Below are positions 1 through 52,906 of a stretch of 52,906 bases of DNA, piece by piece (the stretch's first letter is position 1; each line of letters starts with the position of its first letter). A program made the position numbers and the translations under genes. This stretch comes from Reyranella sp. Its GTDB lineage: Bacteria > Pseudomonadota > Alphaproteobacteria > Reyranellales > Reyranellaceae. The stretch covers positions 1-52,906 of the forward strand of contig JAIETA010000125.1 in the NCBI GenBank assembly GCA_019745575.1, written 5' to 3'. Under the pieces are notes generated by a model. The model was not told the origin of the DNA, did no database searches, and worked only from the letters and a program-made list of their open reading frames with translations.

Positions 1-929
1 CGCGGGCCCCACAGGCCGATGTCCTTCACCGTCGGCACGACGCGGCTGAACAGCCGGCCGCGGAACGAGTTCATCTGCTTGGAATTGTAGTGGATCTCGT
101 CCAGCGTCTTGGCCGGCAGGCCGAGCCGCTCCCACACCTCCGACTGGTTGAAGCGGTCGCGCATGAAGTAGAGCGCCTCGACCACGAACGCCTCGCGCTC
201 GTCGCGTTCGGCGTCGGAGAGCTGCGGATAGTATTCGCGCAGTGCGAGGCGCCCGAACGAGACGTGACGCGCCTCGTCCTGCATGACGTAGGCGTTGACG
301 GCGCCGGCCAGCGTGTTGCCGGCCTTGTCGCGGATCGACTGGAAAGCGGCGAGCGCCAGACCCTCGATCAGCACCTGCATGCCGAGGTAGGTCATGTCCC
401 AGCGCCGGTCGGTCAGCGTCTGCTCGAGCAGGCTCTGCAGCGCCTTGTTGATCGGGTAGGCGAGCTCGAACTTCTCGTGCAGCAGGCGCTTATAGGCCTC
501 GACGTGACGGGCCTCGTCCATGACCTGCGTGGCGGCGTAGAACTTGGCGTTCATGTCGGGCACGGTGCCGACGATCTTGGCGGTGGCGATCAGCGCGCCC
601 TGCTCGCCATGCATGAACTGCGAGATCGAGTTGGCCTGGAGATGGCGACGCAGCCAGCCCTTCTCCTTGTCGGTCATCTTGTTCCAGTAGTCGGTACCCC
701 AGATCGAGATCGCCTCGTCCTTGAGTTCCATCGGATTGTCGGGATTGAGCTCGAGCGACCAGTCGAGCCGCGTGCTGGCGTCCCACTGCTGCTGCTTGCC
801 CTTCTCGTAGAGTTCGAGCAGCGGCGCCGAGCCGTCGTCGTACTCCCAGTTGAACTGGATGTCGGTGGCGCCGTCGAACTGCCACTGGGTGATTTCGACG
901 GGCAGGGCATAGATGCGCTGCGTGCTCAT
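1..929 (-). CDS. Ferritin-like diiron protein (3' end outside window)
   Basis: This minus-strand gene runs off the left edge; 309 residues are visible from the ATG at 929. The translation carries the four-helix diiron pattern: Glu109, then MDEARH at 138-142 (Glu139/His142), Glu189 in IEG, then QDEARH at 218-222 (Glu219/His222). This E, ExxH, E, ExxH spacing is that of the ferritin/ribonucleotide-reductase-like fold, which includes AurF-type N-oxygenases and ferritin-like oxidoreductases. The start is supported by a GGGAGGGG stretch about 6 nt upstream. It is probably soluble and cytoplasmic. The substrate cannot be told from sequence, and the missing C-terminus prevents a firmer family call. 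It is transcribed in the same direction as the downstream-lying regulator gene, with a 75 bp gap. Confidence 0.8.
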   Translation of the reverse strand, partial: MSTQRIYALPVEITQWQFDGATDIQFNWEYDDGSAPLLELYEKGKQQQWDASTRLDWSLELNPDNPMELKDEAISIWGTDYWNKMTDKEKGWLRRHLQANSISQFMHGEQGALIATAKIVGTVPDMNAKFYAATQVMDEARHVEAYKRLLHEKFELAYPINKALQSLLEQTLTDRRWDMTYLGMQVLIEGLALAAFQSIRDKAGNTLAGAVNAYVMQDEARHVSFGRLALREYYPQLSDAERDEREAFVVEALYFMRDRFNQSEVWERLGLPAKTLDEIHYNSKQMNSFRGRLFSRVVPTVKDIGLWGP

Positions 930-1004
930 GGCGAGCCCCTCCCGGGCAACGGACTGTCGTGTTGGCAAAAAAGATGACGCGGTGGTCACCTTATGGCAAG
1001 CCGA

Positions 1005-1703
1005 TTATGGCTGCAGCCGGTAGCCGCCCCGGTCGGTGATCAGGATGGCGGCGCTGGCCGGGTCCTTCTCGATCTTCTGGCGCAGGCGGTAGATGTGGGT
1101 CTCCAGCGTATGGGTGGTGACGCCGGCGTTATAACCCCAGACCTCGTTCAGCAGCACGTCGCGCGCCACCGGACGGTCGCCGGCGCGGAACAGGTATTTC
1201 AGGATCGACGCTTCCTTGTCGGTGAGCCGCACCTTCTTCTTGCCGCCCTTCTCCATCAGCAGCTTGGCCGCCGGATGGAATTCGTAGGGCCCGATGGTCA
1301 TGACTGCATCTTCACTGCGCTCATGTTGGCGCAGATGGGCGCGCAGGCGGGCCAGCAGGACATTTATGCGGAATGGCTTGGTGACGTAGTCGTTGGCACC
1401 CGATTCGAGGCCCAGGATCGTGTCGGCATCGCTGTCGGCGGCGGTCAGCATGATGACCGGCGAGCGCACGCCCTGGCGTCGCATCAGCTTGCACAACTCG
1501 CGGCCGTCCATGTCGGGCAGGCCGATGTCGAGCAGGATGGCGTCGTAGTGGGCGAGCTTGGCCTTTTCCAGGCCCTCCGCGGCGGTGCCGACCTGGATGG
1601 TGGTGAAGCCGTCGTAGAGGTCGAGCTGCTCGGCAAGCACCGTGCGCAGCGCCTGATCGTCGTCGACCAGCAGGATTTTCTTGCCGCGATTGTTGACTGA
1701 CAT
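1005..1703 (-). CDS. OmpR/PhoB-family response regulator, CenR-like
   Basis: A 232-residue two-component response regulator. The receiver domain (about 8-125) has the acidic pair Asp15/Asp16, phospho-acceptor Asp59 (LLDIGLPDMDG), Thr87 and Lys109 (TKPF). A winged-helix DNA-binding domain follows (about 135-232; HTLETHIYRLRQKIE recognition region). The start at 1703 is preferred: it puts the ATG straight before the receiver domain, behind an AGG-containing leader. An earlier in-frame ATG at 1772 would lie in the AT-rich promoter-like stretch (TATATATGG near 1738). The wording of the receiver and C-terminal domains resembles alphaproteobacterial CenR, an envelope regulator, but this is recalled resemblance only. 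There is no histidine kinase beside it. It is divergent from ribA with a 104 bp shared upstream region. Confidence 0.9.
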   Translation of the reverse strand: MSVNNRGKKILLVDDDQALRTVLAEQLDLYDGFTTIQVGTAAEGLEKAKLAHYDAILLDIGLPDMDGRELCKLMRRQGVRSPVIMLTAADSDADTILGLESGANDYVTKPFRINVLLARLRAHLRQHERSEDAVMTIGPYEFHPAAKLLMEKGGKKKVRLTDKEASILKYLFRAGDRPVARDVLLNEVWGYNAGVTTHTLETHIYRLRQKIEKDPASAAILITDRGGYRLQP

Positions 1704-1807
1704 GTTGCTGCTACCTGAAGGCGCCCCAGCACACTCTATATATGGTACGCCGAACGGGCAAAAGCGGTTCACTTCGGCAAATTCCCGTGACGTGGTAAAG
1801 CAATCCC

Positions 1808-2986
1808 ATGCCGGTCCAGGTCCATTCCCGCACCGCCTCCGCGCTGGCCGCCGTCGAACGCGCCATGGCGGAGCTGCGCCGTGGCGGCATCGTGCTGATC
1901 CGCGACGAGAATGGCGGCGCCGGCCTGGCGATCGCCGCCGAATCCTGCGGCCCGCGGGCGCTGCAGCGCCTGCAGGGTCTCGCCCAGGATGCCCCGGTGC
2001 TGGTCACCACCCGCCGCCGCGCCGAGGCGATCGGCATGGACATCCCGCCGCACATCGCCAGCGGCATGGGCGAGACCAACAAGCCGATCACCCTCGACCT
2101 GCCCGAAGGCGTGCCGGTCGACGTCATCCTGCGGCCGCACGAGCCGGACGCGCCCGACAGCCAGGGGGGGCCGAGCCGGCATGTCGCGCTGCGCCACCTG
2201 TCGCGGCCGGTCGCCAGCCACGCGCCGGGCATCGCCGAGGCCGCCATCGAACTCGCCAAGCTGGCGCGCCTGCTGCCGGCGGTGGTGCTGGGGCCGCTCA
2301 GCCGCGACTCCAACAACAAGCGGCGCGACTGGGCGCGTGAGCAGGACCTGCTCTATGTCGACGCCGCCCACATCCGCGCCTACGAGGACACTGCCTCGCG
2401 CAACCTGCAACAGGTGGCGCAGGCCCACGTGCCGCTGGAGGGCGCGGAGAACGCCCGCATCCTCGCCTGGCGGCCGAGCGATGGCGGCAAGGAACACCTG
2501 GCCATCGTGGTGGGCGAGATCGATCCGACCGAGCCGGTGCTGATCCGCCTGCACTCCGAATGCTTCACCGGCGACCTGCTGGGCTCGCTGCGCTGCGACT
2601 GCGGCGTACAACTGCGCGGCGCCATCGCCGAGATCGCCAAGCAGGGCTCGGGCGTCCTGCTTTATCTCGCCCAGGAAGGTCGCGGCATTGGCCTGGTCAA
2701 CAAGCTCCGCGCCTACCAGCTTCAGGACGACGGCTTCGACACCATCGACGCCAACGAACAGCTGGGCTTCGACGCCGACGAGCGCATCTATGCGCCGGCC
2801 GCCACCATGCTGGCTCGCATGGGCATCCAGCGGGTGCGGCTGATGACCAACAATCCGGAGAAGATTCGCGGGCTGGAGCGCTACGGCATAGAAGTCGCCG
2901 AGCGTGTCGCCCACGCCTTCCCGGCCAACGGGCACAACGAGAATTACCTGCGCACCAAGGCCGAGCGGTCGGGTCATCTGCTGTAG
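1808..2986 (+). CDS. ribA: GTP cyclohydrolase II with degenerate RibB-like N-terminal domain
   Basis: A 392-residue riboflavin-pathway enzyme that opens GTP to the diaminopyrimidinone 5'-phosphate. The C-terminal half is a complete GTP cyclohydrolase II: zinc ligands Cys252, Cys263 and Cys265 (C-x10-C-x-C), catalytic EGRGIGL at 290-296, and TNNPEK at 347-352. Residues 10-200 resemble 3,4-dihydroxy-2-butanone-4-phosphate synthase in layout (AVERAMAELRRGGIVLIRDE start), but the acidic DDEDREN active-site motif is replaced by RDENGGAG, so that domain is probably inactive. The protein is about twice as long as stand-alone RibA. It is divergent from the response regulator and is followed after 66 bp by alanine dehydrogenase. 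Confidence 0.92.
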   Translation: MPVQVHSRTASALAAVERAMAELRRGGIVLIRDENGGAGLAIAAESCGPRALQRLQGLAQDAPVLVTTRRRAEAIGMDIPPHIASGMGETNKPITLDLPEGVPVDVILRPHEPDAPDSQGGPSRHVALRHLSRPVASHAPGIAEAAIELAKLARLLPAVVLGPLSRDSNNKRRDWAREQDLLYVDAAHIRAYEDTASRNLQQVAQAHVPLEGAENARILAWRPSDGGKEHLAIVVGEIDPTEPVLIRLHSECFTGDLLGSLRCDCGVQLRGAIAEIAKQGSGVLLYLAQEGRGIGLVNKLRAYQLQDDGFDTIDANEQLGFDADERIYAPAATMLARMGIQRVRLMTNNPEKIRGLERYGIEVAERVAHAFPANGHNENYLRTKAERSGHLL

Positions 2987-3002
2987 CCCGCCGCCGCGGG
3001 TC

Positions 3003-3016
3003 TTGATCCAGATCAG
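3003..3016 (+). promoter_or_regulatory. FNR/FixK-type box upstream of ald
   Basis: The sequence TTGATCCAGATCAG matches the CRP/FNR-family consensus TTGAT-N4-ATCAA in all but the last base. Its centre lies about 43 bp before the ald ATG. If it works as an activator site at -41.5, the transcript would start almost at the start codon. Found by eye only. Confidence 0.4.
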
Positions 3017-3052
3017 CCGGCGTGGGCGCGCCTTTCGCTAGGGTTTCCGGCC

Positions 3053-4162
3053 ATGCGCATCGGCGTTCCCAAGGAGATCAAGGACCACGAGTACCGGGTC
3101 GGCCTCGTGCCGTCGTCGGTGGCGGAACTCGCCCGCCACGGCCATGACGTCGTGGTCGAGCGTGGCGCCGGCCTGGGCGCCGGGCTCGACGACGATCTCT
3201 ATGTGGCCGCCGGCGCCCGTCTCGCCGACGAGGCGGCGGCGATCTTCGCCGAGGCCGAGCTGATCGTGAAGGTCAAGGAGCCGCTACCGGTCGAGCGGGC
3301 GCGGCTGCGGCCGGGCCAGGTCCTCTTCACCTACCTCCATCTCGCGCCGGATCCGGTACAGACCCGCGAGCTGATGCAAAGCGGCGTGACCGCCATCGCC
3401 TACGAGACGGTCACCTCGCCGGCCGGCGGGCTGCCGCTCCTCACGCCGATGTCGGAGATCGCCGGCCGGCTGGCGCCGCAGGTCGGCGCGCGCTACCTCG
3501 AACGCCTGGAAGGCGGCCGCGGCGTGCTGCTGGGCGGCGTACCAGGCGTGCCGCCCGCTGAAGTCGTTGTCCTGGGCGGCGGCGTCTCGGGCACGCACGC
3601 CGCGACGATCGCCCTCGGCATGGGGGCGACCGTCACCGTGGTCGACCGCTCGGGCGAGGCGCTGCGCCGCATCGCCGCCCAATTCCCCGGCGCGCGCACG
3701 ATCTTCTCGACCCACGACGCGCTCGCCCACACCCTGCGACGCGCCGACCTGCTGGTGGGCGCCGTGCTGGTGCCGGGCGCCGCCGCGCCGAAACTGGTCA
3801 CGCGCGAGATGGTTGCCGCCATGAAGCCCGGCAGCGTGATCGTCGACATCGCCATCGATCAGGGCGGCTGCTGCGAGACCTCGCGCCCAACGACCCATTC
3901 CCACCCCACCTACCTCGTCGAAGGCGTGATCCACTACTGCGTCACCAACATGCCGGGGGCGGTGGCCCGCACCTCGACCTTTGCCCTCAACAACGCCACG
4001 CTGCCCTTCGTGCTGGCACTTGCCGACAAGGGTTGGCGTCGGGCGATCGCCGACGATCCGCATCTGCGCAACGGCCTCAACGTTCACGCAGGACGACTCA
4101 CCTGTCAGCCCGTGGCGGACGCCCAGGGGCTTGCCTTCACCCCGCCCGATCAACTGGCCTGA
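3053..4162 (+). CDS. ald: Alanine dehydrogenase
   Basis: A 369-residue NAD-dependent alanine dehydrogenase that interconverts L-alanine and pyruvate plus ammonia. It starts [10 protein letters not shown] as the family does. Active-site residues sit at the canonical places: Arg15, Lys75 (KVKEP) and His96 (YLHLAPD). The Rossmann dinucleotide loop is GGGVSG at 175-180, and DIAIDQGG is at 265-272. The length is normal for a hexameric Ald. The stop codon overlaps the start of the next gene (TGATG), so the exonuclease is translationally coupled. A near-consensus FNR/FixK box lies just upstream, which fits the induction of Ald under low oxygen known in other bacteria; regulation here is inferred. 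Confidence 0.96.
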
Positions 4163-4911
4163 TGGACCGGGCGGTGGCCGAGCGACCGGTCCTGGTGTTC
4201 GATCTCGAGACCGTTCCCGACGTCCATGCCTACGCCGCGACGGCGGGCCTGGAGGGCCATCCCGAACGGATCGTGCGCGAGCAGATGGGCGACAAGTTTC
4301 CTCGTCAGATCTTCCACCGCATCGTATGCGTCGGCGCGCTCGTGGCCCGGCGGGCGAACGACGGCGCCTGGCAGGTCGAGACGCTTGCTGCGCCGCATCT
4401 CGGCGAACAGTCCGAACGCGAGATGATCCAGGACCTCGTCGACCGCATCGCCGACCTCGATCCGCGCCTCGTCACCTTCAACGGCACCTCCTTCGACCTC
4501 CCGGTGTTGCGCTACCGGGCGATGATCCACGCGGTAAGTGCGCCCGGCCTCGCGGCTCGCCGCTACTTCGAGCGCTTCGGCCCCGACGCGGTCGACCTCT
4601 GCGACATGCTTTCGGGCTTCGAACGTCATGCCCGGGTGACGCTGCACCAGCTCAGCCGCGTCCTTGGCCTTGCCGGCAAGCCGGAGGGGCTCGACGGCAG
4701 CGGGGTCGAGACAATGGTCCGTGCCGGCCAGCTCGACGAGCTGGCCCGCTACTGCGCCAGCGACGTGGTGAACACCTACCGGATCTGGTTGCGCTACGAA
4801 CTGTTTCGCGGTCGCCTTGGCGAGATCGACTTCGCCGCCAGCGAAAGATCCCTTGCGGCCTTCCTTGCAGAGCGGCCAGGCGTCCCATCACCGCCAACGA
4901 CCTCCGCCTAG
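4162..4911 (+). CDS. PolB-like 3'-5' exonuclease
   Basis: A 249-residue DEDD-superfamily exonuclease of the predicted PolB-like type. ExoI is FDLETVPD (Asp14, Glu16), ExoII is [15 protein letters not shown], and ExoIII is [13 protein letters not shown] (YxxxD), so all metal ligands are present. The protein has no polymerase domain. The start ATG at 4162 shares its A with the stop of ald (TGATG overlap); an upstream in-frame extension would lie wholly inside ald and is not credible. Likely role is DNA or RNA end trimming in repair, inferred from the family. Confidence 0.85.
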
Positions 4912-5207
4912 ATCGAACCGCCACCACCATCCCCACGCGGAGCCATTCCCGGAACTCCCCGCGATCTGCGGAATTTCGCGACGGGCCCGACGGACGACCC
5001 TGCCGCGCATGGCGCGGAGATGGCCGCAGCCCGCAAAGGGCGGGACGCGCGTGGCGCTGGTTTCCGCGGTCTTGGGTGATAATTCTCCTGCGCGCGCGAA
5101 TCTTGGAATCTCATTCCGTACGCGAGACAATCGCGGCGCATTATAAGAAAACCTAACGTGCCCGACGTGCCAAGATGCAGCACGCTGGGAGGCGAAAGGG
5201 GTTCCGT

Positions 5208-6050
5208 ATGACATTGCCTGTGGCAACGCTCGACCATGTGGTCATAAACGCGCGTGATGACATGGACCGCGCCGCCGATCTCTACCGGCGGCTGGGCTTT
5301 TCGCTCACCGAGCGCGGCTACCATTCGCTGGGCTCGATGAACCACCTCGCCATGTTCGGCACGGACTACCTCGAGCTTATCGCCGTGCCCAAGGGCGCCA
5401 CGACCGGCCGCATGGATCTGCTGCAGTTTCCGTTCGGATTGAACGGGCTTGTGTTCGGCTCTGAGGACTCGGCCGTCACCTATGGCGAGCTGGCCAAGGC
5501 TGGCGTGCCGGTCGAGCCGCCCGTCGAATTCACCCGGCCGGTCAAGGTCGGCGGTAAGGAACACGACGCCCGCTTTCGCACGGTGCGAATGAAGGCCGGC
5601 GTCGTTCCCTACGGCCGCGTCTACTACTGCCACCATTTCACGCGAGACCTGGTATGGCGCGACGAGTGGCGCCACCATGCCAACGGTGTTGTAGCGGTGG
5701 CGCGTGCCCTGATCGTCGAACCGGACCCGGCCAAGGGCGCCAAGCTCTATGCCGACATGTTCGGTTCCGAGTCGGTGCGCGACATCAAGGGCGGCAAGAG
5801 CGTGGTCGTCGGCAACTCGCGCTTCGACATCGTCACCGAGGCGGCCCTGCGCGCCGAATTCGGCGAGTCGGTGCCCGAGGCGGAGGGCCGCCCGGCCTAC
5901 ATGGCCGGTCTCACCTTCCGCACGCTGTCGGTCGCGAAGGTGGCGCGCACTTTGCAGGACGGCAAGATCAGTGGTGCCGTGCAAGGTCCGGGGCGGCTGG
6001 TCGTGCCGGCCAAACAGGCACTTAACGCGGTGCTGGAGTTCATTGAGTAG
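5208..6050 (+). CDS. VOC-family glyoxalase-like protein
   Basis: A 280-residue protein with two vicinal-oxygen-chelate-type halves. The first begins TLDHVVINARDDMDRAADLYRRLGF (about 5-29), the usual VOC opening, and carries HLAMFGTDYLELI near 45-57; the second starts near residue 160. It looks like the glyoxalase-like domain family (PF13468). The start at 5208 is preferred because GAAAGGGG lies 6 nt upstream; an upstream ATG at 5175 lacks this. It is the first gene of a plus-strand series with a DUF2817 enzyme, acyl-CoA synthetase, MDR enzyme and thioesterase, so a ring-cleaving or isomerising step in catabolism is possible. Substrate unknown. Confidence 0.85.
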   Translation: MTLPVATLDHVVINARDDMDRAADLYRRLGFSLTERGYHSLGSMNHLAMFGTDYLELIAVPKGATTGRMDLLQFPFGLNGLVFGSEDSAVTYGELAKAGVPVEPPVEFTRPVKVGGKEHDARFRTVRMKAGVVPYGRVYYCHHFTRDLVWRDEWRHHANGVVAVARALIVEPDPAKGAKLYADMFGSESVRDIKGGKSVVVGNSRFDIVTEAALRAEFGESVPEAEGRPAYMAGLTFRTLSVAKVARTLQDGKISGAVQGPGRLVVPAKQALNAVLEFIE

Positions 6051-6099
6051 TCGACGACGGAACGTCTGGGGGCCGCTGGGGAGCGGTTGAAAGGGGACG

Positions 6100-7191
6100 A
6101 TGGAATATTACGACTGCTTCGCGGCAAGCTACGCGAACGCGCGCGCGAAATTCCTCCGGGCCGCGGTCGCGGCCAAGGGCGACGTACGCACCTTTCTCCA
6201 CCCGAAGAGAAAGGCGCCGGATGGCGGGCCGCTGGCGATCGATGTCGCCTGTTTCGGCGACCGGAAAGCCGCGCGGCAGGCGCTGTTCATCAGCGGCACA
6301 CACGGCCAGGAGGGCTTCTCCGGCTCGGCCGTGCAGATCGGCTGGATGAGCGGAGGCGGCCCGTCGCGCCTGCCGGCGGGCCTGGGCGTGGTGATGGTGC
6401 ACGGCCTCAATCCCTACGGCTTCGCGCATTTCACCCGCACCACCGAGAACAACGTCGACCTCAACCGAAATTTTATCGAGCGCGGCTCGGGCGCCGTTCC
6501 GGAAAACCGACACTATGAGACGCTTCATGGCGAGCTCATGATCGGGCAGTGGACGGACAGCGAGAACGCGCGCGTCGACGCGGCGATGGCCCGTTTCACC
6601 GACGCGCACGGCCGCGACGTTCTGTTCGACACGCTGGCGCGCGGCCAGTACGCCCATCCGGACGGTCTGATGTACGGCGGCAAGGATCGCGAGTGGTCCA
6701 ACCTCACGCTCGAGACCATCATCAAGGAGACACTTGGCGGCGCCGAGAAGGTCGCGTTCATCGACTGGCACACCGGCATCGGCGACTACGGCAAGCCGTT
6801 CTTCCTGTGCTTCAACGAGGCCGGCAGCCCGCTTTTCGCCAGGGCCTGCGCATGGTGGGGCAAGGAGAACGTCGATGGCGTGCGCCCGCACGGCATGGAG
6901 CGGCCGAACTACACCGGGCTGGTGTTCCACGGCGTACAACGCTTCCTCGGCAACCGCGAGATGTGCGGTGCGGTGATCGAATTCGGCACCCGCGGCGTCA
7001 ACATGCGCCGCGTTCTGCGGCTCGACCAGTGGCTGCGCCGCCAGAACGGCCTCGATCCCGATGTGCGCGCGACCCTGCAGGCAGACATGATGGACGCTTT
7101 CTGTCCATTCGACGGGCTGTGGCGCAAGGACACGTTGGATTGCGGCCTCCGGCTGACGGACCAGGCGATTTCGGGGCTGGCATCATGGTGA
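6100..7191 (+). CDS. DUF2817 M14-like zinc carboxypeptidase-family protein
   Basis: A 363-residue protein with the DUF2817 layout. SGTHGQEGFSG (about 65-75) supplies a zinc-binding His68/Glu71 pair as in M14 carboxypeptidases, NNVDLNRNF (117-125) matches the family substrate-binding Asn-Arg stretch, and a later DWHTG gives the third metal His. No signal peptide is visible. GAAAGGGG precedes the ATG. Its last seven bases overlap the start of the acyl-CoA synthetase gene. A role in deacylating or trimming an amide or peptide substrate brought in by the ABC importer downstream is an inference from the neighbourhood. Confidence 0.85.
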   Translation: MEYYDCFAASYANARAKFLRAAVAAKGDVRTFLHPKRKAPDGGPLAIDVACFGDRKAARQALFISGTHGQEGFSGSAVQIGWMSGGGPSRLPAGLGVVMVHGLNPYGFAHFTRTTENNVDLNRNFIERGSGAVPENRHYETLHGELMIGQWTDSENARVDAAMARFTDAHGRDVLFDTLARGQYAHPDGLMYGGKDREWSNLTLETIIKETLGGAEKVAFIDWHTGIGDYGKPFFLCFNEAGSPLFARACAWWGKENVDGVRPHGMERPNYTGLVFHGVQRFLGNREMCGAVIEFGTRGVNMRRVLRLDQWLRRQNGLDPDVRATLQADMMDAFCPFDGLWRKDTLDCGLRLTDQAISGLASW

Positions 7192-8687
7192 CCATCAAGT
7201 ACGACAACCAGGGCGATGCGATCTCGCGCGACGTCCCGACCGAGGCGCTGGCACTGATCGATGCCGGCGGCAACGGTTCGGATCGCACCTATAGCTACGG
7301 CGACATCCTGCGCCTGAGCGGCGCGGTGGCGCGCGGCCTGCTGAAGCGCGGCCTGAAGCGCGGCGATCGCGTCGCCATCCTGTCGGCCAACCGCGCCGAG
7401 TATCTCCTGACCTTCCTCGGCACCATGCAGGCCGGCCTCGTGTCGGTGCCGGTCAACTGGAAGCTGCCGGCCGAGACCGTGGCCTACGTCGTCGGCGACT
7501 GCGACGCCAAGCTCGTGATCGGCGACGATGCACGCCTGGCGCTGGCGCCCGACAGCGTCCCGAAAATCTCCTTCGACCGCGACTTCGCCGCCCTCCTTGA
7601 CGAAGGCCCGTTCACGCCGCTGACGATGAGGCCCGAGGAGCCGGCGATGTTCCTCTACACCTCGGGTTCGACCGGGCGACCCAAGGGCGTGGTGCTGTCG
7701 CACTATTCGCATCTATGGGCGATCAGCCAAAGGGTGCGGCGGCCGGTGCCGATCGGCCAGCGCTCGCTGGTGGCGGCGCCGCTCTATCACATGAACGGCC
7801 TTGCCATGTGTCAGACAACGTTGAGCCAAGGCGACACCATCGTGCTGCTGCCGCAGTTCACCACTCGGGGCTACATCGAAGCCGCCGCCCGCCATCGCGT
7901 GGCGTTCCTCACCTCCGTGCCGACCATGATCGCGATGATGCTGCGCGAGCGCGAGCTTCTCGCCAGCAACGATCTGTCGGCCGTCGAGGCCGTGCGCATG
8001 GGCTCGGCGCCCATTACCCAGGCCCTGATCGACCAGGTGCGCGCGGTTTTCCCCAAGGCCCAGATCAGCAACGGCTACGGCACCACCGAAGCCGGGCCCG
8101 TCGTGTTCGGGCCGCATCCCGAGGGCATCCCGCAGCCCGAGCTATCGACGGGCTACCCCCATCCCGACGTACAGCTGCGCCTGATCCGAGACGGCCGCGA
8201 AGTACAGGACGAGGGCGAGCTGCAGATGAAGTGCGGCGCGCTGATGACGCACTATCACAAGCTGCCCGAGGTCACCGCCAAGGCAATGACGCCGGATGGC
8301 TACTACCGGACCAGCGACGTCTTCCGCCGCGACGAGAACGGCTTCTTCTATTTCGTCGGCCGCGTCGATGACATGTTCGTGTGCGGCGGCGAGAACATCT
8401 ATCCCGGCGAAGTCGAGAAGATGCTGGAGCGTCATCCCGGCATTCACCAGGCGGCGGTGATCCCCGTGCCCGACGAATTGAAGGGCCACAAGCCGATTGC
8501 CTTCGTGGTCAAGGCGCCCGGCATCGCCGTCGACGAGCAGGCGATAAAGACCTATGCGCTGGCCAACGCGCCCGCCTATCAGCATCCACGCCGCGTCTTC
8601 TTCGTCGATGAAATGCCGCTCGCCGGCACCAACAAGATCGACAAGCGCATGCTCGCCAAGCAGATCCCAACCGGAGGAGACATTTAG
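7185..8687 (+). CDS. AMP-forming acyl-CoA synthetase (ANL superfamily)
   Basis: A 500-residue acid-CoA ligase. The P-loop is YTSGSTGRPKG (158-168), followed by NGYGTTEAGP (A5), YYRTSDVFRRDENGFFYFVGRVDD (A7/A8) and the C-terminal GTNKIDKRML with the adenylation lysine near 484. It activates a carboxylic acid to its CoA thioester. The start at 7185 overlaps the stop of the DUF2817 gene by 7 nt; extending upstream would only run over that gene. The gene is followed after one base by an MDR oxidoreductase and then a thioesterase, a typical set for degrading an acyl-CoA. The acid specificity cannot be read from sequence. Confidence 0.92.
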   Translation: MVTIKYDNQGDAISRDVPTEALALIDAGGNGSDRTYSYGDILRLSGAVARGLLKRGLKRGDRVAILSANRAEYLLTFLGTMQAGLVSVPVNWKLPAETVAYVVGDCDAKLVIGDDARLALAPDSVPKISFDRDFAALLDEGPFTPLTMRPEEPAMFLYTSGSTGRPKGVVLSHYSHLWAISQRVRRPVPIGQRSLVAAPLYHMNGLAMCQTTLSQGDTIVLLPQFTTRGYIEAAARHRVAFLTSVPTMIAMMLRERELLASNDLSAVEAVRMGSAPITQALIDQVRAVFPKAQISNGYGTTEAGPVVFGPHPEGIPQPELSTGYPHPDVQLRLIRDGREVQDEGELQMKCGALMTHYHKLPEVTAKAMTPDGYYRTSDVFRRDENGFFYFVGRVDDMFVCGGENIYPGEVEKMLERHPGIHQAAVIPVPDELKGHKPIAFVVKAPGIAVDEQAIKTYALANAPAYQHPRRVFFVDEMPLAGTNKIDKRMLAKQIPTGGDI

Positions 8688-8688
8688 G

Positions 8689-9702
8689 ATGAAAGCCGCA
8701 GTTGTCCGCGAACACGGCGGTCCGGATCGCCTGAAGTACGAAACCGACTTTCCCGATCCCAAGCCCGGCGCGGGCGACGTGATCGTGGCGGTGAAGGCCT
8801 CGTCGCTCAACTACCACGACGTCTTCACCCGCCGCGGCATGCCCGGCATCAAGGTACCGATGCCCTGCATCATGGGCCTCGACGTGGCGGGCGAGATCGC
8901 CGAAGTCGGCGCGGACGTCAGCGACTGGAAGAAGGGCGACCGCGTCCTGGTCGATCCGATCAACCGGGTGGAAGGCGGCCTGATGGGCGAGACCATTCAC
9001 GGCGGCCTGGCCGAGTTGTGCCGCGCCAAGGCACACCAGCTCATAAAGATTCCCGACGGCGTGAGTTTCGCCGACGCCGCAGCATTGCCGGTCGCCTATG
9101 GCACGGCGCTGCGCATGATGGTGACCAACGGCCATGTGGCGAAAGGTGAAAAGGTCCTGATCCTCGGCGCTTCCGGCGGTGTCGGCGTATGCTGCCTGCA
9201 GCTCGCCAAGCTGGCGGGTGCCGAAGTCATCGCCTGCGCCGGCAGCGACGCCAAGGCCAAGCGCCTCATGGAACTCGGCGCCGACAAGACGATCAACTAC
9301 ATCGAGAAGGACTTCATGAAGGAGGTCTTTGCGATGTATGGCAAGCCGACACGACGCGGTTCGGGCACCGATCAGGGCGTCGACGTGGTCGTGAACTACA
9401 CCGGCGGCGACACCTGGGTGAATTCACTGAAGACGCTCAAGGTCGGCGGCCGCTTGCTCACCTGCGGGGCCACCGCGGGCTACGCACCCACCGAGGACAT
9501 CCGCTTCATCTGGACCTTCGAACTGAAAATCCTCGGCTCCAATGGCTGGATGCGCACGGACATCGAGAAGCTCCTGGAGCTGGTGCAGAGCGGCAAGCTC
9601 AAGGTGCTCGTCGACAAGATCTTCCCGCTCGCCGAAGCGCGCGAGGCGTTGCGCGTCATCGAAGACCGCGAGGTATTCGGCAAGATCGTGGTGGCGCCAT
9701 GA
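8689..9702 (+). CDS. Zinc-binding-type MDR oxidoreductase
   Basis: A 337-residue medium-chain dehydrogenase/reductase. The GroES-like N-terminal half opens MKAAVVREHGGPDRLKYE and contains GLDVAGEIAEVGADV. The Rossmann half has ILGASGGVGVCCLQLAKLAGAEVIA (NAD(P)-binding AxGGVG pattern). The structural-zinc cysteine cluster of classical alcohol dehydrogenases is absent, so it is closer to quinone oxidoreductase or enoyl-reductase types. GGAGGAG lies upstream of the ATG, which begins one base after the stop of the synthetase. The stop overlaps the start of the thioesterase (ATGA). Probably a reduction or oxidation step on the activated substrate. Confidence 0.88.
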   Translation: MKAAVVREHGGPDRLKYETDFPDPKPGAGDVIVAVKASSLNYHDVFTRRGMPGIKVPMPCIMGLDVAGEIAEVGADVSDWKKGDRVLVDPINRVEGGLMGETIHGGLAELCRAKAHQLIKIPDGVSFADAAALPVAYGTALRMMVTNGHVAKGEKVLILGASGGVGVCCLQLAKLAGAEVIACAGSDAKAKRLMELGADKTINYIEKDFMKEVFAMYGKPTRRGSGTDQGVDVVVNYTGGDTWVNSLKTLKVGGRLLTCGATAGYAPTEDIRFIWTFELKILGSNGWMRTDIEKLLELVQSGKLKVLVDKIFPLAEAREALRVIEDREVFGKIVVAP

Positions 9703-10142
9703 GCCAGGACAAGGCTGGCGACGCGCCCAAGCCCCTCACCGGGGGCGAGCTGCAGGCGATGCTCGACCACTCGCCCTTCATCGCCTTCCTCGGCTTGAAG
9801 GTCGCCGAAGCCGACCCGGCCAGGGAGCAGGTCACGATGACCTGCTCGATGCGGCCGGAATTCGAACGCGGCAAGGGGACCGGCCAGTGGCATGGCGGCC
9901 CCATCGCGGCGATCATCGACACGGTCGGCGACTATGCGCTGATCATGGCGCTCCGCCGCGGCCTGCCGACCATCAACTTTCGCGTCGACTACCTGCGGCC
10001 TGCGGTCAAGACGGCGCTCACCACGACGGCGCGCGTGCGGCGCGCCGGCAAGAGCGTCGGCGTGGTCGACGTCGATGTCTTCAACGACCAGAAGGCGCTG
10101 GTCGCGGTCGGCCGCGCGACCTATTCAACGCTGGCCGGGTGA
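9699..10142 (+). CDS. PaaI-type hotdog thioesterase
   Basis: A 147-residue hotdog-fold protein. WHGGPIAAIIDTVGDYALIMA (63-83) is the central helix motif of the PaaI/acyl-CoA thioesterase family with the catalytic-acid Asp, and FRVDYLRPA follows. It probably cleaves an acyl-CoA thioester or acts as a proofreading thioesterase for the neighbouring ligase. Start and upstream stop overlap by four bases (ATGA), so it is coupled to the MDR gene. An 80 bp gap separates it from the binding-protein gene. Confidence 0.88.
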   Translation: MSQDKAGDAPKPLTGGELQAMLDHSPFIAFLGLKVAEADPAREQVTMTCSMRPEFERGKGTGQWHGGPIAAIIDTVGDYALIMALRRGLPTINFRVDYLRPAVKTALTTTARVRRAGKSVGVVDVDVFNDQKALVAVGRATYSTLAG

Positions 10143-10221
10143 GCGCCTGCGTCATTACCTATGGAACGCAAATTGCTTCGCTAAATCGGGGACCAACGGG
10201 CTGGGGCCAACGGAGGGAATC

Positions 10222-11847
10222 ATGGGCAACGATCGCAATCGCGTGACACGTCGGGCGTTCGGCGGGGGCGTTTTCAGTGCGGGCGTCGTGGTGAGCAGCC
10301 TGGCGGGCATCGCGCCGTCATTTGCCCAGGGTGCGCCCAAGCGCGGCGGCACCCTGGTGGCGACCTGGGGCGGCGGCGAGCCGCAGGCCTGCTACGTCCC
10401 TGCCGGCGGCGGGTCGAGCCCGACCTTCTCCTCGTCCAAGCTGTTCGAACGCCTGGCCAAGCGCGCCATGGACGGCAAGTTCGAGGGCGTTCTGGCCGAG
10501 AGCTGGAAGCCGTCCGCCGACTTCAAGACCTACACGCTCAAGATCCGGAAGGGCGTGAAGTTCCACGACGGCAAGGACATGACGGTCGACGACGTGGTCT
10601 TCTCGATCGGCGAGATCTGGAAGAAGTACGCCGCGGCGGCGGCGATGACGGATTTCGCCGGCGTCGAGGCCCCTGATGCCGACACGGTGGTCGTCAAGTA
10701 CAACACGCCGACGCCGGAGTTCTTCTTCTCCTCGGCGCTGTGCGGCATCGTCTCGTACGTCGTGCCCAAGCACATCTACGCCGGCAGCGATCCCGTGACC
10801 AATCCGGCGAACAACGCACCGATCGGCACCGGCCCGTGGAAGTTCAAGGAGTGGGTGCGCGGCAGCCACTTCGAGTACGTGAAGAACGAGAACTACTGGC
10901 AGAAAGATCTGCCGTACATGGATCGCCTGATCATCCGCTACGTGCGCGATCCGGCGGGACGCGCAGCGGCCATGGAGGCGGGCGACATCCAGATCGGCGT
11001 GTTCAACCCCGTGGCGCCGCCCGACATCAAGCGGCTCACCGGCACTGGCAAGTTCGTGGCCACGCCCAAGGGCTACGAGGAAAGCGTCTGGTCGACCACC
11101 CTGGAGTGCAACATGCGCAATCCGGTGTTCGCCAAGCGCGAGGTGCGCCAGGCGATGTTCCACGCCATCGACCGCAGCTTCATCGCCAAGACGGTCTACT
11201 ACGGCTACGCGCGACCCGGCACCAGCCCGATCTACTCGCCGAATACCGCGTTCTTCACCGCCGACACCTACAAGACCGGCTTCGATCCGAAGAAAGCCGC
11301 GGCCCTGCTCGATGCGGCCGGATACCCCAAGAAGGCCGACGGCAAGCGCTTCACGGTCAATCTGCTGGCGGCCGGCTGGTTCACCGAGAACGGCAAGATC
11401 GGCGCCTACGTCAAGCAGGCGCTGGAGGACGCGGGCGTCGGCGTCAACCTGTCGGTGCCCGACCGCCCGACTTCGATCAAGCGCATCTACACCGACTACG
11501 ACTACGACATGGCCATTTCCAACCAGGCCAATCCGTCGGAGCCGATCCCCTCGACGACGCAGTACTTCACCACCGACGGCATCAAGAAGGGCGTGCCCTT
11601 CCGCAACGCCAACGGCTACTCAAACCCGGAGGTCGATGCCCTGGTCGAGAAGATCAAGGTCGAGACCGATCCTGCCAAGCGCCGCGAGCTGGTCTTCCAG
11701 TTCCAGAAGATCATCACGGTCGAGGCGCCGCTGCTGCCACTGGTCGAGATCGAGTCGATCACGGTGGCCAGCACCCGGGTCCAGAACCACTCCAACGACC
11801 CCAACTACCTCGCGGCCAGCTGGGCGGATATATGGCTGGCGAGCTAG
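10222..11847 (+). CDS. ABC transporter substrate-binding protein, peptide/nickel type (family 5), Tat-exported
   Basis: A 541-residue periplasmic binding protein of extracellular solute-binding family 5. The N-terminus has a twin-arginine signal (RVTRRAFGGG, then a hydrophobic run ending PSFAQG). KTYTLKIRKGVKFHDGKDMTVDDVVFSI (about 95-122) is the family signature. CGGAGGGA lies 6 nt before the ATG at 10222; longer in-frame versions start inside the thioesterase gene. It feeds the two permeases and two ATPases that follow without gaps. Ligands in this family range from peptides to opines, nickel and glutathione; none can be assigned here. Confidence 0.93.
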   Translation: MGNDRNRVTRRAFGGGVFSAGVVVSSLAGIAPSFAQGAPKRGGTLVATWGGGEPQACYVPAGGGSSPTFSSSKLFERLAKRAMDGKFEGVLAESWKPSADFKTYTLKIRKGVKFHDGKDMTVDDVVFSIGEIWKKYAAAAAMTDFAGVEAPDADTVVVKYNTPTPEFFFSSALCGIVSYVVPKHIYAGSDPVTNPANNAPIGTGPWKFKEWVRGSHFEYVKNENYWQKDLPYMDRLIIRYVRDPAGRAAAMEAGDIQIGVFNPVAPPDIKRLTGTGKFVATPKGYEESVWSTTLECNMRNPVFAKREVRQAMFHAIDRSFIAKTVYYGYARPGTSPIYSPNTAFFTADTYKTGFDPKKAAALLDAAGYPKKADGKRFTVNLLAAGWFTENGKIGAYVKQALEDAGVGVNLSVPDRPTSIKRIYTDYDYDMAISNQANPSEPIPSTTQYFTTDGIKKGVPFRNANGYSNPEVDALVEKIKVETDPAKRRELVFQFQKIITVEAPLLPLVEIESITVASTRVQNHSNDPNYLAASWADIWLAS

Positions 11848-12881
11848 CCTCGCCTGCCGCATCGCGCCGCCCGACGGGCGGCGGCTCATCGCGCCGGATT
11901 GCGGCGCTGAGACTCCTGCGGCGGCGGCTGATCCAGGCCGTGCCGCTGATGCTGGGCGTGGTGGTGATCAACTTCTGCCTGATCCAGATGGCCCCGGGCA
12001 GCTTTCTCGAACTGATGACGGCCGAGAACCAGGTGAGCGACCCGGCGACCATCGAGCTGCTGCGCAAGACCTACGGGCTCGACGATCCGGTGTGGTTGCA
12101 GCTCGTGAAATACATCTGGGCGCTGGTGCAGTTCGACTTCGGCTTCTCCTACCGGCAGAACCGGCCGGTGATCGACGCCATCTCGGACCATCTGCCGGCC
12201 ACCCTGCTGCTCATGGTCTCCAGCATCACGCTGGCGCTGGCGGTCGGCGTCGCCGCCGGCGTGGTCGCCTCGATGAAGGTCCGCACCTTCTGGGACAGCC
12301 TGGTGTCGGTGGCGGCCATGTTCTTCTTCGCCGCCCCCGGCTTCTGGCTGGGCATCATGCTGATCGTGCTGTTCTCGGTGAAGCTCGGCTGGCTGCCGGT
12401 CGGCGGCATGATGACCATCGGCGGCGTGGGTGGCGGCGCTACCGGAGCCGGCGGCGTGCTCGACGTGCTGCATCACCTGATCCTGCCGACCCTGGCGCTC
12501 GGCCTGTTCTATGCCGCGATCTACACAAGGGTCATGCGCTCCTCGATGCTCGAAGTGGCGCAGCTCGACTTCGTGCGCACCGCCCGCGCCAAGGGACTGT
12601 CGCGCAACCAGGTGACGATCGGCCACGTGCTGCGCAACGCGCTGCTGCCCGTCGTCACCATCCTCGGCGTCCAGATGGGCACGGTGCTGGCCGGCAGCGT
12701 GGTGATCGAGAGCGTCTTCAGCTGGCCGGGCGTGGGCTCGTTGCTGTTCGACAGCGTGTCGTCGCGCAATTATCCCGTCGTGCTCGGCATCATGGTATTG
12801 GGCTCGCTGGTGGTCATCGCCGCCAACATCGCCGTCGACCTGGTCTACATGTGGCTCGATCCGCGCATCGAGATCCGCTGA
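11832..12881 (+). CDS. ABC transporter permease, DppB/OppB type
   Basis: A 349-residue inner-membrane permease. After a basic N-terminus, LRRRLIQAVPLMLGVVVINFCL is the first membrane segment. The conserved cytoplasmic EAA-like loop is VRTARAKGLSRNQV (about 240-253), and FSWPGVGSLLFDSV near the end is typical of DppB. About six transmembrane helices are visible. The gene overlaps the binding-protein gene by 16 nt. The N-terminal extension rich in Ser, Gly and Arg (about 20 residues) is somewhat long. Confidence 0.93.
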   Translation: MAGELASPAASRRPTGGGSSRRIAALRLLRRRLIQAVPLMLGVVVINFCLIQMAPGSFLELMTAENQVSDPATIELLRKTYGLDDPVWLQLVKYIWALVQFDFGFSYRQNRPVIDAISDHLPATLLLMVSSITLALAVGVAAGVVASMKVRTFWDSLVSVAAMFFFAAPGFWLGIMLIVLFSVKLGWLPVGGMMTIGGVGGGATGAGGVLDVLHHLILPTLALGLFYAAIYTRVMRSSMLEVAQLDFVRTARAKGLSRNQVTIGHVLRNALLPVVTILGVQMGTVLAGSVVIESVFSWPGVGSLLFDSVSSRNYPVVLGIMVLGSLVVIAANIAVDLVYMWLDPRIEIR

Positions 12882-13720
12882 TGCGCCGTTTCGAGTTCCT
12901 CGGACGCTTTTCCCGCAACCGCGGCGCCCTGGTCGGCGCCGTCCTGATCCTGGTCGTGGCGCTGATGGCGCTGCTGGCGCCGCTGTTCTTCCCGGTCGAC
13001 CCGCTGCGCATCGTGGGCCAGCCCGAGCTGTGGCCGGGCGAGGATCCGGACTTCCCGCTCGGCACCGATTCGCTCGGCCGCGACATGCTGTCGATGATCG
13101 TGCACGGCGCGCGCGCCACCCTGTTGATCGGCCTGTTCGCCTCGGCCGTGGCGACCCTGATCGGCGTCAGCGTCGGCGCCACCGCCGGCTACTTCGGCGG
13201 CTGGATCGACGAGATCGCCATGCGCGCCGCCGAACTGTTCCAGACCATTCCCAACCTGATCTTCGTGCTCACCATCGTGGTGATCCTGGGCTCGACCTTG
13301 ACCAACATCGTGATCGCCATCGGCATCGTGAGCTGGACGCCGATCGCCCGCATGACTCGGGCCGAGTTCCTGTCGCTGCGCGACCGCGAATTCGTCCAGG
13401 CCTGCCGCGCCATGGGCATGGGCGACTTGAGGATCATCGTGGGCGAGATCCTGCCCAATGCGCTGCCGCCGGTGATCGTGCTCTCCTCGCTGGTCGTGGC
13501 TGGCGCCATCCTGTTCGAGTCGGCGGTGTCGTTCCTGGGCCTTGGCGATCCCAACGTCGCAAGCTGGGGCCGGCTGGTCGGCGACGGCCGGCTGCTGATC
13601 CGCAGCTCCTGGTACATCTGCGCCATTCCCGGCGTTGCCATCATGATCACCGTGCTCTGCCTCAACCTGATCGGCGACGGGCTGAACGATGCGCTCAATC
13701 CCAAGCTCAGGGACCGCTGA
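12881..13720 (+). CDS. ABC transporter permease, DppC/OppC type
   Basis: A 279-residue permease partner. The N-terminal helix is ALVGAVLILVVALMALLAPLF. The periplasmic loop has the conserved FPLGTDSLGRDMLSMIVHGAR (roughly 58-78), and the EAA-like loop is FVQACRAMGMGDLRI. ESAVSFLGLGDPNVASWGRL near the C-terminus is the DppC hallmark. Its ATG overlaps the stop of the first permease (TGATG-type coupling). Confidence 0.94.
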   Translation: MRRFEFLGRFSRNRGALVGAVLILVVALMALLAPLFFPVDPLRIVGQPELWPGEDPDFPLGTDSLGRDMLSMIVHGARATLLIGLFASAVATLIGVSVGATAGYFGGWIDEIAMRAAELFQTIPNLIFVLTIVVILGSTLTNIVIAIGIVSWTPIARMTRAEFLSLRDREFVQACRAMGMGDLRIIVGEILPNALPPVIVLSSLVVAGAILFESAVSFLGLGDPNVASWGRLVGDGRLLIRSSWYICAIPGVAIMITVLCLNLIGDGLNDALNPKLRDR

Positions 13721-13722
13721 GC

Positions 13723-14697
13723 ATGGCGCTGCCGCTCGATGTCCGAGACCTCAGCACGACGCTGTTCACCCGCCGCGGCGAGATGAAGGCGGTCGATGGG
13801 TTGAGCCTCTCGGTCGGCGCCGGCGAGACCGTGGCGCTGGTCGGCGAATCGGGCTGCGGCAAGTCGCTGTCGGCGCTCTCCATCATGCGCCTGCTGCCCG
13901 ACCCGCCGGCCCGCATCGTCGGCGGCGAGGTGCTGCTTAACGGGCGCGACCTCGTGGTCTTGCCCGAGGAGGGCATGCTCGACATCAGGGGCCAGGAGAT
14001 CGGCATGATCTTCCAGGACCCGATGAGCTCGCTCAACCCGGTGGCCACGGTCGAGAAGCAGATCGCCGAAGTGCTGATGACCCACACCGAGCTCGGCCGC
14101 GGCCAGGCGCGGGTCCGGGCGCACGAGCTGCTCGAGCTGGTCGGCATGCCCGACGCCGGCCGTCGGCTCGACGCCTACCCGCACCAGCTGTCGGGCGGCA
14201 TGTGCCAGCGCGTGGTGATTGCCATGGCGATCGCCTGCAGCCCCTCGGTGCTGATCGCCGACGAGCCCACCACGGCGCTCGACGTCACGGTGCAGGCCCA
14301 GGTGCTGGCGCTCCTGAAGAAGCTGCAGGCCGACGCCGGCATGGCCATGGTCTTCATCACCCACGACCTCGGCGTCGTGGCCGAGACGGCCGACCGCGTG
14401 GTGGTGATGTACGCCGGCCGCAAGGTCGAGGAGGCCACGGTCGACGAACTGTTCGAGACGCCGCTGCACCCCTACACCGCCGGCCTGATCGGCGCGACGC
14501 CGGTGCCCGGCGCCGCCCGCGCCGAGCGGCTGGCCGACATTCCCGGCATGGTGCCGCCGCTCAACGCGCTCCCCCAGGGCTGCGCCTTCGCGCCGCGCTG
14601 CCCGCGCGTCATGGCGCGCTGCCGCCAGGAGCGGCCGAAGCTCACCCAGCCGGCGCCGGGCCGGCTGGTCGCCTGCTTCGCGGCCGAGCGGGGCTGA
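13723..14697 (+). CDS. ABC transporter ATP-binding protein, DppD/OppD type
   Basis: A 324-residue ATPase. Walker A is GESGCGKS (41-48), the Q-loop is [11 protein letters not shown], the signature is LSGGMCQR, Walker B is [12 protein letters not shown] and the H-loop is FITHDLG. The C-terminal oligopeptide-transporter domain has a Cys-rich stretch ([20 protein letters not shown]), which in some relatives binds an iron-sulfur cluster. The signature has Met in place of the usual Gln (LSGGM), common in this subfamily. The start is two bases after the permease stop. Confidence 0.94.
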
Positions 14698-14701
14698 GCC
14701 G

Positions 14702-15643
<942 letters not shown>

Positions 15644-15661
15644 GTGGGCTATGATCGGCGC

Positions 15662-16216
15662 ATGAAGATGCGCCTCGTCCCTCTGCTTCTCGGCCTGCTC
15701 GTCCCCGCCGGTGCGGCGACCGCCCAGACCATGGAGTTCGGCTGCCCCACGCCCGGCACCACCTTCACTTTCGACAGCGGCCTGAAAGTCGTGGCAAAGG
15801 GCCGCGACGGCATGGACTGCACCATGGACACGGTGGGCGGCGCCCCCTTCAGGTTGCGCGCCCTGCTGATCGCCAACCCGTCGCCGGACGGCCGCGACAC
15901 CTCGGCCTATATCGCCGCGCTCCGGCCCGAGCGGCTGTGGCCGCTCGAAGTCGGCAAGAGGATCGAAGCGCGCTACAGCACCGGCGGCCGCACCTGGACC
16001 TACATCCTCACGGTGCCGCGCACCGAGAAGCGCACCGGCCCGGGCAACGCCATGATCGACACCTTCGTGGTCGAGATGAACGAACAAGGCGACAAGGGCG
16101 AGCGCTCGGTGTCGCGCTGGTGGATCTCGCCCGCCGACAAATACGCCATCCGCTTCGACGCCACCAACTCGGCCGGCACCGCCAACCGCGCCGTGGTGAC
16201 CGAGGTCACGCGCTAA
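15662..16216 (+). CDS. Small secreted protein of unknown function
   Basis: A 184-residue protein with a Sec signal peptide (MKMRLVPLLLGLLVPAGAATAQ, cut after TAQ). The mature part begins MEFGCPTPGTTFTFDSG and has two cysteines (GCP and DCT, about 30 and 61), possibly a disulfide. It is beta-rich by eye (RTWTYILTVPR, IRFDATNSAGTANRAVV). The family is not recognised. The start at 15662 places a normal signal peptide at the N-terminus; an earlier GTG at 15644 is possible. It lies 18 bp after the ATPase gene, so it may be co-transcribed with the importer. Confidence 0.7.
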   Translation: MKMRLVPLLLGLLVPAGAATAQTMEFGCPTPGTTFTFDSGLKVVAKGRDGMDCTMDTVGGAPFRLRALLIANPSPDGRDTSAYIAALRPERLWPLEVGKRIEARYSTGGRTWTYILTVPRTEKRTGPGNAMIDTFVVEMNEQGDKGERSVSRWWISPADKYAIRFDATNSAGTANRAVVTEVTR

Positions 16217-16265
16217 GGTCGCGGCCGGCCACACCGTGCCCCGGAAGGCCGTGTCACACCCGAAA

Positions 16266-16567
16266 GTGTCACACCAAGTTGAGACAAATGTTGTGACACA
16301 GGCCCGTCGCCCACCTGTGCCCTCGCGGGATTCTGACCCTGCGGCCCCGCCCCCCTGACAAGCGCGGGGGCGGCCGCAGACGACTGTCACAACCCTGTGC
16401 TCGGATGCGTTGCCCGCACCGCGGTCCACCCTCTGCCGGACAGTCGTCGGCGGGGTGTCCTTGTGCTTGCTACTCACGGTTCAGTACCCGGTGTGGGCAA
16501 GACCGCGGGACGGCCCCTCATCCTCCAGGGATCGTACCCGGCGGGCGCGCCGGGCGGGGCATGGTCA
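16266..16567 (+). repeat. Structured intergenic repeat, copy A (candidate ncRNA or mobile element)
   Basis: This 302 bp stretch holds no credible gene but shares a series of blocks, in the same order, with 33766-34018. It opens with GTGTCACA (16266-16273) and its inverse TGTGACAC (16292-16299). A stem with arms CTGCGG (16339-16344) and CCGCAG (16374-16379) follows, extended inward by a GC-rich stem. Next come a GTCC...GGAC stem, TGCTTGCTAC, GGGACGGCCCCTC, and a GC-rich hairpin CCCGGCG/CGCCGGG (16537-16554) followed by GGGGCATGGTCA. An extra GTGTCACACC lies at 16251. The remaining part of the gap (16217-16265 and 16568-16657) shows nothing I can name, apart from a short GGAGTCACTCC palindrome. 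Confidence 0.6.
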
Positions 16568-16657
16568 AAGATTTCAGAGTGGAGTCACTCCTCCCCGGTC
16601 GTCTCGATGGACGTGGCCGGGGGCGGCTCGGCCTTTCCTGGCCGGGGCAGGACAGGC

Positions 16658-17089
16658 CTACTTCCTCCAGTAGGTCATTGCGCGCACGTTAGTGCCGGGG
16701 CCGACATAGGCCTCGATGAACATATCCCCTTCGCGCTCGCAATCGTGGTTACGAACGTTCCGAACGGTCAGGCTGCAGGCAAGGCAGTCGGGACAGTCCG
16801 CGGCAGGCCGCGGCGAACACCGAAAGCCGCGTTCCAAGACGAGCGCCTGCCGCCCGCTCTTCTCGATGAGATCGCGCAGAAAGCGCGCCATCGTCCTGCT
16901 GTCGATCCAGGCGTTGGCTGGATCTTCGTAGTCGCCGTGTGGACCGATGTTGTTGTTGAAAGGGTAAGCATACCCGGTCGTGATCTCGTCGGTCGGCTTA
17001 CAGACCGGCATAATCATGCAACCCGCGACTCCCGCCGAAATGAGCAGAAGCGACAGTGTCGACGCACAGTGTTGGAGGAATTTCGGCAT
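16658..17089 (-). CDS. Putative lipoprotein of unknown function
   Basis: A 143-residue protein starting MPKFLQHCASTLSLLLISAG and reaching the lipobox VAGC (cysteine near 26), so it is probably anchored in the inner or outer membrane. The mature part has further cysteines clustered at FRCSP, DCPDCLAC and HDCE. No family is recognised. The start at 17089 gives a proper lipoprotein signal; a longer in-frame version to 17251 would bury it. The gene lies 83 bp downstream of an unknown protein in the same direction, so the two may form a pair. Structured repeat A converges on its 3' end. Base composition and codon use look less GC-biased than the flanks. Confidence 0.6.
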   Translation of the reverse strand: MPKFLQHCASTLSLLLISAGVAGCMIMPVCKPTDEITTGYAYPFNNNIGPHGDYEDPANAWIDSRTMARFLRDLIEKSGRQALVLERGFRCSPRPAADCPDCLACSLTVRNVRNHDCEREGDMFIEAYVGPGTNVRAMTYWRK

Positions 17090-17172
17090 GCCTGCGTCCA
17101 GTTGCAGACGCGAGCATGCCGAGAGGTGCACCGATATTCCACCAATCTCGAGTTGTATCCTGGCCGATAGGC

Positions 17173-17769
17173 CTACGGCGCGTCCTTTACCGGAAAGGTC
17201 GGGGGAGCGACGTAGCGCTCGTACTTCGGATCGAGCAGATCGCGGCTCCAACCGGAGAATCGCCGGCCCAGACCGGCGTTCCGGATGGCGCGATCCAGGT
17301 CGAGGCCCATCGCCCTGCCGAGCGTGAAGGCCACCGAGTTGCTGTTCTGGATCTGGCCGCCGTCGGTCCCGAGCTCGAACGACGGATCGTGCGACTTGTA
17401 GTCGAACTTTTCCTTGTTGATGGCGTCGGCAGTCGCCACGCCCTTGGCCCAGATTCTCTCGATTTCCTCCTTCGCGCCCGAGCGGACAGTCGCGACTGTC
17501 CGCTTCGTGCCGCCGATCGGTGACTCGGGTCCCGCCGTAGACTGGTGATCGACAGCCCGCAGGTCCGCTCCGTCTTCGGCGGCCTTCATTTGCTCGCCCG
17601 TGTGCTTCGAAAAGCCAAGACCGTGGAGCTCAGAGACGGTCTTTCCCGTGTCATCGATCAGCGCCAGAAAGGCATGTCCTCGATGGAAGATTGGCGAGTA
17701 CTTCAGTTCGATCCGCCAGTTGCCTTGCTGGTTGGGGTCCATGATCTCGGCGGCGTTTCGGTCAGTCAT
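17173..17769 (-). CDS. Unknown protein with His ... NSNS motif, possibly papain-like
   Basis: A 198-residue protein starting MTDRNAAEIMDPNQ. The start is firm: AAAGGAGAGG lies 3-12 nt before the ATG. No signal peptide or membrane segment is seen. Visible features are HRGHAFLALIDDTGK (about 37-51), a beta hairpin beginning with histidines, and QNSNSVAFTLGRAMGLD (about 149-165), a helix beginning with Asn-Ser. The His-strand plus NSNS-helix arrangement recalls permuted papain-like (NlpC/P60-type) folds found in some secreted effectors, but the catalytic cysteine is not evident and I do not assign a function. The downstream lipoprotein and the hairpin array upstream mark an accessory unit. Confidence 0.6.
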   Translation of the reverse strand: MTDRNAAEIMDPNQQGNWRIELKYSPIFHRGHAFLALIDDTGKTVSELHGLGFSKHTGEQMKAAEDGADLRAVDHQSTAGPESPIGGTKRTVATVRSGAKEEIERIWAKGVATADAINKEKFDYKSHDPSFELGTDGGQIQNSNSVAFTLGRAMGLDLDRAIRNAGLGRRFSGWSRDLLDPKYERYVAPPTFPVKDAP

Positions 17770-17791
17770 CGTCCTCTCCTTTGAAGTAGAA

Positions 17792-17813
17792 AAGCCGCCC
17801 CGGAGGGCGGCTT
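17792..17813 (-). terminator. Rho-independent-like terminator on minus strand
   Basis: A perfect 9 bp stem AAGCCGCCC / GGGCGGCTT with a four-base loop. On the minus strand it is followed by TTTC, as in an intrinsic terminator. It lies only 23 bp upstream of the start codon at 17769, so it would end a transcript coming from 17.8-18.3 kb or attenuate the gene for the unknown protein. Confidence 0.6.
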
Positions 17814-17853
17814 GGTTGAGTGGCGGCCTGACAAGTTGCTCGACCGCTTTTTC

Positions 17854-17949
17854 GGCTTCCCGCACGCCGGGAAGCCAATGACGACGGGCTTTTCGCCCGC
17901 TCACAGGGCCCACCTGAATGGGCCAAATGCTGGGCCCTCGGTTGGGCCC
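17854..17949 (-). other. Array of four further hairpins upstream of the unknown protein gene
   Basis: Four inverted repeats stand close together: GGCTTCCCG/CGGGAAGCC (17854-17876, 9 bp arms), CGGGC/GCCCG (17885-17899), GGCCCA/TGGGCC (17907-17924) and GGGCCC/GGGCCC (17932-17949). Together with the terminator-like stem at 17792-17813 they make five hairpins in 158 bp. I see no gene in 17770-18327 on either strand; short open frames there lack family resemblance. A structured RNA read on the minus strand and ending at the 17792-17813 stem would explain the arrangement. Confidence 0.45.
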
Positions 17950-18133
17950 GGTTCCGGGATAAGCCTTGTTCAACGGGCTTTTGGGCGTCTCGCTCGTTCT
18001 TCGGTCGCCAAGGCCCCTTCGCGCCCTGTGCCCAGGGCGTCGTCAAGTGTCTGTTCCGGCGTCGTTATTCGGCACGCGGTGGGGACGGGGTCGTTGTTGG
18101 GACTGTTCCGTCGGCCGTCGGCCTCGGGATGAA

Positions 18134-18153
18134 CCGCGGGTCAGGACCCGCGG
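18134..18153. repeat. Near-perfect palindrome in gene-free stretch
   Basis: CCGCGGGTC and GACCCGCGG are separated by two bases. It lies in the 558 bp gene-free stretch, about 185 bp from the hairpin array. No T-run follows on either strand, so it is not a classical terminator. It could be a protein-binding site or a stem of a longer RNA. Confidence 0.4.
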
Positions 18154-18327
18154 CGGCTGCACCAGGCCATAAAGGCGAACCCGCGGGCGTGCCGCGGACA
18201 GGTCGTGCCGAAAAGGGAGAAGGCCGGCGCGGTCCAAGCACCAGTCTGACAGAAAACTAACTCATCTCCTGCTGATCCGGCAACTTTTTATTTGCATGGC
18301 AGCCATGCGCCTGGGCCTCGCCTTTTC

Positions 18328-19206
18328 CTACGAAGCCCCCTCCCCCGTCGTCGACACCCAGATCCCGGCAAAGACCGCCACGAGGCCCAGGACCAGCGGC
18401 AGCGTCACCGGCTCGCCCAGCAGCAGCACGCCCGCCACCATGCCGATCAGCGGATTGACGGCGATGGTGCCCGCCACCTGGGTCGGGCTGGCGTGGCGCA
18501 GCGCCACCACCCACAGCCAGAAGCCCAGCGCGCCGCCACCCGCCGCGAGATAGACGCCGGCCAGCGCCTGCGCCCCGTCGAACGTTTCCAGCGCCCGCCA
18601 GCTTCCCGAGACCAGGCAGATCAGGATCAGCGCGCCGCCGCCCGCCGCCATGCCCATGACCAGGAAGCCCATGGCGCTGGAGCGCGCCACGTAGGGCCGG
18701 GCGAAGACGTTGTAGAGCGCCATGCAGACCGTGCCGCCGGCCATCAGGAGGTCGCCGCGCCACGCGCCTTCGGGCGCGCCTTGCAAGCTCGCGGCCAGCG
18801 CCACCGCCACGCCGCCCATCGCCAGCACGATGCCGGCCGACTTGCGCAGGGTCAGCGCTTCCAGCCCCAGCACGGCGCCGATCGCCATGGTGGTGAGCGG
18901 CAGGGTCGACAGCGCCAGCGTGCCGCGCGCCACGCTGGTGTAGGAAAGTGAGAGATTGTAGATCACGATGAAGACGCCGTAGAAGGCGAAGCCCAGCGCG
19001 GCGACTGCCAGCACGTCGCGGCCGGCCGGCCAGCGCGGTCGCAGCAGCAGCGCGAGCGGCAGCAGCAGGAGCGCACCGCCGCCGAAGCGGACCGCGGCCA
19101 GCAGCACCGGATCGAAACCGCCGACCAGGAACCGAGTCGCCACCGCAGCACCGCCGCCCAGCGCGCTCGACAGCAGGGCGAGCAGCACGCCGCCTCGATG
19201 ATCCAC
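18328..19206 (-). CDS. EamA/DMT-family transporter
   Basis: A 292-residue membrane protein with about ten hydrophobic segments in two EamA-like repeats (the first from GVLLALLSSALGGGAAVATRFL, the second from GDLLMAGGTVCMALYNVFARPY). Members export or import small metabolites across the inner membrane; the substrate is unknown. I chose the GTG at 19206 because GGGGGGAGG lies 5-6 nt upstream and the first helix then starts at residue 6. A longer version from 19281 would add a very arginine-rich leader and run into the divergent regulator. It is divergent from the XRE regulator across 47 bp, which suggests that regulator controls it. Confidence 0.85.
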   Translation of the reverse strand: MDHRGGVLLALLSSALGGGAAVATRFLVGGFDPVLLAAVRFGGGALLLLPLALLLRPRWPAGRDVLAVAALGFAFYGVFIVIYNLSLSYTSVARGTLALSTLPLTTMAIGAVLGLEALTLRKSAGIVLAMGGVAVALAASLQGAPEGAWRGDLLMAGGTVCMALYNVFARPYVARSSAMGFLVMGMAAGGGALILICLVSGSWRALETFDGAQALAGVYLAAGGGALGFWLWVVALRHASPTQVAGTIAVNPLIGMVAGVLLLGEPVTLPLVLGLVAVFAGIWVSTTGEGAS

Positions 19207-19253
19207 CCGCGCCTCCCCCCGACGCCTCCTTGTCGGCCGTTTGCCGCGTCGCC

Positions 19254-20102
19254 ATGATGGCGGATGATCCCGCCCGCTCAACTACATCGCAGGTAGTCGT
19301 GCCGTCCGACGCCTCCTTCGCCGACCGGCTGCGCCAGTGGCGCGGCCGTCGCGGCCTGAGCCAGCTCGCGCTGGCGCACGCCGCCCAGGTCTCGCAGCGC
19401 CACGTGAGTTTCATCGAACTCGGCCGCACCGCGCCCAGCCGCGCCATGGTGCTGCGGCTTGCCGCCGCGCTAAATATTCCGCTGCGCCAGCAGAATGCGC
19501 TCCTGCGCGCGGCAGGCTTCGCGCCGGCCTGGACCGAGAGCGCCCTCGATGCGCCGGCGCTGGCCGCGGTCCAGCGCGCCCTCGACTTCATGCTGGCGCA
19601 GCAGGAGCCCTATCCCGCCTTCGTGCTCGACCGGCGATGGAACGTGCTGCGCGTCAACGCGGGCGCCGAGCGGTTCGTGGCCTTCCTGACCGACAGCGCG
19701 CCGGCGCCGGCCGATCCGGCCAACCCGATCAATCTCGCCGACGCGCTGATGTCGCCGCAGGCGCTCCGGCCGCTGATCGTCAACTGGCGCGAGATGGCGG
19801 CGTATTTTTTGCGCAGCGTGCAGGCCGACGCGGCGGCCGACGGCAGCGCCGAGAGCGAGGCGCTGGTGGCAAGGCTGCGCGCCTACCCCGACGTCGCGGG
19901 CTTGCTCGCCGTGGTGCCCGAAGACTCGCCGGCGCCGGTGCTGCCCATGGCGATCGCCAAGGGCGGAACGCGGCTCAGCCTGCTCACGACGCTCGCCACC
20001 CTGGGCACGCCGCAGGACGTGACGGCGCAGGAGATCCGGGTCGAGTGCTTCTTTCCCGCCGACGACGCGACGGCGGCGTTCTTCCGCGACCGGGCGGCGT
20101 GA
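19254..20102 (+). CDS. XRE-family regulator with MmyB-like ligand-binding domain
   Basis: A 282-residue regulator. The helix-turn-helix (about 22-80) includes LRQWRGRRGLSQLALAHAAQ, SQRHVSFIELGRTAPSR and LRLAAALNIPLRQQNALL. The C-terminal part (about 100-280) is the PAS-like MmyB ligand-binding type: ALDFMLAQQEPYPAFVLDRRWNVLRVN, then LADALMSPQALRPLIVNWREMAAYFL. The start is uncertain between ATGs at 19254 and 19257 and a GTG near 19300. It probably senses a small ligand and controls the divergent EamA transporter. Its last 98 bases recur at 23783-23880. Confidence 0.88.
   Translation: MMADDPARSTTSQVVVPSDASFADRLRQWRGRRGLSQLALAHAAQVSQRHVSFIELGRTAPSRAMVLRLAAALNIPLRQQNALLRAAGFAPAWTESALDAPALAAVQRALDFMLAQQEPYPAFVLDRRWNVLRVNAGAERFVAFLTDSAPAPADPANPINLADALMSPQALRPLIVNWREMAAYFLRSVQADAAADGSAESEALVARLRAYPDVAGLLAVVPEDSPAPVLPMAIAKGGTRLSLLTTLATLGTPQDVTAQEIRVECFFPADDATAAFFRDRAA
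20005..20102 (+). repeat. Direct repeat, left copy (3' end of XRE gene)
   Basis: These 98 bp match 23783-23880 with three mismatches and end exactly at the TGA stop. The similarity goes on into the convergent hicB-like sequence but is much weaker there. The two copies bracket the serine hydrolase-flavodoxin-oleate hydratase island. Confidence 0.85.
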
Positions 20103-20109
20103 CGCGGCT

Positions 20110-20181
20110 TCAGGTGGCCCGCACGTCGATGACGTCGACGATCCGGCCGTCCGGACCCGCCAGTCGCCGGCCTTTCACGAA
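20110..20181 (-). pseudogene. 3' remnant of a hicB-like gene
   Basis: Twenty-three codons plus a stop remain, ending GRIVDVIDVRAT. This corresponds to the end of the intact HicB at 23888-24157, which closes WVVDVIDVPMP. The position relative to the XRE stop (7 bp away, convergent) is the same in both copies. Everything upstream has been replaced by the serine hydrolase gene, whose stop codon overlaps it. Confidence 0.6.
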
Positions 20182-21353
20182 AGTCCGACAACGGAATAAA
20201 GCGCGTTCCTGATGGCCACGTCTCTCGGATCGCCCGTCAGCGTGGTGCCCATCCGGTTGGGGGCGTACGCATAGCCTATCCCGGCCTGCGGATCGGCGAA
20301 CCCCATGGCCCCGCCCGCGCCGGGCGCCCCGAACGACCCCGGGCGACCGAAAGGCAGCGTCGGCCCCGGCTTGAAGAAGCCAAGCGAGTATCGCATCTCG
20401 CCTTTCATGCACTCGTCGTAGAATCCGGATGCCGCCGGAATCGCGGGCGCCATCAGCGCCTCCAGCGTTTCCCGACGCAGCTGCAGTTCCCGGCCACCGC
20501 TGGCGAAGACGCTGTAGGCGCCCGCCATGGAGCGGGCGGTGCCAACGCCCCCACCCGCCGGTACTTCAAGATTGCGCGCGTAAACGCGACTCTCGTCATG
20601 CGGCAACGCGGATCCGGGGTTCCTTGCGAGCGCGCGATTGAGGTTCGAGCGGGGATAGAACGTCGCCAACGTCAGCCGGAGAGGAAAGCCAAGAATCTGT
20701 TCAAGTGCCGTCGGCCTTTCCAGGACGGCGAACCTCGAATTCGGGATGTGCTCCGGCAGGCGGATGTAGAAGTCCAGCCCCAGCGGCGAGGCGATCTCAT
20801 CCTGGAAGAACTGCCCGAGGCTGCGATGCCGAGGGTCTGTCCGGCGCAGCAACTCGCCTTCGTAGAATCCAAGGCTGATGGCGTGGTAGGCCTGCCGCGC
20901 GCCCGGCTTCCAGGCCGGGGTCTGGCGTGCCAGGACAAGCGCCAACCGATCGAGATCGGCGACCACTTCGCGGTCGACGGGCTCGCCAAAGGCAAACAAC
21001 CCAGCCTGATGGGCCAGAAGCTGCCGGACGGTGATCGTTTCCTTCGCTTGCTGGGCAAACTCCGGCCAATAGGTGCACACGCGCTCCTCGTAGTCGAGCC
21101 AGCCCCGGGAGTGCGCGAGCGCGAGCGTCATTGCCGCCAGGCCCTTGGTGGCCGAGTACACCAGCACCATGGTGTCCTCTCGCCAAGGCTCGCCGGTGGA
21201 CCTGTTGCGAATGCCACCCCAAAGGTCGACGACTTTCTCGCCGAGATGGTACACGCAGCAGGCCGCACCTAGCTCGCGCCGGTGCGAGAAGTTCTCGGCG
21301 AACGCCTGGCGCACGATCTCGAAGCCCGGACTGACGTGACCCTGAACGTCCAT
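20175..21353 (-). CDS. Serine hydrolase, class C beta-lactamase/EstB family
   Basis: A 392-residue hydrolase. The nucleophile motif SATK is at 67-70 (VYSATKGLAAM). The second motif is Tyr156 in AYHA, in the EstB-type position. GAPGAGGAMGF near 345 replaces the KTG box, as in esterase-type members (HxG/WGG variants). No signal peptide is seen, so it is probably a cytoplasmic esterase or amidase and not a resistance enzyme. GAGAGG lies before the ATG. It is the last gene of the minus-strand island with flavodoxin and oleate hydratase. Confidence 0.88.
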   Translation of the reverse strand: MDVQGHVSPGFEIVRQAFAENFSHRRELGAACCVYHLGEKVVDLWGGIRNRSTGEPWREDTMVLVYSATKGLAAMTLALAHSRGWLDYEERVCTYWPEFAQQAKETITVRQLLAHQAGLFAFGEPVDREVVADLDRLALVLARQTPAWKPGARQAYHAISLGFYEGELLRRTDPRHRSLGQFFQDEIASPLGLDFYIRLPEHIPNSRFAVLERPTALEQILGFPLRLTLATFYPRSNLNRALARNPGSALPHDESRVYARNLEVPAGGGVGTARSMAGAYSVFASGGRELQLRRETLEALMAPAIPAASGFYDECMKGEMRYSLGFFKPGPTLPFGRPGSFGAPGAGGAMGFADPQAGIGYAYAPNRMGTTLTGDPRDVAIRNALYSVVGLS

Positions 21354-21401
21354 AGGCCTCTCCCTGCGATGTAAAGCTGCTGCAGACCGAAGTGTCGGTG
21401 C

Positions 21402-21901
21402 CTATTGGGCTCGATCGCTGCCGGCGGCTCGGACATCCGCGACAAAGCGCTCGATCGCCCGCACATCCTCACCGGACTTCCGATCGGCATCGACAATCGT
21501 CATTGTCGCGACGGCTTTGCGCCCCACAATGGCGGCCATTTCCTCGAAGGCGCGCGAACCTGCGGCGCCTCCGGCCGTCGCGAAGGCCGCATAGGGAATG
21601 CGTGTCGGAATGGAATTGTCGCGCAGCCACCCACGGATCACCGGATTGAGCGTCCACGACCATATCGGCGTACCGACGATGACGACGTCATAGTCGGCAA
21701 TACTGTGCGCCCCGGGTTTGGCGGGCCACGGACGTTTCATGCTCGCGGCAAAGCCACCGAAAAAAGCAATGCAAACCGATTGCCGGGCACCGGCCGCGCA
21801 GACTCGATTCGCTCGAGATCGGCGCCGACTGCGGATGCGACGGCCTTCGCCGCGGCCTCCGTATGACCCGACAACGAAAAGTAGGCGACGAGAATCTTCA
21901 T
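21402..21901 (-). pseudogene. Flavodoxin-family gene with one frameshift
   Basis: The ATG at 21901 starts MKILVAYFSLSGHTEAAAKA, the FMN-binding loop of a flavodoxin (TxSGxTE-like). This frame ends after about 54 residues. The rest of the protein (YDVVIVGTPIWSWTLNPVIRGWL, then FATAGGAAGSRAFEEMAAIVG) continues in another frame to 21402. Adding one base to the run of six A at 21760-21765 joins the two into a normal 165-residue or so flavodoxin. So it is either a young pseudogene, a sequencing error in the homopolymer, or a programmed shift. It lies 39 bp after oleate hydratase and could have supplied electrons or been a quinone-reductase-like partner. Confidence 0.75.
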
Positions 21902-21940
21902 CTCACGCACCTCGCTCCGTCAGGCACATCGCAAAGGCCT

Positions 21941-23569
21941 CTAGCGGAACGCCTTGATCACCGCATCGAAGTTCACCTTGGCGGACCTGTCGTGATGCAG
22001 GATCGGCGGGATTTCCCGGTCGATGCCAAGCAGCTCGTAGACGGCCATCTGCGCAACCCGGACCGAGTATTCGACGGTGAAGACAACGTCTTCGGGGATC
22101 TCCACGAACTGGCTGACAAAGGCCAGGTTCCTGGACGACCTCGGGACCGGGACCGGCCGGTCTTGGTGGGCGCGCGGCATGAACATGCTGGTGATGTAGG
22201 GCATGCGACAGGGGATGCAGTTCGCCGTCTCGAACACCGCAGGGTCGAAGTTGAGATGGCCGCAAAGCTCGATCAGGAGCTCCCGGCCGGTGCAGTCCGA
22301 CATCGGCTTGGCGACGAAATCCCCAACGCGGTCGGGGTGCAGGGCATAACCCCAGAAAACGCGGACATCGGCGGGCTGGTCGGCGAAGTGCGGCTGATAG
22401 GCCAGCACCACGGACATCAACCAGCTGGAGTCCTTGAACGTGACCAGCCCGCCCGTGCCGGCCTCGTTGCCGGTGAAGTCCCGCATCTTGTCGAAGAAAG
22501 CGCTGTTCCGCTGCGTGACGGTAAACGACGGCCAGTAGGATTCGGGAATGCTGGTATTGAAAGCGGAGGGATTGCCGAACTCGGGTCGCCCCCGCGCCAG
22601 CTTCTCCCAGAGAGTCCAGCCGCCACTATCGTCCTTGGTCAGACGGGCGGGTGCCTCGGTCATGGAGCCGAGGCTGGAGGCATCGGTCATCGAACCGTTC
22701 TGGAAGATCACGAAGTCGTCCGCCGCGACCTTCACGATCCCGGCCTTGCCGGCGTGATCGTATCTTATGCCCGTGACCGCAATCTTGCCGTCTATCGTCG
22801 AAAGATCGAAATCCGACACCGTGCAGTCCGTGAGGAAGCGAACGCCCCGCGCCTCGAGCCATGCCACCAGCGGACGAACCAGCGAGTCGTATTGATTATA
22901 GACCGTGCGCTTGACCCCGGCGAGCGTCTCGATGCGGGAGAACTCCTTTATGAACCGATGCAGGTATCGTTTGAATTCGACGGCGCTATGCCAGGGCTGA
23001 AAGGCGAAGGTCGTGGCCCACATGTACCAGAAGTTGGTCTTGAAGAATCCCGGTGACAGCCAGTCGGTGATGCGGCTCGTTCCCAGTTCTTCCTCGCCCG
23101 CCACCATGAGCTTCAGCAACTCGATCCGGTCCGTCATGGAGAATCCCATGGAGGAGACATCGACGATGGCGCGATTGCGGTCGACCAGCCGCGCCCTGGA
23201 ATGCGACTTCACGCGCTCGTTGAAGGCGACGGTCTCGTCGAAGACGGTTCGTCCGGGATTTTCCAGCGATGGGATTGTCTTGAAGAGACCCCATGTGCAT
23301 TCGTAGTTGTCCGTGGTCAGCATTCGCCCGCCACGCATCGAATAGCCGTCCTTGGCGCTTCCCGCCCCGTCAAGGCTTCCGCCCAGAAGGGGAAGGGCTT
23401 CGTAGATGACAAGGTTCTCACCCGGCAAACCGCCGTCGCGGATCATGAAAGCCGCGGCAGCGAGGGAACCGATGCCTCCGCCCACGAGATGGACCTTGGT
23501 GGCGCTGCGATCGGCAAAGTCGCGCCCGTGCCCGGCGGCGGGTCGTGCGCCACGCGTTTCGGTAGCCAT
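21941..23569 (-). CDS. ohyA: Oleate hydratase (FAD-dependent fatty acid double-bond hydratase)
   Basis: A 542-residue flavoprotein that adds water to cis-9 unsaturated fatty acids to give 10-hydroxy acids. The dinucleotide loop is HLVGGGIGSLAAAAFMI (27-43). The family stretch RGGRMLTTDNYECTWGLFKTIPSLE (79-103), the GSMTDASSLGSM segment and the NCIPCRMPYITSMFMPR segment are all present. Length is in the usual range. Met83 stands where most characterised enzymes have the catalytic Glu (RGGRE). GGAAGAAGG lies before the ATG. Fatty-acid detoxification at the membrane is the usual role. A near-FNR box lies about 130 bp upstream. Confidence 0.93.
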   Translation of the reverse strand: MATETRGARPAAGHGRDFADRSATKVHLVGGGIGSLAAAAFMIRDGGLPGENLVIYEALPLLGGSLDGAGSAKDGYSMRGGRMLTTDNYECTWGLFKTIPSLENPGRTVFDETVAFNERVKSHSRARLVDRNRAIVDVSSMGFSMTDRIELLKLMVAGEEELGTSRITDWLSPGFFKTNFWYMWATTFAFQPWHSAVEFKRYLHRFIKEFSRIETLAGVKRTVYNQYDSLVRPLVAWLEARGVRFLTDCTVSDFDLSTIDGKIAVTGIRYDHAGKAGIVKVAADDFVIFQNGSMTDASSLGSMTEAPARLTKDDSGGWTLWEKLARGRPEFGNPSAFNTSIPESYWPSFTVTQRNSAFFDKMRDFTGNEAGTGGLVTFKDSSWLMSVVLAYQPHFADQPADVRVFWGYALHPDRVGDFVAKPMSDCTGRELLIELCGHLNFDPAVFETANCIPCRMPYITSMFMPRAHQDRPVPVPRSSRNLAFVSQFVEIPEDVVFTVEYSVRVAQMAVYELLGIDREIPPILHHDRSAKVNFDAVIKAFR

Positions 23570-23692
23570 GGAACAATCCTTCTTCCGGCTTCAGGTCGAC
23601 AGGTGGTTCGGGGAGCGCGCACCTTGCCGCCAAGCATTCAGGGGAAATCATCGCCTCAATTTTGTGAGTAGCCGGTCTCGGGCCTGTGGGCG

Positions 23693-23706
23693 TTGACGTG
23701 GATCAA
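23693..23706 (-). promoter_or_regulatory. FNR/FixK-like box upstream of oleate hydratase
   Basis: TTGACGTGGATCAA differs at one base from the TTGAT-N4-ATCAA consensus. It lies 124-137 bp before the oleate hydratase ATG, a fair distance for an activator site if the leader is long. The site is symmetrical, so the strand is assigned by the neighbouring gene only. Confidence 0.3.
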
Positions 23707-23782
23707 CACAAACCTTGCTGACGCAATGCGGCTTCCTCGAACACTCGCCCCCGAACGCAGGCCGGCCGTCTCCTATCCCGGA

Positions 23783-23880
23783 GCACGCCGCAGGACGTGA
23801 CGGCGCAGGAGATCCGGGTCGAGTGCTTCTTTCCGGCCGACGACGCGACGGCGGCGTTCTTCCGCAAGCGGGCGGCGTGA
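23783..23880 (+). pseudogene. 3' remnant of the XRE regulator gene (right direct repeat)
   Basis: These 98 bp encode TPQDVTAQEIRVECFFPADD and the rest of the tail to the stop, in the same frame as the intact regulator at 19254-20102. Three bases differ. No start or upstream part is present; the preceding 80 bp are unrelated. It sits 7 bp from the convergent hicB, so this is the ancestral regulator-hicB junction or a copy of it. Confidence 0.8.
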
Positions 23881-23887
23881 CGCGGCC

Positions 23888-24157
23888 TCAGGGCATCGGC
23901 ACGTCGATAACGTCCACGACCCAGCCGCCAAAGCCGGGCAGTCGACGGGCGGCGTCGACGGTTGACGGTGGTGGTACGGCCATCCCCCGATCCCGGGCGG
24001 CATAGATCCAGGCGGTCGCTGCCTCCCTGGCCGACTCCACCGCCTCGTCGAGCGTATCGCCGGCCGAGAAACACCCCGGCAGATCGGGCACCACGACGCC
24101 GAACGCTGAAGTTTCAGTGCCTTCCTCGATGAGAATTGGATAGCGCATCAGATGCAT
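23888..24157 (-). CDS. HicB-family antitoxin, solitary
   Basis: An 89-residue HicB-like protein. The fold signature is YPILIEEGTETSAFGVVVPDLPGCFSAGDTLDEAVESAREAA (split here: strands to PDLPGC, then the DTLDEA helix). HicB proteins neutralise HicA RNA interferases. No hicA is visible upstream (24158-24318) or downstream, so it is an orphan, or it acts as a stand-alone regulator. Starts at 24157 and 24148 are both possible. The C-terminal ribbon or helix DNA-binding extension of longer HicB proteins is missing. Confidence 0.82.
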   Translation of the reverse strand: MHLMRYPILIEEGTETSAFGVVVPDLPGCFSAGDTLDEAVESAREAATAWIYAARDRGMAVPPPSTVDAARRLPGFGGWVVDVIDVPMP

Positions 24158-24241
24158 ACACCCTTACACGCCCCTCCATTGTACTAAGAGGGAGCGCGCT
24201 ACTCGAGTGGCGCCAATGTTCATGAGAAGGCGCGCCCCTTC

Positions 24242-24301
24242 GGGCGGAGTAGCCTCCGCCCTTGAGTGGCGCGATCCCGGCAAAGAGTCCGACGGACTCT
24301 T
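24242..24301 (-). terminator. Two strong hairpins after the toxin-antitoxin operon
   Basis: GGGCGGAG/CTCCGCCC (24242-24261, four-base loop) and AAGAGTCC/GGACTCTT (24283-24301, three-base loop) both have 8 bp perfect stems. They lie 18-77 bp beyond the antitoxin stop on the minus strand and probably end that transcript, although no long T-run follows. Nothing else is seen in 24158-24318. Confidence 0.45.
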
Positions 24302-24318
24302 GCGCCTGACTTCAACCG

Positions 24319-24657
24319 CTAGGCAACTTCCTGGACGCCGAACCGAATGGTGTGAGCCCGCTTCCCTTTTGGCCTCAAGGTGATATCGACCGCACAACCG
24401 GCCGCCGTCAGAAAGCGCATGATCCGATCGAGAGAGTAGTTCGAGAATTGCCCGCGCAACAGCCGGGAGACGTCGGGCTGAGCCATACCCATCACCTTGG
24501 CAGCCTGGGCCTGGCTCCATCCTTCGCGCTCAATGATGTGTTTGAGTTCGCTCACCAGCTCGGCTTTGACGAGGTGATCTTCCGCGTTGGCGAATCCCAG
24601 ATCGGCGAAGACATTGCCGCCGCCACGAACCACTCGGGCTTTACGGACGTTTGGCAT
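24319..24657 (-). CDS. HigA-like HTH antitoxin
   Basis: A 112-residue XRE-type DNA-binding protein. The helix-turn-helix is SQAQAAKVMGMAQPDVSRLLRG (about 47-68). It is followed by NYSLDRIMRFLTAAGCAVDITLRP, the usual end of antitoxins paired with Gp49/HigB-like toxins. The start at 24657 has GAGGGAG about 8 nt upstream and overlaps the toxin gene by 17 nt; an ATG at 24696 is less likely. It should bind the toxin and repress the operon at the palindrome at 25037-25054. Confidence 0.85.
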   Translation of the reverse strand: MPNVRKARVVRGGGNVFADLGFANAEDHLVKAELVSELKHIIEREGWSQAQAAKVMGMAQPDVSRLLRGQFSNYSLDRIMRFLTAAGCAVDITLRPKGKRAHTIRFGVQEVA

Positions 24658-25027
24658 CTGGTGTCTCCCTCGACTTGAGTTCGGCTTTGGAGTCATTCTC
24701 CGCGGCCTTTAGATTTTCCCTGATCAGATCGATATCCGACTGCGACGTCTTGATGCCCTTGCGGGATTTCTTCTGGAAGGCGTGCAGAACATAGACCGCA
24801 TTCCGGAATTTGACAGTGTAGACTGCCCGATACGTCTCACCATCATGATCTTCCACGATTTCCAGAACACCGGCTCCGCCGAAGCCTCTCAAAGGCTTGG
24901 CCGCCTCGTGCTTTTCGCCGACCTGCGCCTGGTGCAGCGCAAAGCCCACGACGTCCTTCACGGGCTGGGGAAAAGCACTCAGGCTTTGCTTGCTCGTGCC
25001 GACCCAATAGACGGGCTTCTTTCCCAT
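24641..25027 (-). CDS. HigB/Gp49-like RelE-superfamily toxin
   Basis: A 128-residue toxin of the phage-derived Gp49-like/RelE fold, expected to cut mRNA on ribosomes. The typical core is ETYRAVYTVKFRNAVYVLHAFQKKSRKG (about 63-90), followed by DIDLIRENLKAA. It is longer at the C-terminus than most relatives (about 25 extra polar residues). The toxin precedes the antitoxin, as in higBA. The start at 25027 fits the promoter: the -10 box lies just before it, while an upstream ATG at 25063 falls inside the -35 box. Confidence 0.85.
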   Translation of the reverse strand: MGKKPVYWVGTSKQSLSAFPQPVKDVVGFALHQAQVGEKHEAAKPLRGFGGAGVLEIVEDHDGETYRAVYTVKFRNAVYVLHAFQKKSRKGIKTSQSDIDLIRENLKAAENDSKAELKSRETPDAKRP

Positions 25028-25034
25028 GCGGCCA

Positions 25035-25063
25035 TCTATAGCAGTTTCGCTATATGCCTTCAA
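25035..25063 (-). promoter_or_regulatory. Promoter and operator of the toxin-antitoxin operon
   Basis: On the minus strand a -35 TTGAAG is followed after 17 bases by a -10 TATAGA. A palindrome TATAGC-N6-GCTATA (25037-25054) covers the end of the spacer and most of the -10. The start site would fall about at the ATG, so the message may be leaderless. An antitoxin dimer bound to the palindrome would block RNA polymerase directly. Confidence 0.65.
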
Positions 25064-25131
25064 GGCCCGCTATGTCATCGCTTCAGGATGTCGCCGCCGG
25101 ACCGGCGACAACCCCTTCCGTCGCCTCGCCG

Positions 25132-25284
25132 TCAGGCCTCGCGGACGTCGGCCGAGTCGAGCTTGCCGGCGGCCTTCAGCTTCAGGAACTCGTCGCGCGC
25201 CGGGAAGAGCGCGGGATCGGCATCGCGCATCAGCGCCATCATGCCGGTGTCGAACCGTCCCGGGGCGAGCGACACGATGCGTGC
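25132..25284 (-). pseudogene. 3' stump of a short-chain dehydrogenase gene
   Basis: Fifty codons plus a stop encode RIVSLAPGRFDTGMMALMRD followed by DPALFPARDEFLKLKAAGKL. This is the C-terminal part of a classical SDR oxidoreductase after the YxxxK helix (LAPGxxDTxM motif). The Rossmann start and catalytic residues are missing. The remainder of the 25028-25399 gap carries only the toxin promoter and the leader of the enoyl-CoA hydratase. Confidence 0.65.
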
Positions 25285-25399
25285 GCCGCCGAGACAGGCA
25301 TCGACTCCATGCCGGTATCGGTGCAACACCGCTGACCACCCCATTCGGCCGAGCCGAGCACAACCTGTTCTGACCACAGCCAGCGCAAAGAGGACCAGG

Positions 25400-26224
25400 A
25401 TGACCTACGCCCACATCAGACTAGAGATCGAGGGGCCTGTCGCCTCGCTGATCTTCAATCGCCCGCAGGTGCTGAACGCCTTCCACAACGAAGCCATGGA
25501 CGAGTGCCGGGCCGCGCTGCGGGAGATGGCGGAGGACGATCGGGTCCGCGTCGTTCTGGTTCGCGGCGAAGGGCGCGCCTTCTCGGCCGGCTTCGACATG
25601 AAGGCCGCGGCCGAGCGGGACATGTCGACGGTCGATCATGTGCGCCGCCAGATGGAGCGCCAGTTCGATTTCATCATGGCGTTCTGGGATTGCCCGAAGC
25701 CGACCATCGCTCTCGTGCACGGGTTCTGCATGGCCGGCGCGTTCGAGGTTGCGCTGGCCTGCGACATCACCGTGGCGGCCGAGGGAACGCGGTTCGGCGA
25801 GCCCGAGGTGCGCTTCGGCACCGGCATCGTGGCCATGCTCCTGCCGTGGGCGGTGCTGCCCAAGCACGCCAAGGAAATTCTGCTGACGGGCAACGACAAG
25901 ATGGATGCGGCGCGCGCTCATGCCATCGGGATCGTCAATCACGTCGTGCCCGAGGGCGAACTGGCGGCGTTCGGTCGCCGCATGGCACGCGACATCGCGG
26001 CGGCCGCAGGTCCCTCGGTGTTCTTCACCAAGCGGGCGATGAACCGCACCTACGAGATCATGGGAATGCGCGAGGCGCTTCGCGCGTCGCTCGACATCGA
26101 CGTCATCCTCAACGCCACGCCGAGCGCGGAGAAGAGCGAGTTCCAGCGGATCCGCAAGGAGCAGGGGCTGAAGGCCGCCCTGGCGTGGCGCGATTCCCGG
26201 TTCTCCGACGGACAGGCCCCCTGA
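25400..26224 (+). CDS. Enoyl-CoA hydratase/isomerase (crotonase family)
   Basis: A 274-residue crotonase-fold protein. NRPQVLNAF, RGEGRAFSAGFDMK (oxyanion-hole strand 1, about 55-68) and HGFCMAGAFEVALACDITVAA (oxyanion-hole 2) are present. The catalytic Glu pair of classical ECH is only partly visible: GEPEVRFGTGIVAMLLPW carries one Glu near 137. So hydratase, isomerase or another crotonase activity is possible. AGGACCAGG lies before the ATG. It stands alone on the plus strand next to the accessory zone. Confidence 0.9.
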   Translation: MTYAHIRLEIEGPVASLIFNRPQVLNAFHNEAMDECRAALREMAEDDRVRVVLVRGEGRAFSAGFDMKAAAERDMSTVDHVRRQMERQFDFIMAFWDCPKPTIALVHGFCMAGAFEVALACDITVAAEGTRFGEPEVRFGTGIVAMLLPWAVLPKHAKEILLTGNDKMDAARAHAIGIVNHVVPEGELAAFGRRMARDIAAAAGPSVFFTKRAMNRTYEIMGMREALRASLDIDVILNATPSAEKSEFQRIRKEQGLKAALAWRDSRFSDGQAP

Positions 26225-26267
26225 GGGCGCGCCGGCCCGGCCGAGCCCCGGGCGCCCGTTCTCCCCG

Positions 26268-27191
26268 TCAGGCCACCGACCCCGGATCGGTATTGGCGCC
26301 GCACACCAAGGTCGCCACCCGCTCGCCCGCCGCCGGCCTGTAGACGCCGGCCATCAGCGCGGCCAGGCCGGTGGCGCCGGCCGGCTCGGCCACCACACGC
26401 AACTCTTCCCACAACGCGCGTTGCGCGGCGCGCACGGCGTCGTCGCTCACCAGCACCGACTGCTTCACGAGCTTCCGAGCGACCTCAAAGTTCGGTGTGC
26501 CGATCCGGCTGGCGCCCAGCGCGTCGGCCGCGATGCCGGAAATCTTTACGTCGACCGGCCGGCCGGCCTTCAGTGCCGCGTGCAGCGTCGGCGTGCCCTC
26601 GGTCTCGACCGCCACGATCTTCGTTCCCGCCCCGATGGCAGCGGCGCAGCCGGCGATCAAACCGCCGCCGCCCACTGCCACCAGCAAGGTGTCGAATTTC
26701 GCCTGCTCCTCGAATTCCAGCGCCACGCTGCCCGCGCCCGCGAACACGACCTTGTCCTCGTAGGCCGGCACGATCAGCGCGCCCGTCTCGGCGGCGCGCG
26801 CCTCCGAGGCCGCACGGGCCTCGGCATAGACGGCGCCGATCTGATGCACGACCGCGCCATAGGCCCGGAGCCGCGCCACCTTGGTCGGCGAGGCCATGGT
26901 GGGCACGAAGATCTCCGCCTTGTGGCCCAGCGCCCGGGCGGCATAGGCCGCGGCAGCGCCATGATTGCCGCCCGAGGCCGCGACGATGCCGGCGGCCGGG
27001 ACCTTCGAGGCCAGGATCTTGTGAAAGGCGCCGCGGCCCTTGAACGAGCCGCTGAGTTGCAGCGATTCGAGTTTCAATGCCAGCGGTGCGGCGATGCCGA
27101 GTGAACCGGCCTTGAGTTCGATCGTGGGCGTCCGGCGCACATGCGGGCGAATGAGGACCCAGGCGGCCTCGACGTCGGTGCGGGAGATCAT
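26268..27191 (-). CDS. Threonine/serine dehydratase-like PLP enzyme
   Basis: A 307-residue fold-type II PLP enzyme. The Schiff-base lysine is Lys51 in SGSFKGRGA. SGGNHG (73-78) binds the cofactor phosphate region and VGGGGLIAG holds the glycine loop. There is no C-terminal ACT domain, so it is the short catabolic type (threonine deaminase, serine racemase or related). The short length and TMASPTKVARLRAYGA stretch fit serine/threonine dehydratases. It acts in the cytosol. Confidence 0.9.
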   Translation of the reverse strand: MISRTDVEAAWVLIRPHVRRTPTIELKAGSLGIAAPLALKLESLQLSGSFKGRGAFHKILASKVPAAGIVAASGGNHGAAAAYAARALGHKAEIFVPTMASPTKVARLRAYGAVVHQIGAVYAEARAASEARAAETGALIVPAYEDKVVFAGAGSVALEFEEQAKFDTLLVAVGGGGLIAGCAAAIGAGTKIVAVETEGTPTLHAALKAGRPVDVKISGIAADALGASRIGTPNFEVARKLVKQSVLVSDDAVRAAQRALWEELRVVAEPAGATGLAALMAGVYRPAAGERVATLVCGANTDPGSVA

Positions 27192-27206
27192 GGCGATATC
27201 TTTCTA

Positions 27207-27326
27207 CTCCTCCCCCGCTTCGCGGGGGAGGTGGCCCGCAGGGCCGGAGGGGTCAGAGGCAAAGGCACGAGGCTCATGACCCCACCGTCCCCTTCGGGGA
27301 CACCTCCCCCGATGACGGGGGAGGAT
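27207..27326. repeat. Intergenic palindromic repeat element
   Basis: A nested inverted repeat fills this 120 bp. Its parts are CCTCCCCCGC/GCGGGGGAGG (27209-27231), GTCCCC/GGGGAC (27287-27301) and CCTCCCCCG/CGGGGGAGG (27303-27324). GGGGTCA and TGACCCC lie in between, so the whole can also form one cruciform. Similar C- and G-rich palindromes are dispersed in many alphaproteobacterial genomes. It separates the dehydratase from the HD-domain gene. Confidence 0.7.
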
Positions 27327-27338
27327 GAAGAAGGGGAG

Positions 27339-27902
27339 TCACTTCCGGCAGGCCGCGACGTGGCGCAGGTAGTGGTCGAAGTCGGGCGTCTGCGCCTGCG
27401 GATCCTTGGCGCCCTCGTCGTAGCGGCGCAGCCGCACGGCCTCGGCGTGGAACGGGTTGGCGCGGAAGGCCGCGATCTCGTCGGCCGACATCGTGCCGCC
27501 CTGCAGTTCCAGGCTGCGCACCGAGTCCGGCGAGAGCTTGCCGAAATAGTCCGATTCGACGGTGCAGAGATAGCGCTTGGCCGCGACGTGCAGCCGGACG
27601 GGCTCGCTGACCTCGGGGCCGAAACGTTCGCTGAGCCACCTGGCGCCCAGTTCCTCGTGGACGTCGTCGACGCCGCGCGCCGCCGGGTCCTCGCCGAGAT
27701 CGTGGATCATGTGGCCGACATCGTGCAGCAGCGAGGCCAGCACAGTGGCGGGCGGCGCCGCGTCGGCTTCGGCCAGGGCCGCGGCCTGCAGCGCATGCTG
27801 GAGCTGGTTGATCTCGGACAGGCCGTAGCGGCGCGTGGCGCGGCCGACGAAGATTCTTAGCAGCTCCTGGCGCAGGGGATCGTTCGGGAGGGCATCGCTC
27901 AT
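27339..27902 (-). CDS. HD-domain protein, PhnZ-like oxygenase family
   Basis: A 187-residue HD-fold protein. The metal ligands are His36 (QLQHALQAA), His60-Asp61 (LLHDVGH), His82 (DVHEELG) and His105 (VRLHVAAKRYL). The overall wording, with Tyr26 and Glu30 just before the first ligand, is that of the phosphonate-operon HD family (PhnZ-like mixed-valent di-iron oxygenases and MIOX relatives). No other phosphonate gene is nearby, so the substrate may differ. The ATG overlaps the stop of the hydrolase gene by four bases (ATGA), making it the last gene of a coupled operon. Confidence 0.82.
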   Translation of the reverse strand: MSDALPNDPLRQELLRIFVGRATRRYGLSEINQLQHALQAAALAEADAAPPATVLASLLHDVGHMIHDLGEDPAARGVDDVHEELGARWLSERFGPEVSEPVRLHVAAKRYLCTVESDYFGKLSPDSVRSLELQGGTMSADEIAAFRANPFHAEAVRLRRYDEGAKDPQAQTPDFDHYLRHVAACRK

Positions 27903-28894
27903 GCGCCCTTTTTAGCATGAACCGGCGCATAGCCGGGAATCGTCGCCAACACCTTTTCCAGGGGATCGGGCTGCCAGGCGCGAGTCATGAAATCGCCATG
28001 CATGTCGAGCCCGCCGGTCGCCACGAAGGCCGCCGTGCCGGGCGACAGCGTCCGGGGAACGCCGCGCGTAAAAGGGATGCGCCGCTTGGCGAGCAGGCCC
28101 TGGAGCGTGGCGTTTTCGTCCTTGGTGGACTCCGTATAGGCGCTGAGCAGAAAGGCCTGCCGCCGCCGCGCCGCAAACCAGGCCGCGAACTTCGCCTCCT
28201 CGCCGTACAGCGCGTCCATCAGGACGACGCCCTTGATGCGGTGGTTGGCGCCGCCGCGCTCCAGGGCATAGGCGGCGGACAGGTAGCCGCCGCTGAAAGC
28301 CACGATCACGACCGGCGCGAGATTGAAGGCGCGGCCGGCGCTGCGATTGCCTTCCAGCCGCATCAGCCGCTCGGCCGCCTCGTCGAGATACTTGGCGAAG
28401 TGGCCGCCGCGCCAGAAATTGCCGGCGCTGGAATCGGCGGCGTCGACGGCGAGCTGCGGCGCCACCAGGGCGATGTTCTGGCCCGACTCCTCGACCTGCC
28501 GCGGCACGGCCTGGCGGACGACCACGTCGCGTTCCAGCGTGGCGCCCTGGCCGTGCAGGTAGAGCACGATCAGGACCGGCCGCGCCGGATCGAACCCCTT
28601 GGGCAGATAGAGCAGCGACCGGCGGTCGCTATAAGTCGGATCCTCCCAGTAGACGTCGCCGCGGCCCGTCGTGTGGCCGCGCCGCGGGCCGTCGCGGGCG
28701 TCGAGGAAGGGCTTGGTCGAGTCGGGCAGGAAGCCGCGGTAAGGGAACGGCGAGGCGTTGAAGGCCACGAGCTGGGTCTTGGCCTCGCGCGGCGGTGGTG
28801 GCGGCCTGGTGACCGGCTTGGCTTGCGGCTTGCTCTGGGCGCGCGCGGCGGTCGGCATCAGGATCGCCCCGGCCAGCAGCGCGCGGCGCTTCAC
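27899..28894 (-). CDS. Exported alpha/beta-hydrolase-like protein
   Basis: A 331-residue protein with an N-terminal signal (VKRRALLAGAILMPTAARAQ) followed by a proline-rich linker. PVLIVLYLHGQGATLERDV is the HG oxyanion region, and PVVIVAFSGGYLSAAYALERGG has the nucleophile elbow, although it reads AFSGGY and not GxSxG. GGLDMHGDF near the end may carry the histidine. So it is an alpha/beta hydrolase with a variant elbow, probably periplasmic. The GTG start at 28894 overlaps the upstream stop (GTGA). Confidence 0.75.
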   Translation of the reverse strand: MKRRALLAGAILMPTAARAQSKPQAKPVTRPPPPPREAKTQLVAFNASPFPYRGFLPDSTKPFLDARDGPRRGHTTGRGDVYWEDPTYSDRRSLLYLPKGFDPARPVLIVLYLHGQGATLERDVVVRQAVPRQVEESGQNIALVAPQLAVDAADSSAGNFWRGGHFAKYLDEAAERLMRLEGNRSAGRAFNLAPVVIVAFSGGYLSAAYALERGGANHRIKGVVLMDALYGEEAKFAAWFAARRRQAFLLSAYTESTKDENATLQGLLAKRRIPFTRGVPRTLSPGTAAFVATGGLDMHGDFMTRAWQPDPLEKVLATIPGYAPVHAKKGA

Positions 28895-31566
28895 GCCGTC
28901 GCTGGCCGCGCCACCCCGATCGCCTGGGGCTGGAGCGGCTTTAGCACCGAGAAGAACGCAGGCAGCGCCACCAGGTAGGCGACGGCGCCCACCAGCACCA
29001 CCGCCGGCAGGCCGAAGCTGGTCGCCACGATCGGCACCAGGGCGGCGCCGATCACCGAGAAGCAGCCGTTGATGCCCCAGGCCCACAGGAACATGTGGTC
29101 CTTGCCGAGGCGCCCGAGCGTGGTCATGGCGGTGGGCATCGGGAAGCCCATCAGGAAGGCCGGGGGGAAGATCAGCAGCAGGCAGAGCAGGATGCGCAGC
29201 ACGTAGGGCAGCGTGCCGATCCAGTCGAGCGCGTAGTCGATGGTGAAGGCGTAAAACACCAGGATCAGGAAGATCGCCAGGAAGACCTTGGGCATGAAGC
29301 TGCGCGCCCGGTCGAGGTAGCGTTCGGAGAAGAAGCTGCCGATACCGGAGAACACGAGCATGCCGGTGATCAGCACCGAGGCCGACACCGTGGCGTTGGA
29401 CAGCGCCAGGATGAAATGGGAGATCATGCCGACTTCGACGATGATGTAGCCGAGGCCGAGGCAGAGGAAGTAGGTCAGCGTGCCGACCTTGCCGGGATAG
29501 CGGCTGAAGATCGTCCGCCAGCCGAACACCACGGGGAACAGCACCAGCGTGAGCGCGAAGACGGTGGCGATGCCGAGCGTCGCCCACAGCAGCAGGTAGC
29601 CCCACTCGTCCTGCACCAGTTCGAGCCGGTCGGTGAACTTCAGGAGATCGCCCACCTTGATGTAGGCGGCGAAGTACGGCTGGTGGTTGGTCAGGATGCG
29701 GGTGTCGAAGACGTACTGATCCGCCACCTTCTCCTGCCAGCCGCCGTTGATGAGATAGTGCCAGGCGAGCCGGCCGAGCACGGTCGCCGGCACGACCGGC
29801 GCCGGCGGCGTGCCATCGGCCTTGGCGTCTGTTGCCCCGGGGGCGCCGGGCGGCGGCTTGTCGTTGGGCTCCTTGTCCGACGGCGCCGTTGGATCGGCCG
29901 GCGTGCCGGCGAAGAAGAACTGGTCGCGGTAATCCTGCAGGATCTGCGGCAGCGGCGCCTCGTCGACCTTGAGGCCGGGCGCGTAGATCTCGTCGAACGA
30001 CATCGCCTTGGTGTGGGCGTTGAGCTGCGCGATCTCCGCCGGCGTGAAGCCGCCGCGCTTGTAGAGCACGGTGGCGGTCGAGAGGTAGGACGACACGACG
30101 TAGAAGTCGTTGGCGATGTCGCCGCTGCCGCCCTTGTCCTTGGCCACGTCGCGCGCTGCCGCCACCATGGTGGCATAGAGTTTCAGCACCGACTTGGGCG
30201 GCTCTTCCTTGTTCCACAGCGTGACCGAGAGGATGCCGCCGGGCGCCAGCGCGCGCATGTAGGCGCTCATCGCCTCGCGCGTGTAGGAGTATTTCTCGAC
30301 GATCGAAAAGCCGCCGGGGCTCGACAGGCCCGCCGAATCGGCCAGCGACAGGTCGATGATGTCGTAGCGGTTCCTGGTGCCCGCGACATAGAGGCGGCCG
30401 TCGAAGTCGATGACGGTGACCTTGGGATTGTTGAGCACGTCGCCGGTGAAGGCGCGCAGCCCCTTGTCTTCGCGGAAGGCCGTCAGCAGCGCGGGATTGC
30501 CCTCCGCCACCGTCACGTGCTTCGAACCGGACTTCAGCGCCACCGCGGTCGAGATGCCGCCGCCGAACTGCACGACGAAGGTGTTAGGATCCTTCTTCAG
30601 CAGGTAGGGATAGAACATCGGCAGATAGCGGAAATACGGCGTCTCGTCGGCCGGCAGGTCTTTTATGATGCCCGACGGCCCCTCGGAATCGATGTAGAGG
30701 CCGAGATAGGCGTTGGACGGCATCTTGGGCACGTTGAAGGCGGCGTTGTCGGACTGGCCCGGCGCGAAGTGCAGGTAAGAGCTGGAATAGACTTCCAGGT
30801 AGCCGAACGGCGAGGCGCGCTCGTAGGTGCGCACCGCGTCGGGAAACTTGCGGGCGTAGGAGACGCCCTTGTAGTCGGACACCGCGAGCTTGGGGATGCC
30901 GAGCAGCGGCGGCGCCGCATAGTGCACGGCGGCCGACAGCACCGCGACACCGACGATGGCGGCGATGCCGCGCCGGTCGGCCAGCGCCACGAACCACAGC
31001 ACGCCGCCGGCCAGCCACAGCAGCAGCGGCGCCATGATGAGGTCGTCGGGCTTGAAGACGTACATGGCGAGCAGCACGGAAAGCCCGCACAGGCCGGAGC
31101 CCACGAGGTCGGCGAAGTAGACGCGGCTAAAAGTCTTCTGCGCCTTGAGGAAGACGACGCCGAGATAGAGGGCACCGGCCAGGAAGGGCAGGAAGTAGAG
31201 CACGAAGTTGGCGAGCAGCCGCCACTTCTGCATCGGGTCGGAGATCAGGAAGATGGCGTTGAACGGCACCTGCTGGGCGGCGAGGTTGCACACCACCATG
31301 AGCGGCCCGAAGGCCAGCAGCGCCCCCTTGACCGCGCCCTGCCAGTGGCGCTCGAACCAGCCCTTGCCGACACACATGACCGCGCTGGTGAGGCCGAAGC
31401 CGAACATGGCGAGGCTCACCACCAGCGAGCCGAAATGGGCCCAGCTGCCGACCGAGAAGACCCGCATGATGCCGATCTGCAGCGCGATGATGCTGCCGGC
31501 GACCAGACCGACGGACAGATAGAAGGAAAGCGATGGACGATTGTCGAGATCGACGGAGACGGTCAA
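28891..31566 (-). CDS. Large membrane protein with spermidine-synthase-like domain
   Basis: An 891-residue polytopic protein. About seven N-terminal membrane helices (SFYLSVGLVAGSIIALQIGIMR onward) are followed by a soluble Rossmann methyltransferase-like domain (about 330-480; VVQFGGGISTAVALKSGSKHVTVAEGNP, then YDIIDLSLADSAG, ALAPGGILSVTLWNKEEP). A proline- and Asp-rich linker and seven or so further C-terminal helices come next. This architecture is that of fused membrane spermidine-synthase-like proteins; whether it makes polyamines is doubtful. It is translationally coupled to the exported hydrolase. Confidence 0.8.
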   Translation of the reverse strand: MTVSVDLDNRPSLSFYLSVGLVAGSIIALQIGIMRVFSVGSWAHFGSLVVSLAMFGFGLTSAVMCVGKGWFERHWQGAVKGALLAFGPLMVVCNLAAQQVPFNAIFLISDPMQKWRLLANFVLYFLPFLAGALYLGVVFLKAQKTFSRVYFADLVGSGLCGLSVLLAMYVFKPDDLIMAPLLLWLAGGVLWFVALADRRGIAAIVGVAVLSAAVHYAAPPLLGIPKLAVSDYKGVSYARKFPDAVRTYERASPFGYLEVYSSSYLHFAPGQSDNAAFNVPKMPSNAYLGLYIDSEGPSGIIKDLPADETPYFRYLPMFYPYLLKKDPNTFVVQFGGGISTAVALKSGSKHVTVAEGNPALLTAFREDKGLRAFTGDVLNNPKVTVIDFDGRLYVAGTRNRYDIIDLSLADSAGLSSPGGFSIVEKYSYTREAMSAYMRALAPGGILSVTLWNKEEPPKSVLKLYATMVAAARDVAKDKGGSGDIANDFYVVSSYLSTATVLYKRGGFTPAEIAQLNAHTKAMSFDEIYAPGLKVDEAPLPQILQDYRDQFFFAGTPADPTAPSDKEPNDKPPPGAPGATDAKADGTPPAPVVPATVLGRLAWHYLINGGWQEKVADQYVFDTRILTNHQPYFAAYIKVGDLLKFTDRLELVQDEWGYLLLWATLGIATVFALTLVLFPVVFGWRTIFSRYPGKVGTLTYFLCLGLGYIIVEVGMISHFILALSNATVSASVLITGMLVFSGIGSFFSERYLDRARSFMPKVFLAIFLILVFYAFTIDYALDWIGTLPYVLRILLCLLLIFPPAFLMGFPMPTAMTTLGRLGKDHMFLWAWGINGCFSVIGAALVPIVATSFGLPAVVLVGAVAYLVALPAFFSVLKPLQPQAIGVARPATA

Positions 31567-31608
31567 AGGGGGGAGGCTCCGTTGTGTTGGGCCGTCGTTG
31601 CGGCCGGT

Positions 31609-31637
31609 CAGGGCCGCGCGTTCATGGCGCGGCCCTG
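31609..31637 (-). terminator. Strong hairpin between methyltransferase and synthase-like genes
   Basis: CAGGGCCGCGC / GCGCGGCCCTG is a perfect 11 bp stem with a seven-base loop. It lies 20 bp beyond the methyltransferase stop on the minus strand. No T-run follows, so it may act as an attenuator or an mRNA-stabilising stem inside the operon, and not as a full terminator. Confidence 0.45.
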
Positions 31638-31656
31638 TCGTGTCGGCATATCGGCG

Positions 31657-32526
31657 TCAGCGGTTGTGGGTGCCCGCGATCTTGTCGCCGTCGAGCTTGG
31701 TGAAGGGCACGAACGGCACGATCTTGCCGCCGTAGATGTCCTCGCGGCTGGTCGTGATCGACCCGTCGGCGCCCTGGGTCTTGGAGACCTTGAGCACGCG
31801 CTGGGCACCCGGCGGACCCACCGGAATGACCATCAGGCCGCCGGCCTTGAGCTGTTGCAGGAGCGGCGGCGGCACGTGGTCGATGCCGCAGGTCACGATG
31901 ATCTTGTCGAAGGGCGCCGCCTGCTCCCAGCCGTAGTAGCCGTCGGCCTGCTTGGTCTTGATGTGCTTGTACTCGGTGTAGCCCTTGTCGATCAGCTTGT
32001 CGTACAGCGCGCGCGTGCGGGCGGCGAGCGGGGCGATGATCTCGATCGTGTAGGTGTTCTCGGTGAGGTTGGCGATGTAGGCCGCCTGCACGCCCGAGCC
32101 GGTGCCGATCTCGAGCACCTTCTCCCCGCGCTTGACGTCGATGACGTTGGTCATGCGGCCCTGCAGATGCGGGCCCGACATGGTGACGCCATAGCCAATG
32201 TCGAGGAAGTTGTGCTCGTAGGCGCGCTTGTAGATCGCCGGATTGACCGAGGCGAACTCCTCGCGCGGCGTCAGCAGGAAGGCGCGGATGGTGGTGGGCC
32301 CCCAGATGTCCTTGTTCCGCAGGAGCGCCTGGAAGCGGTCCCAGCGCTGGCCGAGGAAGGTCGGGTCCTCGCCGCGGGCCGTACCCCAGGCGATGAAATT
32401 GTCGCGCGTGTCGGTCGGCGGGTTGAGATCCCAGCTATAGGGCTTGATCGATGCGGCCCAGGCCGTGGACACGACGCCCGCGGCGGCCACGGCCGCCGTA
32501 CCGGAGACGAAAGTGCGCCTCTTCAA
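31657..32526 (-). CDS. Exported protein-L-isoaspartate methyltransferase-like protein
   Basis: A 289-residue protein. Its N-terminus is a twin-arginine-type signal (MKRRTFVSGTAAVAAAGVVS, cut near AWAA). The body is PIMT-like: GVTMSGPHLQGRM (family SxP region), VLEIGTGSGVQAAYIANL (SAM-binding motif I, about 138-155), then FDKIIVTCGIDHVPPPLLQQL and GGLMVIPVGP. PIMT normally repairs isoaspartate in the cytosol with SAM, so an exported version is odd. It is probably the first gene of the four-gene minus-strand operon. Confidence 0.82.
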   Translation of the reverse strand: MKRRTFVSGTAAVAAAGVVSTAWAASIKPYSWDLNPPTDTRDNFIAWGTARGEDPTFLGQRWDRFQALLRNKDIWGPTTIRAFLLTPREEFASVNPAIYKRAYEHNFLDIGYGVTMSGPHLQGRMTNVIDVKRGEKVLEIGTGSGVQAAYIANLTENTYTIEIIAPLAARTRALYDKLIDKGYTEYKHIKTKQADGYYGWEQAAPFDKIIVTCGIDHVPPPLLQQLKAGGLMVIPVGPPGAQRVLKVSKTQGADGSITTSREDIYGGKIVPFVPFTKLDGDKIAGTHNR

Positions 32527-32693
32527 GATATCCTCCTTGGCGCGGACCCCTTGGGGGGAGGGAGCGAAACCACTGGAAAAGCCCGGTGATTCGGGGGCAG
32601 CCGCACAGCGACTAGATACGGGAATTGTGGCGGATTTGCCAGTGGACCCGTGCTACGCCACGCCCGAACCTCAACGAAACCGGTGAAGATCCC

Positions 32694-33698
32694 ATGACCA
32701 GACCTCTGTCCCGGCGCGCCACCCTGGGCGCGGCCGCCGCCCTGCCCGCCGCCGCCCTGCTGCCTGCCGGCCTCGGCGCCCAGGCGGCCTGGAAGCCCAC
32801 GCAGGGCGTGCGCATCGTCGTGCCGGCAGCACCTGGCGGCACCACCGACATCGTCGCCCGCCTGCTGGCGGCCCACCTGCAGCAGGCCTGGGGCCAGTCC
32901 TGCGTGGTCGACAACAAGTCGGGGGCCGGCGGCGTCATCGGCTCCAACGAGGTGGTGAAATCGACGCCCGACGGCCACACCGTCCTGATGGGCAACATCG
33001 GCCCGCAGTCGATCGCCTATTCGCTCTACCGCAACATGCCCTACACGCCGGCCGCCTTCGCCCCGGTGTCGTGCGTCATCACCGCCCCCAACGTGCTGGT
33101 CGTGCATCCCTCGGTGCCGGCCACCACGGTGCCCGAGTTCGTCGCCTGGCTGAAGAAGGAGGACGGCAAGGTCTCCTACGCCTCCTCGGGCACCGGCCAG
33201 TCGCCGCACCTGTCGGCCGCCTGGTTCATGCAGCTCACCGGCACCAAGGCCACGCACGTGCCCTATCGCGGCGCGGCGCCGGCGCTGAACGACCTGGTGG
33301 CGGGCGTCACCAGCTTCTTCTTCGACAACCTCACCACCGCCATCGAGTTCGTGCGGGCGGGCAAGCTGCGCGCGCTGGGCCTCACCTCGGCGCAGCGCAA
33401 CCCGCTGGTGCCCGACCTGGTGCCGATCCGCGAGACCATGCCGGAACTGGCGCCGTTCGACGTCTCGACCTGGTTCGGCGTGTTCCTGCCCGGCGCCACG
33501 CCGCGCCCGATCGTCGATTCGCTCAACGCCCAGATGAAGGCCTGGCTCGACGACGAGAAGACCAGGGAGCGCTTCCGCGCGATGGCGGGCTTCCCCGCCT
33601 ACGGCACGCCGGAGCAGTTCAATTCGTTCGTCAATGGCCAGATCGCCCAGTGGAAGAGCGTGATCGACAAGGAGGGGCTGAAGCTCGACGTGAACTAG
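32694..33698 (+). CDS. Bug-family (tripartite tricarboxylate transporter) binding protein 1
   Basis: A 334-residue periplasmic receptor. A Tat-type signal (PLSRRATLGAAAALPAAALL) is followed by RIVVPAAPGGTTDIVARLLA (about 40-59), the Bug signature that binds carboxylates, and by VVDNKSGAGGVIGSNEV. Later segments THVPYRGAAPALNDLVAG are typical. TctA/TctB membrane partners are not in this window. The start at 32694 gives the signal peptide directly. Its 3' third is about 90% identical by eye to a gene stump at 36213-36443. Confidence 0.92.
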   Translation: MTRPLSRRATLGAAAALPAAALLPAGLGAQAAWKPTQGVRIVVPAAPGGTTDIVARLLAAHLQQAWGQSCVVDNKSGAGGVIGSNEVVKSTPDGHTVLMGNIGPQSIAYSLYRNMPYTPAAFAPVSCVITAPNVLVVHPSVPATTVPEFVAWLKKEDGKVSYASSGTGQSPHLSAAWFMQLTGTKATHVPYRGAAPALNDLVAGVTSFFFDNLTTAIEFVRAGKLRALGLTSAQRNPLVPDLVPIRETMPELAPFDVSTWFGVFLPGATPRPIVDSLNAQMKAWLDDEKTRERFRAMAGFPAYGTPEQFNSFVNGQIAQWKSVIDKEGLKLDVN

Positions 33699-33713
33699 GG
33701 CGGAGCTGAAATC

Positions 33714-33738
33714 CGGCTCTCCGCAGCTCGGAGAGCCG
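33714..33738 (+). terminator. Terminator-like hairpin after Bug gene 1
   Basis: CGGCTCTCC / GGAGAGCCG is a perfect 9 bp stem with a seven-base loop, 16 bp beyond the stop. Only a short T-run (CGTTTCGG) follows. Confidence 0.55.
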
Positions 33739-33765
33739 ACGTTTCGGGGGCATTGTCTCACTGAT

Positions 33766-34018
33766 GTGTCACACCAACTTGTGTCAAATGTTGTGACACC
33801 GAGTTGTGACATCGCGTGAATCCTGCGGTCCGAGCGCCGCAGCAGACCGTCAATGGTTCCTTCTGGGACGCGTTTTTACGCACCTCGGTCCGCCCCACTT
33901 CCGGACGGTCTCCGGCGGGGGCAGCCTTTGCTTGCTACGCACGACACGATGATCGCGGGACGACCCCTCCTCCTCTTTTGGAGCGTACCCGGCGGGTGCG
34001 CCGGGCGGGGTATGGTCA
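33766..34018 (+). repeat. Structured intergenic repeat, copy B (candidate ncRNA or mobile element)
   Basis: This is the second copy of the element at 16266-16567. It has the same GTGTCACA/TGTGACAC opening (33766-33799), and the same CTGCGG/CCGCAG stem (33823-33842) with an eight-base loop where copy A has a long stem. GTCCG/CGGAC, TGCTTGCTAC, GGGACGACCCCTC and the hairpin CCCGGCG/CGCCGGG (33988-34005) followed by GGGGTATGGTCA come next. Copy B is about 50 bp shorter, mainly in the first stem-loop. The rest of the gap to 34297 is less GC-rich and shows no gene. Confidence 0.6.
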
Positions 34019-34297
34019 TTATTTATTGGAGCTGGCGCTCGACCTTCTGGACAGGGTTCCTGCCATGGTACGGGAAACATAGCACAACACCTGCTGAATC
34101 TGTTATCACATCTTCGTGATCGGATGCTGGCAGTGCTGGCATCTCTCGTCCTGTTCCAGCTCAGCGCATTTTCGCCGCGACATTCGGTGACTTCACGAGG
34201 TCATCAAAGCTTGGCTTCTTCTTAGAGCGGAATCCGCGCACGATAGCTAACCCCGGCAGCAAGCAGCCAAGCCACACAGGGCGACGCTAAGTGCCGA

Positions 34298-35236
34298 TCA
34301 GCCGTACACGTCCCTCAGCACCCGGCGGTCGCGTGCCAGAGTTTCGAGCACCACTTGCGGCCCGTCGATCTGCAGTGGAATGCGCAGCTTGCGCGCCTCG
34401 GCGTGCATGGCCTCGTTCCCGGCAATCGACAGCAGCGCTGCCGTCGCCTTGTCGGTGAAGGCTTTATCGGCAGTTGCGGCGGACCATACCGCAAAGCTGA
34501 AAGAAAACGCTGCCTTGGGGTCGCCCACGATCTCGGCAAAGGTCGGAACATTGGGCAGTTCGGGCGCCCGCTCGGCGCCAAAGGTGGCGAGGAACCGCAA
34601 CTTATCCTTGGCAGAAGCCTTCTCGTTGTAAGTCAGGACCCAGTCAGTACCAAAGTGCGCGAGGTCGGCCCTGCCGCTCAATAACAAGGCGGCAGCGGAG
34701 GCCCAGCTATTCGACGGTTGCATCGTGAAGGAGATGCCTGTGCGCTTCTTGACCATGTCCAATAAAAGGCGCTCAGATCCCCCCTCGGGCATCGTTAATG
34801 CCGAACTCTTCGAGGCGGTGGACATACCCTGCCAGTCTTTCAGCGCCGAGTCCTCGCGAACAGCGATAGCTAGTGACATGCCACGGGTGAGCTTGGCGAC
34901 CGGCCTGAGGTCGGCCAGCAGCTTGTCGCCCTCGAATTCCCACCTAGCCAGTATATCCGGACAATTTATGAGAAGCGTGCGGCTGTCGGGCTTCGAGCGG
35001 ATAGTCTCCCGCGTCCCAAGCTTGGCACCGTCGCCTGTCACAAAATCGATGACGACCGGCATTCCCATCGCTTTGGTGAAAGGCCCTTGGATGAGTTGAA
35101 ATAATTGGCCGACCTGACCGCCTTGTCCCCAAGGCACGATCACCCTGATGCTGTCCGCGGCGAGCGCGCCGCGGTTAATCATGAAACTGCCCGCAACGGC
35201 GGCTCCCAGTTTCAATGCAGTTCTACGGCTGGTCAT
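34298..35236 (-). CDS. Bug-family binding protein 2
   Basis: A 312-residue periplasmic receptor with a Tat-type signal (TSRRTALKLGAAVAGSFMIN). IRVIVPWGQGGQVGQLFQLI (about 31-50) aligns with the Bug ligand loop, but the usual GGxxD is changed to GGQVG, so the ligand may differ. NSWASAAALLLSGRADLAHFG and LPNVPTFAEIVGDP are typical later segments. Sequence and codon use are unlike Bug 1, so it is not a recent copy. The start at 35236 follows AGAAAGAAA; an ATG at 35269 would add eleven residues. Confidence 0.85.
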   Translation of the reverse strand: MTSRRTALKLGAAVAGSFMINRGALAADSIRVIVPWGQGGQVGQLFQLIQGPFTKAMGMPVVIDFVTGDGAKLGTRETIRSKPDSRTLLINCPDILARWEFEGDKLLADLRPVAKLTRGMSLAIAVREDSALKDWQGMSTASKSSALTMPEGGSERLLLDMVKKRTGISFTMQPSNSWASAAALLLSGRADLAHFGTDWVLTYNEKASAKDKLRFLATFGAERAPELPNVPTFAEIVGDPKAAFSFSFAVWSAATADKAFTDKATAALLSIAGNEAMHAEARKLRIPLQIDGPQVVLETLARDRRVLRDVYG

Positions 35237-35265
35237 GGCGTTTCTTTCTGGCCATTTCTTTCTGG

Positions 35266-35448
35266 TCATGGAGGGGTGCGGTCCGGGTACGAGAAACCCG
35301 GCTGGCCTAAACCGACATTCTCCAGATGAACCCCAAGAACGGGGCGAAAGCTAGCATTCTGCCTGGTTCCGGGAAAGCCATGAGCGGCCTGTGCCGCTTT
35401 CCCGGCGCCCCCGGCCGCGTCCACCGTCCAAAACGAGCCTTTATCCAT
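35266..35448 (-). CDS. Small hypothetical open frame upstream of Bug 2
   Basis: A 60-residue frame starting MDKGSFWTVDAAGGAGKAAQ. Its only strong point is a good ribosome site (AAAGGAG, 8 nt before the ATG) and its position directly before the Bug 2 gene. It has no recognised family, membrane segment or signal. It may be the remnant of a larger gene cut when the IS1380 piece arrived. Nothing else is seen between 35237 and 35519. Confidence 0.3.
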   Translation of the reverse strand: MDKGSFWTVDAAGGAGKAAQAAHGFPGTRQNASFRPVLGVHLENVGLGQPGFSYPDRTPP

Positions 35449-35519
35449 CGATTTGCTCCTTTCCCTCGTAATTCAGACGCACTCCTCCCATGGTGACAAC
35501 GCATCCGCCCCGTTCAGTC

Positions 35520-36212
35520 CTACGTCGGAGCTGGCCGTCTTCGCAGCCCGTCGATCAGCCGCAGAATTTTCTCGAACAGTTCCTTCGGCACCGCGACCTC
35601 GGCCATCTGGAAGACGGCATAGCGGGCGTGGCGCACGACCTTGGCACCGATCTTGATCAGCTTCTCCCGCAGGCTGGTCGGCGACCACTGCGCAACCGCC
35701 TCGGGTAGCGCCAGGGTCCGCATGAAGTTGGCGAGATTGTAGGCCAGCACGCGCAACTGGAGACGCACCGCATTGGCGGCGAACGAGCAGCATGACAGCC
35801 GCGTCCACTTGATCGCGTTCTTGCCTTCCTTGATCCATTGCTCGCACGTCCCGCGCTTGTTGTAGAAGGCGACAACCCATTCCACTGGTCGGGACAGATT
35901 GGTGACGATAAAGCCGACGCGGGGATAAAGCTCACCGGGGTGCCACTCGACCTTGGCGACGACGCGTCGTGGCATCGCCCAGCTCTGCGCCTGATAGCGG
36001 AAGCTGGCGTAGTATCGTCGGATCGTGATCGGCGGGCGGCCAACAGGGCGCTTGAGCAGGTAGCCGATACGCTCCTGGAGGATGCGGTTGACGGGCAGCC
36101 GGATCGTGTACTTGTAGCCTTCGGCCTCCAGGAACTCGTAGACCTCGGGGTTGGCGAAGGCGGCATCGGCGCGGAAGTAGCGCCGGAGGTCACGCTCCCG
36201 GTAGCGGGCCAC
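35520..36212 (-). pseudogene. IS1380-family transposase, N-terminus lost
   Basis: The last 230 codons of an IS1380 transposase remain, from YRERDLRRYFRADAAFANPE through GRPPITIRRYYASFRYQA, VAKVEWHPGELYPRVGFIVT, FYNKRGTCEQWIKEGKNAIK to LREKLIKIGAKVVRHARYAV. The DDE catalytic Asp in RADAAF and the Glu in CEQWIKEGK are still there. The 5' part, including the first catalytic Asp, is gone: at 36212 the sequence changes directly to a Bug gene stump on the other strand. I could not identify inverted terminal repeats at the left end. The open frame runs on over the stump but that part is antisense to it. Confidence 0.85.
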
Positions 36213-36443
36213 GACTGGTTCAGCGTCTTCCTGCCCGGCGCCACGCCCAAGCCCATCGTCGAGTCGCTCAACGCCCAGATGAAGGCGTGGCTCGAGGACG
36301 AGAAGACCAAGGAGCGCTTCAGCACCATGGCGGGCTTCCCCGCCTACGGCACGCCGGACCAGTTCAACTCGTTCGTCAACGCCCAGATCGCCCAATGGAA
36401 GAGCGTCATCGACAAGGAAGGGCTGAAGCTCGACGTGAACTGA
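36213..36443 (+). pseudogene. 3' stump of a third Bug-family gene
   Basis: Seventy-six codons plus a stop read WFSVFLPGATPKPIVESLNA and end DKEGLKLDVN, matching the end of Bug 1 (WFGVFLPGATPRPIVDSLNA, same final ten residues). DNA similarity is about 90% by eye. The upstream part of this paralogue has been removed and replaced by the transposase fragment. Confidence 0.85.
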
Positions 36444-36459
36444 GGGCCTGCGAGCCTAG

Positions 36460-36891
36460 TCACGGGCGACCCATGAGGTGCGAGGTCGCGATCAGTCGAT
36501 AGCCGATTCGCTCGTAGAAGGCACGTGCAGCGTCCCGGTCGATGCGTGTGTAAAGCGCAGTCGATGAAAGACCACATGTGGTCGCCCACGTCTCGGCTTC
36601 ATGCATCAACACCGCGCCGATGCCGCTGCCACGCCGCGTCTCATCGACGATGAGTGCCTGAACGACAACCTCGCAAGGCTTCTCCAGCGCTGGCCGCTCG
36701 AAGGCGTGGAGCACGCCCACAATCTCTCCGTCTTCCTCCGCGACGATGACCCGATGAGTAGAGGTGGACATTACTTTCTCGAATCGAGCCCGGAACGTCG
36801 CACCATCCGGCGCATACCCCAATTGACCAATCAATCGATGGATACCAGCGATGTCGGCCTCTCGTGCATCGCGGACGATCGAGCGCGTCAT
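36460..36891 (-). CDS. GNAT-family N-acetyltransferase
   Basis: A 143-residue single-domain GNAT. Acetyl-CoA-binding motif A is VQALIVDETRRGSGIGAVLMHEAE (about 78-101; RRGSGIG is the pyrophosphate loop). The C-terminal AARAFYERIGYR is motif B. The protein acetylates an amine on a small molecule or protein; the target is unknown. The start is one base after the stop of the upstream PaaK-like ligase, so the two are co-transcribed. Confidence 0.88.
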   Translation of the reverse strand: MTRSIVRDAREADIAGIHRLIGQLGYAPDGATFRARFEKVMSTSTHRVIVAEEDGEIVGVLHAFERPALEKPCEVVVQALIVDETRRGSGIGAVLMHEAETWATTCGLSSTALYTRIDRDAARAFYERIGYRLIATSHLMGRP

Positions 36892-36892
36892 C

Positions 36893-38128
36893 TCACGTGT
36901 ACTTGCGGACGTCGTCGATCACCTTGCCGTCGTTGGGCAGGCTGCCGGGCCTGGCGAACTCGACCTTGCCGCCGACCTTGCAGACGGTGCGGACCGTGGC
37001 CTCCAGCGCCTCGGCCAGTGCGGGCGCGGTGTCGGCGCTCTCGGCCTTCAGCGTCATGACGTCGGCCTGGTTCACCCAGTCGATGACCAGGCGCAGGCGG
37101 CCGAGGCCGGGATGCTTGCGGGCGATCTCGGCAATTTGTTCCGGATCGACGAACATGCCGCGCACCTTGGTGCGCTGGTCGGCGCGGCCCATCCACCCCT
37201 TGATACGCATGTTGGTGCGCCCGCAGGGACTGGGCCCCGCCAGCACCGCCGACATGTCGCCCGTGCCGAAGCGGATCAGCGGATAGGCACGGTTGAAGGT
37301 GGTGACGACCACTTCGCCGACATCGCCCTCGGGCACCGGATCGCCGGTGCCGGGGCGCACGATCTCGACGATCACGCCCTCGTCGACGGTCATACCCTGG
37401 AGGGACTCGGACTCGTAGGCGATGGTGCCCAGATCTGCCGTGCCGTAGCTCTGCAGGCAGGTCATGCCCTTGTCGACGAACATCTGGCGCAGCGACGGCG
37501 GCAACGCCTCGCCGCCCACGAAGGCCTTCTTGAAGGACGATACGTCCTTGCCCAGCTCGGCACCCTTCTCGATCAGGATCTTCAGGAACGAAGGCGTGCC
37601 GACATAGCCCGTGGGCCGGATCGCGGCGATGGCGTCGAGCTGCAGCTCGGTGTTGCCGACGCCGCCCGGCACCACGGCGCAGCCGAGCGCGCGCAACGCC
37701 GACTCCATCATGATGCCGGCCGGGGTCAGGTGATAGGAGAAGGTGTTGTAGACCACGTCGCCGGGCCGGAAGCCCGCGGCATGCATGGCCCGCGCGCCGC
37801 GGAAATAGTCGGGCTCGTCGGTATCGATCTCGAAGATCGGACCGGGCGACATGAAGACGTGGCGCACCCGGCTCATCGGCACCGCGATCAGCCCGCCCAT
37901 CGGCGGATCCTTCTTCTGGACCTCGCCCAGCATCGACTTGCGCAGCACCGGCAGCTTTGCGAGCGCCGCCCGCGACGTGACGGCGGCCGGATCGACGTCC
38001 TTCAGCCAGGTCGCAAAGAAGGGTGCGTTGGCCTTGGCATGGGCGATCTGCTGCGGCAGCGCCTGCATCAGCGCCTTCTCGCGCTCGGCGGGCGAGCGGG
38101 TTTCCAGGGTGTCGTAGTGCTTGGACAT
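36893..38128 (-). CDS. PaaK-like (phenylacetate-CoA ligase family) protein
   Basis: A 411-residue member of the PaaK branch of adenylate-forming enzymes. Conserved parts are LQSYGTADLGTIAYES (about 225-240), PEGDVGEVVVTTFNRAYPLIRFGTGDMS (about 276-303), and IKGWMGRADQRTKVRGMFVDPEQI (C-terminal domain start). The N-terminal phosphate loop, SSGTTGxP in active ligases, reads HVFMSPGPIFEID here, so the classical P-loop is degenerate. It may use a different acid or be regulatory. The gene heads the same strand as the Liv importer, from which it is separated by one small opposite gene. Confidence 0.82.
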   Translation of the reverse strand: MSKHYDTLETRSPAEREKALMQALPQQIAHAKANAPFFATWLKDVDPAAVTSRAALAKLPVLRKSMLGEVQKKDPPMGGLIAVPMSRVRHVFMSPGPIFEIDTDEPDYFRGARAMHAAGFRPGDVVYNTFSYHLTPAGIMMESALRALGCAVVPGGVGNTELQLDAIAAIRPTGYVGTPSFLKILIEKGAELGKDVSSFKKAFVGGEALPPSLRQMFVDKGMTCLQSYGTADLGTIAYESESLQGMTVDEGVIVEIVRPGTGDPVPEGDVGEVVVTTFNRAYPLIRFGTGDMSAVLAGPSPCGRTNMRIKGWMGRADQRTKVRGMFVDPEQIAEIARKHPGLGRLRLVIDWVNQADVMTLKAESADTAPALAEALEATVRTVCKVGGKVEFARPGSLPNDGKVIDDVRKYT

Positions 38129-38236
38129 GCTGCTTTCCCCGAGTTTTCGCGACCGTAGAGCCCCGTTTCCAACGTGGCAACGGCACTACCCCGCAGGTAA
38201 TTGGCGGGCTGCGTCGCGACGATGGAGGATGGCGTC

Positions 38237-38602
38237 ATGTGGACCTCCATCGCTCTCGTCATCATCGCCGTCATTCACCTGATCCCCGTCGCCCCGGTGT
38301 TCGCCCCCGAGGCGCTGACACGCCTCTATGGGATTGCGCCTGCCGACTCCACCCTGCTCGTCATGCTGCGCCACCGCGCGCTCCTGCTGGCACTGGTCGG
38401 CATCCTCTGCCTGTGGGCCGCCTGGTCGGCGCCGGTGCGGCCGGCGGCACTCCTGGCAGCGGCCGTCAATGTCGTGGGCTTCCTGGCCTTCTATGCCGCC
38501 TACGGAAGTCCTGCCGGCGCCCTGCGCACCATCGCCATCGGCGACCTCGTGGCGCTGCCGCCGCTTGCCTTCGCGACGTGGACGACGCTCGCGCGCAGCT
38601 AG
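38237..38602 (+). CDS. Small four-helix membrane protein
   Basis: A 121-residue protein with four hydrophobic stretches: TSIALVIIAVIHLIPVAPVF, HRALLLALVGILCLWAAW, AALLAAAVNVVGFLAFYAAYG and IAIGDLVALPPLAFATW. It resembles small uncharacterised alphaproteobacterial membrane proteins whose second helix begins RHRA. No function is assigned. GGAGGAT before the ATG at 38237 supports that start. Its stop codon overlaps, on the opposite strand, the stop of the LivF-like gene (convergent, 4 bp). Confidence 0.65.
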   Translation: MWTSIALVIIAVIHLIPVAPVFAPEALTRLYGIAPADSTLLVMLRHRALLLALVGILCLWAAWSAPVRPAALLAAAVNVVGFLAFYAAYGSPAGALRTIAIGDLVALPPLAFATWTTLARS

Positions 38603-39429
38603 AGCCAGCGCTTGCGGCGGCGGTAGTGCTTGACGTCGCGGAACGAGCGGCGGCCCTCGCCGCCGACGCCCAGGTAGAACTCCTTGACGTCCTCGTTTTC
38701 GCGCAAGGCAGCGGCGGCGCCGTCGAGCACGACCCGGCCGTTCTCCAGGATGTAGCCGTAATGGGCGAAGCGCAGCGCCACGTTGGTGTTCTGCTCGGCC
38801 AGCAGGATGGAGACCTTTTCCTTCTCGTTGAGGTTCTTCACGATGTCGAAGATCTCCTCGACGAGCTGCGGCGCCAGCCCCATCGACGGCTCGTCGAGCA
38901 GGATGGTGGTGGGCCGGCTCATCAGCGCGCGGCCGATCGCCGTCATCTGCTGTTCGCCGCCCGAGGTGTAGCCGGCCTGGCTGGTGCGCCGTTCCTTGAG
39001 CCGCGGGAAGTAGTGGTAGACCTTCTCGAGGTCGTCGGCGATCTGGCGGCGCTTGCCGCCATGGATGAAGGCGCCGGTCAGCAGGTTCTCCTCGACCGTG
39101 AGATGGCCGAAGCAATGCCGCCCTTCCATCACCTGGATGACGCCGCGGCGCACCAGGTCGTTGGGCGTGAGGCCGTCGACGCGCTCGCCACGGCAATGGA
39201 CGTGGCCCTTGGTGACCTCGCCGCGCTCGCTGCGCAGCAGGTTGGAGATCGCCTTGAGGGTTGTCGACTTGCCGGCGCCGTTGCCGCCCAGCAGCGCCAC
39301 GATGCCGCCTTCCGGCACCGTCAGCGACACGCCCTTCAACACGAGGATGACGTGATTGTAGATCACCTCGATGTTGGCAACGTCGATGACGTTGACCGGC
39401 GCGGTCGCCGGGGCTGCAGGGGCGTTCAT
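38599..39429 (-). CDS. Branched-chain-type ABC transporter ATPase, LivF type
   Basis: A 276-residue ATPase. Walker A is GGNGAGKST (about 48-56), the signature is TSGGEQQMTAIGRAL, Walker B is TTILLDEPS and the H-loop region is ILLAEQNTNVAL, as in LivF. It has an extra basic C-terminal tail (FRDVKHYRRRKRWL) of about 15 residues. It is the last gene of the importer cluster, after an attenuator-like hairpin. Confidence 0.92.
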   Translation of the reverse strand: MNAPAAPATAPVNVIDVANIEVIYNHVILVLKGVSLTVPEGGIVALLGGNGAGKSTTLKAISNLLRSERGEVTKGHVHCRGERVDGLTPNDLVRRGVIQVMEGRHCFGHLTVEENLLTGAFIHGGKRRQIADDLEKVYHYFPRLKERRTSQAGYTSGGEQQMTAIGRALMSRPTTILLDEPSMGLAPQLVEEIFDIVKNLNEKEKVSILLAEQNTNVALRFAHYGYILENGRVVLDGAAAALRENEDVKEFYLGVGGEGRRSFRDVKHYRRRKRWL

Positions 39430-39454
39430 TGCAAATGCCTGTCGGAAAGAGGAA

Positions 39455-39495
39455 AACCCCTCGCCCGCCGAGAAATCAAGGGTGGGCGAGGGGTT
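39455..39495 (-). terminator. Attenuator/terminator between binding-protein and LivF genes
   Basis: AACCCCTCGCCC / GGGCGAGGGGTT forms a perfect 12 bp stem with a 17-base loop. On the minus strand it ends in a TTTT run. It lies 16 bp after the binding-protein stop. Such stems commonly let the binding protein be made in excess over the ATPase encoded after it. Confidence 0.75.
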
Positions 39496-39510
39496 CGATC
39501 CGTTCTGCGC

Positions 39511-40842
39511 TCAGCTCTCCTTGGAGCAGTCGCGCGGCGCGATCTTCTTCTCGTCGGCGTACTTGGCCGAGACGTCGCGCACCATGGGCGCCAGCAGCTT
39601 GTCGTCACCTTCGTACCAGTCGGAGATGACCTTCCACTGCTTGCCGTCCCACTGCTGGACGCGGCCGAAGCGCGTGCCCTCGTGGTCGGTGCACGAAATC
39701 TTGAGCGGCTTCAATGCGCCCTCGAAACCAAGCTCCTTGAGGCGGGCGTCGCTGAGGTCGAGGTTCTCGAGGCCCCAGCGGATCTGCTCGCCGGTCAGCG
39801 GCTTGTTGCCGAACTTCTTCTGCGCGGTGCGGATCGCCTCGACGCCGAGCATGGCGTTGACCATGCCGCGGTTGTAGAGGACGTCGTCGGCTTCGTCAGG
39901 CTTGGTCTGCGAGCCGTCCTTGCCGACCGCAAACTTGAGCATGTCGGCATGGACCGGGAACTTACCGGCGCCGTGCTGCAGCATCAGCGCCTTGTAGCCC
40001 GTGGACTGGTCGCCGGCCGGCAGCACGTCGGGTTCGGCGCCCGACCACCACACGCCCAGCATCTTGTCGCGCGGATAGCCGACGGCCGCCGCCTCCTTGA
40101 CCGAGGTCGAATTCATGACGCCCCAGCCCCACAGCAGGACGTAGTCCGGCCGCTGCTGGCGGATCTGCAGCCATTGCGACTTCTGCTCGACGCCGGGATG
40201 GGTCACCGGCAGCAGGACCAGCTCGAAGCCCAAGAGCTTGCTCATCTCGGTGAGCATCGGGATCGGCTCCTTGCCGTAGGGCGAGTCGTGGAAGACCAGC
40301 GCGATCTTCTTGCCCTTGAGCTTGTCGAAGCCGCCCATCTCCTTGGCGATGTGCTGCATGGCGATGTTGGCGGCGGTCCAGTAGGTGCCGAGCAGCGGGA
40401 AGTTCCAGGTGAACACCGCGCCGTTGCGCGACTCCGAGCGGCCATAGCCCATGGTGATGATCGGAATCTTGTCGACCGGTGCCTTCTCGGTGAGCGCGAA
40501 GGTGATGCCGGTGCTCAGCGGATTGAAGAACGCCGCGCCGGTTGGGCCCTTGGCCTTGAGGCGCTCGTAGCACTCCACACCCTTGTCGGTGGCGTAGCCC
40601 GTCTCGCATTCCTCGAACTGGATCTTGACGCCGTTGATGCCGCCGTCGCGGGCGTTGATCATGCGGTAGTAGTCGCTCATGCCGTTGGCGAACGGAATGC
40701 CGTTCGGGGCATAGGCGCCGGTCCGGTAGCTCAGAATCGGAATGAACTGCTCGTTCTGCGCGAAGGCCGGGGCGGCAATGCCGCCAAGCCCGATCGCACC
40801 AGCCAGGGCCATGGCGGCCAGGCCGAAGGTCTTCTTGTCCAT
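39511..40842 (-). CDS. Branched-chain-type ABC transporter substrate-binding protein
   Basis: A 443-residue periplasmic receptor of the LivK/type I fold. A Sec signal (MDKKTFGLAAMALAGAIGLG, cut after PAFA) is followed by IPILSYRTGAYAPNGIPFANG and DGGINGVKIQFEECETGY. It is longer than LivK of enteric bacteria and resembles receptors linked to aromatic-acid or urea-type importers. AGGAGGT lies 9 nt before the ATG at 40842. The nearby acid-CoA ligases suggest a carboxylic acid ligand, an inference. Confidence 0.92.
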   Translation of the reverse strand: MDKKTFGLAAMALAGAIGLGGIAAPAFAQNEQFIPILSYRTGAYAPNGIPFANGMSDYYRMINARDGGINGVKIQFEECETGYATDKGVECYERLKAKGPTGAAFFNPLSTGITFALTEKAPVDKIPIITMGYGRSESRNGAVFTWNFPLLGTYWTAANIAMQHIAKEMGGFDKLKGKKIALVFHDSPYGKEPIPMLTEMSKLLGFELVLLPVTHPGVEQKSQWLQIRQQRPDYVLLWGWGVMNSTSVKEAAAVGYPRDKMLGVWWSGAEPDVLPAGDQSTGYKALMLQHGAGKFPVHADMLKFAVGKDGSQTKPDEADDVLYNRGMVNAMLGVEAIRTAQKKFGNKPLTGEQIRWGLENLDLSDARLKELGFEGALKPLKISCTDHEGTRFGRVQQWDGKQWKVISDWYEGDDKLLAPMVRDVSAKYADEKKIAPRDCSKES

Positions 40843-40985
40843 GGGTCGCAACCTCCTTGTTTTCTCCGTTGTCGTCCGGCGGTGAACCCGCCGTTCTGCC
40901 GTGCAATTTAGGGGCTCCGGCGACCTCCCGCCAGACCGGGCCGACAGACTTTTCGCGGCCGGCCCTGTCGGTCAGCGGGGGCCGG

Positions 40986-42062
40986 TCAGTAGGGGAACGG
41001 CCAGAGCCTGAGCTTCTCCTTCAGAAGAGACCACAACCGCGCCAGCCCGTGCGGCTCCACGATCAGGAAAAAGACGATCAGGCCGCCGAAAATCATGAAC
41101 GAGAAGTGCGAGACCGTGGCCTTGTCCATCTTCCAGCCCACGAGTTCGCCCAGCGGCGGCAGGGCGATGTCGAGGAAGATCGGCAGGATCCACATGAAGG
41201 CGGCGCCCAGGAAACAGCCCAGGATCGAGCCCAGGCCGCCGATGATGACGGCGAACAGAAGCTGGAAGCTGCGGTCGATGCTGAAGGCGAGCGGCTCCCA
41301 CGAGCCCAGATGGACGAACGCCCACAGGGCACCCGCGACGCCCACGAAGAAGGAGCTGACCGCGAAGGCGCTGAGCTTGGCGTACATCGGGCGGATGCCG
41401 ATGATCTCGGCGGCGATATCCATGTCGCGGATCGCCATCCACTGCCGGCCGACATGGCCACGCACCAGGTTCTTGGCGAGCAGCGCGAGCACGCAGACCA
41501 CCGCAAGAACGAAGAGGTACTTCTCGACCGGCGTGTTGACGGTCCAGCCGAACACGTCGAGGCGCGGGGCGTTGACCGAGCCCGACGGCGTGTAGTTGGT
41601 GAACCAGCCGACGCGCGCGAACAGCCAGTCGAAGAAGAACTGGGCGGCAAGCGTCGCCACCGCGAGATAGAAGCCCTTGATGCGGAGCGACGGGATGCCG
41701 AAGGCGATGCCGACCATGGCCGACACGACGCCACCCAGCAGGATCGAGACGAGAAGCGGCAACTCCGGCACACGGATGGCGAAGCTGTAGGCCGCATAGG
41801 CCCCGATCGCCATGAAGGCGCCCGAGCCCAGCGACACCTGCCCGCAGTAGCCGACCAGGATATTGAGCCCGATCGCGGCCAGCGCCAGGATCAGCGTCGG
41901 CACCATGATCGAGTTCAGGAAGTACTCGGTTGCCACGAAGGGCATGAGCAGGAAGGCCCCGGCCACGATGGCGAGCACGGCAATGCGATCCTGGGCGATC
42001 GGAAAGATCGCCATGTCGGCGCTGTAGGTTACCTTGAATTGTCCGGCCTCGCGGTAGAACAC
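40986..42062 (-). CDS. Branched-chain-type ABC permease, LivM type
   Basis: A 358-residue membrane protein with about ten helices. LAAIGLNILVGYCGQVSLGSGAFMAIGAYAAY is the LivM hallmark (helix 2-3; positions about 81-112), and RDMDIAAEIIGIRPMYAKLSAFAVSSF is the ATPase-contact loop. A GTG start at 42062 is used because AGGGGAGG lies 6 nt upstream; ATG at residue 17 is possible. It lies 12 bp after the LivH-type permease gene. Confidence 0.92.
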   Translation of the reverse strand: MFYREAGQFKVTYSADMAIFPIAQDRIAVLAIVAGAFLLMPFVATEYFLNSIMVPTLILALAAIGLNILVGYCGQVSLGSGAFMAIGAYAAYSFAIRVPELPLLVSILLGGVVSAMVGIAFGIPSLRIKGFYLAVATLAAQFFFDWLFARVGWFTNYTPSGSVNAPRLDVFGWTVNTPVEKYLFVLAVVCVLALLAKNLVRGHVGRQWMAIRDMDIAAEIIGIRPMYAKLSAFAVSSFFVGVAGALWAFVHLGSWEPLAFSIDRSFQLLFAVIIGGLGSILGCFLGAAFMWILPIFLDIALPPLGELVGWKMDKATVSHFSFMIFGGLIVFFLIVEPHGLARLWSLLKEKLRLWPFPY

Positions 42063-42074
42063 TGTCGGCCTCCC

Positions 42075-43193
42075 CTAGACGCGCTCGATGATGCGTTCGC
42101 CGAATAGCCCCTGCGGCCGGAACAGCAGGAACACGAGCGCCAGAACATAGGCAAACCAGTACTCGATGCCACCCGGCATGGCGGTGCCGAAGGCAAACTT
42201 GGTCACGACCGGGAAGTAGACTTCAGCCACCTTCTCGCCGGCACCGATCAGCAGGCCGCCCACGATCGCGCCGGGCACCGATGTGAAGCCGCCCAGGATC
42301 AGCACCGGCAGCGCCTTGAGCGCCAGGAAGGTGAGCGAGAACTGGATGCCGAGCTTGCTGCCCCAGACGATGGCGGCGACCAGCGCCACGATGCCCGCGA
42401 CCGACCAGACGATGAACCAGATCCAGTTGAGCGGGATGCCGACCGACTGGGCGGCGGCATGATCGTCGGCAACGGCGCGAAGCGCGCGACCGATGCGCGT
42501 CTTCTGGAAGAACACGGCCAGCCCCGCCACCAGGACGCCGGCGATGATGGCGCCCGAGATGTCGAGCTGGTTCACCAGGATGCCGCCCTCGAACACGTTC
42601 TCGAGCAGAAACACCGGGTCTTTCGAAAGGCCGATGTTCAGCGGATAGACGTTGGAGCCGAAGAGCGTCTGGCTGAACCCGTCGATGAAAAACGTGATGC
42701 CGAGCGTGGCCATGAACAGGATGATGCCTTCCTGATTGACCAGCGGCCGCAACACCCAGCGCTCGACGACCCAGGCCACGGCCACCATGACGGCGATGGC
42801 GGCCGGAATGGCGAGCCAGAGCGGCCAACCCTTGGCGCCGCCGGCCAGCGCCAGCAGGCCGCCCACCAGCCCGGCGCCCACTCCCACCAGGGCCGGCAGC
42901 TTGGCGCGCCAGTCGCCTTTGGCCGCGGCGAGGGTTCCGCCGCGCACCACGCGCAGTATCAAAAGGCCGGCCACGGCGGCCACCAGCGCGCCGATGCCGA
43001 CGAAGTGCCAAAGCCCGATGTAGGTCGGTTCGATGAGCTGCACGAGGGCCAGGCCCGCCATCAGCACCATTGCGCCCTGGGCGAAATTGAAGACGCCCGA
43101 CGCCTTGAAGATCAGCACGAATCCGAGGGCGACCAGCGAATAAAGAACGCCGGTCAGCAGGCCACCGATCAACACTTCGAGGAAGAAACCCAT
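42075..43193 (-). CDS. Branched-chain-type ABC permease, LivH type
   Basis: A 372-residue permease. It opens EVLIGGLLTGVLYSLVALGFVLIFKASGVFNFAQGAMVLM, the LivH signature (positions about 6-45). RIGRALRAVADDHAAAQSVGIPLNWIW is the EAA-like ATPase-contact loop. A loop of about 60 residues between helices 3 and 4 (GGTLAAAKGDWRAKLPALVG) makes it longer than LivH of enteric bacteria. Confidence 0.92.
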   Translation of the reverse strand: MGFFLEVLIGGLLTGVLYSLVALGFVLIFKASGVFNFAQGAMVLMAGLALVQLIEPTYIGLWHFVGIGALVAAVAGLLILRVVRGGTLAAAKGDWRAKLPALVGVGAGLVGGLLALAGGAKGWPLWLAIPAAIAVMVAVAWVVERWVLRPLVNQEGIILFMATLGITFFIDGFSQTLFGSNVYPLNIGLSKDPVFLLENVFEGGILVNQLDISGAIIAGVLVAGLAVFFQKTRIGRALRAVADDHAAAQSVGIPLNWIWFIVWSVAGIVALVAAIVWGSKLGIQFSLTFLALKALPVLILGGFTSVPGAIVGGLLIGAGEKVAEVYFPVVTKFAFGTAMPGGIEYWFAYVLALVFLLFRPQGLFGERIIERV

Positions 43194-43203
43194 CGCCTGG
43201 ACC

Positions 43204-43995
43204 TCAGTGACTGACGCCGAGATAGGCGGAGATCACCGCCTCGTTCTTCTTGATCTCGTCGGGCTGGCCGTCGCCGATCTTCTTGCCGTAGTCGAGCACG
43301 ACGACGCGGTCGGAGATGTCCATGACCACGCCCATGTCGTGTTCGATCAGGCAGATCGTCGTGCCGAACTCGTCGTTCACGTCGAGCACGAAGCGGCACA
43401 TGTCCTGCTTCTCCTCGATGTTCATGCCGGCCATCGGCTCGTCCAGCAGCAGCAGCTCGGGCTGTGCCGCCAGGGCGCGGCCGAGTTCGACGCGCTTCTG
43501 CAGGCCGTAGGGCAGCCGTCCGACCGGCGTCTTGCGGATGTGCTGGATCTCGAGGAAGTCGATGATGCGCTCGACCTCGCGGCGATGCTCGATCTCCTCG
43601 CGCCGCGCCGGACCGAGGTGGAGCGCCTGCCACAAAAGGCCGGTCTTCATGCGCAGGTTGCGACCGGTCATGATGTTGTCGAGGGTCGACATGCCCTTGA
43701 ACAGTGCGATGTTCTGGAAGGTGCGCGCGATGCCCTGCTCGGCCGCCTCGTGCGGTCGCATCTGGCTGCGCCGCACGCCCTTGTAGGTGATGGCGCCCTG
43801 CTGCGGATGATAGAAGCCGTTGATGCAGTTCAGCATCGACGACTTGCCCGCGCCGTTGGGGCCGATGATGGCGCGAATCTCGCCCTTGCGGATGTCGAAG
43901 CTGATGTCGGTCAACGCCTTCACGCCGCCGAACGACAGGCTGATGTTCTCGACCGACAGCAGCACATCGGGGAAGGAACGCACGCGGACGGTCAT
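43204..43995 (-). CDS. Branched-chain-type ABC transporter ATPase, LivG type
   Basis: A 263-residue ATPase. Walker A is GPNGAGKSS (about 43-51), the signature-region reads LPYGLQKRVELGRALAAQPELLLLDEPMAG, and the H-loop is CLIEHDMGVVMDISDRV. The usual LSGG signature is LPYG here, which is common in LivG proteins of this type. It starts five bases after the stop of the AMP-ligase gene, so the ligase and importer form one operon. Confidence 0.92.
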   Translation of the reverse strand: MTVRVRSFPDVLLSVENISLSFGGVKALTDISFDIRKGEIRAIIGPNGAGKSSMLNCINGFYHPQQGAITYKGVRRSQMRPHEAAEQGIARTFQNIALFKGMSTLDNIMTGRNLRMKTGLLWQALHLGPARREEIEHRREVERIIDFLEIQHIRKTPVGRLPYGLQKRVELGRALAAQPELLLLDEPMAGMNIEEKQDMCRFVLDVNDEFGTTICLIEHDMGVVMDISDRVVVLDYGKKIGDGQPDEIKKNEAVISAYLGVSH

Positions 43996-44000
43996 CGTGC

Positions 44001-45962
44001 TCAGCTCGCCTTCTTCAGCGCCGCATGGGGCGCCACGTCGCGGATGCCGACGTCGCCCTCGATGGTGCCCTTGCGGCCGTCCTCGAAGGTGACGTCGACC
44101 TTGATGTGGGCGCTCTTCGAGCCGTCATAGAGCGCGTCGACCAACTGCTTGTAGCGTTCGCCGATGAAGCCGCGCCGCACCTTGTTGGTGCGCGTGAGTT
44201 CGCCATCGTCGGCCTCGAGCGCCTTGTGCAGGATCAGGAACCGGCGAACCTGTCCGCCGGCCATGCGCGGATCGGCGGCGAGGTCGCGATTGACCTGCTC
44301 GATCTCGCCCTGGATCAGGTCGTGGACCTCGGGGCGGGCGGCCAGCTCCTGATAGCTGGCATAGGAGATGTTGCGCCGCTCGGCCCAGTCGCCCACGGCG
44401 ATCATGTCGATGTTGACGAAGACGGCCACATAGTCGCGACCGTGGCCGAACGCCACCGCTTCGTTGATGTGCGGAAAGAACTTCAGCTTGTTCTCGATGA
44501 ACTTCGGCGCGAACAGCGTGCCGTCGTTCAGCTTTCCCACGTCCTTGGCGCGGTCGATGATGTGAAGGTGCCCGCGCTCGTCGAGATAGCCCGCGTCGCC
44601 GGTGTGCACCCAGCCGTCGGCGGTCTTGGTGTCGTTGGTCGCCTCGGGGTTCTTGAAATATTCCTTGAACACGCCGGGGCTGCGGTAGAGCACCTCGCCC
44701 GACTCGGCGATCCTGAGTTCGACCTGGGACACCGGCTTGCCGACTGTTTCGGGAAAGACCTCGCCGTTGGGGTGGATGGTGACGAACACCGAGGCTTCGG
44801 TCTGGCCGTAGAGCTGCTTCATGTTGACGCCGAGCGCGCGGAAGAAATTGAAGATCTCCGGCCCGACCGCTTCGCCCGCGGTGTAGGCCACGCGCACCCG
44901 GCTCATGCCCAGCGTGTTCTTGAGCGGTCCGTAGATCAGCAGATTGCCCAGCGCGTGAAGCAGCCGGTCGCCCATCGACACCGGCCGACCGTCGAGCAGC
45001 TCCGGCCCGACCCGGCGGGCCAGCGTCATGAAGAACTGGAACAGGCGGCGCTTCAGGGCGCCGGCGTCCTCCATCCGGATGGTGACCTGCGTGATCAGGT
45101 TCTCCAGCACGCGCGGCGGCGCGAAATAGTAGGTCGGACCGATCTCGCGCAGGTCGGTGAGCACCGTGGCCGACGACTCGGGGCAATTGACCACCAGGCC
45201 GACGACGTAGCACTGGGCATAGGAGAAGATGTGGTCGCCCACCCAGGCCATCGGCAGATAGGAGAGAAGCTCGTCGCCTTCCCTAAGTTCATCGAACTCC
45301 CCACCGGCGCGGGCCGCCCAGATGAGATTGTCGTAGCTCAGAACGGCGCCCTTGGGCCGGCCGGTCGTGCCCGAGGTGTAGAGCATGATGGCATCGTCCG
45401 AGCCGCGGCCCTTGGCGACTTCGGCCGACACGGTCTCGGGCGCGGTCGCCAGCAGCCGGGCGCCGCGCTCCTGGACATCGGCATAGGACATCAGCTGGTC
45501 GTAGTGGCGCATGCCGCGCGGGTCGTCGTAGATGACCACGCCGAGCGACGGCACCGTCTTCTGGATCTCCAGCAGCTTGTCGACCTGCTCCTGATTCTCG
45601 GCCAGGGCGAAACGGGCGCCGCCGTGATCCACGACATAGGCCAGCTCTGCCGCCACGGAGTCCTGGTAAACCGGCACCGGCACGCCGCCCAGCGACTGCG
45701 CCGCGCACATCGCCCAGTACAACCGGGGACGGTTGTCGCCGACCACGATCAGCCGGTCGCCGCGACGAAAGCCGAGATCGGCCAGGCCGGCGGCCAGCAG
45801 ACGCACCTGCTCGGCGACATGACCCCAACTGTAAGTCTGCCAGATGCCGTATTCCTTGACGCGATAGGCCGGCTTGCCGGCGCCGCGGCGGGCACGGTCC
45901 GCCAGCAGCTTGGGAAAAGTATCCCGAGCTTCGGTGCCGGTGTCGGCCGTCGCGGTCGTCAT
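44001..45962 (-). CDS. AMP-dependent long-chain-type acyl-CoA synthetase
   Basis: A 653-residue ligase of the ANL superfamily. The P-loop is LYTSGTTGRPKG (194-205), the A5 motif is LYGQTEAS, and DGWVHTGDAGYLDERGHLHIIDRAKD is A7/A8. TRTNKVRRGFIGERY holds the C-terminal lysine. The length and the linker after RAKDVGKLNDGTLFAPKFIE fit long-chain or terpenoid acid ligases. The start at 45962 is chosen by the family N-terminus; an upstream extension is basic and unstructured. It is the first gene of the importer operon, so it probably activates the imported acid. Confidence 0.92.
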   Translation of the reverse strand: MTTATADTGTEARDTFPKLLADRARRGAGKPAYRVKEYGIWQTYSWGHVAEQVRLLAAGLADLGFRRGDRLIVVGDNRPRLYWAMCAAQSLGGVPVPVYQDSVAAELAYVVDHGGARFALAENQEQVDKLLEIQKTVPSLGVVIYDDPRGMRHYDQLMSYADVQERGARLLATAPETVSAEVAKGRGSDDAIMLYTSGTTGRPKGAVLSYDNLIWAARAGGEFDELREGDELLSYLPMAWVGDHIFSYAQCYVVGLVVNCPESSATVLTDLREIGPTYYFAPPRVLENLITQVTIRMEDAGALKRRLFQFFMTLARRVGPELLDGRPVSMGDRLLHALGNLLIYGPLKNTLGMSRVRVAYTAGEAVGPEIFNFFRALGVNMKQLYGQTEASVFVTIHPNGEVFPETVGKPVSQVELRIAESGEVLYRSPGVFKEYFKNPEATNDTKTADGWVHTGDAGYLDERGHLHIIDRAKDVGKLNDGTLFAPKFIENKLKFFPHINEAVAFGHGRDYVAVFVNIDMIAVGDWAERRNISYASYQELAARPEVHDLIQGEIEQVNRDLAADPRMAGGQVRRFLILHKALEADDGELTRTNKVRRGFIGERYKQLVDALYDGSKSAHIKVDVTFEDGRKGTIEGDVGIRDVAPHAALKKAS

Positions 45963-46149
45963 CCCTGCCTCGCGTTCCCTGTGTCGGCTTTTCGTTCGGT
46001 CGCTTCTGCGGCGATTTCGTCTTGCAGATAGCCATAGCGCCTTCGAACCGGTCAAGCCAGCACGCGGTCGCGGGCTCCGTGATCCGGCGGTCGAGCCGCA
46101 TTGACCGTGGCTCCTTGACCTAGAGGGAGACCACCCCGAAAAGGGGCCA

Positions 46150-46947
46150 ATGCCGCTAGAAGACGACTTGGTCGACCTTGGCGACCGCCGGCTGCGGGCG
46201 CGCCGCCTCGCGCCGGCGCAGGGCGACGGCCTCGACCGCACGACGCTGGTTTTCCTGCACGAGGGGCTGGGCTGCATCGAGATGTGGCGCGACTTCCCGC
46301 AGCGCCTGTGCGACGCCACGCGCTGCAGCGGCATCGTCTACGACCGCACCGGTTACGGCCGCTCCAGTTCCTGGCCGGCCGACCCCGGTGTGCGCTACAT
46401 GGAGATCGAGGCCGATGACGTCCTGCCGCGCCTGCTCGCCCGCCTCGGCATCGAGGACTGCGTGCTGGTGGGACACAGCGATGGCGGCACGATCGCCCTC
46501 AACTACGCCGCCGCCGACCCCGAGCCGCTGCGCGCTGTGGTGACGCTGGCCGCGCACGCCCTCAACGAACCGATCTGCGTCGACAGCATCCGGCGTGCCC
46601 GCGAGGCCTTCGCGGCGGGGGACCTGCGCGAGCGGCTGGCGCGGCATCACGGCGACAATGTCGACGGCTGCTTTCGCCTGTGGTCAGACGCGTGGCTGGC
46701 CCCGGGCTTCGAGCCGATGGACGCCGCCGGCCGGCTGCCCGGCGTCCTCGTCCCCGTGCAGGCGATCCAGGGCGAGGACGACGACTACGGCAGCGAACTG
46801 CAGCTCGGTGTCATCGCGGGCAAGGTCGGCGGCTACTGCGAGACCCGTCTGGTGCCGGATTGCGGCCACGCCCCGCACCTGCAGCAACCGGCCTATGTGC
46901 TGGCCGAGATCACCCGCTTCGTCGCGCCGCTGGCGGTCATCAGCTGA
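46150..46947 (+). CDS. Alpha/beta hydrolase
   Basis: A 265-residue alpha/beta hydrolase. LVFLHEGLGCIEMWRDFP (oxyanion region), nucleophile Ser110 in VLVGHSDGGTIAL, IQGEDDDYGS (acid) and PDCGHAPHLQQP (His) form a complete triad. The HEGLGCIEMW wording resembles hydrolases such as epoxide or haloalkane-type relatives. AAAAGGGG lies before the ATG. It is divergent from the acyl-CoA synthetase operon across 187 bp. Confidence 0.9.
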   Translation: MPLEDDLVDLGDRRLRARRLAPAQGDGLDRTTLVFLHEGLGCIEMWRDFPQRLCDATRCSGIVYDRTGYGRSSSWPADPGVRYMEIEADDVLPRLLARLGIEDCVLVGHSDGGTIALNYAAADPEPLRAVVTLAAHALNEPICVDSIRRAREAFAAGDLRERLARHHGDNVDGCFRLWSDAWLAPGFEPMDAAGRLPGVLVPVQAIQGEDDDYGSELQLGVIAGKVGGYCETRLVPDCGHAPHLQQPAYVLAEITRFVAPLAVIS

Positions 46948-46991
46948 TGGCCGTCGCCTGATGGTCGTCGGCTGATGGGGCACGCCGGCTG

Positions 46992-48011
46992 CTAGAGCCG
47001 CTTCAGCTCGCTCGAGGCCGCCCAGTTGAGTTCGGACACCGTCGGACAGCGCGCCTGGGCGAGCTGGAGCTGATCGCGGGCGCGCTGCTTGTCGCCGCGG
47101 CGAATGGCGTCCATGCCGAGAAAGAAGGCGGTCGGGCACTTGCCGTTGCTGCGCTTGGCCGCCTCGTCGGATTCGGCCGCGACCTCCAGCTCGCCGGCGG
47201 GCAGCTTGCCCAGCAGGAACTTGGCGATCGGCCCCGGCCATGCGTCGAGGTTTTCGCTGCCGAGGTCCTTCGCGAGGGCGGCGCGGGCGTCGCGCTTGGC
47301 GCGCACCTGGGCCGCGTAACGCCACAACAGCGGAGTCAGCCGGGTCTTCAGCGTGGTGCGGCCGGCCAGCGAGGCCTCGAAATCGCCCGCGGCCTGCGCA
47401 TACTGCCCGAGGTTGAAGTGGGCATGGCCACGGGCGTACAGCGCCGCAATCCGGTCGCCGTCCGCCGAGGCGCCCGCGACGGCGCCGTCGAGCAGGACGA
47501 GCGCCCGCTGGAAGTCGGCGAGCTGCATGTAGACCTTGGCCTGGCCGATCGCCAGCCAGGAGTCGCCGGGCTTGCGCTGCAGGCCGTGGTCGAGGGTGCG
47601 CAACGCCGCCGCGCGGTCGCCGCCGCCGGCCAGTTCGGGGACGATGCTCGACAGCACCAGCGGCCAGGCGCCGGGCAGCACCTTGCCGAGTTCCGTGACG
47701 TCCTTCTGGCTGTCGGCCTCGCGGCCGAACCGGCTGAGCTGATAGGCGCGGATGCTGAGATAGAGCGAGCGATCGAAGGCCGAGAGCTTGGAGGTCGCGA
47801 GGATCTTGTCGAGCGCCTCCAGCGTGGCATTCCGGGTGTTGGACGGGATGCCGGGGCCGCCGAACAGGCCGGACCCGCCGCCCCCGGAGCGCTGCTCGAA
47901 CTCGCGCGCCGTGGGATCCCACTCAGCCGCATCGCGCTGCGCCGACGCCTCGGCCGACATCGCCGCGAGGGCCGCAAAAGCCCCTAATGCCTTCACCAAT
48001 ACCCTACGCAT
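46992..48011 (-). CDS. Exported tetratricopeptide-like protein
   Basis: A 339-residue protein with a signal peptide (MRRVLVKALGAFAALAAMSA, cut near ASAQ). A Gly/Ser-rich segment (QRSGGGGSGLFGGPG) follows, and then repeated helical hairpins of TPR type, such as WLAIGQAKVYMQLADFQRALVLLDGA and ALYARGHAHFNLGQYAQAAGDFEA (about 155-230). It is probably periplasmic and involved in protein-protein contact. The start at 48011 puts the signal at the N-terminus. It is divergent from aconitase across 111 bp. Confidence 0.82.
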   Translation of the reverse strand: MRRVLVKALGAFAALAAMSAEASAQRDAAEWDPTAREFEQRSGGGGSGLFGGPGIPSNTRNATLEALDKILATSKLSAFDRSLYLSIRAYQLSRFGREADSQKDVTELGKVLPGAWPLVLSSIVPELAGGGDRAAALRTLDHGLQRKPGDSWLAIGQAKVYMQLADFQRALVLLDGAVAGASADGDRIAALYARGHAHFNLGQYAQAAGDFEASLAGRTTLKTRLTPLLWRYAAQVRAKRDARAALAKDLGSENLDAWPGPIAKFLLGKLPAGELEVAAESDEAAKRSNGKCPTAFFLGMDAIRRGDKQRARDQLQLAQARCPTVSELNWAASSELKRL

Positions 48012-48122
48012 CGGCGCAATCTGGCACATGGGCCGGCCGGCCGCATCCGCCGATTGCCTGCGCCGGTCCGTGCCCCTATTTTGCCTGCCATCCGTTCAAA
48101 CCGACCTTCAGGAGTTCTCCAA

Positions 48123-50810
<2,688 letters not shown>

Positions 50811-50823
50811 CGCCGGGCCGACC

Positions 50824-51378
50824 ATGGCGACGGGGCTTGCAGGTCATGCCGTCGCCATGGCCCGCAACAACATCTGGTCGAACCACCGCCTGCTCACGGC
50901 CTGCAAGCCGCTGACGCAAGCGGAGTTCGCCGAGGCGCGCACGAGCTTCTTCCCCTCGCTGCGCGCCACGCTGAACCACATCCTCTGGGTCGATACCTAC
51001 TACATCGACGCGCTGCTGCGCGATCCGACGGTGCTCGACCGATACCACGACCCGCAGCCCGATTTCCCGGACGCCGCCGCGCTGCACGCCGCGCAGATCG
51101 CGAGCGACCGCCGCCTGCTGGCGTTCTGCGAGCGCCAGACCGAAGCCTCGCTTGCCGACACGATCGTGTTGCCGCGGCCCAACCGCAAGCCGCCGCCCAC
51201 CACCGTGATCTCCGTGCTCGAGCACCTGTTCCAGCACCAGACACACCATCGCGGCCAGGCGCACGCCATGCTGGCCGGCACTCGGGTGAAGCCGCCGCAG
51301 CTCGACGAATTCTTCCTCGCGGGCGAACAGCATCTGCGGCGCGACGAGCTGCTCGAGCTGGGGCTGGAACCGAGCTGA
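50824..51378 (+). CDS. DinB/YfiT-family putative metalloenzyme
   Basis: A 184-residue four-helix-bundle protein. The metal triad is His52 (LNHILWVD) and His138/His142 (QHQTHHRGQ), the DinB arrangement. Such proteins include thiol S-transferases using bacillithiol or glutathione, and many unknowns. It lies 13 bp after aconitase and its stop overlaps the start of the VOC-hydrolase fusion (TGATG). Confidence 0.88.
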   Translation: MATGLAGHAVAMARNNIWSNHRLLTACKPLTQAEFAEARTSFFPSLRATLNHILWVDTYYIDALLRDPTVLDRYHDPQPDFPDAAALHAAQIASDRRLLAFCERQTEASLADTIVLPRPNRKPPPTTVISVLEHLFQHQTHHRGQAHAMLAGTRVKPPQLDEFFLAGEQHLRRDELLELGLEPS

Positions 51379-52499
51379 TGCGCCTGCGGTCGTCCTTCGC
51401 CGGCGCCGCCATCGAGGTCAGCGATCTGGCGCGCTCCGTGGCGTTCCATCGCCTGTGGCTGCCGATGCTGGGCTTCCGCCGCGTGTGGACCAATCCCGAC
51501 CGGGTGATGTGGTCGCGCGGCTACGACCATTTCGTCATGCGCCAGGCCAAGGACGGCGTGTCCTACGGGCCCGGCGCGCTGTGGCTTGCCGTGTCGGCGG
51601 AAAGCCGCGCCCAGGTCGATCAGGTCTTCGCCGAACTGCGCGAGGCCGGCGCGGAGATCCTCCAGCCGCCGCGCGAGTTCGACTATTTCGCGCCAGGCTA
51701 TTACTCGGTGGGCTTCCGCGACCCCGACGGCGTGCCGATCGAAGTCGTCCACCGCTGGGACGAACTGCCCGATCTGGCCGACGCCGAGGCGGTGCGGGTG
51801 CCCGGCCACGGCGTCAGCCTCGGCGGCTACTTCTTCAAGCCCCAGGCCGGCACGCCGCCCCATCCCGCCCTGATCCTGCTGCACGGCTTCGCCGGCCACG
51901 CCCACAACATGGCGGGCCTGGCGCGCGCCGCCTCGGCCAACGGCTACGCGGCGCTCGCCCTGTCGCTGCGCGGCTGGCTGGGGTCCGAGGGCGAGAGCGA
52001 CCAGGGCCTGCGCCAGCCGCTCGACGTCCTGGCCGCGATCGACTGGCTGGCCAAGCGGCCGCTGGTCGACCGCGACCGCCTGGGACTGGTCGGCGCCTCG
52101 ATGGGCGGCCAGGTGGCGCTGCTCACCGCCGCCCACAAGCCGCCGGTGAAGGCGGTTGCGTCGTTCTTCGCGCCGACCGACCTCGCGCGCTGGCGCGAGG
52201 CCAACCCGTTCATCCGCGACTATCTCGACGATCTGTGCGGGCCGGAGGGACTGCCGGTGCGCTCGCCCATCCTGCGCGTGGCGCAGATCGACGCGCCGGT
52301 CCTGCTGATCCACGGCGACCGCGACGAGAACGTGCCGGTAGCGCAAACGCTGGCCATGGCCGAGGCGCTGCGCGGCCACGGCAAGGATGTCGAAGCCTTC
52401 GTCATCCAGGGCGCCAGCCACTACTTCAACGAACAGCAGAATGCCATCGCACGGCGAAAGCTGTTCGACTTCCTGCGCCGCCACCTCACCCTGGCCTAG
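51378..52499 (+). CDS. Fusion of a VOC domain and a dienelactone-hydrolase-like alpha/beta hydrolase
   Basis: A 373-residue two-domain protein. Residues 8-130 are a glyoxalase/VOC domain (AAIEVSDLARSVAFHRLWLP opening, GYYSVGFRDPDGVPIEVVHR end). Residues 135-373 are an alpha/beta hydrolase: LILLHGFAGHAHNMAGLARAA, nucleophile Ser241 (GASMGGQVA), LLIHGDRDENVP and GASHYFN. The linker is short. The fusion suggests ring-opening or isomerisation followed by hydrolysis of the same compound, an inference. It is coupled to the DinB gene. Confidence 0.9.
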   Translation: MRLRSSFAGAAIEVSDLARSVAFHRLWLPMLGFRRVWTNPDRVMWSRGYDHFVMRQAKDGVSYGPGALWLAVSAESRAQVDQVFAELREAGAEILQPPREFDYFAPGYYSVGFRDPDGVPIEVVHRWDELPDLADAEAVRVPGHGVSLGGYFFKPQAGTPPHPALILLHGFAGHAHNMAGLARAASANGYAALALSLRGWLGSEGESDQGLRQPLDVLAAIDWLAKRPLVDRDRLGLVGASMGGQVALLTAAHKPPVKAVASFFAPTDLARWREANPFIRDYLDDLCGPEGLPVRSPILRVAQIDAPVLLIHGDRDENVPVAQTLAMAEALRGHGKDVEAFVIQGASHYFNEQQNAIARRKLFDFLRRHLTLA

Positions 52500-52559
52500 C
52501 GGGACCAGCCGACCACCGCTAGGTTCGTGGCCGCCATAGAGAGATCGGGAACAAGCGAC

Positions 52560-52906
52560 ATGCGTGTGTCAGAAGCCATCAATTCGCGCCGCTCCATGCG
52601 GGTCTTCAAGCCTGACCCGGTGTCGAAGGCCGATGTCGAATGGATCGTGACCACCGCCAACCGCGCCGCCTCCAACGGCAACCTGCAGCCGTGGAAACTC
52701 CACATCACCATGGGCAAGGCGCGGCAGCGCCTGTCGGCGGCGATCCTGAGGGCGATGGACGAGGGCGATGCCGGGCCCGGCGCGGAGTACGACGTCTATC
52801 CGAAGGAATTCACGCCGGTCTACGACGCCCGCCGCAAGCTGGTCGGCAAGCAGCTCTACACCCTGCTCGGCGTGCCGCGCGGCGACGCCGCCGGCATGCT
52901 GAAGCA
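52560..52906 (+). CDS. Nitroreductase-family protein (3' end outside window)
   Basis: The first 115 codons of a flavin-dependent nitroreductase. It begins VSEAINSRRSMRVFKPDPVS, the family N-terminal FMN-contact motif (SRRSxRxF), and continues ANRAASNGNLQPWKLHI, the second FMN contact (ASNGNLQPW). No signal peptide. The enzyme would reduce nitro or quinone groups with NAD(P)H. Cut by the window edge. Confidence 0.9.
   Translation, partial: MRVSEAINSRRSMRVFKPDPVSKADVEWIVTTANRAASNGNLQPWKLHITMGKARQRLSAAILRAMDEGDAGPGAEYDVYPKEFTPVYDARRKLVGKQLYTLLGVPRGDAAGMLK

Follow-up and report, generated by a model that had tools for sequence, protein, structure and literature searches.

Mosaic, folded intergenic repeats behind genes in a subset of Reyranella

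The window, a 52,906 nucleotide stretch of contig JAIETA010000125.1 from a Reyranella metagenome-assembled genome (MAG) of 364 contigs, contains three intergenic copies of a single repeat family, all on the plus strand. Copy A lies between two convergent stop codons, directly behind a gene at 15662-16216, and copy B is flanked by convergent TctC-like solute receptor genes (Pfam PF03401) at 32694-33698 and 34298-35236. A third copy, overlooked in the earlier note on this DNA, is found 1.3 kb from copy A; at its 3' end it directly adjoins the stop codon of a minus-strand gene for an EamA-like transporter. The features are as follows (types are described below).

16217-16657, plus strand: complete intergenic region holding the copy A insertion, from one convergent stop codon to the other
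about 16251-16570, plus strand: conserved type 1 core of copy A, supported by the 20 places of type 1 in the own genome and by a 79-copy alignment
16251-16299, plus strand: box module (GTGTCACAC, GTGTCACACC, inverted TTGTGACAC), common to types 1 and 2; type 3 has counterpart boxes that differ in sequence
16266-16275 and 16291-16299, plus strand: GTGTCACACC / TTGTGACAC arms of copy A, from block comparison
16301-16566, plus strand: helix that closes the type 1 fold at long range (5' strand 16301-16312, 3' strand 16552-16566)
16339-16379, plus strand: CTGCGGCC/GGCCGCAG hairpin, enlarged in copy A (16339-16346 and 16372-16379)
16537-16554, plus strand: CCCGGCG/CGCCGGG hairpin (16537-16543 and 16548-16554), then the conserved GGGGCATGGTC
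17850-18298, plus strand: third copy, type 3, with GGGCCC boxes
33706-34102, plus strand: copy B, a type 1 core inside type 2/3-like ends
33715-33737, plus strand: 5' hairpin of copy B, GGCTCTCC/GGAGAGCC
about 33751-34018, plus strand: core of copy B
34080-34102, plus strand: 3' end of copy B, TAGCACAACACCTGCTGAATCTG

All blocks that the earlier note had described as shared between A and B were found in both copies and in the same order, and beyond the arms and hairpins listed above these comprise GGTCC/GGAC, TGCTTGCTAC, GGGACG(G/A)CCCCTC and GGGG(C/T)ATGGTCA. The first stem is indeed longer in A, as had been claimed, the CTGCGG hairpin being lengthened by an insertion near its tip. The limits first given for the two copies (16266-16567 and 33766-34018) proved too narrow, as the core of A extends over ~16251-16570 and copy B over ~33706-34102.

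BLASTN of copy A against its own genome returned 27 places at E ≤ 1e-5, given which the match between A and B is far beyond chance; 18 of the 27 were full length or nearly so at 75–100% identity, to which copy B and a B-like copy on contig C337 are added. The first 50 nt of type 1 (TGTCACACC-N14-TGTTGTGACA) also precede a different core, which we refer to as type 2, and the 3' half of type 2 led in turn to type 3, which has the same architecture but with GGGCCC boxes. Types 2 and 3 denote elements that share their ends with type 1 but have different cores, together ~30 copies in the own genome, where we count 20 type 1 places, at least five of type 2 and about 26 of type 3 or type 3-like sequence (~50 in total).

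The earlier note had proposed a search for further copies in related genomes, and many were found across a subset of Reyranella: 227 distinct copies were gathered from genomes that bear the element, with strong matches in only about 15 of 65 Reyranella genomes. In a phylogeny of the gene that precedes copy A the carriers need three changes, compared with 10.3 in shuffles, so they are clustered, although not in one clean clade of this single gene tree. The type 3 core, searched as a covariance model that was only roughly calibrated, gave nothing convincing outside the own genome among 385 sampled alphaproteobacterial genomes (one match at E = 9e-4). Viral contigs, plasmids and phages yielded no family match, and a phage or plasmid origin was rejected on these grounds. 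Two public MAGs titled otherwise, CAMDOT01 (‘Rhizobium sp. Q54’, e.g. locus L053) and CAMDOZ01 (‘Candidatus Marinimicrobia’, locus L149), contain the Reyranella element; either these titles are probably erroneous or the bins are mixtures. We found no report of Reyranella repeats in the open-licence literature, which does not prove that none exists.

The elements, 320–480 nt in length, are composites of exchangeable modules, as is typical of mosaic intergenic repeats. In types 2 and 3, and in copy B, the element opens with the hairpin GGCTCTCC..GGAGAGCC and closes with TAGCA..CCTGCTGAA; in type 1 one of these shared ends, or both, is often missing. Various 3' modules follow the common GGGGCATGGYCA of type 1, one of them being the type 2/3 module. 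As the type 3 profile matches copy B from 33706 to 34176 despite its type 1 core, and the 3' modules of type 1 are exchangeable, the family is mosaic. The boxes take the form X-ACC-N-TGTT-X', where X is TGTCAC, GGGCCC, GGGCAC, GCGGAC, GTGGAC or others and X' follows X, such that the inverted hexamers switch in concert between subfamilies (TGTCAC, GGGCCC, GGGCAC, GYGGAC). Just upstream of five type 1 copies lies a repeated palindrome, GGACATTGCTGCGCAATGTCC, sometimes followed by GGCCGTGCTGCGCACGGCC, possibly a REP-like repeat in its own right.

Five other genomes retain the two convergent genes that flank copy A, with 8–26 bp between the stop codons versus 441 bp here, demonstrating that copy A is an insertion, and the inserted DNA occupies most of 16217-16657. 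Behind the same upstream gene, four other genomes carry a type 2 or type 3 element, and at many other loci several species carry an element, which frequently belongs to a different type or box class. Among the type 1 orthologous-site pairs that we checked, the ortholog in most cases ranked low in similarity, often 30th–70th, the best match frequently being another copy within the same genome; either recurrent insertion into these sites or conversion among copies would account for this. Other palindromes, e.g. GTCATCCCGAGCGAAGCGAGGGATC and CTCCTCCCCTTGCCGGAGTCCGGCAAGGGGAGG, occur behind homologues of gene 15662-16216 at four loci of other Reyranella genomes, which suggests that this intergenic site is a hot spot for repeats. 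The earlier note had offered either an undescribed non-coding RNA family or a small mobile structured element: each alternative is partly right, mobility in evolution being supported by empty sites, dispersion, mosaicism and element types mismatched to their loci. Neither a riboswitch nor an RNA transcribed independently from a promoter of its own finds support.

The statement that no open-reading frame explains the element agrees with our comparison, in which copies differ by 1–2 nt indels throughout and two long open-reading frames of copy A have no Pfam match; a protein-coding reading was rejected, since these indels put the copies out of frame with one another. A short peptide read onwards from the terminal ATGG(C/T)C was likewise rejected, as the downstream readings differ between copies and often stop. 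No Rfam 15 covariance model matched the window at the gathering cut-off, and at E ≤ 5 a search of 20 loci returned, apart from tRNAs lying outside the elements, nothing beyond chance level; a known RNA family was rejected accordingly.

A large, structured, multi-copy, RNA-like element beside genes could conceivably serve a programmable nuclease or a retroelement as its RNA component, such as an IscB/HEARO-like omegaRNA or a group II intron remnant. We regard this as highly improbable: Rfam searches down to E ≤ 5 gave no hit in families of this kind, the HEARO model of IscB omegaRNA included, reverse transcriptase is absent from most carriers (11 genomes), and the IscB N-terminal domain PF14239 was not found in 15 genomes, in a search that was silent in the control genomes too.

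The type 3 fold was tested on 54 copies, using seven hand-named helices with shuffled and slid controls. These helices hold 86% paired cells, and 139 cells changed on both sides, compared with 57.6 ± 5.2 in shuffles, a control that ignores kinship, and at most 34 in slid controls, which favour the named helices because these were picked by inspecting this family. Two-sided change occurred in 24 pairs versus 15.3 in shuffles, and the covariation score was 0.154 versus 0.083; one of the hand-named helices holds a constant C-A mismatch. In the 79 type 1 copies the long-range helix closes a fold of ~265 nt, with pairs kept in nearly all copies, mostly via G-C/G-U changes. A further type 1 stem, GACYGTC/GACRGTC, was set aside, its compensations occurring mixed with C-A cells. 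The excess of two-sided changes over both controls supports a secondary structure of the elements, in line with the RNA fold under selection proposed in the earlier note; given these changes and the further copies in related genomes, two of the three outcomes that it had named as refuting did not occur. As to the folding strand, the G-U versus A-C bias leans plus in some helices and minus in others, with slid controls equally variable.

Placement relative to genes was determined for 175 copies with a gene on both sides, with genes called by a home-made, codon-trained caller (codon-position G+C) at loci chosen by element presence. The elements are sense-oriented and lie mainly just 3' of stop codons. 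A same-strand upstream gene was found for 155 of the 175 (52 of 65 type 1, 24 of 25 type 2 and 79 of 85 type 3 copies), at approximate median gaps after the stop codon of about 20, 0 and 45 nt, respectively. Convergent gaps hold 103 of the 175 copies and divergent gaps eight, divergent pairs being 17% of all gene pairs, and in co-directional pairs sense outnumbers antisense by 52 to 12. The absence of a recognisable riboswitch, noted earlier from the letters, agrees with the Rfam result and with copies standing behind genes and not in 5' leaders; a riboswitch or 5' leader element was rejected, given the 155 copies directly behind a same-strand gene and the 103 with a convergent gene downstream.

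The same position bears on the possibility that the copies are independent small RNAs, with the box module as promoter or operator and the core as the RNA. The conserved fold and the sharing of one box module by two different cores would fit, but each box changes along with its inverted partner, the position close 3' of a stop codon is consistent, and a consensus scan of copy A, a weak test, gave no promoter-like match; we consider such RNAs doubtful.

Placement behind genes could also stem from insertions being harmful elsewhere, as expected if the family were purely selfish and MITE-like, moved in trans by a transposase that reads the boxes and hairpins and retained at tolerated sites. The elements are non-coding and dispersed, empty sites exist, the boxes change in concert and the family is confined to one genus, all of which this reading accommodates. 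It does not lead one to expect, from tolerance alone, the sense bias of 52 to 12, nor a fold kept across the whole core and not at the ends only. Y1 transposase is missing from most carriers, the own genome included (11 genomes), and inspection by eye of the aligned ends, whose exact positions are uncertain, showed no terminal inverted repeats. No target-site duplication was established at the empty sites, where the intergenic flanks are too diverged to fix the joints, and no autonomous relative with the same ends was seen in these draft MAGs, the box-module places examined bearing a type 1 or type 2 core. Insertion-sequence genes are common and are often lost or collapsed in draft assemblies. 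On balance we judge the purely selfish reading rather unlikely, though worth keeping in view.

Evidence on transcript ends differs between types. Terminator-like hairpins occur on the minus strand in 81 of 88 type 3 elements (0.29 from shuffles), where they face the convergent gene, and on the plus strand in 28 of 36 type 2 elements (0.19 from shuffles). Type 1, the type of A and B, has no clear excess (20 of 87 on the plus and 25 of 87 on the minus strand, 0.18 from shuffles). Terminator enrichment therefore supports a 3'-end role for types 2 and 3 only; for the type 1 core, placement and fold suggest one.

Taken together, A and B are probably lineage-specific intergenic repeats, non-coding, mosaic and interspersed, which belong to a subset of Reyranella and fold in the 3' ends of mRNAs. 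Each element consists of the shared ends, as far as type 1 retains them, an inverted hexamer box pair and one of at least three structured cores. Having no coding capacity, such elements would spread via an enzyme acting in trans, recombination between copies, or both, and would be retained mainly just behind stop codons in sense orientation. Read-through transcription from the upstream gene would then make the element the folded 3' end of the mRNA, the likeliest effect being on transcript 3' ends, through termination or protection against decay. The analysis shows the family itself, its fold and placement, the insertion at copy A and the switching of types at orthologous sites; transcription, 3'-end function and mode of spread are what we infer. 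More speculatively, and with little confidence, each hexamer box could be a specificity tag for an RNA- or DNA-binding factor encoded by the lineage, so that the swapping of folded 3'-UTR cassettes with different tags and cores at fixed sites behind genes would amount to a re-taggable system on mRNA 3' ends.

It is rare among repeat families for base-paired covariation to occur jointly with alternative cores in shared ends and concerted box change. If individual copies do shape the 3' ends of mRNAs, these repeats would supply transcript ends time and again, and type switching at orthologous sites allows one to ask, as in a natural experiment, whether such repeats are selfish or have been put to use. 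Comparative screens for non-coding RNAs should also take care, as a structured repeat of this length may pass for a new RNA family.

The family is a mosaic intergenic repeat family and not a member of any sequence family tested. Its hairpin-rich, chromosomal copies behind genes resemble the REP elements of REP/RAYT (IS200/IS605-type) systems, yet each is far longer than a REP and most carriers have no Y1 transposase. With MITEs it shares short, non-coding, dispersed copies and the existence of empty sites, but its interior is folded and conserved, and terminal inverted repeats and target duplications are not established. As in intrinsic terminators, types 2 and 3 have G+C-rich hairpins followed by T runs, although here these form one module of a much longer element and are not enriched in type 1. 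BIMEs of enterobacteria, BOX of pneumococcus and RIMEs of rhizobia are non-coding, interspersed elements of dozens of copies, built of composite modules with potential RNA stem-loops and often situated behind genes. The Reyranella family is likened to these by its properties, namely non-coding, composite and many dispersed intergenic copies; we recognise no sequence relation to those families, and the Reyranella element is longer. It differs from them in the different types found at orthologous sites, in its alternative cores within shared ends and in boxes that switch in concert.
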